Shown in pieces: positions 1-64,000 of a DNA stretch of 64,000 nucleotides. The stretch lies in NCBI GenBank assembly GCA_037576195.1, contig CM075101.1, positions 41,292,001 to 41,356,000 of the forward strand, read 5' to 3'. This stretch comes from Phytoseiulus persimilis (taxonomy: Eukaryota > Arthropoda > Arachnida > Mesostigmata > Phytoseiidae). The stretch's first letter is position 1. Every line of letters starts with the position of its first letter. Made by a program: the position numbers and the translations under genes. Below the pieces are notes generated by a model. The model saw only the letters and a list, made by a program, of their open reading frames with translations, was not told where the DNA came from and did not search any database.

Positions 1-2345
1 TCAGAGGTGCGGATGTAGAACTTCACATGGGGGGCGGCTCGGGACCGTCCGCATCGGTCAGCTTTCCAGTGATGTAACCACTGGGATAACCATTTCTGTT
101 TCATATGGGTCTGGAATGGAAAAACAATTCAGAGCTCTTAGGAACGGTCACTCATTAGAGCTGTTCATCGAGCGCAAATCCTGCGGCGGCCTCAACTCTC
201 GGCGCGGAATTTTCGCGCGGAGCACGCTAGAACCAACCATTCCGGAGTAGGGCAAATGACGTCCCGCCTCGTATCCTTCCAAACTCCTTCTGACTTCTTC
301 CACAGTCGGGTAAACCGGCTGGAATCAAAATTATGCTATGAACGGTCGCTATCGACCCTCCGGACTTGCGGACTCGAACGGATAATCATGCCTGTTCACC
401 TGAATGTTACACTTGGTGATGTCAGTGATGCTCAGCGATTTCCGCAACGCGCTATCGGAAGAGAGGAGGCGTTTCCCGAAGACTGCCCGAAACCAAGCTA
501 CAAACCACAAGAGAATTTGAGGCATTCTTCCCATCCATCGAAACGGGGAAAAGCAGCTCGAAATTAGGATTTCAAACCTTACATGCATCATCGCTCCCGA
601 GTGTTCCGATACTGGAGAAACAGAACGTTACAGGACAGGCGTCCGAGACGGGCGGCACGTTGTTCTTGAGAACTGAGTCGAGGTTCATGAGACCGCTCCC
701 CGTTGAACGAGGAGTTGAACCTGGAACGTTGGGCGTTAAATTATAGGGGGAGCGCATCCCTGAGAAAATACGTCAAACTGCACGCAGCCCAAGAAGAACT
801 GCATGCACCGGGAATCCTTACCAATGAAGAAACTCTGGATCAGAGAGAAATCGTAATCGGCGTAGCTCTCAGCGAGATCAGTGAGCTTCGGTTTCTGGTA
901 CGATCGCAAGTAAGCGCACAATGAAGATCTGAAACCTGGGTGGACCAGAATCTCGAATCGCTCTCTTCGGATAAAGCTTTCGATGTTGATATACATTCTG
1001 CGATCGCTGCTGGAGGGAGAACGAACCTGTTCGCGAGTCCGGTCCCTGTTTGGGTCCGACTTTCTTCAGCAGCGGACTGACCCAAACCATTTGGCTCTTA
1101 CGGGACCAATCGGGTTCATACAAGTTCGCCGTTGTTACGATCAGTCGGAGGGAGTTCTTGTACTTCAGAGAGATCATTTTCGTGTGGTGCGTCCCGAAGC
1201 GAGCGAGTTCGATTGGCAGCAGGAACACGTTTCGGTACACCTAGATCGGAAAAGTATAGACGCGAGACAATGGGGAGAGCGCATCTCAGGATTAGGGATC
1301 GAACCGGACTTGACTTCCACACCTGCCGCTGGGCAATGAGGAGTTCGAGAAGCTCCTTGCTCTGTTGCACGACCAACAACATCGGCAATTTCCGCCATTT
1401 TTCGGGATACTGATTGAGAAGCCACTCCATTTCGTAAACGTAGCTGGAAGCCACAGAGCTCAATTGTATGAGTTCCCTCGGGGAAAATGTCTCATTCTCA
1501 AATGCGACTCCAACTCAAAAAGCATGTCATGGAAGCGGCACGTCGTCCTCACCTAAAGTGGACGGCAGACTCCAGAGTGTCACCAACATCCTCGTGAAGA
1601 ATTTGTTTCAGGGATCGTGTGAATGTGTCAGCGTTATATTTACTAGCGATGCCTTCGCACTTGGTCAGGTAGAAGCCTAATCCTCGATTCGCGTGCGAGA
1701 AAGAGGCGACGTGGATCTCGTTTGTCTGATAGCACGTCGAGCCGAAGCAGCAGGATGGCCGGTCTCCTGGAATCCGTCCCCACTTAGCGAACACGGCAGC
1801 GAGTGTTGCCCGAGATTGTCTCGAGCCGAGTTCTACCACCTCGAGACTCCACTTGGAGACGTACCACGATCACCGGCCGCCTTCGCTTCGGAGGAAGTTT
1901 TCCCGCAAACGTCCCCTTGGGAATCTTCCAACGGGATGAGAGCTTCGAGTTTCGGCTTCTTTGGGATCCCATCGTTCTTCCCCGGGCCATTTTCAACTTC
2001 TTTGGCGGGAGACCTCTTGAGCTTGCTAGGAGCCGGTGAGCTTCGATCTGCGAAGGAAATAGCGTGGCGAATGTCTTCGAGCTGTCAGGAACCACATCCG
2101 CCCCCTCTCCGATAATTCGACCTGTCGAACGATCGTCCTCCATGGGTTGAAGTTTCGAATTCTTTCGGATCATTCCAGTCGGGAAAAGAATCCCCCGAGA
2201 TACAAGACCTCTCGACCATCTCACCTGATTGAACGATAGTCTCGTGTGTCGAGATAGAGACTTTTCGGTTCGCACCTGAGACTACCGGAACATCTTCATC
2301 CTCACTCTCCGAAATATTGTGAACTTTCTTCTGTTTTCCTGGCAT
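1..2345 (-). CDS. Tdp1: Tyrosyl-DNA phosphodiesterase 1 with N-terminal PBZ finger (3' end beyond window)
   Basis: TDP1 hydrolyses the phosphotyrosyl bond left when topoisomerase I stalls on DNA; it acts in the nucleus in single-strand break repair. Exons on the minus strand: 2345-2225, about 2074-1865, 1766-1553, 1443-1323, 1240-1027, 935-822, 720-583, 497-400, 318-238 and 110-1; all junction phases agree. About 473 residues are visible against 608 in human TDP1. The start MPGKQKKVHN is followed by an acidic, then basic, disordered tail. A PBZ finger follows at residues 113-135 (RPSCCFGSTCYQTNEIH, then SFSH). The catalytic body begins near GFYLTKCEGIASKYN. HxK motif 1 is FGTHHTKM (His241, Lys243). 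FSSIGTLGSDDA, PTVEEVRRSLEGY and the second motif PHVKFYIR (His465, Lys467) match the family order. The exon 1/2 border is the least certain: the phase-compatible acceptor is AAG at 2075, and a CAG acceptor lies 7 bp upstream. The last C-terminal part lies off the left edge. Confidence 0.93.
1703..1760 (-). other. PBZ zinc finger encoded in TDP1 exon 3
   Basis: The exon encodes R-x-x-C-x-F-G-x-x-C-Y followed by H-x-x-x-F-x-H. This is the C2HC poly(ADP-ribose)-binding finger known from APLF and CHFR. The Phe-Gly after the first Cys pair and the final F-S-H fit the consensus well. It lies directly before the catalytic body, with no intron between it and the first phosphodiesterase block. Inferred role: recruitment of TDP1 to PARylated chromatin at breaks. 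Confidence 0.8.
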
Positions 2346-5300
2346 TTCGAACCGTTCAACAAGTGTTTCCGAACAGACTATGACACTTCAAAGGAGCCGG
2401 CAACTGCTCTTGGGCACCGTTAGGTCGGGGTAGATCGCGGAATTGGGGTCTAGCATCGGCGTTGTCAACATGCCCTCTGGAAATTCTCATCCCGAATAGC
2501 TCCTCCCCGGCTTATTCCGCTCCGCTCAGTTTGAACGCATGTTTCGGACTGGCCCAATGGCCCTCATCAGCTGGACGAGCGATACGACTGAGCTGTCAAG
2601 GAGCCGATACTTTCGCAGTGAATCAGTGCCGCCGGACGTGAGCTCATGTTCAACGCATGAAAGCGGAGACCGCGTGGAATCAAATTACGGTTCTATTTCG
2701 TTTGGCGCCCGGCGAGTTGAGCTAGCGAGCATCAACGCGCCACCAGGGTTCGCCTACCGACAGGCTCAGCGGAGTTTAGCCATCATGCATGCTAACCGCT
2801 GCCAGAGGCGACGAGAAGCGCAGGCGGGAGAGGAGCGTCAGGCGACAAGCGGATACGTCCGCGCTAGACCTTGGAGAACAGCCTCGAAGGCCTCGGTCTT
2901 CGGAAACCTCTGTCGCCAGGCAAACTCCACGAGATAAGAATCGAGGAGATGCCTGTGGGTTCCACACTGACGCTTGTTCCGAGCCTTTGCCAATCCCCAA
3001 CAGCGCTCTACGCGAAGGCCCTCTCCGCGAGTTATCGGCGTACTCTTGCGAGTTGGCCTGGGTACAGTGCCTGACCGTGCAGTTGCAATCAGAATGGACA
3101 AAGGATTGCTCGCGGCACATGCAGCTCCGCGGTCGTCGTAGACCATTCCCCGAAGCTCGTTTTCGCTGGCGATCGAGCCCGCCGTCCCTGTGTTTTGATT
3201 CCGGGCATCCCCTCTCCACATATCCTCTCCACTCCTCGGCTAGGGTGGCCTGTGAAAACTTGGAATAACTGGCCATTTTCGGCTGCTCAACTCGCCGGGC
3301 GCCAAACGAAAAAGCACCCAAATTACTACCCTGCGCGGGCGTCGAAACATGTGATGCGACACAGAAATAGTATTCGAGTTGCATTGCCGGATGAGATTTC
3401 AGGCCCCAGTTGGATTCTCTGATTGGACTGCGATTGTTCCCTCTGAACCTATGGTACTGAGCCTTTCATTTGCCGTGCACACCCAAGCGCATGGGGGGCG
3501 AATAGTGCACCCCCGCACCCCATGTCGAATTTCCAATGAAGCATATGTAATTCACCTGCAGATGGAGGTTTTTTACTGAATATTGCGGCGTATCTATGGA
3601 ACTGAAGTGGAATATCACCAGGATCAACGGAGATGTCATCAGTGGGAAGTTGGTTTTCGTGATTCGCTGAATAGACCTTGAATTCGCGGTGGTACGTTCG
3701 ACACCTTTAGCCTGAATACACCTCAAGTGCAGCTTTCCAATCGATGATTTTTCTCGGTAAGGAGATCGCAAGCGGCGCTGAAGCCAGTTTCCACCAGGTA
3801 CGACGAGGCGAAATGGGTTGTGTCTCCCGTTGTGCGAGAGTACTCGGATTCGAATATTTTTTTGAGAGCACATCAATGCTGAGTCTTCATTGAGCCACAG
3901 GAGAACACAAGAGCCCCGGGGTTCAATATTGTCAATACTCTCGAAAGGAATCATCCGATAGATACGAGGGAGCTCAACAGTGAGGTCAAGACCCCCACGT
4001 TTAGGAAGCGCGAGGAATCGAGTCGAGTGGACGATTGTGAACGGAGACCTTCTCAACTCAGAACGAAAAGGTGCTGGGACAGATGACGATTTCCGGCCCC
4101 AAACGGAACTTTTTCACCTCGGTCGATCCCGATTCTCACACAAGAACGGGATGACCTCCCTGAAGACTTGACAGAGTTGCTGTTTACCGGTTGCGGCTCG
4201 TTGCATTTGAAAGCTGACTGGCAACGCCACAGAATAATACAATTCTCGGTCCGGAATGAGTTCCTCATCTTAGAGCAATGATAAATTTCATACCGGGAAA
4301 CATGTTCCCGATTGGGAATCGTTCTGCAACACTCAAACACAAAATCGGATCAATATTCAAGAATCCCCATATGAGCCCGAAACTAACGTGACCGATGCGG
4401 TTTCAACACTCTTGGTTTCTAGCTGTTTCTGAGATTATCCGCCCAAGGATTCTAAGCCCTTCACTCAGGGTACCCGCCATAGTATTACAGGTTGGTCATT
4501 GTTCGTCGGGACCTTTCTTACCCTTTCTCCTTCTGCAGCTTTTCCTTTTCATTCGCTTGAATCGGTCGAGAAGCACATTTCCTAGAGCGACCGGGAGCAC
4601 GCCTTCTCTTTTTTTTTTCAATTTCATGCGCTCGATTCTCCAGCCATGAGAAAAACGATCGGATCGACCCACCAACTCCACGGTCGGGTAGTTTGGAGCG
4701 ATCTGAGAACTTTCCCCACCGGGAAATTTCTCGAATCTCAAGGTTCGGGGTTCGCCCTTCTTACATGTCCTGCGCTAAGGATCTCTAGTTGCCGGGCGTT
4801 TGAGCAGCATCCTATTCCGCGACGAGCGTGACGCTTCCGATTCGACAGGTTGACTTTGGGAGTTTCTCGGGTCATTTTTTTGGAAGAGGCCAACGAAGAA
4901 GGCATTCCACGTGGATGAAAGAGAAGAAGATGCGCCATGCTCCCAGTTATCAATCGCGAAAATCCAGAATCGGATCATTTTCCACTGAGTAATGAGTAAA
5001 AGAAGAGAGAGGTAAGAATGTTTCCGACTCACGATGACCACCCTGTAGAAATCCCCAACAATGAGTCTTCGTCGGCACATCCCTGGAACAGCAGCCTACG
5101 TCGCGAGCCTCGTTGGCGCTCTCGCAATAATGACGTCGAGTATCCGATGCAATCCATCAAGTTATCGGTATAGCATCTGTTCCGTTTCTTCTTGATGGCA
5201 CGGACAGAACTCTCATCCCGAGGGCATTGCTGTTGCAGTGGCGCAGCGAGCCTTCATGATGTCCGGGGCGGATTTGATGGGGTTTTTGGGGTTTGAGAAC

Positions 5301-8300
5301 ACGGATGCGTTTGATGCGCACTGAATGCATTTTTTGTACGTCCTCAAACATGAAATATGATCATCTGAAGTGGAGATCTTCAGAGAAATGGAGACAACTT
5401 GCGCGAGCTGACCCGAATGTGAGCAACTAGAGTATTACATGAGCAACTGGATTACGTATTCTTAGAGGGTCATTTGCTCCTCTCCTGGAGCTGCGAATCT
5501 TATATTGACTTCTCGTTGAAGTTAAACTCATCCGTGATGGACATCCCGATAGATAGGACAGCGAGGTTCGTCAATTTCGTTGGCTCGATCTCTGGTCCGA
5601 GGCAGAAACAAAATGAACTCAACGTTGCCTCTCGATCAGGAAGGAGGACGAAAATTATACGGTGGTTCGTCAATAGGGTGAACAATTAGATGCAACGATC
5701 GGACTTCGCCCCACTCTGAGGATTCCGGGAAAAAATCTACCTGGAAGAGCTTGAAAACCCTAATGTGATAGGCATGGAGAGGTATTCTGATGACCCTAGC
5801 GACCTGATGTCCGGGGCGGACCACCCCCGCCTCGCGACGACACTGTGCTGTTGTCTCTTTTGTGCTCCGCGTTTATGATGTCGTATTTGTTGAGCATTCC
5901 GGGTGGAGATGACGCTGATGCCACAGAAGTGGTGCGTCCTATTGGAATAAATCGTCAGAGATACACAAATGGCTCTGCCAAACCTCTCAGAGAGCCAGAT
6001 GTTACTCTCGATTCAAGGTCTCCGAACCCTGTTCCTTCCCTAGCTCTTCCGCTCAACTCATAAGGGACGTTCTCCGTCTGTTTCACGCGCCAAACAACCT
6101 CATGGACGATGCTCGTTTACAAATTTGAAACTTTGAGCCTTGAACTGCTCCATAGCCTACCGGAGTTTCGTCCCGAATCGAGACTCGTTAGCCTATGGGA
6201 TGCATGCAGAAAATGTAGCCATTGTCTAACAGTTTTCCTTCCACATCTCCGAACCGCCAATCCGAAAGGGAACCTCAACTCTCTCAAAACCTTCGAGACC
6301 ATTTTTGAGGTCCCACTCCATGATTCACTTCTCAACGATGGTGAGAACGTTCCAATTATCGAGAGAAATAGTGGAGAACAGACATGTTGCTTTTCAAGGG
6401 TGTACGGTCGTGACGGCAGATCACGGATCCATACGCCGCCGTCAGGGGCAAAGACGAAGAAACCTCACGAGAAGGCTGGAAACCATAGAAGTATAGAACT
6501 CTCGGAGGATCGCTCCTGTTCACAAGCTGCGTTAGGCGGATCAGCGCCGTTTTCGGAGAAGAATCCTTGGAAAATTGATCCGATGTTTTATTTCAGTGGT
6601 GCAAAATATCTCCGGGACGAAAACTTGTTTTGCGGTTTAGAACTTATTATTCCCATTCGGTACGGGACTCATATTGAACGGCAAACGGTATGGTCCCGTG
6701 GTGTCATTACAAAGGAATGGCACCACCTCATCGTTGGATCCGGGCTCGAGACCTGTGTAGTGAGGTACGTTTCTATCGACTTCTTGAGGAACCCAATGTC
6801 AAAAGTTTCTCTCTGCCCTCCTTTACCCGTTCACTGCTCCTGGATTCCTCGGTGAAGTTTGCGGGCCGCAGGCTCGGTGCACGAGCCTCAGACAGATTCC
6901 TTGAAAAGTCCATAGAAACGAACCTGATCACATGGGTCTCAACCCTAGATACCCCCACGAGGTCGTGCCACTCCCTCGTTGGGCAGGCTTCCGCACGCAA
7001 CGCACCGTAAGTCTGTAGCCGCCAGAGGCTAGCTTGCCTTGCTGCACATTATTTTCCTAATTAAAAGTTGTTCCATGAAGTTGATTTCTCGTCTTCAAAC
7101 AGTCTCTCGAGAGTAAAGTATGTCCTCGGATCCGAGACTGGAGAGTAACTTTTGGAGAGAACGGCAGTATCGGCTTCCCTCAATCCGTAGACTTTAATAG
7201 AACCACGATTCGGATAGCTGGTAGCGACGAGACCCTCGATCCAAGGTACGAGGACCGTTCCGCGTCACAGGATGAATCCTAGGAAGTATGTACATACCCG
7301 ATCGCAATAGATAGCAGTCTACGAGCAGTTGTTCACTCCTCGTGCCTCGAAGCCCAATGGAGAATAGAGGGATCGAGACCCGTCACGAGAGCGCCGACTT
7401 GGAGTGCATGAATAGGCTGAGATCACCTTCATTCGTTTTCGGATAAGATAGAAGTCGAGTCATAGATATTAAAATCAATTTATTAAAACACTTTTCTGGT
7501 AATGGTAGTCGTCGTAGCCCACTTTGATCTCCAGGAGCCATCTGGATAATTGCACCTTAACTTGGAAATCTCTTACAATCACCTAACTGGTCGATATAAA
7601 CGGTGTTTCTTCTTTGGAATGCGCACCGGGTCATAGGATAAATGAGCGAAGTTCCTATCGTCCTCCTCGTTCGAAAAGCATTCGTTCGTTTTTCAAAATG
7701 TTCTTCCTTCCTCGAAGACCTGGACGACGTCTCGGAAACTCGGATATCATTTCGCTTGGTACCGAGTGGATCGCACCGGATGAATCCAGATCAGAGAATC
7801 GATGAGAAATGCAATTGCTAAATGCGCGAATGCCGGTTCTACAAATGCACTCCATACTCTCCCTGAGGGACTGGACCTTTTCGTGAGTCGCAAACAAATG
7901 TGTCCAGGACTCTTCGAGGCGACTCTCTTTTCAGTTATCAATTAGTTCGAGTCCAATTAGATCACCGATGAGCGGTCGAGCTCAGAGAAAACTGTAGGTG
8001 TCGATTGAACAAATAAAATACTCGAGAGCCGCAAGCTGATGACACTCGACACGGGATACATAAGAGTTTCGCGATTGCTCAGCTGAATTAGGAAGAGAAC
8101 GCAGAGTAAACATTCATTCTTCCCGCTGAAGAAAAAAATACCACCGGCGTCGGTTGAGTGTCCTGAATATCGATTCCACCTAAATAAATTATCTGAGGAC
8201 AGTCTTGACAGCCGGCGAGTACCTCGCAAGCACTTCAACTGCTTCCTTGCAATGTGCCTCAGGAGTTCAGTTTTCGTAGCGGCTCGCCTGACCTGAATTT

Positions 8301-9164
8301 TGGACGTGGAAACTGTCAACCTTGGAACGGTCGGATAACTCGCCGTGAGGATTTCTCGCCATTCCGGAAGCATCGAGGCGTATCAACTGTGATTCAATGA
8401 CTAGAGTCTGTATGCATACCTGGCACTTGCTATAAAGTGCCCTTCTTGCTCCAGAATGGTTCGAATGACTGAGTCCAACAATTTCTCGATGAATCGTGCG
8501 GCTCATAGCTTCTTGATGATTCGCGCGCCAGTAGGTACATGGATGATGAAGGACGGGGTGGTCAAAATTCCAAACGCGCTGAGTGGTCATGCGCTGTGCC
8601 CAAGGGAGGAAGCCCTCAAACATATCGTTGCCCGTATTCACGACCGTTACGGGTTGCGAAAGGGAGGGTTCACAGGAGCACAATTGTGGTTCCGCAAGGA
8701 ACCAAAGTAAGAAAACAGGAGGATATCCGAAAGCTAATAGGCATTTGCTTCCTTGAGGTTCACGGCCCCCGGGAGGAACTGGTCTAGAATTTCACTCGAG
8801 GTCGCGTGGTGGCTGGGCACTCGGTAAATCTTTGTCAGCGTCGGCTTCGTAGTATTTTCAGAAAACTCGACTCGCGACGATGGCTCCGAAATGCGATCCG
8901 TGCGCACCGTGCGATGAGGGATTTCAGGGTGATAGCGCTGGTATTCCTCCTTAAGGCCATGTCTTCGGTCAATGTCTCTTTGGTCTCACAGCTACCCTCC
9001 TTCCGGATTATCCGGGACGCTGCTCAACTCCGGCATTTGCTCCCCATCGGATATGAAAAGGCAGTTCACTCGAAACCATCCTGAGACGCCAAAATGATTA
9101 GCTGGTCATCTCCCAAAACGCGATTGAAATCATGAAGTTCCTCCACCTATGACAACATAAACTT
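2346..9164. other. Stretch without a recognised gene
   Basis: Several open frames of 80-250 codons occur (3466-4056 minus, 6109-6855 plus, 8267-8683 minus, 8456-8710 plus). None resembles a known domain, and none is joined by convincing splice sites to another coding-like exon. The 248-codon frame at 6109-6855 is long for chance but overlaps the inverted repeat at 6715-6975, so part of it is repeat sequence. AT-rich DNA at 7470-7500 is the only compositional break. Confidence 0.5.
6715..6975. repeat. Imperfect inverted repeat, about 79 bp arms with about 103 bp spacer
   Basis: The plus strand at 6715-6793 and the minus strand at 6975-6897 read nearly alike: both start GARTGGCACSACCTC and end with a block near GTTTCTATSGACTT. 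Translated in the same frame they give EWHHLIVGSGLET and EWHDLVGVSRVET. Arm identity by eye is roughly 70-75%. No target duplication was seen. It may be a decayed foldback element or an inverted duplication. Confidence 0.6.
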
Positions 9165-12100
9165 TTAGGATCTGACCCCGTTCGCTAAGCAACAGGCGAA
9201 ACAAATGCCTATGAGCTCAATAGCTCCGATCACGAAGCCGGCTACGCCTACGTAAACTGAAAACTGCTCCACTTTCGCCACGAGCGTGTCGAGACATCCT
9301 TTCAGATGAACGGGATTGTTCCCGCAAGAGGGTGGTATGTTCCCGACATTTGTCCAGTCGATGGAAGAGGTCACGCCGCAACACTCCAACTGAAACGGAT
9401 CAGACAAGTTGAGATCGATTGAATCGGAGCATGAAACAAGAGAGTCCCTCAATCTTGAGCCTTCCAAAAGCCCATGTATAGCAGGACATTGAAAGGATGA
9501 AGTCTAAAAAGCAGTGCAGCTAACCTTCTCCTGAACGAAGTCCCAGGCTTGTTTAGTTGGGTTGACCTCTATCTTCTTGTAGTAGTCCTTCATTGATGCC
9601 CTCAACTGCTGCTCGGTGATCTCTTTCGCCTTACCGCGGTAAACGAAAGCGAGAACGCCGACCGTGATTTCAGCGCACAGCAGAAGGAACAACAAAGTTG
9701 AGAACTGCGAAAGAGTGGCACATAAGGGGTCAGCGAATCAACAGAGCATCAGCGCGATCATTCCTCTCGAGTGTCGAGGAACTCCGACAAGACCATCAGA
9801 CGACGCGGGATTTCGAGTCGTAGATCTACGGGGAAATTTTAGAGACTCAGAAACTCACCATGGTGAGCATGCAGTAGCTCTCCTGGGATGCTCCACAGCA
9901 TCCTAAGAAAGCGAGAAGGAACACGGCTACCCCGATCACGATGAGAGCGATGGGTGCGCTCACGTAGTTCTCTCCTATGAGTGGCCCCGTCCCCTTCATG
10001 AAGTGCAGGGACACCGCACCACACACAATGATGACGATGCCGCATACCTGGAATTTGAGGGGAACAGTGTTTTAATTCAAGGACGTCCTAAATGTTGCCT
10101 TTGCTCCTACTCACAACTAAGACGATCGGTGCAGCGAACGATCACACTTTCGGAAAGAATCGGGGCACCGAGCATTCAAGAGAGGCCGCTTCGCGTCATC
10201 GAGGACGGTGTTCTCACAAGATCTTTAGAAAACGCTTAGTAACTGCAGTCTTGAGTTTTTGTTAGTTTTCGGAACAAGGCACCACGAGAATGTTCGCATC
10301 GACAGTTACGGCCCGCAGAATTACGCTATCCTTCGCGAGAAAACAATTATCAATCTGATCCGTTTTCCCGAGACGGCAGCTTCCGCAAACAAGGGAGAGC
10401 CTAAGTTCGTGACCACCGAGATTATCAAGCGCCAATCTGAAGCCATACCCTGCCTGCACGAGAGTTCATTTGCGGTGATCGATCGTCTCGTCTCAAGTTC
10501 TAGGTCGGACTCATCGGACGAAGCTCACCAGGAGCTGTAAGAGCGGCTGTTCTAACCTCATCAGGCGACTCGATAAAGGATATACGACAGCTCCGCATTC
10601 CGCACCGTCATCGACTTCAACACTCCCTCGAAAACCCTTCAAGAGAGCCTCCCGACGACACCCGCGGTGTGACGATCGGTGGTCTTCATTTTTTTTTACG
10701 AGAATGCTGGACTTCCTCCTATGGGATCTGCAGGATCTCTCGGAGGATCGTGGCGAACTTCACGACACTACGACGTGTATCCGAGAATGTGCCAGAACTG
10801 GAAGGATGAGAACTACTTTCTCGAACTAGTTAGTTTGTCGGAACAGCGTGATTGTTACAGCGCGCCCTCTCACGAATTATTTTGCGTAAATCAGTGGCAC
10901 AGTCATGAATTCATTTCTTAGGAATCGGAAATTCTCCATATCAGTCACAGCTGATGTCCAGCTCTTCCCCGTCCTATCCGACAAAGAAGAACAAGAAAGT
11001 CTCATTCGTATGTTTCCGTCCAGGCACATTGTCGTCTTCCCGTTTCACGAATCGTGGAGTAACATACTTCATCCATCCAAGAAGGCAATCCATCATTTGA
11101 TGATCGCGTTCCTGATTGCGAGCGATTTTTTCGTCCTCCCAGACGACATCCGAGGTATGGTCCCGCTCATTACAAAGGAAAAAGTGAAGATGCAGAGTCC
11201 CGACCCAGTCTTCAAGAGAAATCGATCTGGCACCAAAATTATTTGGTGATGTATTGTGGAACTCCGCTGCCAAAAATGGCTTCCACACGGAAAACCAGGT
11301 GAGATTTGACCGTTATTCGTTCGGCTACTCAAAGCCGGCAATCGCTTTGATAGATACCGATGCGGTGATTCCGATTTATCACTAAACCTGCGGCCGTAAT
11401 GGTCCAACTCTCATGACTCGGCTCACTCGTCAGTTCCGGGTGTCCGAGAAAGGAGAATCGAAAAAAGACACCGAAGTTTCCGAAGATGTATTGCAAGAGA
11501 TCAAAAGGGAGCCTCTAACAATAACAGATACATGTATGGCTCCCGCGAGCGAACTGGAAGATTTGGACGCCTGCAGTGGACTGGGACGGCGACCACAATG
11601 CAATCACAGCGATTTTGCTCGACTCAATCTTTCAATGATGTTACCGTCGATTCTGTCTTCGATAGCTTATTGGGAGCAATTTCCTCATAACAGCCAAATG
11701 TTTCAGAAACAGTTATTCTGTGAACGAACTATATGTTTTCACAGACGAGGCCCGCGAAGGAAAGCCGAGACCCGAACTTCCGTGGAAAGAAGTTCATTCA
11801 AGCATTCGTCAGCTCGGTCGTTCCGAATAGAAGGACCCATTTGCTTGAGAATACAGCTGTTTGAATAATGCGGCGTTTTTGTCCAGTTCCAGCGCGGATA
11901 TGTTGCATTTCCTAGACCTTGAGCTCGCGGTCTGTCGACCCAACAGCCTCCCCGAAAGCGACGGCACAACATCTACGATCTGAGCCCCCTTGGACCCGAA
12001 ATTGATCCAGGGCGACCTATACGCGGTGTTGAACCCCTCCTCTGGAGAATACCACGTGAGCTTGAAATGTGTACGCTGTACGCCGATCACACAGACCTTG

Positions 12101-15100
12101 ACGCCTGTGACTCAGATATGCGCATATTACAGCTTCCGTACGGGTTGTCAGAACTTCGGTCGCCTCGTGAATCAGCGCGCGAGTTATAAAGGGAGAGCGA
12201 ACGGATATGCGCCATTCCGGCACGTCAGATTCGAGCAAGTCAGGATCGCTTACTCGGAGCTCAGTGTGCAGATCGGTGAACAGAGACCCCTATATGATTT
12301 CGCCGACTCATCGATATCGGTCGGGGCCTACTGCACATAGAATATGTTCTCCTGGCGGCCCGATTTCTCACCGTCCTGAATGCATTCAAGGCGGGGACAG
12401 GATGTGCTCATGTGTCAGAAATTTCGCGGATTGCTCAGTGAGTTCCCCAGGAGCTCAGTAGTTGAATCTTTCATAACTGCTCTATTCAGGGTCCTGAATA
12501 AACGTCCCCACTTGGTGCTCGTTGAATATTCCGATGGGAATTCCACTCGAACGTTTAGAGAGAGGAGTAGTAGGATAGAGAACAGGGCTGGCAATCGAAC
12601 TTCATCAAAAAGAGAAAATGCGAGGTCATGAACTGATGGTATTGACGGAGATTTCGAGACGGTCCCGAGCGAGCTCTCGCTGACGTCGGAGACTGGGGCT
12701 CTGCAAGAATTTCGGGCTCCGAGGACAGCCAACTCACAAAAACAACGAGGATACACGAGAAGTTCTGAAGCGTAAGGTCACCGACGACCAAGACATCCCG
12801 TCAACTCTCAGGATGTTACAAAGAGAACGCTTTTGGGGCATGAAATTGTCGCAGTGTGGTAACACTCGGCTCGGTGAATGGATGGAGCGGGGAACAGTTG
12901 CATCAGTTCGAGGAAATTGCCCGAAACTTTCGCTGAAGTAATTTCCTTTCTGTTCTCCGCGGCATCTGGAAGGTGATTCAGATTGTTTGCCACAGCCATC
13001 GCTTGCGAAGCGAAGGTCGGACTCGAGAGATTCGTGTACCCTCACATCTACCTGATCTTCACTCCCCCCTACTATCAATTTGGCGGATCGTGTTCTCTGT
13101 TCTCATTGGCCACTCTCTGGGATTTACCTCCGTCCAGCATCAGCCGTTCCATGAAACCTTCGAGGGGTTCTTCGCCGAAAGACCCGCGTTCCCGAATATC
13201 GTTCATTCTATGAGCGGTAGAGAGGTGACCGAAATGAAATAGGCAGTCAGATATCGCGCCATTCGCTCGTATCCATCGCCCAACGATTGTAATGCTGCTC
13301 GAAACCCTACCGAGAGTTCACGCAGCTTGCTGAACGTCTGTTTACTTGATATTTGGGTGATTCGATGTCGGAGCTATTTCGCAAAGACCCATAATAGACG
13401 ACTCTGAAACGACCCGTCACAAGCACCAGTAGCCGGAGCAATGATCAACAATATTTGCCTCACTGATGGTCCGTGTGGCGTCGAGTCTTTCGTTCCTGCT
13501 AATTGAGGCACTGCGGTTTGATGTGAGTGTGGAGGCCAATGACACAACGGCTCTTCCTGCGTCCTCCTGCAGGAATTTGAGCCGGGAAACAACGCCGACC
13601 CGGCTCGTCATGTCAGCGATGAAGATGCAGAGATCCCCGGCGTCACACTCGATAGAAGCATCGTTTCAGCTCGTCCACGTTATTGGGCCTTCTACATCGG
13701 AAAACTAGAGAGAGAGCGTGACAAGCCCTTCGAGCGTACCGGCCGCGTCGTATGTGTGAGGATCCGAGCTCCGTGCGGTCGAAATTCGGTGAAATTCGTG
13801 GACCCATTCTACTGAACCTCTGATCTGGACAATCGCCGCTGGAATGCCTATGAGGCGACTCAAATGCTCACAGAAAACTCTTTCGGATCCCAGGGCTAAC
13901 GGTGCAGCATAAGAAAGTGCGTGACAAAACCCATAGATCCATTTTGATCGTTCTTCACTTTTTATTTGCTCCCATTCAATGCGAACAGAGCGCCGTGGCA
14001 AGCGGACCACAGTCTTTTGACAGGATGAGAAAAACGTTTGAAGTTTCTATTTGCGGGGTGTTGTTGTTGCTGGTGCGTTCACCTGCGTACCCGAGCGAGT
14101 CAGCGGTGAGTGAACGTGTAACCTGGAGTCAAGGTTTCTTACTTCAGCCCCTCAGTCCACGACGACTTCAGTCGAACATCATTGTCCAGTATCCCAACAA
14201 TGGATTCGCTCAGCTGTGCCGAGAAGAGGGCCCAGCAGAAGGTTCGGGGATCCGAAAGTTTTTCAATTTGATCCCAGCCTTCGGAAAAGGAACTCAGAAG
14301 ACCTTCCCGCCGTTAGCCACGAGGTCTCCGAGGATCGTCAGACAAATGCAGTATATCGACCGTTGTGACTGCTCCCTGCGCGCAGTTTCGAACTCTCCCT
14401 CACGGGCCTGCTCGTGAATCGCTCAGTTGGCCGGTCGGTCTGCCTGCCTGCTCGCCCATTCGACCGACCGTCTGACTGTTCAGGCCGTCCACCCCCGCGA
14501 TCGATACGTTGCCTCCCTCACCCCCGCGCCCACACCCTCGACCGGCCCCAGTAAGGGCTAGCCTCCACTTCCTGGATCGGATCGACGTCGACTGTCACCT
14601 GTTCAAGAACAGGGTATTCACCGATTGACTCATGTTGGTCGTTGTTCGCACAACAATAGAAAGAGGAAGACAGTAATCAATTCTGTATTACCACGATTCT
14701 TCATGAAGAACGTCTCGCGAGCGTCATCAGACTAAAGACTCGACTCAATCGAGGAGCTTCCCACGATGGCGTTCTAGAACTTTGCATATGGGTCCACATG
14801 CTCTTTCAAATCTGGGCCCGACCTTCCTCGTCGATTCGTTTCAATTGGCTCAGGAATCGTTGCCTATGTCGGAATCGAGGTAGGCGAGATAGTCGGCTTC
14901 CGCGATTTTCGGATGCCTCACCCGTAGCTCTTTAGCGATTGAATCTAACGTGAGCTTGGTCTGACAGCTTCGGAGCGCTGTCGCGATCTGTCCGCCTGAG
15001 TTTCCCTCTGAAATCAAACTACGGAAATAACACCGAACAATGAAAGTCCCTGCGCAGCATCGGCAGCAGCCATCGACGGATCCACATACCCGTGAGATTC

Positions 15101-18100
15101 GCCAAAATCAGCAGCTCCGCTCCGCTGAGAGGAGACGGAAGCGGTAGATGCGATTGGAAAATCCGAAGTCTTTCTGACGCGCTGGGGAGCTCGAAGTAGA
15201 TCTTGAGGTTCAGCTCACGAACTAATGATTTGGGCAGATTCCAGGGCTGCTGACAAGCCGCGAGAAAGTTCACGCTTTGTACGTTCTCATAGTTCTGAGA
15301 ACGTAACCACTCCAGACGTCCGGCGAGATCCTGTTCAAGGCCCGTAAGGTATGAAAGCGACGAAGCGGACTTTCCTCAGGTTTTCTACCGGCTGATCGCG
15401 AACCATGCAAGAGCTTCTTATTTCCGCGCACCGATTTACAAGCTTTCCGAGAGAAAAATTCTCGAAGAAACACTCGGTCCCAAAAGCAGTTGAATATCCA
15501 TCGATTGCGAACGCTTTCGATTTCGGGAAATGTATTCGAAGAAGACCCGAGCTCCCTAGCTTTCTCAAGCGGACTGCAACTTGACGTCAATGAGGAGCGA
15601 TACGAATGCGAGCATATAAAACTTCCGCCCGTGTTCCCTTAGCCACGATATTCAAATCTCGACAAATTCTCACATTGACGGCGCGGTCTGCGGAACAGAG
15701 CTTGTCGATGTTATCCAAAATGATTATTGCAGGGCTGTGGCAGGCAGCGGAGAAGAACACAAGCTCGGTCAGGTTGTCTTGACAACGCCGCAGCTCTTCC
15801 ACATCAAGCCAAAAACACCGCCACGGCTGGGGGCAGTTTTCGTACAGGATCTGTCAAAACTTCTTTTGTTCAGCTTCCGGAATCCATTCCCCATCCATAG
15901 AAGCAATGATCCGCGGCCATGCGGCCACAGCCTTTCACATCCACAAGACAAAGAGATAGTCGTGAATGAATTCGTACTCGTAGTGCACAAGTTTTCCCGA
16001 CGCCGGGGGGTCCATAGAAGAGGCAGGATCTCCACAGGGCCGCCACGTTTCCCTCCGAGGGAGAAAGACCGGCCATAACACTCATGACGTTTTTCGCTAT
16101 TTCGTGGCCTGAAACATCAGTCCCAAATCTGGGAGAGTTTGGATGCAATTCAACGGAATATCGATTCAGCCAGTCAGTGTTTGAAATGGAGATGACAAAA
16201 GACCGGATGTAGGAACATGTTATGGATTCACTCGGGTTCCAATGGATCGTCTACGAAGCGGAATAATGCCTGCTGAAAATGCGTCAAACCTGTCAAGACA
16301 CTGGGTAAGGTCTTGACGTTCCTGTGCCAAACTTCAACATTCGAGAAACTCTTCAAAGTACACAAGGTTCCGTGATTGGACGGTACTCTGTCAAGACTTC
16401 GGTCGATCTCCGACAACTTGCCCCTACAAATGAATGAACAATCCAATCGATCGACCGTTCAACTCAGGAGCTCCTTCGACTCGCGCAACGTCGTGACCAA
16501 ACACCTAATGCTCGAGAGGGCGCTCAGTATCGGGGCGGGGCCGCGAGCTCATCCAACTTAGCAAATAGAGAGATCAAACCTTCGCATCTTGACACTGATC
16601 ATGATTCTCTGATTGATCTGTTCAAGTTTCATGAACTTAGTAGTCAGGGCCTTCTCCAGAGCGCTGAGTTTGAAGAGCTTGGCCGATGCCGAAACCGAGT
16701 CGAAGTCGTCCAATAGGCGCTGCATCTTCGTATGGAAAGCCATTGCGGCAAGTGGTCCAATCTGCACGATCCTTTCGGAAGGCAGAGCAGCTTTCGCCGG
16801 AAATGGTTCTAAATCTTGCCGTCGAGCTCGTTGATCGTCTGCTTTGCGCGTGAAACTTCTCAAAAACCCTCCCGAACGCTCGACAGACCCGGACACACTT
16901 CACACTGTCAAGTGAAACAACGGCCAACCATCAGCATCATTGCTCTTGGCGTTTTCCCGCCATCGCAATTGCTGCTTCTTTGGCTTAGTTGGGGATTGCC
17001 GCCGCTTCGTCGTCGCGGGAATATCAGTGTGGATCAGGACGATGCCCGCAAAAACACACCAGTTGATATATTCTATTTCCTCCAGAGCATTTCACATTCC
17101 GTTACAGTTGAAATATCCCGCACGGCCACTTGACGACCGTCAGCGGAAGACAAGCGGACGTGAAGACCGGACGGTCGTGTTATTGTTGTTGGAAACTTCT
17201 GCGCAACCGCCGACCGACAGCTCACCCCGGCTCGGAAGAGAAACAGCGTAACCACACTTGGAGCCGATCACCGCTTGCTCGACCAAGAGATCGACTGGCT
17301 ATTTGCGTTCAGTTCTGTATTCCTTCCGGATCTTTGTGCTCCATATCGCGGAGCGAGGTTATCGAGGACGGGGCGGCAGCCAACTCCTCGGAAATCCACG
17401 ATCGGGTCCATGTTCCTTCTTCTGCGTTCAAGACGTTGGATAGTAATCATAAACTTGAGCTCCTCTTGAGGTTTGTGGCGCAAGAGCCGTTAGATCTCGT
17501 TCCCGAATCAAAGCTATTTTGCCCTTCAAGCGAGAAGTTTATAGTGTTGTTTCTCTTTGAATTTTGGAGCGAAACATCAAAATAGTCGGGAGAAAAACGA
17601 GAAGAGCTCTCATATTCCATCTCCCTCCCCCTCTCTTTCTCTCTCGTATCCGCGTTGTGCGCTTGTTTTCGTTGCTTTGCCAACTTTGTTACGTTTGCTC
17701 ACGTTTGGCTCGAGGCTCACGTTTTCATATCCCGTGAGTGTTTATCATCTTCTACATCCCATGAAGCTTGCGAAAAAAAAAACGACAGCAACGTCAAACG
17801 AATGCACGTGTCATTTGCTCCCTTGGATAATGCGAATTTCGCAGCTCCCCCCTTGCAGAAGCGACATCTCCGCTGTGAGACAGGTTTCGATACGGCATAT
17901 TCGTCTGCCTGGCGGCTCGGGCTCAGCTTGCCTTTCGCGCGGCAATTCATCCTGGTTCGCTCATGAGTTCGCAGCGTCGCTGGCTGCGTCCGGTGTCTCG
18001 TTAGCGAGGATCGGCCCGTATGATCAAGAAGAGGGAACGTTGCATTCGTCTGCGTTATTGTTCTGTCGCACGACGAGCTGGAGCACGGTTTTCGCCGATT

Positions 18101-21100
18101 AAATACACATTACTTACAACGGTCGGTGCTAACTTGCATCAGATAATTTGTTCATCAGGAATGGCTTCCTCAATTCCCGAAATTAGGAAAGTCTCGACGG
18201 AGCCGACGTAAATATGATTTGAAAATAGCGACGACGATGTTCCGTCCCTCCTATTTCAGCATTAACGCAGTGAATAACGCTCTCGCGCCACGGCCACGGA
18301 GAAGGCAGGCAGCCGAGTCGAGACATCGAGTATGAGTTCCCACCTCCGAAATCAATAGCAATAAACACAGAGTTTCGATCTCTCCGGAGATGCTCACCCC
18401 CTAGGCATTCACCCAAGACTACGGGCGGAACACATTCGTCCTTGTGAGTGTAACTTTGCTCATTCGTGAGATTGCTTATCAACGAAAGTAGCTCGCACGC
18501 GGGACTTCAACGCATGAATTGTTGACTGCCTCCGGTGCCGCAGAAATCGTGGCGGGATAAGGCTACAACTACCCCAAGCGAATCAGGGAGGGCTGTTATA
18601 AAACGACTCTCACATTGGTTTCATGAAGAATCCTTGGAAACTTATGTCACAGCACCGGCAGAAATTCGAACTAGAAGAAGTGGAAATACTTTCCCGCTCG
18701 AAATCATAATCCCTGGATCGGTCACTCGATGCGATCCCTATCGATCGGCGGCCAACGAGCTTATTCCGTGATGCGGACCAGAGGCAGGGGTAAATCTGAA
18801 GGAGCTCGGAACCGGTGAACTCAGAAGTCTCTCCGAGAATTCCAAATCTGCGAACGGCAGGCTTTCGATATCTGCCGGAACCATCTGTTCCTCGGAATTC
18901 AGGGGACACGGAGCCGCTAGAACACTCCATGTGGAACTTCCCGATTCTCTTTCATCGGATTTCAAAATTTTTTGCTGGCGTGCTCGTATCCGAGATCTCT
19001 GCTAGCTTTTTGGAGCAATCAGACCGAATACAAGCTTTCGCTTGCTGTTAGATTTCGTGGCAATCTGTCGAGCGCGCTCGGACATAAAAAAGAAATCCAT
19101 GAAAGACGTTAGACGTCACCGAACGGTTCTGAAAGCTTTCAAGTTTTTCGATGGCCGACCGTCAACAATGGACCAGTGGGAACTTTTGTTACATGCAACG
19201 TTGTGTCAACCGTTACGCTGACTCCGGAAGGACTTCTCCCATGGTACGGCGTCGACAAAATTTTTAAGCGAGGTGTTCTCCAGAAATGGATTGATCGAGG
19301 ATTTCGCCGGAAGTTGGTACGAATTGCCATAAACTTGAGGTAATTCGTCCAGGACTGTTTCGCATCAATCGGCATTCCCGGCATGGCCCGAAAACACGGA
19401 CCAACGGCTTTGAACAACGGTCGACCTCAGCAATCGAGGGCAGCAACTGTGATCCGAAATCAGCTCATCGAACAGCAATCACGACGAGCTGAAGGTTGAC
19501 GCGAGGGAGTGTCCAACTGATTCGGATGAACGGAGCGTTTTGCCGAATATTCTGACGAGATCTGGAAGTTGTGGTTTACCCCGCACCTCCAGAAAACGAG
19601 TTGGGATCTTCCAGATTCATTAGAACTGCATTACTCTCGGACCTCTCTGTTTTCATGTTTCCGGACTAGACGCTGGCATATATATGTCTGAGTTGCTGGG
19701 ACGGCAGCGAGCCAAACACGAGGAGAAAAGTCATGTTTTTTTTACATCGATAACAACTACGATGACTCTACTAAAGGAGCTTTCTGTCGATCGTTGACGC
19801 CAGAATGAGTTCGCCAGCTTTTTTCAGCGCGGAGGTTGCAGCCTCGTGAGATCACCAACCGATTCTTTCGTGTGGTCGAATTGCAACACTAGTTCGGAAG
19901 CAAGGGTTTCTCGTGATGGGATACATACAATACGAGATTCTCGATCCGGAGCACGTGGAGACGATTCGTGAAGAACTCGGCGACGTGTTCCAATCCTGCA
20001 AGTCCATGAGCCCTGACTTCATCTGTAGGTCGGGATTTTGGAGCTTTGCGATCAGGGAAGGTGACACACAGAAGAGTAATCGGCCATCGTTAAACTTGGA
20101 TTGGAGAGAACTCACCGACGTACTAACCAAACGAGCATCGCTCAGTAGCTGTAACGAAGATTTTCTGCCAACAAAAAATAACCTTGCTCGCTGTTTTCCT
20201 TGCCGCTTCTTTTCTCGCGTCGGTTTAATTGCTCGTCGTTTCCGCTTATCCTCTTCGTCCAGAACGATTCGACCGATAACCCACACCACAAAAACGGGAG
20301 CCAGGACGTCTTCCTCGTCCCTCTGAGCATAGTGGGTTCTGACTGTCGTTTGACTCTTCGTTTCATGTGTCAATCGGGTGAGAGCCCGTGTTGATTCCGA
20401 CTTCATCTTTGTTTCTTACTTATCACAGAATAACGGCAGCTGACCCGGTCGCTGCAGGTCACGATCAACGCCGTTTCCAGAACTTCCGGTAATATTCTCC
20501 TTCGCAAGAACTGAAGATATCCATCACCACTCCCCGGAGGGAGACAACGCACGTCCAACCGATTTCACGCATAAATTTCACCTTCGGTCTCCACTTTCGT
20601 TTTTCGAAAAGCTAGCCATCCACGCGTCAACCATCACGACCTACACAGCAATGAGGGGATCCTCCAAAACCGATTTCTCGACATTCGTTTCACAAAGCTG
20701 ACAGGTGACGACGAGTGCGGTTCACCCTTCTTGCTCGTCTGCGGTCATCTCGGAAATCGCAAGAAAAAGCGCCAGAATTACTGAGAGAATCATTGGTTCT
20801 GGGTTCGTGAAACAGCCAAGCATCGTGAATCGATTTGCGGGAAATCGCTTTCGCAGATCACGGCGATCCCTCCTCATTTTAACCGAAAAACCCGTGAGTG
20901 TCGGGGATTCACTGAGTCGATGCCTGCGTTGCATAATCCTGCGCAATCCACCGCGATCGGAAGACCTCGAGAACTGCTGGTGGATGGTTCATGTGTTTGA
21001 ATCACTTCTATCCTTCCTGTTTCTGTTCTGCTCAGGCGGACGACTGGATACGACAGTCTGGATTTACTGCGAGTGGCCGTCTTGCCTCGCTGAACACAGC

Positions 21101-24100
21101 TGTCAGGTTCACCATCGTTCCCACGAGCGTGCACCATGCCCGGTCCACAATGCACCACCGCGAAATTTGGTCCTCCGGTCGTCCGAGCAGCGAGGCACCC
21201 CTCACTTAAAAATGCCGTTGTCTCCAAAAACACACGTGCTTCTAACTCGCGATGGCTCCACTACCGTCGTTGTTGACGCCGCTGCCTACCGTAAAAAGTG
21301 GAGTCTCGATGACGACGATCGCAACAGCGAAACAGCTTCGGCCATCCTCAAGTTCCACCAATTCAGCCCAGCAGCTGCATCCTCTTGCTGCCCGGCGAAA
21401 TCGATTCCGAATTTGTCCAGCAGTGAAACCGGGCAAACTGTTCGGCTGCTGAAGCTGACTCCGAGATTGGATTACAGTGAGATTTGCGCTGATCTCCCTC
21501 CCGATTGGTTTCTCATGCGCCTCTAAAGCCTTCGTCCCCTCGGACGCGCATTGGCAGTTGGATTTACCGGCGGCTGGGTTGCTCGACATTCCCGCCCGCT
21601 TACGACAGAGGCATCAGAAATCCGAACGTTCGGCTTTCGTTGGTTGACCCAGAAACGGTTTCGATAACCGCCAAAGGGTCAGAGGGCATCAGGAAGAAGA
21701 CTGTGGGACACCCCGCCTTCGATATCGACAGCAACTTCGCCAGCCACAACAACAGTTCGACAGCCGATCGCGATGGTCGCAGCAGCGGATCTCGAGAGCG
21801 AAGGTAGGCCAAACAACGAATCAACGTATAAACAACAGCAGAGCGAAACAGACATAACTGAGCACGATCGTTCCGGAGCACAAGAAGCATCCAGGCTGCT
21901 CAGATTACGCCGAGCCGAGAGATAACGAAAACTTCCAATCAATGAGCACAACACCGAAGATAGGAATTGCGAATCCAGGAAATTAGCGGATTCCATTAAG
22001 AATGCGCCTTCCAACAAGGATGGCGCAGCGTCACGTACTCGCTGTTGGGTGAGTCGCTGTTGATGAATTCATGCGACGTGCGAGCCGCATACACTGCGGC
22101 GACAGAATCGATGGATCGTTGTGCACGGTCAGGATGAGCCAATCTCTACGGACGATGACAAGGCGTCATCCTGGACGAACGACACTTCCACACTCCCGGG
22201 TAGTATCAATCCCCGGGATCGTTCAGCTCTTTCCGTACCTGGAACACCGATCGTCCGATTTCATCTGCACCGAACGAAGCCGCGACGAAGCGCTTCGAGG
22301 TCCGCGATGTTGTTGAAATCCCCATAACTGAATTCCTCGCATGGATCCGAAACTCTGATCAGAACAAGATGTCCAAATTCAAATCCGTGCAGGGCTGATG
22401 GCAGCTTTTCTGTCATCATACAGTTCCGACCCGAGCTGTTGAGGTGTCTCGCGTACCGGGAAACGATGCACTCGAACGGGATGCAACGACTTCCCTCCCC
22501 CGTGAGCAGAACTACAGCCGACTTCAGACAACATCGTTTTATTGTTCATGAAGCAGCCGTTTCGTAATCTGGAAGTTGCTATCATGAGAAGGAACCAGCA
22601 CGATTCATTAGCTGAATCACCCACAGACTATTTCGCTGTTTTTCACAACCGTCAGAAGCCGAGAAGAGCCTCTGAACGTTTGCGCGGCCGGCTAACTGTG
22701 GCCTTTTAGCGAGAGAGGGGGAGGGGGCGGTGGGCCAAAAACCCCGCGGGAAGCTCAAAACTCGAGCCTCGGGAAACTCTCGTTCAGGTAGACCAGATAC
22801 TTGACCCTGTCAAAGAGCGATTGCTCGATTCTCGGATAGGTATCAATCTTCCGTTAACGGATTGACCTGGTTGATCGATGATTGAATAAAAGTAAGCTTC
22901 AAAGACCTACTTCTACTTTATTGATCACTGTGTTCGGTCGTGCCGCGTGCCGCGCACGGAAAACGTTCATAATCAGTTTAAGATTGAACTAGCAATCCCC
23001 GATCCCAGCACACCATAAAAGAAGAGAATTAGGATATCGATCCTCGGTGATTCACGACTCAGTTGGAGCGAGATCAGCTGGGCATCTCGTTCGCCACTTC
23101 CTCCGATCGTTCTCTCTCTGTCGAAGCGAAGAAGCAACGAATATGGAGACAACGTAGATGGGAATGATGCGACGATTTCCGAAAAGGATCGTCTTCGTGT
23201 AGGTGTTGTCGGTTATTCTGGGAACCGACTCTGATGCGCGGCACTTCTGCATTATCTCCTGGTGACTCAAGGTCGGCCTCTCAGTCTCGAGTCGGACCCG
23301 CGAAATTCCCGACGGAGCGAATACAACAAGTCTAGTTTCGGGTTTGACTTTCAAGCACGAACCAGAAGGGAGGAAGAATTCGCTTTCTGACTTGTCCGGT
23401 GGTATCCACTCCTTAGATTTTCAAGTACAGTGACAATGGGGACCAGTCCGGATTCTTGCTCTATGGGCGGTTGATCCGTGGCGAAGGAAATCATCGACCG
23501 CTCGAGAGTAGAGAAAGAACGATGATGGTGACCGCAAGAGAAGGAGCTGTGCACTCGAGCGTTCAGCGTCACCCTGTTGTCCGAAAAGTCAATCACTGTT
23601 CGATTTTCGGAAGCGGGGCGCTCCGCTGTCGATTCCTCCTTCCATATTTGGTGAAAAGAAGCGAATCTCGTCACAGCCGTCGCAAAAGCCTGATAGACGA
23701 ATCGTCGAAACGAACGACGAACAGACAAACACTAATTTCACTACTCGCATGCGCTGAGACATAGGACCGGTGCGAATCGAGCTGGGCAGACAATTTCCAA
23801 GGAGGAGAACTCCTAGAAGGAGAAACTGTCCTTCACGAGGTAGACTCCGATTCCGCCTGTTCCTCGGGAACAGTTCTGGCTTTGTGAGACGAGTTTGTTG
23901 ACCCCAAAAATCAAGACCCAAGCCGGGTGATGCTACCTAGATGGTCCACTAGTGAGCCAGGCCACCCCAAGGAAGAACTTTTTTTGCTCACCAAACTTAA
24001 TGAATTCATGCGAGAGAGAATCACGCGAGTGGACAATTTTCTCCGTCGGTGCCTCGAAAAGTTCGGTGTAGCGTCCAAAAAATAACGAGTCCGAAAATTC

Positions 24101-27100
24101 CCGCGTCGTAGCGTAATGAGTGCACCGGAACCCTCGGCTTGCCCGGGATGCAACCTTTCAGGGCCCTGACGGATCTTCGGAGCGGAGTCCGCATTCCGTT
24201 ACTTGCGCTGTAGGTTCGGAAAGAAGCCTCCCATCTGACCGAAGCTGTTCGCTTGTTAAGGAAAAGAGAACAGGCTGCTCTGGAGTGAGTCCCTGAACGT
24301 TTGACGAGACTTTTTATCCGGGCGTCTTAACGACGTCCGAAACAAGCCGAGAAACTGCGGAAACGGCCCCCATACTGATGCTTGCAGCCAGCTTCCCATA
24401 TTACGCTGTCGCTCTCCAATAAAACGAGAGCTGAACGAGAAGCGGGCCGAAAGCTGGGCGTCGAGATCGCTGCCTTCGAATGGTTCGGCTTTACGGAAAC
24501 TTTGGAGAGCGTCGTAACTGCTAGTGATCCCTGTGTTGCTTCCGTGGAAGGACTTCATTTTCTGCCTTTTTTCTCCGATTCGCTCGAATTTTTGGGGAGC
24601 TCTGAATCTCGCGGCGCCCTCGTCTCAAGTCTGGCCCGTTGGCCCGCTAAACCACAAGGCCTGACTCTGAAGAGCCTGACCGATTCAACCAAGCCTAATT
24701 CCAGTTCGCTCACGACGAACGTCGGATTGCGTCCATTTCAGTCACACAGATTCCGAACGGATTTCAACTTTGGACTCGTCACTCGGCTCGACTGGCCCAA
24801 GACTGGTGCGTCGTTCATTCCAGAATCGCGGTTCAGCTGGTCCATTCAGAAACGCCTGACAACGACCTCGGCCTTGCGATCTGGGTCGCCCGCCCTTTGT
24901 TCCGAGCGAGGAGCTCACCAGGCAAGTCCATCGCATGAAATATGCCCCGCACACACATATGGTTCTTGTCCAGGCTCATCAACAAAGTGTCTTACTGTTA
25001 TGCGAAGCACTCGCGCAACGTTCCGATCAGAACAGCGAAAGCCGAACGATATTTTCGTCCAGTTTGGAACCGTGACAAAGACGCTTGAAACGTATATTCA
25101 GCGCACCTCTCCGAGGATTTCGAGAAAACATGCGGTTCGCGAGATGAGGACCTCATTTGTAGACGACCATCGAAGCTTCCGCTCGATTCTTTCAGCAAAT
25201 ACGTTAACGAAGCCCCAGAGTGACAAGACCGTGCAGGCTTCTGAGACGTGACTCTCGATGAATGGATACTTTTTTCCCTGCTCGGATCGATGATTTCGAG
25301 CAGCATCAAGCGGAAAAAGACAGCCATCGCTGTTCTCGAAGGCTCGCATCGATACGGCCTTGAGTTTTTCGAGAATGGAGTTACATCTCAAGTACCACGA
25401 TAAGTTGCTGCTTCTGTTGTGGGTGGATCACACGCTCGCCAATGCTATCGCGAGGCGTCGGGCCAGGGAACGCTTCGGAACGGCTTGCGCGACAGCAAGA
25501 AAGACTTTTTTAAGAAGAGAACCTTTCGCGTTTGCTGAATTGCACGTTGCGTCCATCAGGTCGCCGACCGGGGGAAAACCCTCTTCCCCGGACCGTCCCC
25601 AAAACGTTCGAGAAGCCGCGCTCGAGGAGGGAGCCGAAAAATAACCTTCGAGGGATGAAATGAAGTCGGCGATTGTTGTAGAATCATCGGTGCGCTTTCG
25701 AATACTGGACGGGTCCTCCTCGGACGCGGACCCGCACTCCGCAGCGGGTTGATGGCGCGGAGGCGTCCGAGCTGAGCTTGGTAAAATAGCGAAAACGAGT
25801 CGAGGGCGGAAGCGACCGCCTTCGTCGAGTCGATTTGGCGTTCAGGCTTTCGAACGCGAGTCATGAGCGTAGTGCTTTCCTCGCAGAAAAACTTCCTCGC
25901 GAGGAGCCGTGTTGGGCACGCGTGCGCGATGAATTCGTCTGAAAGTTAACCCGGACATCCCGCGTGCGATTTTCATATGAGATCCACCACGGAAATTATT
26001 GTTGCCACGGGACATCAATGAGCCGCGGCTCCGACACCTGCGGCCGCGTTAATGTGACGCGGGCATGAGTTTTCCCAGGCCACGAATGCGACGTCGGCGA
26101 CGATCACGACGGGACTACGCGTAGCTTCGACACTTACACTATGGCTAGCCATTCTTCCTATTGACAATAACGTGGCTCTGTGTTAGTAACTACCTGTTTG
26201 TACGCGCTTGCCGTGTGCCAATTCCCGATAAATGCGCGCAGACGAATCCACCCTTCTCTCTTCTCATTTCGCTTCCCGGGCTCGCTCATCCTGTTTTTTT
26301 TTTCTTTCACCTACAACGGAACCACGAACGTCATCTTCGACCGGCCGTCCCGCCGTGGGACCGAGCGAATGACTGGCGGGCAAGCAAGTTGGCTGTCTTC
26401 TGGACTTCCGCCCCGAATTTCGGCTCCGTACGAGCTGACCGACGGAGCGAACGCTTTGAATGCTTTTCCTTCTCTGTGATGGCTCTTCAATGATTGGGCA
26501 TTCTTCGAACTTTCTGTCTGATGGTTGGTGGAAATGGCCGCTCCGGATCCCATCGCCGCTCTCGAGCACGGTCTGAATCTAAGACCCCGAGGTGATTGGT
26601 ATGGACAGACTGGCCCCAACCGAGTCAGCGGCTGAGATTTTTACCGAGAGGGTTTCGGATCCAGAAAAGAATCGGTCCTCCATCTGGCCGTAATTGTCAG
26701 GAGAAGCTTCAGCGCAATCGCTCGCGGGGTCCATGGAAGATTCCCGTTTTGTTTGCGTTCGTTCAGGCTCAAATACTTTCGGATGAACGTTTCCGCTCAG
26801 AGGATAACGACATTTGGACATCTCACGTGACGTGAGCCAACCGTTGGAAGACCTTGCGTCAACATCGTGAACTTCTCGCCAGGGTCCACTTGACCACGGC
26901 TTTCCCGTCCGACCGTTTGTCGAGATGTATGACAGCTTACTCAAACGGCTGTGAATCTTGGAGACAGTTGACCAGGCTGGCAGTCAGTCGAATATCCGAT
27001 CATTGACTCAATCGGACGGTCATCAAGTCGGTCAGCACATCTGTCCATAGAAATGGACAGCCACTGAATCATGGAAAGCTTTTTCCAGAGCTTCTTGCAG

Positions 27101-30100
27101 CCGTTGCCAGGAGTAAATAGGATTGCTATTGTGAAATTGTTTATCGACGAGCGTAGAACGACAAAACGCCACACCTCAGGTGTGGCGTTTCCCAACTTCG
27201 GGGAACGTTACCAGACTTGGGAATTCGAGGAGTCCAATACAGTTTCGTTTGCGCAGTGGCAAACAATGCCGTTCGGTAACAAGGGATCGGCTCTGTGGCT
27301 GTTCCCCACGAATCCGAGTGAATATGTGGAGTCGCCAGGAAGTGAACACCCTGAGGAAGCGTTCGAATCAGCGAAAGTTTTGGTCGGGTGTCCGACAGAG
27401 GTGCGAGCCGATGATGAACAGATCTCAGAGCTCCGAATCGCTCGGTGCAGTCTCCGAGTTTCCATGGGCAAGCGCCTGAGAACAACGTTGGTAGTTGACC
27501 AGTGCCTGCGACGCGGGGAAGCGATTCAAGCGAAAGGGCTGGGACATTTCTCGCGCTAGCCGACGTCGACACTCCTAAATCTATCGGAGATATTGCCAAC
27601 AAAGGGCATGCGTCAGAGGCGCGTGTGATCGAGAACTCCACCGAATAACACAATGAGACATGATTCAGCCCTCTATTTGACAAGATGGAACCAGTTGGGA
27701 TTCTAGCTATACAAACAGGCCTTGATTCAGGTTGACACGCGTTTTTAACCAGCTCCCTCCGATGTCGAAGTCACCCGAATGGTTCTTCGAGCAGCCGCTT
27801 TCCCTCGAGGAATTCGCGGGAGAATGCTGCCGCTTCTTCGGTTTGATGATTCACTTTCTCGCAATGCTTCGAACGGAATGGGAACGAACTCCTCCCTCCC
27901 CCGTCCCTCCGAGCTCAGAAGGAGCCGCACATCGATCTCGGCCACCTTCGATGAATCGACACAAGCTGCGCATGGTTCGCCTCCTCAACGTCCGTGACGG
28001 TATTGTCAACGCACGCTCGGTGTTTCGTTCGATCACTGCTGGGACGGATCACGCAAACCACGCGCACGGCTGCTGTCGTCTTGAAACGATTATTACTGAA
28101 ACCACCACAATTGAACACGGGATTTCGAGAGAGTTGGAATGGCGCTCCAACAATCACCAATCGAGCAGCAGTTTGTCCAGAATATATGTCTGTGATCTGA
28201 ATAAGCCGCATTGAAGTCGTTCAACAACTGCGACGAGACAGCGACCACCTGACAATCGAATTTCAAGAATCGACTCCCTTGACTCTCCACCGACCCGTCC
28301 GTACGATCCTCTTCGACGAGGGCCGAGTGAGGTACCGGTCACAGTTTCGAATGAGTGGGCGCCGCTGCGTCCAGTGCAACTGACATCGGATTCAATCAAC
28401 TCACCGAACGATTAGCGTCTGTTTTGCGAATCGACCCGAAACTGCTTCGCGCAGTTGACTAGAGATCCTGTTGGCGGTGGATTCACCAATTAATGCGGAT
28501 GCTTCCCGGGTCCGACGGATGGTATTTATGCTAAGATACCTCCATAGCGACGTCGCGAGACTGTGTAACTTCGTTCGCGCAATCTTTAGATTCCGTAGAC
28601 CAGGCTCCAATCGAAGCCCGAACAGATCTTGAATTCGATCATTCTCGTTATTAATGATTCCTAGCGACAAGGTGGATGACCTGATCCTGTCCTGTTCATT
28701 TCCTGCAGTCGATTGGCCGCCCCCGCGAACGATCCGACGGTTGCCCCCGTCAGAAATCACCGACGGAGCCGCCACGGATGCGATCAGGTTCATGGGGCTT
28801 CTGTGACCAATGGAAAACAAACCCACAACTCGTTTCTGGTCCTGCTCCCCAACGGCAACGCTGCCTCTCCCAGCCACTGCAACGTATGCCGGGAGCAGGT
28901 TCTCATTCGGTTGGAAATTGTCACGATCATGCGTTATCACGTTTTCGTTGCTCTTCGACGTCGCCAACTATGCGATACCTGATAGACTCGCAGCTCGAAG
29001 GGTTCGAGCGAACTCCGAATGGAAACCGCGCTAGCTAACAATCGTATGTCAAGCGATCGTGACGCCAATTTTCGGGAGGCACGTTAGGCATTATGAACGA
29101 TCGATACGCCCGTCGGTGGAATAGAAAGATAAAAGGAGAGAGAAAAATTAAATATCACACACGGATCGGACATCCTCATTTGAGCAGATCATTTGTCCAA
29201 GGCTGCCGGCGTTCGACGCTGCGCTCGCTTCTCTGACTCGATGAGTGTTGCTCGAAAAACCGCCGCAAATTAAATATTTGCTGATAACGCTCGGCGCGGA
29301 GAGGGAATAATGACGCCTCGAGAATGCCTTCTAGTGAAAAACTTCGAGCGCGCTGGGAAGGCGGAGTATCCAATGAATATTTTCAATGAATATAAATTGC
29401 TCGAATGGACGACCAGAATGAGTGACCGCGAGTCATGGTGCGCGAATTCCTCCGGTGCGCCGAGCTCGAAAACGCTTACGTTTTCGTCAGTTATTTACGC
29501 GTGTTCCAACAAGACGTTTCGTGAAGAACAGCTAAACCTCTGGTCAGGAGCCCGCGCTCATTTCCAAAGTGCGTGGAACCGATTGTTCCAGACTTCAATC
29601 CAACAAGTGCCTGAAACTCCGTTCATCCGTCACTTTCTATCTTTTTCATTGTATTCACTTTCTTTTGAATCTTTCTTCTTTCGCCTATCAGATCCGAAAT
29701 CTCCCGAATCGTCCCCGCAGCTGCGAGCGCGGCTTGTTTTTGAGATATTTTCGGGTTTTGGCGATTCCGCATTCTCCGTGGAAGTCTGTTCATTGCGAAA
29801 TCTTCACGACTGAGTAGACGACTGATGTTTAACGAGTGGATTAGCGAGTCAGCACAGGTGCCGGTCAAGACCTGATTCCAACCAGAGGGAGGAAATGGCC
29901 GACGAAGTTGATGACGCGATCCGCGATTGCGTTAGGACACTCGACCCGATCGGGATTTCTCTGGAGCTCCTTGATTTTCCGCGAGGAATTCCCTGGAACG
30001 AGGCGAGCTCAGCGTGGAGACCAATTCACGAGACTTCAGTAGCCCTGTGCTCCCTAACCGGATGGATGAGAGGAATGAATATTCTTCCAGTCGCATTTTC

Positions 30101-33100
30101 GACGATGTCTTTCGGCAGCGGTTCAGACTTGTGTTCCGGCGGTCCGATGCGCCCATTGTAATTCGTGAGCACGGCGCGTTTCCACCGCGATTGTTGTGGT
30201 TGACGGTGCCGCGGACGTTACCGTTGTTTCCTCAACGGCATTGCAAGGGCTCGGCTTCGTGAATATTTCGTTTCCCTCCGTGTTACATTGAATCAAACGA
30301 GAGAGACAGAAGGAACGAAGACGAGAGAGGGAGAAATCGACAGTTTCTCAGCCTTGATCCGCGCGTCATGTCGAAGGGTTCGACCAGCGCCGTTGTAGGA
30401 GCCGTCGGGAGAGAGGCAAGGCGTTGACTTTTTGAGGCGTTTGGTCGAAGTGACATCCGATCCTGTCGGAAGTAGACAAGTTGACCAACCGAGAAACCGG
30501 CGGAGAGCTTGAGTGGACGGCGGTGCAATTCAATCGGAAGTACTTGAAACGACACGAATTTCACTTTTCAGGGAGTCGATGAACGAAGCGAAGGGGAAAG
30601 AAGTCTCCGTCGCGGTCGGTGAATCCGAGTGGTTGCCCGAACAGAAGCCGAAGATAGCTGAGCGGGCAGTTCGAATGCTCAGCTCTTTTTTGCTTCTCCA
30701 CGTTTTTCTTCTTCTGAAGTGTCTTTCTTCCCGTGATTCTTTCTTCGCTCTTTTCCATGGTTTTTTTTTTAACACTCGTGACAGTCGTAACGCTGGAGCT
30801 TCTCTCTGACTTCGTTGCTGCTGATCGCCTAGCTGGTCATTCTGCGTTCTTCGGCGACAAGTTCCCTCCCGATTCCGATCCCTCCCCGAACCCAAAAGGA
30901 AGTAGCAATCGCCACCCAGTTTACGTTTCCCTTCTCTTGAAGCCATGCCGGTTCGAGCGATGCGCGGATCGATGTGACTTGTAGAGTCGTTGATTCGAAA
31001 ACTTTTGTGTTCCAACCACTCTTGATGGATGTGCAGGGAGCACGAGATCTCTTCTTCTGCGGCTGAAGGCTCCCAGCTCTCGGCGAAAGTACTCATATCT
31101 TGTTGACCTTCAGCGCACTGCGTCTGCGCTGAAATTCACGCGGGTCCACGCCCTGGCTGCTTCGCGCCGAAAGCTTAGATTATGATTACGCCCTTAGCAT
31201 CCCCATTTTCATCATTTCAGTTATAATTAGAATCGTTTGTGTTGACAATCTCTCCAAATTCACACGGGATTCCTGACGTGTCGCACTGTCTTATCACGGC
31301 CCGCTGGGGTGAACGAACCCGAGAAAATTTCAGATTCGAGGTAATCGAGTTGATCATGGAACTCTCAAGGTCGCTCCCTCGTTTTCCCTTGACGACCGCT
31401 TCCAACACAAAACAGACCCTCTGGAACAGTGGAATGAAGTTGCCGCTGGAAACGGGAAATCCAGACCATCTTCCACGATCGATACGATGAACTTCAAGCG
31501 GACACCGAGGCCCCTGGATTCCGCCGCCGGCGAATATGATATCCTCAGAGAGTTCGTTTCCTAGCTCGGGATCGCGTGCAGGGAAAATTGAGCTCGTGAC
31601 ATGTCGCTTTCTATTACATGGATCGATGTGAGTGACGCCAACTAGTTTCCAGCCAAAGGCTTCCCCAGGAGACGGACGAGTTCGACTCGCACTCGGAGAA
31701 AACCCCGAGGGAACCGCGGAGAAAAGCCTCAACTCAGAAGCCTCGTGATCTATGGAGCCGCTTTACAGGGCCAAGATCCTACTTGCAGGGTCGTTGTTAT
31801 CCTTATCAGGATTCACGCATCCACTTACTCACTCAAACGAACAAGAACACATACAGAGACGCGTGCCGATTGTAACAAAGAATTGGGTCTGTCCGTTTGT
31901 CTGTCGATCGTTCGGACCGTTCGCTTGTGTGACCGCCTACATGCCACTCTTAGGACAGGTGGTCAGAAAGGAGAAATATCGCTTGCGTTCTTTGTGAAAT
32001 ACCCGCTGCGTTGACGACCCAACACGCGTCAACACTCACCAAGTGTTTCGAGAATCTTTCCTCTCAGGGCTTCTTCGCAAGATTCTCATGATTCCAGTGC
32101 AAATATTTTCCTGACTTTGAGGTCTGAAACTCAGACTCGTGGGCCATCGCGAGAACGTCCCGAGTAGTGTGCGGTTTTTCGAGCGATCCGGCTAATTGAA
32201 GCAAGGTTTGAATCCAGGATTCGTCCAATTCGCAACCGGGATGGTGGGATCCCACAATTTTTGGCTGTAGGATGGGGCGTCAATACCCGCATGTTGATCT
32301 GACCGCCTTCCCGACCGGCGTGATAAAGTATCAATCAAAATTTAAGCCCCGGCAATCCTCCAAGTTTGAACTTCAATGTCCGCGGATGTGCGAAGCGTCT
32401 GTGAGCACCGTTCAAGGGAAGAAAAAGGTTCACACCAGCGCGGCCGCGAAATCCGTCTGCTATTCTCGGCTCCCTCAGTCGCTGGCAAGTTTGCTCCGGG
32501 GGAATATCCTGTCATATGAAGCATATGCTGGACAGATTCTGAGCATCTGCAGACAAGGAGTTCTTTGAGAGCTAATTTTAGGTCGGCATTCAGTGGGCGA
32601 ACATTGTGTCACCCTGGCTGTTGTTTCTCGGCTCAACAACTTGGTTCTCGTCAGTTGTACATAAAAGTCTGTCGAGTTGACACAGCTGATCCATGTGAAC
32701 GGACGAGCTCCATGGACGAGAGGCTTTTCGACAACGTCTGTTTGATATGATTCATGTATGCATCTCCCGAGCTCTCCTAATCGCTCACGTTGACACCAGC
32801 TTTACTCACAGCGCTGAATCCGGATCAGGGGCTTTGGGAGATTTCCAACGAAAGTCACAAATCGGGAATAAGGCTCAAGGGCCTAGTGGTCTTGATAGAA
32901 CGGCAAAGCTGTGCTTGCAGCCGTCAAGTTTCACGAAGCTAACGTTCCGAGAAAACTGACCAAAGGTCTTTTTCGCTTCCAGACAACGAATATTTCAGCA
33001 CTGTTGAGAAATAATGCTCGTTCGTATTCAACTTAAACTTTTCCCTTCAATTCAGCCTGAACAACTCCATCCGATTATACCGTTGGGAATGTGCATGAAC

Positions 33101-33462
33101 ATTTGATGACTACCTATCGACAGCGCTTGAAAATCGTTCATTTCTCGCTCTCCCTCATTGGTTCTTTCGATTCGGGATTTTTCGAGGAAAATCGGAGGCC
33201 TCCCCCAACGAGGGATCATCGTCGGGTATGCATTGAGCTTGATCAGCTCGAACGTCTGAGCCGTAGGCTTTTGGGTCTCGGCTCCTGGGCACCATGAGAT
33301 CACGAGGCCGGCCCGAAATTTCTCGAGTCGGCCACAGTTTCGACGTTGAATAGCCAGCTGTGACACTGAAGCTCCAAGGGATGACTTTGTACTCACCGCA
33401 AACAGGAAATTGAAGACGAATAAAAGCGTCTTTACGCAAGCCAATCCGCAACTCTGAACCAT
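9165..33462 (-). CDS. Tetraspanin (four-cysteine type), first coding exon 23 kb upstream
   Basis: Four-pass membrane protein of the tetraspanin family, which organises membrane microdomains by binding integrins and other receptors. Exons: 33462-33397, 10047-9859, 9704-9525 and 9389-9165; every junction is phase 0, giving 219 residues. Exon 1 is MVQSCGLACVKTLLFVFN plus FLFA. Exon 2 continues the first membrane helix (VCGIVIIVCGAVSLHF), then the small loop and helix 2 ending FLGCCGASQESYC. Exon 3 holds helix 3 (FSTLLFLLLCAEITVG) and the start of the large extracellular loop. Exon 4 opens with LECCGV, the family CCG motif (Cys148-Cys149), followed by PPSC (Cys167), GC (Cys177) and helix 4 ending CFACCLANGVRS. 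Donors are GTGAGT, GTGAGT and GTTAGC. The link between exon 1 and exon 2 rests on phase and on each lacking another partner; the nested AAA gene lies inside that intron. Exons 2-4 as a tetraspanin: near certain. The exon 1 join: likely. Confidence 0.88.
14024..14104 (+). CDS. Possible first exon of a secreted protein (signal peptide)
   Basis: ATG at 14024 opens a frame reading MRKTFEVSICGVLLLLVRS, then PAYPSESA, that is a basic start, a hydrophobic core and a small-residue cleavage zone. It ends at a strong donor, GCG|GTGAGT. A good acceptor (TTACTTCAG) lies about 45 bp downstream, too close for a normal intron, so the partner exon is unknown. It lies on the opposite strand to the tetraspanin, inside its first intron. 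It could be chance. Confidence 0.28.
14850..16743 (-). CDS. Divergent VPS4/katanin-type AAA protein, probably catalytically dead
   Basis: AAA proteins of the VPS4/spastin/katanin (meiotic) clade form hexamers that unfold or disassemble protein polymers. Exons: 16743-16580, 16423-16232, 16128-15978, 15850-15674, 15330-15090 and 15007-14850. Phases agree throughout, giving about 360 residues against about 440 for VPS4. The chosen ATG has a strong context (GCCGCAATGG), though the frame is open upstream. Residues 120-131 (FGTDVSGHEIAK) match the block before Walker A. Walker A is GPPGVGKT (158-165). Walker B reads AIIILDNIDKLC, with Asn216 where the catalytic Glu should be. The block QQPWNLPKSLVRELNLKIY aligns with the VPS4 PWxLDxAxxRRFExRIY region but has lost the two arginines (the arginine finger). 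LTEGNSGGQI is rebuilt exactly across the last intron. No MIT domain is visible in the first 118 residues. It is nested in the tetraspanin intron on the same strand. Confidence 0.8.
18161..18207 (+). CDS. Possible short first exon
   Basis: ATG at 18161 has a strong context (TCAGGAATGGC) and reads MASSIPEIRKVSTEP before a donor AC|GTAAAT. Upstream (17620-17720) is a pyrimidine-rich stretch that could be a promoter or 5' leader. No downstream exon could be attached. Weak evidence only. Confidence 0.2.
19916..20060 (+). CDS. Possible coding exon, unknown protein
   Basis: The frame starts MGYIQYEILDPEHVETIREE and runs 48 codons to a donor AAG|GTGACA. Amphipathic Glu-rich composition (EHVETIREELGDVFQSC) looks protein-like. 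The opposite strand has a competing 184-codon frame (20406-19852) with a basic segment, so strand is uncertain. No family recognised; it lies within the tetraspanin intron. Confidence 0.25.
27165..27191. promoter_or_regulatory. Perfect 27 bp palindrome, T-box-like
   Basis: Thirteen-base arms (AAACGCCACACCT and its exact complement) flank a single C. The core CACACCT-C-AGGTGTG resembles the paired T-box half-sites (AGGTGTGA) bound by Brachyury-type factors, and also contains back-to-back CACCT/AGGTG boxes used by Snail/ZEB factors. Perfect symmetry over 27 bp is far beyond chance. Enhancer function is an inference from its place in a long intron. Confidence 0.6.
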
Positions 33463-36400
33463 GGTGAACTTTGTTGGTGTGCGAAGATTTTCGGTGAAAT
33501 CCGATGAGCGGATGGACGGCTCGGATCGACGGCTCGGATCGACGGTAGTTTACGGACACAAGTTCCGAAAGGCCTTACGGACGACTGTAATTCCTTTTCG
33601 TTTCCGTTCTAGTTTTGGGAGGAACTTAGCGGCACTTTCCTAACTTCAAGCGGGGAACGCACTCGACAAGCCGGACTTCGAGGCACTATTCGTTTTCGGC
33701 TTCGTTGACGTGGACGCTACTGTAATTGCTGGAGTCCTTCTGGACCCGTTGCTACGTTTAGGCAGAGATTCGTCACGATAGCGAACAGCGTTGACAAAAT
33801 CCTACTGGGTGTGCAGCTCGACAGCGAACGTCCAAGCCGACCGCCGCCTATGTGTTGGGGCTTCACAACATCATCCATCAGGTGTTTTGGTGGAAAGAGG
33901 ACGACGTGGTAAGGGCGCATGCGGGTGAGAGAACGTTTCACTGGCCATCTTCGCGAATACGCTCCATTACGATTTCGTCGAAAAATCATGTCGGTGATCA
34001 GAAGACGAGATTTCGGATCGAAGAATCCGTAACGGAAAGCGCTCTTCATTAACGAAGTTCGCAAGTCTTACCTCGAAATCCTCGTGGCCCCATTTGATCC
34101 CCATGCTCAGAACTGTTGCGAAGCCTAGAACCGACCGATGGCTACGGTGGGAGGATTCGGCCTGAAAATCAGCGGGTAACACCTCAGCCTAGATTCGGAA
34201 ACTGGCGGGTCCGAATGCGAACCACATTCTGCATCGACGAACTCGGAGCTCCACGAGATTGACCTGGAAACCGGAGGGCCTTGCTGCGACCTCCGGATGC
34301 GGATCGAATCGAATCTCGCGAACGAAAAAAATAACTCCAGAGCTCGCTATTTTGTCGATTTTGACTTCCGGCTTTCGAACGCAAACGATGCTCAGACCCC
34401 TCAAGGCTTTCCCCCAGGCCGTCGGGGTTCGGAGCCGCCTGTGGAAACTCTGTGAACCTGTTCATGAAGTCCAGATCAACGTTCCACGCATTGTGTGAGC
34501 GATAGGCTTGAGGTGAGAATTCGTGATTATAGTTAAGTTTTTTCCAACGATCCCGCGTTGACTGCTCAGCGGGATCCATCTTCCTCTAACACCAGGGGAA
34601 GAACACTCCAGTAGCTGACGCATGGCCCCCATTTCATTCCAATCGATCACCGTTTCCACCGGCCCAGCCGAGATGGCTTAGTTCGAGTTCGACCGTAAAA
34701 TTGTTCATCTCGAGATCAATCGCTGGTGATGATATTTCCCGCATTCCCCAGACAATAAGACCCTGCTGAAAGCAGCCATTCTTATCCGGGGCGCATTGGA
34801 GGCGGGCCCTTCTCGTAGACCCGCTAAGAGGGGAATACTGATTAGAGAACGCGAATCGAAATCGAGGGAAAATTCGGAACTCCATCGTCATCGATCAGCG
34901 TCGTCTATGTCGCCTGCTTCAGAATGGCGCCGGAATCTCCATGAACAGTTTGGCGTGAGGTCGATTGAGTACTTGCTCTCATGGAGAGCAACTTGGTGTG
35001 GACAAGAGAGACCCGGTATCAGCGAATTTCGCAACCGCGAGTTCGTTAACATACGTGTCACGGCCATTCGGATCATTGGAGAGTGTGATTCAGGACTTGG
35101 GACGCTCTGTGGGGAAGCAGTTGGGGCGGCGTCAGCGCCGAGAGATGGAGCTGACGGAGGTTTATGGATGGAGACAGGCTGGCAGGACATCACGAAGTTG
35201 TAGCTGCTTTGTTGTATGGGTTCTTCCGACAGAGGCAATGAGAATGATAGAGTACAGGGTGGACAACGCAGGTCGCGGGTTCTCTCACGCTTCCTTGTTT
35301 TGGTCATATTTCGCTGGAAATTCTGGGGGTGCTTTCTGTGATCGATAGCTGGAAGGATCAGGCATCATTCCTCATTGTATTCGCCCAAATCGGTCAAGAA
35401 TCGACCTTTCTAGAGAGCCTCGGGAATCGCCTATCTTCTTTTCAAACTCCCTCAAGAAACTGAAGCTCGACACCGGGTGAGAGATTTTGGAAAGGGACCT
35501 CACCGCCCGAAACATAACATGGAAGGTTCCCGGAAGGAGGCTCCGGAGAGTGCTGAGAACGGAGCAAGGATATAAGGACGCTGATGAACGTCCGCTGTCG
35601 GAATTCGGGTAGACGTGGTTCGACGAGCGGAATTCCAGGATAAGAAACATGCCAACCAGGGAAACAGTCGACTAAGAGCGAAGTGAATGTCTCCTTCCCT
35701 TTGGTAAGCGTAAATCCATCGAAAGTTAGTTTGGAGGTACAACGGTTCAGAGGGTGCTAACACCCAGGTGCTCTGTCTCATGACCAATCTCTTTATCGGA
35801 TGAGAATCCATTTGAATGGCTATCGAATACTCTGCGGGATGGCTCCGAGTGGCTCGAGTTGCTCCTGCGTCACTGATCCTTGCATCACGTTATTCCAGCT
35901 CTCTCGAATCCCGACGTTTCCGTCGTTCGGGCATTCTTCCACCTGGCTTCGCATTTGAGACCACCACTGTTGCTCCAGCCGCGGACATAGAGAGCGGGTG
36001 AAATATTCTTCCTCTGCTCGAGCAGGTTGTCGAGCAACTAATAATCTTCCTCGGAGGCGGCTCAGAAGTCCATACGTGTGTCCGTCTCTTCAAATTCGAC
36101 GGAAACAGGGATTCCGGATCTCACCTCCACTTCAAGCGAACGAGATGATTGAAGTGGAACATTCGGCATCGGCTCAGGTTTGAGGCACATCGAATGTATC
36201 ACCCGAGCTGCTCTTGAAAACGAGACCAGCTGTGGTCAATACGCACCGATCATTGACAACATCATCAGTTGTTGGTATTCGGAGCACCAAGAAGTTTGGC
36301 TGGGGTCTCGGATGGGAAGGGTCGTTGGACTCCGAATAACATTCCCACATGGTGCGGTGGCTCTATGACGTCTGGCTCATAGCCATCCGGTACTCAACAT

Positions 36401-38340
36401 GCTACCACGGATGATGAGTACCAATTCCAGTGGTGCAGGCTCCCAGGTACTCGAACATGGCTCCATCGATATGTGGAGTACTGCCGCTTGAGTTTTCAGC
36501 TTGGGTGTCGGTGGCTGCGCTTATTCGGGCGGCGGCGACGGAGTACCGCGGGAACCGCCGCAGCCTATCTCGTGCATTAAAGCAGGGCAGTAGTTGAAAG
36601 GGCGTCTATTTTGTCGGATGAAACCAGACCGAATACCTTGGAAGGAACGCTGGCTCTTCCCCATGGGGCCTCGACAGGTCTAACGGCGCTGATTCTCGCT
36701 TTTAGGCGAATAACGCCCATACCAAGTTTGACCGCTACGGTTCGATGCTCTCGGCTCCCTCAGTAACGCGTCACGCCAAGAGACCGTCAAAGTGAATCGA
36801 ATAATTTCAAAAGCTCGCGATGGAGAACGAACGACGATCGTTTCCTTTTGAGGGAATTTCAAGGGGCGATACGGTAACTTTGACATACTTCGTCGCCATG
36901 TAGGCTGGTTTACTTTCAGAGCATTGTCTCGCATCAACCTCGTGTTCTTCGTATGGCGGCGGCCTCGTTCCCATCGAGCTCTGTCACAATGTTGATGATT
37001 TCCTCGAGATGCTCGGTAATTGGGGGCGGCAGAAAGCCTACCCAAGCGCGTCACAATCGGCTCAGGAGGTGATTTACGTCCCTCTGAAGAACTACGGTGT
37101 TCGATACTTTGTTTTATGCTCATCGGAGCACTAAAATCAAGTATCGATGAGGAGAACGCCGGTTACCATAACCATTGATCGATCATCATATGAAAATAGG
37201 CGAAATGCCCAAGAAAAAGGCCAGTACGGACCAAATACTGTGAAAAAAAAAACGAAATCAGGCAATATGAGAACCGCACTTCCAGCGTTTTCTGTAGGAA
37301 AACGCTCTGGGGAGGGGGGGGGGCACACAATCAGCCATCGCCTAACCACCATCCCCTCTGGAGCCTGACATAGATTTGTCACGGCCTAGAATCCATGTGC
37401 ATTAGTAAAAATAATGGGAAACTGAAAAGAAAATAGATACACCCGACAGAGGGGCTATGTCGGGTTTCACCCTTCTCCATGACGGTGAATCTCTTGATAC
37501 AGCGACGAGCGGAGGGAAGAGACTTTGGCGCTTCTTTGGAAGAAGAGTCCGTTCAATGCTTCTCGTAGAACCGCTTCGACTGCCAACTGGACTCAATTAA
37601 ATTCGGCTTCCGGCCAAAGGTTCGGTCGGAGTGCGCGCCTGTTTGACGATGAGAGTTCCTGTGATCTCTGGATCCTAGTGAACTACGGTCGACGCGAGAC
37701 CGGACTTCCTTCCGGACTTCCTGATCCAACATCATGAGAACGAAGCTCAGGAGGGAAATCTTCTGAGCTGAAACGGGGGAAAATGCTATCGGGCACGATT
37801 TCGAAAAGTGTCGTACGTGATTATCATCGCAACGTGAACGTCGCGACACGAGAGCCGGTCCATACAAACAGCATCCGGCAACGAGTCAGCAGGTGGGTCA
37901 AAGAATCGTTCGGTGAGTGTTTCCACGTCTTATCGTTTGATCGCTCCACACCATTCCGCGGAGATCACAATTCGATTCCTCGCAAGGAGATCTGGGGACT
38001 GTGGCGAAAGCGAGCGGATATGGATGGGCCGGCCCACAATCATTGAGCCCGCTCTCAAGTCCTGGTTGGCAGGCCTCACACAGAAGTTCTCTGGCGTAGT
38101 TCTCACCGGGGGTGCTCGCCAGTGGCACTTCTATTTGGGATCTATTGACACCCGTTCTCGATTCAAGTTTCAAATCAATACCCCTTAGAGTTCGGAATAT
38201 CACAAATCAGATGGTCCGCTGTAAAGATATTAGATCCCTGTAAATGAGGATCTTCCCGATCTTCTTTGGATAAAGGTGATGAGCAACTCGCTGCGACCAA
38301 TTCCAAGACTTCCCCATACAGCTCACCCACCCTGGAAGGA
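33463..38340. other. Upstream of the tetraspanin: no gene recognised
   Basis: This stretch should hold the tetraspanin promoter and 5' leader, but no clear TATA box or initiator stands out. Open frames at 34184-34579 minus (MDPAEQSTRDRWKKLNY...), 34888-35307 minus and 34965-35348 plus have protein-like patches without domain similarity or defensible splicing. A G-run lies at about 37312-37321. Confidence 0.4.
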
Positions 38341-38346
38341 AAAAGG

Positions 38347-38929
38347 ATGAATAACAGGAACAGAAGCTCCGACGAAGGCTCGTTCAACAGCTCGCTGGGC
38401 TGCGACGATCTCACCATATCTGAGGGTCTCTTGCAATGTGACTCTCAAGACGAACATTTATCGGTGCTACGAGCCGAGAAGAAAGAACTCGAAGACAGAG
38501 TGGAGCGGATGGATTCACATATAGAGATGCTTGAAACCCAGCTGTGCAAACTCCGAACCGGTCTCCTACCTGAACAAGATGAGGTTTTCGAACTCTGGGA
38601 ATAATATTCGTTAATATAGGGATCAGAATCAATGAGTCGACGGTGAATCCAGTGTTGGGAACTTTGTTCTCTTCTCGAACGTCCGAGCGACCAGGATATG
38701 GTCCAACTTCGAACTGTTTCTGACGCTCCCTTCAAAATCTCAGGAAAATGAAGAATGGCTTCTAATGCACTCTCACTGTACTTCGAGCAACTGTTGGCGC
38801 CAGAAATATGCCGAATCTTTGATGCAGCTTCGCGCGGTTCTTGTTGAAGCGAAGAAGGAGCTCGAGAGACAAACAAGCAAGCATCCCGAGGGGGCAGCCG
38901 GAATTCCCGAGATACGAATGATAGAAGAG
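38347..38929 (+). CDS. Coiled-coil protein fragment, unknown family
   Basis: Two exons, 38347-38583 and 38804-38929, join in phase 0 (donor GAG|GTTTTC, acceptor GCGCCAG, second donor GAG|GTAGGT). The first begins MNNRNRSSDEGSFNSSLG at an ATG with A at -3. The open frame continues upstream to 38266 with Ser/Pro-rich sequence, so an earlier start or exon is possible. Heptad-like segments are LRAEKKELEDRVERMDSHIE, ending METQL-type leucines, and SLMQLRAVLVEAKKELERQ. The 3' end is unresolved: a following frame reads to a stop at 39076 if the last donor is not used. It converges on the minus-strand gene ending at 39204. No family assigned. Confidence 0.5.
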
Positions 38930-39203
38930 GTAGGTTTTTTACCCCGTCGCTCAGACTCGCTCCCATTCGGAACGAAGTCACATCGGCACTTGCTAAAATC
39001 TCGAGTCATCACAGAGTTTGCGTTCTCTCGGACCGGTGGGACCACCCGTCAGGAATCTGAAACGAGCATCTACTAGTGAGTTTACTCGGCTACCACCTAC
39101 CATAGACGGTTATTCGGATAGCACTTCGAGAAGTGGTCGATATGAGATCTTCCAATGAAACTTGAAGGTGATACTCGTTTGATTTTGCAGCCGTCGGTTC
39201 ACA

Positions 39204-40371
39204 TCAATTCAAATCGCCCAGACTAGCGTCTTCCGGGTCGCAAACCTCACTCGCTCGTCGACCGTTCTTCAAGAGAATGATTAACATATTTCGAAGATCC
39301 AATGCGTCGACCAATGCTTGACCCATTTGCGGCGGCTTCGAGCGGGCTAACATTGTGATACCTGAGATATTCTTCTCAAGCCTGACGAAATTATGGGGCT
39401 CACGATATTTTTGAACCGGAATGGTCGAAATTTTCGGAGCTCCGGACATTTCCGAATGAATTTCTGAATAATCGTTCCTGGCAGAAGCTCAGGTACGGGA
39501 TAATCTTCTCGGAATGGAGATCATGAACTCAACATTTTGAGCTGAGTCGCGAAGGCGCTCTGACTAATAAACGGAATCTCGTGAAACAACTCCCATATTC
39601 CTATTTCCGAAGCAGCGCTCACTGCTAGGCGTTCTTCAGTGCAATACCAGAGGACTCTTCGCAAAATCGAGTTTTATTTAAACATGATTATCAGTCTCGA
39701 ATGATTCGTCTCGACCACTAATAAACTGAATCGCATCTCCACATACGTGATCTTCAGTGAGTAGCAAAATACGGCTTTCATTTGCCGACGAACAGATGAT
39801 TTATCGATAGCTCGCGATTTGTCAACCTGATACGGGGTAAAACATTGTACCTTGAAGGGGTCTCTCTTCCGAGTGGCGCAAAGTTCTCAGTGAAATTTAT
39901 GAATTGTGCTAAAATGTAGTCTGTGGAACATTCATACTCGGATGTTTACTGTGAGTTATGGGATCCCCACTACATAGTTGATCTTGCGGACTGTCTCTCG
40001 TGACCACAATTAACATTGTTTCTCTCGAAGTCGATGAATCAGAAAGATGGAGGCCTCGGCGTCATCCTGTTTCTGGAACGTTCGGCTGTCTTCCGAAGAA
40101 ATGAATAATTTGTACAATGTGGAAGATTAGCTTACTGAATCAAGTGAGAGTCACTAGACAGAGATGACACTGTTCTATGACTCTGACGTGAACGACTTGG
40201 TTCCAGAATATGTTCGCACACAGAGTCCATTCCTGAGGTTCGGAGGGTGCTACTCACTGTTCTGGGGCAGATTGTCCTCTTCGAACTCCGTGGAGCGAGG
40301 CACGCAATGATAAAGAAAATAACTAGGCAATATCCCAAGTAGGAACACCGTAAGAAGGTTGAAGGCCACAC
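39204..40371 (-). CDS. Putative membrane or secreted glycoprotein, unknown family
   Basis: Exons with agreeing phases: one ending at 40258 (donor ACA|GTGAGT), then 40089-40015, 39920-39851 and 39477-39204 (stop). The first exon has a hydrophobic segment, NLLTVFLLGILPSYFLYH, preceded by TPKPCVAF; this looks like a signal anchor. Downstream are three N-glycosylation sequons (NNS, NFT in AQFINFTENF, and NIS in EKNISGITML), consistent with a lumenal or outside domain. The C-terminus is LKNGRRASEVCDPEDASLGD plus LN. A possible extra exon in the 39478-39850 intron (HVCGDAIQFISGRDESF) did not fit in phase. The start is not fixed: another frame offers ATG at about 40409 (MEIEFVDSHSKT). A type II Golgi enzyme is conceivable, but no catalytic motif is visible. 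Confidence 0.5.
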
Positions 40372-40663
40372 ACGGTTTTGGAGTGCGAGTCAACAAATTC
40401 TATCTCCATGAGGCTGTCAAGTGTAACCGATCCAAGATCATATGGTAATCGGAGTCCTCTACGTCGTCATTTCACGAACACTGATCACTGATTTCACCGA
40501 TTTCTCATTCTCTCCCGAAGATCGGTCGGATTCTCTTTCTTACGTTGCTTGTGTGTTTCTTCTTCGATCCCTCGAACGACAATCGATTCATAAAGTAACC
40601 TAAGGAGTGATTTTTGGATGATGTCTCATAGAGCACCCAACGAAACGAAGGCCATCACGATAC

Positions 40664-43600
40664 TCAAATGGAAGCGTACAACTGCTGTATAAACTGATTG
40701 GCTAATTTGAGGTCTAGTCCTAAGCGCTGAGCTATCGCCTGAGCACGAGCTATGCCTTCGTTTTCGTAGAGGAGATCGGACACTTTATCCAGTGCAACTA
40801 GAGCCAGAGACTCGGTAGATCCTCCCAAAAGTGCTCTCATGTACGAGTCGCGCCGATTGCTCCACTCATTCAGCTCGCCGAGGGTAACTCTGCAACGCAA
40901 ACAACATTCTCCGCTTCAATTGCGTTCCCCCTGACCAATGGCGGACTCCATACTTCCGGCCCCTAATTGCATGACGAGCCTCTGATTCATATTTTCTGAT
41001 CTCGGGATTTCCTACCTGAATACGCTGGCGGCGAAAACTCTCCCTTCTTTCTGAGCGTAGTCAACAGCTTCTAATCTGAACATGAGAATCTCCTTCAGGC
41101 TATCTCCCTTGGCACCGGCGAGTCTACCTTTGCGAAGCTTCACGAAGTGCCTGCGGCATTCCAGCCAGCGTGAAAGACACCTGTATCGTGGGAATGCCGT
41201 TAATCCACTACCCTGAACCGCCGAAGCCGTCAATGATGGTAGCTTCCCACCGTCAATGGCTGCCATTCAACTCACCTCATCGAGATTCCAATCTCTTTCG
41301 CAGTTTCGATCTGATCCCCTGAGAGCTTGATATACATCGAATTGTCGTCGTGATTTCCGTTACATTCTTTCGATGAAGTCTGATTCCCATTCAAGTCGAC
41401 CACGACGGACGAGCTCTGCTCCTCCTTCGAGGTGACCGTGCTGTCGTTGTTATTTGCATCCATGAGCAACTCGTCCATTTCCAGAGCGTCGCCGTTGGTC
41501 ATCATCGGGGCCGGACTCGGGGAACGACTCTTCTCCAAGGATGACAGGTTTCTTTGCGAAGCCCGAGTGCTCCGTTCCGTGGTCGGTGATGAGTCGCCAT
41601 TCGTGACCGGCCGGGGGATTTGCTGAGTTGGACTTGAGTCGCAGCGTCGAGCCTGTATGCAGAACTAAGCGTGAGAATTTTTGATTTCTCCTGGAACGTC
41701 TTGCCGCCCAACGTGTCTCACAATCGAAACACGGAAGTTTTCCGTCTCGGATCCTCACCGTCACACTGCTCCTCACGCAACCTTTCACAAGGTCCTCAAG
41801 AGAGTTCCGAGTGATCCACGTTGCGATCGTGGTGCGAGGAATATTAAACTGAACCGAGGCGACCTTACTGCCCGCCGTAAGAGCCACTTTCAGTATAGAG
41901 ACGATCGTGTCCATCGCGAGTTCCCCCGTATCAAGAGCCCGAATGCGAGATGAAGGCTCTTGCAAATGCTTATAGAGGAGCTGGAATGTTGTCGGTACCG
42001 ATCAGCTCCGCGTCCTCGAAGTCAACTGAATGATCGCACCAGGGGAATGGGAACCGCGGGCTGACACGCATGGCAAGAACAGAGGAGGAAGGCGCAGGCA
42101 AGAGAATGTAGGGAATTGAGCCTCACTTTTTCCAGTTCATCGGCATCCATTGGAGGTGCTTTAATTTCCCGATGTATCACGCGGCTCTGGTCATCCTCAT
42201 CGTAGGTAACGACCTTGTGAACCTCCTCCTCGGGGAAGAATTTTTTCATCCATTCTTGAACGATACTTGGTTGAACCTGTCGAGAGAAGCATACTTGAAT
42301 GAGTGAGAGTCTGACTGAGGAATGATCTGCAACAGGCTAAAGAACCATCACTTCATGCCAGAGTCTTCTTGTCCCGAAAACAAGCGATTGGACTGCTTGG
42401 AATCCCACCTGGAATACTTTACAAGCCCTCGACAAACTCTGTTTCCTTGCGAGGTCGAGCACCTTCATCTGGAAATCGATTCCGAAGTCGTTGTGCTTGT
42501 TCTCCACGGAGGAACCCTGAAATTAGGAAATGTGAATGCATCGGATACTCGAATCTTCGAGGATACTTGTAAGCCGGTGGAATAATCTGGAAGACCGTCT
42601 CCTACGTACGTTTTCGCACTGAATCGCGGGTCTCGCGGAGACCCCCGTGCGGAGCCATTTCAATACTTGGCCCTCCATGACGCTGTATTGACGTGCAGCA
42701 CGTTCCACGTTAGTTTTTCGCGCGAGGTTCACGATTTGCAGAATTTCCTCTCGAGATTTGGTTTCGCCCTTGGATCCTCTCGCCACGCGATTCCTGATTC
42801 TGTCCAACGCCATCCGCCTGATTACATTCTGGAGGAAAAAAAAAATTGGGAATGTTTGTCCGAATATAGAATGGAGCTCAGCTAAGCATGATCATGAAGG
42901 AGTCCATCAACCTCGACATGGACATCCAAGTTGCGAGGGCTCAGAAGTTGAGATCAGAGTTGTCGAGGTTGAGAGATCGGGAATTGCTCCTGCTCCTCTC
43001 ACCTGGGACATATAGCTGTGAACTTCACCCGGCTTCAAGTTGTAGTGTTCAGCAGCTTTCTGAGTGGAGTTTTGGAGGGCGAATGTGACAACTTTGACTT
43101 TCTTCTCTACGCTGAGCTCGTCCGTTAATGCGTGGATAAGTCTCGTTCTCGGTTCGTCTTTCTGCTGCTGTGTCATTTTCAGGGATATTTTGAGCTTCGG
43201 AACCTTTGGGGGCTCAGAATACCTGGTCGAGGAGCATACATGTGAGCAAGGTTTTCTAGGGTACAAACGGATAACACTGAGCGACCGGGGAAAAGTTGAG
43301 GGGAACGAACCTTCGCTCCTTCTCGTCGACCTCAACTCTCTCTTTTTGAGGTCGGCAAGGAGACTTTTCCTGCTTTCGACGTGTCGTTGAGGCACAAACT
43401 CGCCTCGTTCTTCCAGAGCCTTCCTGCGCCATTTGTACAGCACCGAGTGCGAGATCTCGGGATAGCGCCGCTCGCCTTCCGCGAGTGAGTGGATGCAGAG
43501 GTAGTCCCACACACTTCTTTTGAACTCTTCCGTGTAGATCACGGTTCCTGGAGAAAACGAGGATATACGGGAATGCAAGGGCAATTCGGACTGTCTTCAG

Positions 43601-43901
43601 CCTTGAAGGTCGGCAGTGTGTCTGCACTGCTATCCGATTTCATAATGGGGGCAACGAGGATGTTGCCCCGATCGTTCTGCTCTGGAGAACCAGAGCTGTG
43701 CCCTCAAGAGGGCTTGCGGGGGTTTCACAACCTCAGCGAATCACCGATGAATGAGGAACAACACTTACCACTATCGTAGACCATCTTCTTATCGCTCTCC
43801 TTGAGTTTGTATGGAACGATCTTCTGTTTCTTGCTGGGGGGCTCATCATCGGGCCCTCCAGTTTCGAGTTCGGGATCCATGCACTCGGCGTCAGAAGGCA
43901 T
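40664..43901 (-). CDS. Tandem helix-turn-helix protein (up to eight HTH units), novel architecture
   Basis: Ten exons: 43901-43769, 43547-43331, 43222-43003, 42828-42610, 42516-42409, 42276-42127, 41980-41777, 41652-41276, 41180-41016 and 40889-40664. All nine junctions agree in phase and nearly all have CAG acceptors, giving about 672 residues. The N-terminus has an acidic patch and an NLS-like PPSKKQKIV. HTH units follow the pattern h-x-x-h-A...A-A-x-x-F-x-V-x-x-x-x-V-x-x-W: residues 51-88 (EISHSVLYKWRRK), 156-188 (KAAEHYNLKPGEV), 216-250 (VERAARQYSVMEGQVLKWLR), 278-312 (RACKVFQVQPSIVQEW), 372-407 (VASVQFNIPRTTIATW), about 527-551 (EIGISMRCLSRWLE), 577-609 (FAASVFRVTLGELNEW) and a weak 625-668. 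A Ser/Thr/Pro- then Asn/Asp-rich linker spans about 418-525. Likely a nuclear DNA-binding protein. The first exon is probably preceded by others: the frame is open above the ATG and a CTGAAG acceptor sits upstream. Confidence 0.85.
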
Positions 43902-44442
43902 TAGAGGAAGTTTAACCAAGCGGACCTTCAGGGTTGGAAGAGGAAAATACCATTACTGTGGGCTACCGGGAGCGAAAGCGAGTTTTCTCATATGCCGGCT
44001 CACTATCTACAAGAGGAGCATGACTTTGGCCGACCGGTGAGTGAGAAACTTGATGTGGATGGGGGAAGAGCCCTACTCGGGACACTCACTACAAGCTGCT
44101 TTTCGATCGCTGCTTTCGACAGGAGCTCCCTGGTTGATTCACTCAATTGCAATGGACTCCAAGACATACTCAGAATCCTCACCGACTAAGGCCGCGGGCC
44201 CTTGACATGATTGCACCTGTGGATTTCGGAATCATGCGTTCAGTTCGTGGACGTGACGTAGAGTCTTGGAGCGGGAGGAACTCGGCAGTTCTGTCGTTGA
44301 TGACCCCACACCGGTCGATGTATCAGCCGATCATCGCTCGCAACTTTGTCGGCTGTTCCGCCGCTCATTGAGATGTGTCCAATGGAGGATCGAGATAACA
44401 ATTGAGTCCGGACCAGATTCAAATACACTCAACGCTCCACAG

Positions 44443-44638
44443 ATGAGCGATGAGGATAGTGAGGGCCGCCAGCGGCGGAACCCTCCGCAGGAACGTTCCG
44501 CACTGCCATCGGGGAATCATCGGGAGTAAGGATTGAGGAAATATTTGCATCGACTACGATAGGAATTAAAGCCCCGGGAGGAGCTAAGACGCTAAACGTC
44601 AAAGGGTTGCCGAAGAACTACGGTGCAGAGATTCCTCG
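44443..44638 (+). CDS. Possible 5' exons of an unknown plus-strand gene
   Basis: A 16 bp exon (ATG at 44443, MSDED, donor ATA|GTGAGG) can be joined in phase to 44572-44638, which reads PGGAKTLNVKGLPKNYGAEI before a donor CG|GTAGGT. The second exon looks coding. The first acceptor (TTAAAG) is weak, and without splicing the ATG frame closes at 44527. No family recognised. It would diverge from the tandem-HTH gene, leaving about 540 bp for a shared promoter. Confidence 0.3.
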
Positions 44639-44639
44639 G

Positions 44640-46430
44640 TAGGTCACATTCATGCTTCGATAAGCTCTATCTTTTCACGGAGTCATAAACGAATGCAACA
44701 AGTTGTTTCATGCGAGTTTGAGACAAAGACCACGATTGTCGAAGCCCTGCCACCGATCCGGAATTCTCCCAGGAGTTCCTCTATTCTTCTTCCGAGCCAA
44801 GCACTGAAGACGCAAGCCTATTGGTATTCCCTTTGAACTGTCGGGAAGAGGAGGAGTTCCGCTTGAAGCGATGCGAGATTCGTCGAGGTTTGCGTCAGGA
44901 GACCTTCCGACCCCATCTAGACTAAAACTGCGGTAGAAACTTCGCCTCTCGCATCTCAGTGAACTCAAAACGATGCCAAGAGACCTATCGTTGACTGAGA
45001 ATCCGGAACGAAGACCTGGAACCTTCTCTGCAAACCCGGCCGCCGCCAGTAGCTTCACCAGAAAAGGGCTAAAAACCTTATGAACAAGATATCTTGCCTG
45101 AGCAAACAGGATTCGAGGAGTCGAGTGTCAGCTGTTCGTTAAAATCCGATGCGAAACTTAATAGAAGCACTACGACGAGCCGCGACGAGCTGGAAACTTT
45201 TCGAACAAAACGCTTGAGTTTCGTCAAGAAACTTCTCCTCTATGGTGTCGTTGTCGCTTTCGCCGCTCCTTCTGTCCGTGTTGTGGTTGCTTGCCGCCGC
45301 TGACGGAAGCAGCCGACAACACAGTCCCGTATCACAGTCCCGGCGATCAGCTAATGAATGCATTCCTGCAGACGGAAACTGAGCGCGCTGAATCCGAATT
45401 TCGGAGGGTTCTGTGAGACACCCACTCATTCGCCGAGTGTCGCCATGATGTTCATACCGGGAGTCAAGTGACGAGGACGAAATTCATCCGTGGGCCACAA
45501 ATGGACATTGGATGCATCCGTCCCATGTTTCGGAGACTTTCTACACCGCTAAATCCCTTGGAGACCCGAATCCGACGGAATACTGAGAAACTTGGAAGTT
45601 TGGGCCCCGTTTCAGACACTTGATTCGCCCCGCCTGCGAATTTGCTGCATCTCGGTTGCATTCGAGTGTGAAAGCCGTGACGTCGGGAGAAACGCGCGCC
45701 GAGAGCTGCCTCATCCTTGTAGGCGAGGAATACAACCAAGCTTCCCTCAATGAGAACCGACCGCTCGCCGCTGGACTCTCAGCCTGGACTCTGAGTCTGC
45801 CCCACGCGGACTTTTTGTCGAATGGGATTCATGGGATATCTGGAGTAAAGAGTACAGGAGTCCTTTCGAACGTGAACATTCCGTCAGCGAGCGCCAAGAC
45901 AACTCGAAGACCTGGATCGTTCCTTGGAGATTGTCCTCACTTGTTGGACGCCGGAGTCGACCGTGTTGTGAACGGAACGCTGGGAACAGCATTTGTACTT
46001 CGAAAATTGGCGAAGTCTAACAATTTTCATCGAGTTCGGTCTATCCTGAATAGAATAGGAAGAGAAACATTCGTACTCGGACTTCGAGATTGTGGGAGCG
46101 ACATGCTTGACGGAAACTGCAGGTAGAGTGATCTCCCTATTTCATGCTTTCTTCAAGGCAGAAGCTTCCTTTCTCCATGCTCAGTTCGGATTTCAGATCA
46201 TACGGAAAAGGAAGCAGCTTCAGAGCGCCTCGAATTTCTCTGCTCAGAACAGATGGCTGCACCCTACCGCTGAGATGGCTCAGCTAGGTGTAAGAACATC
46301 TTCTCCATCATTGCTCGAAATGAGTTTATCGTGGAGCTTTCCTCTTGAGTGTTGCATTTCGACTTGATAGAGAATGAGAGATTAGAGTAAAGATAAAGAC
46401 AGTTGAAGACATAGAATCAGGAAATGCAGA
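44640..46430. other. Stretch without an assignable gene
   Basis: Open frames at 44708-45058 minus, 45094-45303 plus and 45620-46126 plus have coding-like patches (for example EEEEFRLKRCEIRRG on plus near 44850, and a hydrophobic run VKKLLLYGVVVAFAAPSVRV at about 45220-45280). Splice signals and phase did not give a consistent model. Some may be further exons of the gene suggested at 44443. Confidence 0.35.
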
Positions 46431-46439
46431 GTAGTGGAC

Positions 46440-46790
46440 CCCGGCGGAACAAACGGACCGTGGAGGAAAACATTGGATTCGAGTCTGTAGAGTGCACCTT
46501 CCATAGTTCGATGATTTCATTTTGGATGATGTATAGATTTTCCGCAGCAAACATTCCCCGCTGGTCTGTAAGAGTAACCCGCGAGCGATAAAGCGTGCTC
46601 CCAACCCGTGAACTCTGAAATTCAAAAATTGGCCGCCTGTCTGTAAGAGGGACCCGCCAATGGTAAATGATTCTCCACAACCTCTGGACCCTGGTAAACG
46701 AAGAAATTGGCTGCGAGTCTGTAGAAGGGACCCACAATCGATGAAATATGCTACCCAGCCCATGAACTCTGAAAAACGAAAACATTGAAC
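46440..46790. repeat. Imperfect tandem repeat, period about 75-85 bp
   Basis: Units share a block like GAGTCTGTAGAAGGGACC, followed by an AATCG/AATGG-type word and a GTGAACTCTGAAA-type word. Copies are visible near 46470, 46565, 46640 and 46715, with a decayed one near 46790. On the minus strand the repeat translates as recurring LLQT-type peptides, a by-product of the period being close to a multiple of three. It abuts the 3' end of the MULE relic. Confidence 0.6.
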
Positions 46791-48157
46791 GCTAATCTGG
46801 ATATGAGACCTGCGAGACCTAGAAATTCATGGAAAACTGCAGATTCAAAGAGGTCGAGCTGCGTAGGAATGGTCGCCAGGGAATCCTTCGTACACGTGGT
46901 CGTTTTCCACGAGCCAGTGCTCCAAATCCGGAATGCGTGTTCTTCTTCGCTGTCTGCTAATACTGCAGGAGGCTCGGGCTCCTCCTCCGGTATGTCCAAA
47001 TCATCAGGTGCTTGACTCACGGGATCTTCGGGGTTCCCAATACCGGCGTCGTCACCCGTGATTTGGAAGAGTCCGTGACGCCCGAGGGAGGCTCCAACTC
47101 TGAACTTGACCCGATTAATAAATTGTAGTGGAGAGATTTCCTCGGCATCCAATAAATTCCAAGACTGCGAACTGTTGAGTTCGTTGAGTCTTGTTGCCCG
47201 ACTCGGCCTCGATCCGATGTGCATGGTCCGGCCGCGATGGATCTTCTGGTCGATGATTATGTCTGCCACCATCTCCAGGTTCACTGAAATCAAATTTCAA
47301 ACTGCGGCGTGTGTACCCAAACGGCGTCGCACTGCAGCGTTGTTTGATTCCACGGCGTTTTTTGGGCGTGCGATTATCCTGTAAACTGAGAGATCGTCGG
47401 GCCCGACCCGAGTTAACCAAAAGGTACGCACGTAGTTCGCGAGTCTCTCGAGTTGCGGATGCGCAAGTTCCGCCGCCGCAGCTGCACAGTCTTCTAAGGC
47501 AGGCCTGATTTGGGCGGAAGGCAGGAGGGGCAGAGCACAGAAGCCCAGAACGTGTTACAGTACTTCCCCCGGACCACGAGGCTCCGCAGCCAAACCGATT
47601 ATAGGAGACCTGGCCATTCGAATTACGCTTTGCGCGTAATGGAACAGACAGCCTCGTTCTAGAGCATGAGGGAATTCCGATTGGGCTGCGGCCCTGATCG
47701 AACTATCCCAATCACTCATGAACTGCTGGACAGCCAAACCTGGACTGCCTGCTTTCAAACACCCGAACACCCACCTCTAGGCAGGGGCCGACGCGGAATT
47801 CATGAGAGCACAAGCCACCATCCCGGCGTGACCCCGCCAGTTCCCATGGATGGTGAATAACTGCGAACACGAATTCCTGGGAACAACTTTGTAGGTGGCG
47901 TCCGCGTGCATCATCACAGCTTCGTTAAGCAGCTGGAGCGAGCTAGCGGTCGTTAGAACGGGCGCATTATGGTCAGCACTATAGAAGCTCAGAAGGCGCT
48001 CACCGTGGACAGTGCGTGTTGAAAGTACTTCGCCGGGCCCGTAGGCGCTTAGCCGAAGTGCTCTGCCTGCCCCGAAGGTGCCTGGACGGTCCGTACTACA
48101 GAACCGTCGGAATTCATAGCTGGCGCGCTCTCTCTCCCTCCCAAAAGAATGCGTCCA
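46751..48157 (-). pseudogene. Mutator-like (MULE) transposase relic with FLYWCH-like region
   Basis: One frame runs 469 codons from 48157 to the stop at 46751, broken only by TAG (47777-47779), TAA (47555-47557) and TGA (47297-47299). Order from the 5' end: a FLYWCH-like finger region (YEFRRFCSTDRPG ... FYSADHNAP), then the DDE core. First Asp: MMHADATYKVVP, followed by QLFTIHG. Second Asp: FMSDWDSSIRAA, with GCLFHYAQSVIR. Third acidic residue: ARPKNAVESNNAAVRRRL. These are the MULE family blocks. The TAG sits where Tyr is usual and the TGA where Trp is usual, so each looks like a point nonsense change rather than an intron. No frameshift is seen. The C-terminal part has an acidic stretch (DDLDIPEEEPEPPAV). 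Terminal repeats were not identified. Confidence 0.8.
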
Positions 48158-48716
48158 TCAGCCTTGCTCCGGGACTGTGATCGTCACCCTCTCAGTGGTT
48201 TCGAAATCGTTCATGCGGCATTTCGAGCGAGCACGGCCGCAGCGGCATTTTTGAATTCTCCTGAAGATGCGGGGCAACAATCATTGGTAACGCAGATTTT
48301 CAAAGCAAGCAGGGGCGGCTGAGAGTCAAAGTAATTGACAAGAGATGAGATGAGATACGCAGCGATACGAGGTGCTCCTCGAGGACCCCGAATATGGCTT
48401 AGTCGTCTTCAACCGATCAAGAACCCTTCTCTTTTAGTTTGCGGGCTCGCGTTGACTTCTCGGGCCTTGCTTCAACAAAGATAAACCAAATTGCTCGTTC
48501 AGATTTTTTTCGATTTTCCTCTCCACAATCTTCCCGGATTATGGGGGAGTTTTTTGTAGCTGATGGCTGACGTGGAGTGGAGTCTTGTGCTGAGGAACTC
48601 ATCGGGGTCGCTCCCAGCGGCTTCTCCGAAGGGAATGCGCGGCGGTCCGCTCCCAGCCACTTTCACGCACGAGGCGGAACTTTCATTAAGTTCGCCATGA
48701 TGAACATTTTGTAGTA

Positions 48717-49033
48717 CAGTACAACCTCGATTATTTCAACTAATTGATGCAAAAAAACGTTGAAATAATCGAAAGTTGAAATAATCGAAAGATGACAAAA
48801 TCACCCACATTCTTGGACTCCGCAACCGATTCGGGGTTGAGAGTCCGAGTTCGAACGAGATGTATTGACGATGGAAGATTCTGAACGATGGATTCATCTT
48901 CCTCATAAAAATACGCTCCCGGTCGACATCCTTCGGCCTGTTCCGCAGAGTTGAAATAATCGAGGTTGAAATGCGAAAGGTTGAAATAATCAAAGTTGAA
49001 ATAATCGAGGTTGAAATAATCGAGGTTGTACTG
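48717..49033. mobile_element. 317 bp pogo/Tigger-type MITE
   Basis: The ends are exact inverted repeats (CAGTACAACCTCGATTATTT and its complement, extending to at least 24 bp), flanked by TA on both sides (48715-48716 and 49034-49035). The CAGTNNAACCTCG start and TA duplication are the hallmark of pogo/Tigger elements of the Tc1/mariner superfamily. There is no transposase frame. Inside, the word GTTGAAATAATCGA recurs two or more times near the left end and four to five times near the right end, like subterminal transposase-binding sites. The near-perfect ends suggest fairly recent insertion. Confidence 0.85.
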
Positions 49034-51563
49034 TACCTTGAATCGGGTGTTACATACGGAATAGATACTGATGATCCCCCAAACGAACGACGGTCGAATG
49101 TGGAACATGGATGCCTGGCTCAGTGTCTCCCGAACTGACTTCCGAAGAGGACTCGGTTCTACGGAACATTCCGCAGGATCCCGCGTCTCTATACCCCCAC
49201 CGATCAGGCGGGCCGTACGGCGAGTAAGCGTCTCGGTTGTGCAACTCTGCGCCGCTCTGGGCCGGGCAGGAGAGAATGCAAAGTTCAGGGGATAATACGC
49301 GGGGAAATATCTATTCTATGACGATGTGTCTGGTCCCCTTCGCGCCCTTCGATCGCGTATCCAGAGCAAGTTGTCCCCAGTGGAATTTTTCCACCCTAAC
49401 GAGAAAACTGTCGAGGAGTTCTCCAATCGCAATGGTTGGTCCATTCAAGGGCTAGGAGACCATGCGACGGAGATCCGCGGTAGCGGGGGTTCATCTGCTT
49501 CTCGGGGGAATTTTTCGGGCAGTGGCACGCTGAAGCTCTACCACGGACGGCACTACGTTCGGTTTCGCCTCTCACTGAGGCAGCGAGTCCCCTTCAGTGG
49601 GGTACTAACAGTCGGACTCCGTTCTAACTCGAGAACCTCCTGGAGGTTCCAACTGAAACACCCGAAACGGAAGCAAATGCGCGACACAGATTCTTCCGGC
49701 GAAGCCGATATAATCCTAGAACACCGCTTGTGTGCCCGATGACGCGCTGGCCAACAGCGAAAGTGCACGCAGGGAACTTGGAGCTTCCAGGTCGAATTAT
49801 TTAGTTATGGTAGACGATTCTGGGTTCTCCTTGGGCTTCGATCGAGTAACTCGACCGGTAGATTCGCGACGATTTTGTCAGTGACACACCAGCCCAATTC
49901 TGGAAATCGGGAGTCGGCTCGTTTCGCCCGTTCTCAGCAGGATGCATCATCACCTGCGTTGCCCATTGAGCTGTCTGCTACAAGAAATCATCCTGTCTTG
50001 CTTTCAGAAAAGTTTTCGTCTCTTCCCGCACGATGAATATATCAGTATTTAACGAGTTATATATGTGGCTCCGAAACGCCTGTGCACATGGATAGAGGAG
50101 AATATGGATGGGGGAGACTTCAGGCGTGCACGACGAACGCGCTGATCTTTCACAGCTGATGTCGACGCCGCCGTTCGATATGCCTCGCGACTGTCGCTGA
50201 ATCCCCATAACAAGTCTGGTTCTTTCCTGAACCGCGATACTTCGGGGGTATCATCTGTTCCGCTTTGTCTCTCGGACTCATTCAACTGCGAGGATGGAGC
50301 AACAAGAGTCTTCTCCAACAAGAGTTCGAGAATGCTGCGTTGTGATACATATTTCCATTCCTGTACTTCTTGGCGAGCGACCCTCCTCACTCGGTGAGAA
50401 CTCGATTCCTATAGATGAGTGACGACGTTGTTTCCCGACTTGATTAGAGAAGCTTTGAGGTTCTCGAGAGTTCGGGCCGACCTTACCCTGAGGATCTTAT
50501 TTTTACGGTTGTTAGTGAAAACCTTGTTCTCTTTTTTTACTAGCCGGGTCTTCTCCTGTTGACATGTCACCACCGCATGCCCAACGAGGATTCCAGGTTA
50601 CGAGAGTCCAGCTACGGGCCACCACTAATAGATAGTCATGGAAGCAACTACGGGGATGAGATTGCTCATCATAATCATTCTCATGAGAATCGCTGTCGTC
50701 ATCCTTATGGAGGGTGCAGGAACTTTGGCTAGATTGATTGTAGCAGCGCTGATCTACTCCACCAGAGGAACAGGTTCGGAAATGTTGCACTTATCTACCA
50801 CTCTGGAATTTTTCCCTTATTTTTCCGTTTCGGAGTGGCTTTCCGGTAAGGCTCGCTCTTCTCGTCAGAAGCAACATCGAGAGGAGTCTTCCACCGCGGG
50901 AATTTCCGTGCGTTAGTATGGTTTTACGAAGGACGTCACAGAAATCATGTTCGCGCTGCTTATTGTTATTGGATGCCAGATAGATTCACGAGTTCCCGGA
51001 GCAGGGATCTTGGGCGTCATCTAAGCGGCTGTTCTTCGTAGCGAGCCCATCGTCGACGCAGAGAACGTTCCCGACGGATTTCTGCATGCGTTGTGGGACC
51101 TTGGTCCTGTGTGATCAACGATGTACTTTTACGTGCCGTCACCAATCATGGGATCTGGATTCGAAACCAGAATGGAACCAGAACATGCGATGTTATAATT
51201 CATTCGATGTGCTTGCTGCTCGACGAGAAATCAAGACCTTTTATGATGTTTTTCCGCCTCGAATGTGCCGAGTACGCCCGACCGAAGAGCCGCTCATTCG
51301 GCTGAGAGCGTCTGCTTTGAAACCGATGATCCAATCAGAAGCTCACCCGCAGGGGAAGATTCCTGCCAAGATGCCTCATCGAAAATTGAACGGTGAGGTG
51401 GATTCCGGCTCTGATCTTCGGCATGTACGCCCATGGCTTCTCGACCCCAATAAGAGCTGAGTCGGTGACCGGAATCGGGAACCAGAGGTTTTCTGGGCAA
51501 TCGTCCCGGGACTCGTCTGCCTGCCGCGTGCTTCTCAGCGACAATTATTATCAGTGGAGTTGG
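49034..51563. other. Stretch without a recognised gene
   Basis: No defensible exon. The frame at 50638-50916 plus is hydrophobic (MRLLIIIILMRIAVVILM) but arises from a short run of ATCATN-like words; its antisense is Asp/Ser-rich. The frame at 49326-49742 shows no domain. Confidence 0.45.
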
Positions 51564-51750
51564 GAAGTTCAGGCATTCATCATTTCATACCTCCCTTCCA
51601 ACCATATAGGTAGATGGATAGATGAATCTCTGATTGCTGAGTTCATCAGTTCTCATGGCAACAATGCAAAGTTCATCAATCTATCCGTGCATCTACCCAT
51701 CGATCCATGAACTGAAGGATGATGAATGATGAATAATGCCTGAACTTCTC
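51564..51750. repeat. Foldback (long imperfect hairpin) element, about 187 bp
   Basis: The left end GAAGTTCAGGCATTCATCAT pairs with the right end, whose complement reads GAGAAGTTCAGGCATTATTC. An inner pair, GGTAGATGGATAGATGAA, matches the complement of TTCATCAATCTATCC...CATCTACC. Almost the whole unit can fold on itself around a loop near 51655. No clear target duplication. It could be a MITE or a source of hairpin RNA. Confidence 0.65.
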
Positions 51751-52299
51751 AGCTCTCGCTATGAGAAAGCAAAGCTATGAATCGGTCATCAGCGTTCATC
51801 GGGGACGTGGTCGGCTTCGCTCTGCAGGTTCTAGTCCAACCTGCCTCATCAGTCTCCGTGCGTGAGGTTTGCAACCCCTCCAACGCCTACTTTGTTCGGT
51901 GCATTCCGTTTTGCGGGCACTTCCGAGAATACCTCGCGCGCCGTTTCGGCGGGAGTCCCGCTGAAAGAGAGCTAGCTGGACTGCCCTAGGTGTCGACAAC
52001 TGGCTCCACGGATGATGATTCATGCGGTAGGAGCGGGATGGCCATCTATAATTGCTACCATTGGAAGCTAGCGTTCCCACACCTTCTTTCCTTATGAAAT
52101 ATGCAACGAACCGAGGCGGGAACTCTTGGAATCACTTTTGTTGCCATTCGCTGCTGTTCTAGCATTTACTCGCTGCCTGCCCTTGAAAGCAGAAGCGTCG
52201 ACTCCGCGTCACTGACTCCGATGAGCGTAAGCCCTCGTTTGCTGTGAAAGCCAGCGCAAGTGAGCCGCGGCAGCCAGACGAATGAGGAGGTAAGCTAGG

Positions 52300-55200
52300 T
52301 ATCGATGAATTCTACGGGGGGGTGGGGGAGGGGTGGGGGAGGGGTGGGGGTACTCGCACCTCGTCGCACAGACGAAAGAACAGAAGAGAGCGAGAAGAGC
52401 ATGTCTGGAGTCCTAATTCCAATCTACACACAGACACACACGGGCGACTAGCTCGCTCAGCCTCACATAGCAGGGCAGGCGGGCTCTGCCGGCCTGGCTG
52501 GCTGGCTGTCCGCCTGCTTGCCAGCTTGCCTGCCTTCCTAGGCAGAGAGGGACCCCGACCAAGTACAACCCCTGAGCGGTACTTTGTGAGCGTGGAGCGA
52601 GCATGCACCCCGCATGCCTCCAGACTTCATTTGAGAATCGAGAGTCCGCATGAGCTCTGGTTTGTGAAACGCCGTGTGTGAAGGCTCCGAGGGAACTTCT
52701 CGAGCGGGCTCTGCACTCGGACCTTCGCACCGATCGGATGTTTGTTGCGAGCCCGCCTGCCAGCCAGCTTCCGAAGATGACGAAGCGGATGGTGGCCAGA
52801 GGGACGACAGCGGTTCTTAAGCGGAGCTGGAGCGGATTTCGGATGTGCAACACTCAGATCCTCGCACTAAGGAACGGACACCAGTGTCATTCGGTCAGGC
52901 TGCCCTGGTATCCCAGTCGGAGCTCGACAATCAGAGAATCAGCAACTGAAGCGGTCAATGTCGCGCTACTCTCTCTGCGAGGGTGTCTAGCCCGGCCTTA
53001 GGGGTCGCTGGGCTCGCTCACAGCCACCGTAGTCAGCCAGTCCGCCAGCCAGCTCCGACATCATCCATCCGACGATCACAAGCAGTAGTAGCCAGTCTGC
53101 CTGCCTGGTGCCTAACAGGCTGGCTGCCAGTTAAACATGCAGCCGGCGAACTCCTCCGCTCTCGTCAACCACCAACGGGGGCCCATCGCCGACGCTGAGA
53201 GCAGCGTCACTTAAATTCTACGAGCTCACAAACGTTCCGTGACAACAGGCGTCGTCCACTAGCATGCGGCAACCAAAGGCTTACACGCCGTACGGAGCCC
53301 GAGATCGGTTCCGTCGTGAACGAGTGTCTGTTTTGTGCTCGGGCGTCCAGTGGATCATCGATGTTCACCATGACAGCGGCCTGGAGGGCTTGCGCCGACT
53401 TCATTGAGTGCTGTGCATGAATCGCGGAATCTTCGAATGTCAACGCGGTCAACACATGTCCCCCTGTGCTGTTCCGCTCAACTCTCAGTGTGCGCTCCTC
53501 ATAGGCACGTGAGTCACCGTCGGAGGAGGTAGCGGGCCTCGGGGCTGAGCAAGCGCCTAGCCCTCAACCATGGCGTCACCAGATCGACCACAGCTGAGAT
53601 CCCAAGTGAGTTTTGACAACTCTCCCAGTATTTGACACGCTGATTCCACTGTCGGTGTGCATCCGATTCATCGGAACAAGTCGAACTCCGATGCGGAAAA
53701 TCTCGCTCAGAGGTTTATTTGACGCCCGATCCAGACCGTTCGACGGCCAGGGCTCGCGTTCTTGAGCGCTATGCCAACCGAGTCGTTGGTGGAGTGGATT
53801 CCATGAATCGCTCTTGTTCAGGTATTGCCGAACCGAGACATGGTTGTCAGGTAGTTTTGGCCCACCCGAACAAAACCCGCGAAGATTCCTGTGCTTCTGG
53901 AAGCGGGTCTACCGAGATAAGCAGTTGAATCGTCAGTATAGCTGTTTCCCGAGAAATCCCTACCAGAAAAATCCCTATGAGCTCATTATTGGATGCGATC
54001 GGCGTGAATCGTGCATGCATGCCGAAGCCACCCCAACGAGGCGGTTGCAGGCGGGCGGGCGGGCCGGCGGGCGACCGGTTGAGCCTCGGGGCATTCGCCG
54101 AGAGCGTGCAGCTAGCTCTCCGGGCAGATCTCGAATCAGAAAACCACCAAACATTCGTTCGGAAACGAAATGAAATAGCCAGCCTGGGATTCCGCGAACA
54201 GCGAGCTAGGCCGGGTCCCCGCGCCATTTAACCCAGGGGTTTGTGTATCCTTATCCATGGGGGAAATAGGGAGCAAGCAGACACGCTGTCTGGGGAGGTG
54301 GTAGGAAGCAGCAGTTGCAGCGGCCGGCCGGTCGGCCAGCCAGCCAGCCAAGCGGGCGACAGGCCGGCAAGCAAAAAGAAGAGAGGAAAGACAGAGTACC
54401 CTATGTCTGCCGGGGTAGGCTCAGTCGGCTAGTCTGGGCCGAGTCGGGCTGCCTTGAGCCCCACCGACCCAGACCGACGAGACTCAGACCCCTCGTGCCG
54501 AGCGAGCGGGGACCACGGAGCAGGGAGCGAGCGGGGAGCCAGCGTCCCTAAATGGCCATATGTAGGGTAGGGTACTGAGTCGGCGTCCAAGCAAAAGCAA
54601 TGAATCGACGAAGGGGTGGGAGGGTCCTGCAATCATTTGCACTTCGTCCTGTGACACTACACGCCGCTTGGCTCACAAGCGACCACGAGCCCATGCGCGT
54701 GCGTGCGTGCGTGCGTTTCCACTTCTACACGTCCTAATGGCGGGTCCACCGCAAGAAACTCAGGAGTATTTCGGGCTACGGACGACCCGAAAACGCACCT
54801 CGCGACGACAATGAGATGCAGCGATCAACCCGAGCGTTTTCGGAAAATCACCGACATCGATTCTTTGTGACAGCAAAGTGTTGCTGATGGTGGAAATGAT
54901 CTGGGTTTGCTCCGACGCAGAACTAAGATCTTGAATTGGGAGAAGAAGCACCGATAGGAATGCCCGCAGAGGATTCTATCTCCTCCGTGGATTTCGTACT
55001 GTTGCTTCGCTTGACCACGGAAGGAGGGTTCTGTGAGTTCTGCGAAAGAGTTCTCGATGTCAGGGTTGAGGACTTGAACGTTGTTCGAGGGACATTGAGG
55101 ACCCTGAATAATCAATCGAAACGCGGCGGAGTCCTAGTTTTTCAGTAGAGGCGGGGGCACTCCTGCTTCGGTCAAGATTTCTGATGGGCTTTTTCAGCCA

Positions 55201-55800
55201 GTCATCTGTTTTTAAGAGGCAGAACGCAAGCTCGCTCGGTCGTAACTAAAGATTGGGGCCTAGTTGCCTGCCTTACTGGCTGGCTGGTTGACTAGTCGGT
55301 CTGTAGGGCGACCGGTTGGTTAGCGTGTCTGCGTCGGTCGGTCGGTCGGTCGGTGTGTCCCTATATCTATCGGCCGTCTCGGCTATATAGGAGGTGCCGC
55401 TTGTGGTGTGTTGCTGTAAGGGGGCCCCTTCTGTCTGGGCTCTGTCTGGCTCTGCCTGCTTGCCTACAAGCCACCCCGCCTGTCTGACTGCCTGCTTGGC
55501 TCTACACAAGATGCGTAGCTTTCCGTGGCCGCGTCGGGGACTGTCAGTGTGACCCACTGACTGTAGAATTAATTGTCTCTCCCAGACAGACGGAGCAGCC
55601 TCAAGTTTCTCTGTTGCGCCTCGAGCATCCCTCGACGAGCGGAAGGGTAACTCTGTGAATGGGCCACCATCGGCAACGAGAACGCCACTCGAATCGTTCA
55701 GAGGCGCTGCAAAGAGCGGACATTGCCGCGTCGGCCTCGGCCGCGAGAAAGATTTCAAGTTCCAATACGACGTCGCATCTTCATCCGAAGGACAGTTTCA
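52300..55800. repeat. GC-rich island of G-runs and decayed tetranucleotide repeats
   Basis: It starts with a G-run minisatellite (52314-52350, GGGGTGGGGGA units). Dispersed runs of GCCT/GGCT (52480-52540, 53090-53130, 54320-54360, 55265-55290, 55440-55500), GGCG (54045-54075), GTGC (about 54697-54717) and CGGT (55333-55356) follow. The composition differs sharply from both flanks. Open frames here are rich in Pro, Ser, Gln and Arg from the repeats and are not considered genes. A smaller patch of the same kind lies at 14425-14540. Confidence 0.7.
52314..52350 (+). repeat. G-run minisatellite, G-quadruplex-forming
   Basis: Seven G followed by T, then alternating GGGGGA, GGGGT and GGGGG blocks on the plus strand. 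At least six runs of four or more G are spaced by single A or T, so a stable G-quadruplex is predicted. Confidence 0.75.
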
Positions 55801-56150
55801 ACAGGAACTCCTGAGTTCCAAGCTCCGATGCCGAAGATGAGGAACGCAGACGAATTGGCTGTTGTCGCGGATGGAGTAGGCCCAGAGCGGAACAATCTTT
55901 GCGTGCTTCACGTCAGATGGAGCGCATCTCATCCTGCTCGTAGATACTGATATCGATTTTCGTTCTTTGTTCCAGGTGAATGACTTCACCCGACGTGCGC
56001 GTCCACGAGATGAAGATTGCTGAGCTTCGAGGCACAGTAGCGCAATCGGGCCGGAACTTCGTGCGAGGCCGCGAGGAGCAGAGCCAAATATCTCGAGCAG
56101 GGGCGCGAAAAATCCGGTGCAAGATAATCCAAATATCATTCTCCTTCCAG

Positions 56151-56273
56151 GTTCTGAGAGGCTAACGGAGATCGGGAATTTTCTTGTTTGCTGTCTTAAA
56201 TGTGTCGTACTGGATCGTCTCTTGCTCCAGAAAGTCCCTCGGTCGACCGCTGTGAACACTGTTTCCTAATAAA
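56151..56273 (+). CDS. Possible terminal exon with poly(A) signal
   Basis: The acceptor TCCTTCCAG at 56150 opens a 39-codon frame (SERLTEIGNFLVCCLKCVVL ... NTVS) ending at TAA 56267-56269. AATAAA overlaps the stop at 56268-56273. It must join an upstream exon ending in phase 1; none was fixed. An open minus-strand frame (56259-55798) competes. Family unknown. Confidence 0.3.
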
Positions 56274-56436
56274 TCAAACCTATCCTGTGTAGTCCTTCCG
56301 CGCTGGCCGACTCCTTCCAAGCTCGGACATCCCCCTCCCCCTAGCTTTGTGGAGGAAATTCATGGCCGCATGAAGCCTGCAACCCCGTTGACGTTCTCGC
56401 GAACAAACTATTAACGCACACTATCTTGTCTCACAG

Positions 56437-57580
56437 CTCGTGTTCGGGCCGCCAGTGGAGCTTCTTCATCGGCAGTCGTGCCTGGATCCCTTCTAATAGC
56501 GAAGCCCAGTGTCTCAGCACTCGTTTCGGCAACCACGCCACAGAACCCCTCATACTACCAAGTTTCTCATCCAGATTCTCCCCAGTCTGGGGGGTCGACA
56601 GGAGGTCCCATCAAGGCATCTTCCTGTCCATATTGCCTCAAAACCTTCTTCGACCGTTCCACGATGAAACGCCACATGAAACGACACTTTGCCGATAGAG
56701 AAACGTACGACTGTGTGCCCTGCAGTAAATCATTCACTCGCAAAGACAAACTCCGGGACCACTTGAAGTCCGCGAGACATCTTCTCACCGTTTACGTAAG
56801 TGAATCGGCAGTTCCTCTCCCTCCTTCTCATCTTCCACATTCCAAGCTACCGGGAGCAATGGAGGATTTAATTTATATCAGAATTAAATCTGAACCATCC
56901 CAAGACCCAAGCCAACCGCCCGAAATGGGATTTGCGAGGCGATATGAAGTGTTACTGAAGCAATACCGAAAGGTGATCCCGGGACACTTCTTCGGGCTGG
57001 CTGAGAGGTTCAGCCGGAAAAACAAAAGGGAACAATGGAGGAGGAGTAACACGCGCATCTCTCTCTTGTGGAGGAGAGCAGCGAGGTCTGATTTTTTTCT
57101 TAATCTCCGCAGGGGTCGAGTACGATTTCTAATGAGCGCCCACCGGAAAGAACGAACTCCCCTTCATCGGCATCCTCACCAGAGCATCCCGGGCCGTCTT
57201 CGGAGGCGATGGCCTCCTTACCGGTCGACGAGCGTGAGGTTGTTCGTTTCATGGAGAAGCTGAGAACCATGGGAAGGCTCGAAGGACTCCAGACACAGCT
57301 GAATACATTCAATATGATTGGAAGCATCATTTCCGATAACGAAGCCGAGCCTGAAGCAGAAAATGGAGACGACAGGTAAGCACTGCTTGAATTCCGCGAA
57401 CACCGGATCGCCATCTCTTGGGAAGCCGATGAGAGGACGTTCGGGATTATAGAGAATCGTGTTTGGAGGGAAGCTTCCGAACTACGCCGAAATTCGGAAC
57501 CTCACGATGCTCTTCTGTTTCACAGAGTCCCAGTGGAGTCCCCACCACTGAGTCAATCATCAGCGAACGAGTCTTCTTGA
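56437..57580 (+). CDS. C2H2 zinc-finger protein, 3' exons
   Basis: Exons 56437-56795, 57113-57375 and 57526-57580 (stop TGA) agree in phase. The first needs an upstream exon ending in phase 1, so the 5' end is missing. It starts Ala/Ser-rich and holds two fingers: CPYCLKTFFDRSTMKRHMKR plus H, then CVPCSKSFTRKDKLRDHLKS followed by ARH (His-x5-His). The second exon has no ATG near its start. It reads a Ser/Pro-rich stretch (SPSSASSPEHPGPSSEAM), then a helical segment (DEREVVRFMEKLRTMGRLEG), then an acidic end; the protein closes VPVESPPLSQSSANESS. Two fingers after a disordered region suit a BTB-type or similar transcription factor, but no BTB exon was found upstream. The open frame running on from the first exon past 56795 is intron. 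Confidence 0.75.
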
Positions 57581-58765
57581 ACGAGTCTCGGAAATCATCG
57601 ATGAACAGTTGGAAGCTCCCCGAGAGTTTCTGGGTCTTTTTCTCGCGCTTTCCCGCCCGGGTATCCGTCCTCCAGTTCTATTTTCACGGAAGCTCCACAG
57701 GTCCCAATCATCGTACGATCCAAGCCCATGCCTTGAAATTTTACACTCGCGAAAAGAGCAGGAAGCGACGGACACGCGAACTAGCGTCGAGCCCTAAATA
57801 GATCGAATGAATATGTACAGCTATGACGACCATGGAGATGATAAGACGCATCTTAAGCACCCTTTGTCAGATACACACCGTCCTTGCTCAAAGTTATCTT
57901 TGCAAAGTCTATATTTTTCTACCGGAGTCTTCTGCTGTCGAAACATTTCAACACAATTCCCTACCTCATCGATTGTGCCGTACCGAATCAAAGTCGCGAG
58001 CAGCAATGCAGCACCCCTCATTGCTCCAACTATTTTTATATTGTTCACCGACCGCCAGACGAGGGCCGTGAAGGTCTCTCCAACATCTGTAACGCGATAT
58101 TAGCAGCCACGGCTAGCACAACAATCGCAAGGATGTGAATTGGAATTCCAATAGCGAGGGTAAAGCAGAAGAAACGTTTCACACATCGAACAGTACAAAA
58201 ATCACAAACCTCCCTAGCAAATCCGAAACGGATCAGCAGGCATCAACCAACGACAGTCGGAAGCCAAAGGAGAAATCCGAGTTCTGGAGCAGGGTGTAGG
58301 TTGCGGGAGAGATGAACTTCAGTAGGCAATAATGATGTTTCTTGGAAGAGTACAACGAAAACGAGCAGCAGATGAAAGTACGCGCATTAGTCAGAGTTGC
58401 TATCCAAAGATGACCTTCCTCCGAAAACATGATCTCAACAAGCAGCTCGACTCCGCCGAGGTCGAAATGTTCGACGTTGGCCAGTAACCGACTCTCCCCG
58501 AGTGTGCCAAACTATTCCTTAGATAAATGCGAGCGATCGAGCAAGCAAACGAGCGAAAACGACTAACAACGATGATCTCATTTTTCTAAGAGGTGAATAG
58601 TGCCGTTGGCGATGAGTGGCAGCAGTGCCCGATCCACCGACGGCATTTAAATAGATACCATCGTCTACAACAATCATAATTGTTTTCCCCCACTACGACT
58701 GCTGTTACGAAATAGTCTAAACTTGTGGAAATCGAGTGCAGCAGAATTGATGTCATTGTATATCA
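57581..58765. other. Possible membrane-protein remnant, otherwise unassigned
   Basis: On the minus strand near 58150-58050 a frame reads FFCFTLAIGIPIHILAIVVL, then AVAANIALQ, a strong membrane helix. The same frame upstream (58400-58260) is interrupted by one stop at about 58247. A competing frame reads EEGHLWIATLTNARTFICC. This could be a chemoreceptor-like gene or pseudogene, but no family motif is present. Confidence 0.25.
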
Positions 58766-59384
58766 CTATCGCTCACGACTGAGTGGAAACAACTTCAATA
58801 AATCGAAAGGACAAATCAACACATTCCGTTCTCTCGAGGTCATGGCGACTTTCTCATGACTTTTCCTGCCTTGCTCAGATATTTCCACTGCAACCATATA
58901 TTCCTCCGTTTCTGGGTCCATTGCTGCAATGGGAAGAACCGATTCCACGCTGTCCGGTCTTTCGGTCCCGCTGAGGAAAAGTTGAAACTCCTTGTGCCAT
59001 AGCTCTCGTCCGAAGCACTCACCTTGACATACGTCTCAGGCAAGTTGCATCACGTGTACTGAGGTACCTCGTTGCGATTGAGGGAGATTCAGACAGAACT
59101 AGAGAACAGTTTGACAGCGAATCCTCGGAGTGTTGCGTCGACGCCGTCGCGAATTCTGAGCTCCCTGACAGCAGTATTGAGCGAGAGATCCTCAAATACC
59201 GTCGCTTGAGGCTGCCCATCTCTAATTTGGAACTGGAATCCACCAGAGGTTCAACGACAACGGGGTGCTTCAAATCCTTTTGATTCCACGACGAGGGTGC
59301 TTGGCAGGGTCTTTCTTCCTTTCCCGAAGTCCTTGAGTGCTCAGCTGAGGGTGATCGCTCCAACCGGCGTGCCTCCCGAGAGGA
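58766..59384 (-). CDS. Two exons of an unknown Ser-rich protein
   Basis: The exon 58970-58766 (acceptor TTTTCCTCAG, stop TAG) reads GTERPDSVESVLPIAAMDPE and onward to LICPFDLLKLFPLSRER. It joins in phase 2 to an upstream exon ending at 59023 with a strong donor (AAG|GTGAGT). That exon's frame extends to about 59384 and is Ser-rich (SKLEMGSLKRRYLRISRS). A separate coding-like stretch, PMKIPEEDEVPEGFIVELFS, lies at about 59475-59375 in another frame and may be the preceding exon. No domain recognised. Confidence 0.45.
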
Positions 59385-60749
59385 ATTTCAGCAATGCTGG
59401 ACAGCTCGGAACTATTCCCCGAGAACAACTCGACGATGAAACCTTCTGGGACCTCGTCTTCCTCAGGAATTTTCATGGGAGCGCCATACAACATGAGAGG
59501 GACCAGAAGTGTCCAACGGGAATCCGGCTGGTAGGGAGCGCGTCGTGTCGCGCTGAATCAGACTAGGTACGCGTGTGTGAAAACACTTGATGCATTGCAC
59601 TCTTCCTTTCTTCACTATACATACATCTGATGAATGGCACGATCTTGCCATTCGGAGTGGAGCGCTCTGGTTTAATTGAAAAACAGTATAACATGTCGAT
59701 CACAGGGCCGAGAGCGTTCACAGCAACCGAAGTTCTCAAACTCTCCAGTAATGCATAATGTCCGATCAGTATCAAAGATGTAATTGAATGGTGATTGATC
59801 GGTGTTAAACATATCCAGAATTCGAAAGTCCGTCGGAACCGTCCCAATCGCTCCACATTCAGAGGTGCTGCTTCAACCTAGATTCCGGATATGCGTAATA
59901 GCTCGAGAATCCTCTCCCTCGAGTTTCGTTCATAAAACGAGATCTTCGTTTACCCAGGAGCTCTAATCGTTATCCTTCGGTGAGAGGAGACTCAAAAAGC
60001 CCAACTGCCACTAGGTGACATCAGGCGTTTCTGGTCTGTTTTGGCGCCTCACGATGCGCACCCCACCGCTCCAATCCCCGTTGAACACATATGGCCAACC
60101 CCTTGCGAGTTTCCACGAGAAATAGAGTCAGATCCTGAATAAGGAGATTCCCGTGAGGGAAACCACGGTGAAGTGGGTGGATGAAGATGCTCTTCTCAAG
60201 GTTACCTCTCTCTCCCATAGCGCTGTTTCGTCGAATCGCCGTAGGACTTGAATTTGCGGGCAGGAACGCGACTCTTCGGCGCACTTGCCTATGGGAAATG
60301 AGGTCGCACTTTCACGATATATTATCGAAATCTGAGGCGGGCAATCATCATTATTTTTTTTGTTTCAAGAAAAACCTGTTTCTCGAGCATTATTTCATAC
60401 GGGACGTAATCACAGCACAACCAAGTTTCCGGAAACGTACTCAGCATCATCCGGCTTCTCTCTTTCCTTCCCGGAGGATCGGTGTATCTGGTGATTCTCT
60501 ACGGTTGATTCTAGTCAGAGACACTTCTTGTTTTCGTCTCTCGAATCTCCCCGCTCCTTCTTGTATTAAGGCCTGTAGCTCATTCAGAGTTCTGGCGGCC
60601 GGTGCGATGGTAACCGGTCGTTATGCCTCACTCGCTGAATCGAATCCGTTCGTCCAAGACGACGAGGAAATTTCGCGTCGAATCTGACTCCGACTCGAGA
60701 ACCGATATTTCTCAATTGTTCTGGAGGGTAACAGGGTTCTGGGAGCAAC

Positions 60750-61331
60750 ATGATTCAGAACCCCACACACATTCGAGTTCGATTCATTCTTCCGTCCGAA
60801 CGGAAGCCTCAGTGGAACTTGAACAGAGCCAGCATGTCGTTATCTCCTTCTAAAAGTCCGCAGGTGACTCAGCAGGACTCCGAATCCTGGTTTAGAGCCC
60901 CGTTCAAACGGCCCGTCGCAACGAGAATGCCGCGAAGGTCGCTTTCACCTCACCAACCGGGTTCAGCCCGGTCGACGCTAGTTCATGAGTTACGGGCCCG
61001 AATTCGGAAGATGGTAGAAGAATTCCGACTGACAAGAATCGAAGGAGTATTTGGTTGGATCACTTTGGTAACTAACACTTGAGAGGTTCATCGATCCTTC
61101 GGAAGGGGGACGGAGCATGTGGACTCCGTCGGCAGCTCCCGGCGTTCCTTGATTCTCGGGAGTCGGTTGCGAGTCGGTTGATCCATGAACTCCAGATAAT
61201 CGACTCGAAACACATTCATTCCGGCTCCCACACATCGTGTTCGGTCGATATTGAAGAGCTCCGGAAACCTTCTCAGGGAATAGCGGCAAGGTCCACCGAC
61301 GGAATCGACTTTCACGGTTTCACTCCTCAAG
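60750..61331 (+). CDS. Exons of an unknown, phosphosite-rich protein
   Basis: One frame contains SMSLSPSKSPQVTQQDSESW, then RRSLSPHQPGSARSTLVHEL. A second frame contains SRLIHELQIIDSKHIHSG and GIDFHGFTPQ before a donor CAAG|GTAGGC at 61331. A 90 bp intron (donor ATG|GTAGAA, acceptor CGGAAG) would join them in phase. Repeated S-P dipeptides and basic helices suggest a regulated cytoskeletal or nuclear protein. The 5' exons are unresolved (60623-60687 may contribute). Confidence 0.35.
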
Positions 61332-62347
61332 GTAGGCTCAAGAGTTCCTTATTCCTTCGCCATCCCCGGCAAGGCTCGACTCGAGCTCGAGACAAGCGAA
61401 ACTTTGGCCTCAAATCGAGCTTTGCGCACCCGCGAGTCGGATCGCTCTCGCCGAAAGCCAACTTGTGTCACTAACTCGTTCTTGTCTTGCTTCCACTTCG
61501 AGCTGAGGGGAGGCGGCTTATTCCCTCAATATTACAGAGAAGCATAAGACCAACGATATCTATCCTTCACGGTTCTCGATCAAAACATCCATTCCTTCTG
61601 AATCGCATTATGTTCAATAAAGCGCTTGTGTTATGTATTATTATCTCGAATGACCGGGCATGGTTCCTCATCGGACCTTCTCCACTGGGGACTGAAAAGT
61701 AATTTTTTTGCGTTGTATCTCCGGAACAATGGGTCTCCGAAACGATATTCCAGGGCTGCACGGCTGGATTCCCAGGGAACCATTGGATTTGACGAACGAT
61801 TTCAGGGTCTCACTTGAAGCCGCAGAACTGATGTTGCGCTGAATGCTTTCCTCCGCATGTCTTTCCTCTTCCTTATTGCTAGTCAGGCGCAGAATCTCTC
61901 CGAATCCTCCACAACTCGGCACCGCCGATATAGCTGAGATCATTCCGAAATGCAAGCTCGATGAAAGTGGCCAACTTCATGCAAAAAAATGATGTGGTGT
62001 TTCCCCTCCCCCTGGTATGAGGTACCGAGTCGGAGGCCGGTCGATCGAACAGACAAGAAGGGTCCCCGGGAGGAGTTCTCCGAAAAGACTGAGGTCGGGT
62101 AAGGGTTTCGCGAAGAAAAAAGGTTTGAATCACTTGTCTAGACGGGCCAGAAGTTGATGCGTCCTGAGGTCCATGTGCAGAACCTCGAACCCTCATTGGA
62201 CATCCCTCCACCGACAAGTGACACCACAAGCGTTGGGCTTCTTCACGGCAGCCCATCGCTCTCCTCGGGAATCATGATACCTCCAAGTTTGAAGACAAGC
62301 AGCGCCGGAGACGGATCCGGGCAACGGGGTCGAATAAATCAGCTTAG

Positions 62348-62423
62348 GCTGGATCAGATCATCTAGAGCGGATGATGATGGAAAAGTTGAATTGTCGAGA
62401 AAAAGCATGCGATCGGGATGAAG
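62348..62423 (+). CDS. Possible internal exon
   Basis: The acceptor AGCTTAG and a strong donor AAG|GTGAGC enclose 25 codons, AGSDHLERMMMEKLNCREKA then CDRDE, charged and helix-like. The preceding open frame (62127-62366, with PSLDIPPPTSDTTSVGLLHG) is Ser/Pro-rich and may belong to the same gene in another exon arrangement. It may continue the gene at 60750. Confidence 0.3.
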
Positions 62424-63538
62424 GTGAGCGACTTTCCCAGCTCAGGTATCCTGGTGTCCCAGTCGACGGCCGGTACGTTGAGGACGCATGTAGCGCAAGA
62501 GCGTCAACTCGGAGAATCTCATTTTCGGTCGCAGCGCCCATTCATTTCTTGAAGTGATGACAAGAGAATATCTTCACGATACCGGCTCGTGGCTTCGCTG
62601 CTCCAGGAGATCCGACGATGAAGAACTTCCTCGAAATCTGTCCTCGGTGATGCCTCTATCTATGATTTCCGGCCCTGACCGCCGTTACCGGGGATTTATT
62701 CGCGGAACGTAGATCGTCTTTAGACAGCCATCGATATGAGTTCGTAATCCCTCAGAGGACGCTCTCAGCATACCTCCTCTCGTGATCCGACCTGGTAACT
62801 TTTAAATTGCTCGAACCGGAATCCTCGGTGGGGATCGATACGAGGAAGGGAGGTGGAGCCGTGTTAGATCTTGGCTCCCCCTACGGCTCTCAAGATGAGC
62901 ATCCCGGAGCAGCGGATAAACCAGCTCCGAGAACGCCTCGGAGTGTCGAGAATATCACCGACTTGTTCTACGTGATCTGCCGGCAGCCGGGTGGATTCCA
63001 GACGAGGAAACGACCCTTCAAACACGAAATCGAGCTCTGCGACTGCCCTACCAGATTGTGGCGGAGAAACATTCAGGATGGTGCAGCACTTGATGTTTCC
63101 CATTTGTTGCTAGGAAACGATCCCGGCTAGAAATTAAGGGCCATGGACGGCCGTTTCGGCATCTGGCTTCAGAAAGTCACAAGACAGGTCCAACCGTGAC
63201 ATTCTGGGTTTTCCAGTTGCTGAAATCTGATACAGAATTCCCGTCAATATGTCCTCCGCATGCAGTTCGCTAGATCTGAGAGGTTTACAAGGACCCTGGT
63301 GGAGGGGTGAGAAGATCCGTGGGGAAGCTCGAGGAGTGAGGAGTTTGAAAAGTCCGTAACGAGGCTGCCATGTGTCTTCCCGAGTCATCTGAGAAGCTTC
63401 TCTCCAGGTCGCATCGCTGTCGAGCTACGATACGAGGAGAAACTCACTGACAGAGTGTGCATTTTGATCTGCAACATTTTAGTGGCTTCCGAGTTTTGAG
63501 CTGTTTTTCGGTCAAAATTTTGACTAAGAGCTCTTCAG

Positions 63539-63683
63539 AAAGCGCATCATTTTCGTTTCAAATCCCAACAATCATGGCAAACTGCGACCAGAGCTTGTCG
63601 GAGCTCTCCATCTCAAGTCACCCAAGGTCCTGGAAAAAATTGGCAAGAAAATCGTCGATCCTGAGGCGATTTCAAAAACATAA
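63539..63683 (+). CDS. Possible terminal exon of an unknown gene
   Basis: The acceptor GCTCTTCAG opens a frame, phase 2, reading KRIIFVSNPNNHGKLRPELV, then GALHLKSPKVLEKIGKKIVD and PEAISKT, and stops with TAA at 63681. Lys-rich helical composition is protein-like. No family assigned. Confidence 0.4.
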
Positions 63684-63794
63684 TCGGCTGTGACTTTTTA
63701 TGTGAGCCGATTTGTGAAAGATTGTCATTTTGAGCCGAACTACCCGATGATTCAGCATCTGGGTCTATCCGACTCCTATTCAATCTCGAGAGCC

Positions 63795-63809
63795 ACCTGG
63801 CGCCACCCC
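63795..63809 (+). repeat. Poly-C run of about 14 bases
   Basis: An uninterrupted run of about fourteen C just before the candidate first exon at 63840. Length may vary between assemblies. Confidence 0.7.
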
Positions 63810-63839
63810 CCCCCCCCCCTGGAAACGCGCCCGAAAACA

Positions 63840-63950
63840 ATGTGCGATCGGATGAAGATCGACCGAAACACAGCTCGAAACATAGATCTCACCGAATTGA
63901 TGCGGCTCGGAGTACACCTCTGTCCATTGCTGGATCTCAACACGCGGGAA
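63840..63950 (+). CDS. Likely first or early exon of a gene continuing past the right edge
   Basis: ATG at 63840 opens 37 codons, MCDRMKIDRNTARNIDLTEL then MRLGVHLCPLLDLNTRE, ending at a strong donor GAA|GTAAGT in phase 0. The frame is open upstream through the C-run, so an internal exon is possible. The product is unknown from this fragment. Confidence 0.45.
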
Positions 63951-64000
63951 GTAAGTGGATGATGCCCTGGCCCGAAGATTTTGACGCGAGCCTGGAGCTA

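Follow-up and report, generated by a model that had tools for sequence, protein, structure and literature searches.

The window, a stretch of 64,000 nucleotides of the Phytoseiulus persimilis genome (GenBank assembly GCA_037576195.1, contig CM075101.1, positions 41,292,001 to 41,356,000), holds a candidate gene on its minus strand whose predicted protein combines helix-turn-helix (HTH) units of a known type in an unusual way. From the profiles and pair scores the array is judged to be five firm HTH units, and probably seven if the weaker units U1 and U6 are counted. The units point to the Brinker/pogo type (BrkDBD) rather than to that of Pipsqueak. Our preferred explanation, to which we give about even weight, is a gene of the host whose product, a nuclear protein, consists of about seven Brinker/pogo-type units that have diverged; this protein would be multivalent, with only some of the units contacting DNA. 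Its origin, nuclear location, DNA contact and function are what we infer from the sequence. To our knowledge the seven-unit array would be the largest of its kind. If transcripts confirm the gene, it would exemplify how, in nature, a transposon-type HTH became a long repeat array, akin to zinc-finger arrays. It would then allow asking how HTH units diverge inside one protein, and whether many weak HTHs form a specific reader or a scaffold.

Gene model and predicted exon structure

The gene model runs from 43901 to 40664 of the window and comprises ten in-phase exons in one reading frame. Its nine introns measure 93 to 221 bases and all follow the GT–AG rule, with phase maintained across every junction. 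The GC content at codon positions one, two and three is 0.543, 0.398 and 0.610, a coding-type composition, and that of the introns is 0.505. Phase, junctions and composition bear out the single spliced frame that the original prediction had placed here. The predicted protein has 678 residues with the intron between exons 2 and 3 spliced, and 714 with this intron kept. The latter reading is possible because the intron, which follows a weak donor (GTCGAC), measures 108 bases, a multiple of three, and is free of stop codons. Of the 672-residue model proposed originally, locus and frame could be retained but not the length. No AATAAA or ATTAAA was found within 664 bases 3′ of the stop codon.

Exon 1 (43769–43901, 133 bases) is an open frame up to a GTAAGT donor at 43768 and holds the start codon and, near the N terminus, a basic stretch that is NLS-like, in agreement with the nuclear localization signal (NLS) of the original prediction. 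Exon 2 (43331–43547, 217 bases) holds U1 (43417–43536; residues 49–88 of the 678-residue model) and has an uncertain 3′ end, with either the weak donor or read-through into exon 3. The latter (43003–43222, 220 bases) contains U2 (43003–43116; residues 153–191), the final residue of which is encoded in exon 4, and exon 4 (42610–42828, 219 bases) contains U3 (42643–42759; residues 214–252). U4 (residues 274–312) is divided between exon 5 (42409–42516, 108 bases), which holds its 5′ part from 42486, and exon 6 (42127–42276, 150 bases), which holds its 3′ part to 42238. U5 (41804–41920; residues 370–408) lies in exon 7 (41759–41980, 222 bases). In exon 8 (41276–41652, 377 bases) a Ser/acidic linker is followed by the 5′ part of U6 (residues 520–558, from 41364), and exon 9 (41016–41180, 165 bases) carries the end of U6 (to 41153) and the beginning of U7 (residues 579–617, from 41092). 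Exon 10 (40664–40889, 226 bases) comprises the end of U7 (to 40850), an unsupported candidate for an eighth unit, U8 (40667–40819), and the stop codon.

The 111-residue Ser-rich linker between U5 and U6, together with the weak exon 2/3 donor, would fit two adjacent genes (U1–U5 and U6–U7) or wrong junctions, in which case there would be no single seven-unit protein. We regard this as very unlikely, since the reading phases agree at the junctions and U2 to U7 are confined to 2.3 kb of a single strand.

For the other open frames of the window, Pfam was applied to nine stretches. One frame on the plus strand, from 56415 onward, encodes two zinc fingers of the C2H2 type, with zf-C2H2 and zf-met exceeding their Pfam cut-offs, and is probably part of a separate gene. 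A 78-base tandem repeat is located at 46596–46787 (2.5 copies, 71% matches) and a 15-base tandem repeat at 48950–49028 (5.3 copies). Scans for tRNAs and Rfam families found nothing in the window.

Number and family of the units

The original prediction had given each unit a common spacing beginning with A-x-x-F/Y. In a loosened form, which was picked after the units had been seen, this pattern occurs six times in the 678-residue model, whereas 5000 shuffles average 0.047 occurrences and never exceed 2. A form near the original wording (A, F/Y, V/I/L, V/I/L, W) occurs twice (shuffle mean 0.0002, maximum 1). Across all six translated frames of the window, the loose pattern was found 11 times, three times in the gene and eight times elsewhere, with five of these eight occurrences spanning a stop codon.

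With leave-one-out profiles U2, U3 and U4 were recovered (0 of 500 shuffles), as was U7 (1.1 bits, 3 of 500), but not U1, U5 and U6, for which the best match lay elsewhere, near residues 24–38. When U2–U4 were masked, a combined profile returned U7 with 11.1 bits and U5 with 0.8 bits, to be read against 1000 shuffles with a best score of 3.9, a 99% point of 2.6 and a 95% point of −0.2; no match occurred at U1 or U6. For each of the 21 pairs among U1–U7, no more than 100 of 2000 shuffles equalled the ungapped pair score, for which the registers were placed by hand. Pairs involving U6 score worst (4 to 100 of 2000 shuffles), and the remaining ones were reached by 0 to 7. The pairwise identity among the seven units amounts to only 5–26%, and over the first 25 columns alone U5 and U7 show a weak likeness that was matched by 470 of 5000 shuffles. 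Taken together, the evidence is clear for U2, U3, U4 and U7, marginal for U5, which nevertheless sits where it is expected, and weaker for U1 and U6. The predicted at least six, probably seven or eight units hence become five firm and seven probable ones by profiles and pair scores. U8 was rejected: it has no Pfam match and was missed both by the Brinker/pogo profile described below and by the masked combined profile.

In the Pfam analysis the 678-residue model exceeded the cut-off for BrkDBD (PF09607; 28.5 bits, cut-off 23.4) with the best stretch at U3, and for HTH_28 (26.4 bits, cut-off 25) with the best stretch at residues 538–565 in the region of U6, a unit that is interrupted by an intron. 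HTH_23 remained just under its cut-off (24.5 bits compared to 24.6; best stretch 282–312, U4), and HTH_Tnp_1 was likewise under (21.7 bits compared to 24.1). None of the units given singly to Pfam came over any cut-off. U3 alone scored 21.3 bits with BrkDBD, U1 16.6 bits with HTH_Tnp_1 and U5 of exon 7 16.2 bits with Phage_CI_repr, all below the cut-offs; U7 matched solely an unrelated family (E 0.18), and U2 and U8 gave zero matches. Searched in six frames through the genome, BrkDBD placed U3 of the window last of ten rows, under the cut-off (20.1 bits, E 0.124), and among the 63 places of HTH_28 none lies inside the window. Non-HTH Pfam rows up to an E of 10 were weak, the best being RsgI_M (E 0.05), in accordance with the earlier statement that the protein has no other domain. 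NCBIfam gave two weak rows below the cut-off (IS66 accessory protein and IS481 transposase). A PDB search with the whole protein returned zero matches; with the unit profile two rows were obtained, the first of which is fly Brinker (2GLO; E 0.47 over 20 residues, not significant alone). Myb/SANT repeats were rejected, as Pfam listed no Myb model up to an E value of 10, in a scan in which the HMMER filters discard most weak matches.

For a closer assignment, a Brinker/pogo profile was built from HTH stretches of six other loci of the same genome. Three of them carry transposase-type domains by Pfam (L009, L012, L013), two were assigned by likeness (L011, L015), and one is a Brinker-like gene (L016). 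On the model this profile scored 56.6 bits in five stretches, compared to 12.3 bits for the best of 1000 shuffles, with 14.6 bits at U2, 5.9 at U3, 19.3 at U4, 2.9 at U5 and 13.0 at U7; U1 and U6 were missed. A psq profile built likewise gave 7.8 bits with two stretches of 2.2, a score that none of 1000 shuffles reached (best 7.0). A faint psq likeness is thus present, as expected of related HTHs. In the reverse test, on loci that had been chosen for matching BrkDBD or psq, a profile of six window units (U1–U5 and U7) scored 25.7 to 36.3 bits at the BrkDBD loci L009–L014 and L017, 14.7 at L016 and 11.8 at L015; no psq locus exceeded 9.4. Profile–profile comparison aligned the units with the Brinker/pogo units of the same genome at 97.4% (E 1.2e-11, 37 columns) and with psq units at 79.3% (E 1.6e-5, 20 columns). 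These results point towards units that are closer to Brinker/pogo than to Pipsqueak, a matter of unit type on which the original prediction had not decided. The Pfam scan of the model contained no row of PF05225 (HTH_psq), and none of its 22 places in the genome lies in the window; on these grounds and on the weaker psq profile scores, membership in the Pipsqueak family was rejected.

Fly Brinker has a single unit. The model resembles it in passing the BrkDBD cut-off, in the hydrophobic/W pattern and in the first PDB row of the unit profile, and differs from it by about seven units, which are not as basic as the reference units taken from this genome. Pipsqueak of Drosophila, with four HTHs and a BTB domain according to the available text of PMC10379775, shares the multiple tandem HTHs, whereas its units are of the psq type (psq profile 7.8 compared to 56.6 bits for Brinker/pogo in the model) and the model shows no BTB row in Pfam. 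The earlier claim of a tandem array with more HTH units than the four that this text gives for Pipsqueak appears to be right.

Charge of the units and possible DNA contact

The net charges of U1–U7 are 0, +2, +5, +1, 0, +3 and −1, and that of U8 is −2, whereas five reference units from this genome (three pogo-type, L016 and one psq) carry +6 to +9. From the turn to the W the values for U1–U7 are +1, 0, 0, −1, +1, +2 and −2 (references 0 to +3), and up to three residues past the W +4, 0, +1, +1, +2, +1 and −1 (references +2 to +4). Charge serves here as a proxy for DNA contact, and the stretches were cut by hand with slightly unequal lengths. The recognition-helix arginines of pogo and psq are mostly missing and are partly retained in U5 and U6. 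Basic residues in or beside the recognition helix are kept by U1, U5 and U6, and in U2, U4 and U7 this helix contains acidic residues.

The low unit charge speaks against seven equal DNA readers. The mechanism suggested originally, a tandem reader in which all or most units bind DNA simultaneously to recognise an extended site, either composite or repeated, would draw on the several HTH units in a single protein and on the precedent of Pipsqueak, whose four HTHs bind (GA)n sequences according to the available text of PMC10379775. However, the net charge of the units (−2 to +5) falls below that of all five references, U2, U3, U4 and U7 have no positive net charge from turn to W, although the reference L016 also has zero there, and conservation of basic residues is lacking in the recognition helix, where the pogo/psq arginines survive only in part (U5, U6). 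The mechanism is unsupported, and we consider it unlikely. A domesticated pogo/Brinker HTH that was exon-duplicated into a seven-unit array, with units diverged in specificity and recognizing a long composite DNA site, also appears quite unlikely from the sequence.

Units that retain the fold, have lost DNA binding and serve as protein–protein surfaces would make the protein a scaffold. The low charge, the acidic recognition-helix residues of U2, U4 and U7 and the pairwise identity of only 5–26% are in accordance with this possibility, which we rate as low but appreciable: basic residues are kept in or next to the recognition helix of U1, U5 and U6, the charges up to three residues past the W in U1 (+4) and U5 (+2) are within the reference range, and the protein as a whole has a computed pI of about 9.0.

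In the preferred explanation of a host gene for a multivalent nuclear protein, U1, U5 and U6, with their basic or psq-like recognition helices, would contact DNA weakly and jointly, whereas U2, U4 and U7 might be folded spacers or protein-binding surfaces. The protein could then be a multivalent chromatin-bound regulator. It counts against this reading that U1 and U6, chosen as DNA-contacting, are missed by the Brinker/pogo profile, and that U5 reaches only 2.9 bits.

Relatives in the genome and possible origin

A genome search with the whole protein, in which six candidates were scored, returned ten rows, all of them inside the gene itself; no second copy of the gene was found. With U3–U4 alone seven rows were obtained, three in the gene and four elsewhere (E 0.25 to 3.65), and two of the latter are pogo-type loci. 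Pfam detected BrkDBD, HTH_Tnp_Tc5 and DDE_1 together in frames of L012 and L014 of the same genome, and BrkDBD with HTH_Tnp_Tc5 in L009 and L013. The Pfam scan of the model contained neither a DDE_1 nor an HTH_Tnp_Tc5 row, and its identity as a pogo transposase was therefore rejected. A fragment of a mobile pogo element would share its HTH family with the pogo-type transposases of this genome; given introns, several Brinker-type units, the missing DDE_1 and HTH_Tnp_Tc5 and no second copy found, we hold this origin to be extremely improbable.

The preferred host gene would instead have arisen from one HTH unit, as it stands at the N terminus of the pogo-type transposases of this genome, by multiplication without the DDE transposase part and at least partly exon by exon. 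Exons 3, 4 and 7 with 220, 219 and 222 bases contain one unit apiece, near-equal lengths that fit exon duplication and may be taken as a hint of it. Additionally, the introns that interrupt U4 and U7 fall almost at one place in the unit (positions 26.0 and 25.7, one base apart). The introns in U6 and near U1–U3 have no common position. The approximately 20 residues preceding U2, U3 and U5 are alike (1 of 5000 shuffles) after one row is shifted by one residue; unshifted, 1273 of 5000 shuffles reach the value, and for U2 and U5 alone 13 of 5000.

According to the available text of PMC7386202, Passer-type pogo transposases combine BrkDBD with HTH_Tnp_Tc5, and POGK, a domesticated Passer-derived gene of vertebrates, carries BrkDBD, HTH_Tnp_Tc5, DDE_1 and KRAB. 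The model shares the first HTH type with the former, but has neither HTH_Tnp_Tc5 nor DDE_1, has ten exons and has no second copy found. Similar to POGK, it would be a host gene with BrkDBD, as proposed here, in difference to POGK without HTH_Tnp_Tc5, DDE_1 and KRAB by Pfam. No protein with more than one BrkDBD was met in the literature searched, including the available texts of PMC10027918, PMC7386202, PMC9926710, PMC10379775 and PMC10085805, a weak negative as subscription journals were little covered.

Among the stretches examined for other multi-unit genes (L040–L044), L044, a part of the L016 gene that had itself contributed to the profile, gave a match at a single unit; L042 was weak with 10.9 bits, and L040 gave 6.7. 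The L016/L044 locus (C2:50891995 and around) encodes one Brinker-like HTH unit followed by a long low-complexity tail. As a protein it exceeds the HTH_28 cut-off and stays below that of BrkDBD (19.8 bits), and its 382-residue frame shows no transposase domain. It is possibly this animal's own Brinker-like gene.

DDE_1 has at least 151 matches in the genome (150 of 328 candidates were scored), and among the matches listed none lies inside the window. Two groups stand out among these matches, with nine at C3:24224202–24320450, about 9 to 29 kb apart and including two side-by-side pieces, and six at C1:5314915–5373412, about 11 to 12 kb apart. Twelve of these 15 listed DDE_1 frames contain one internal TAG, and both clusters look like locally multiplied elements.
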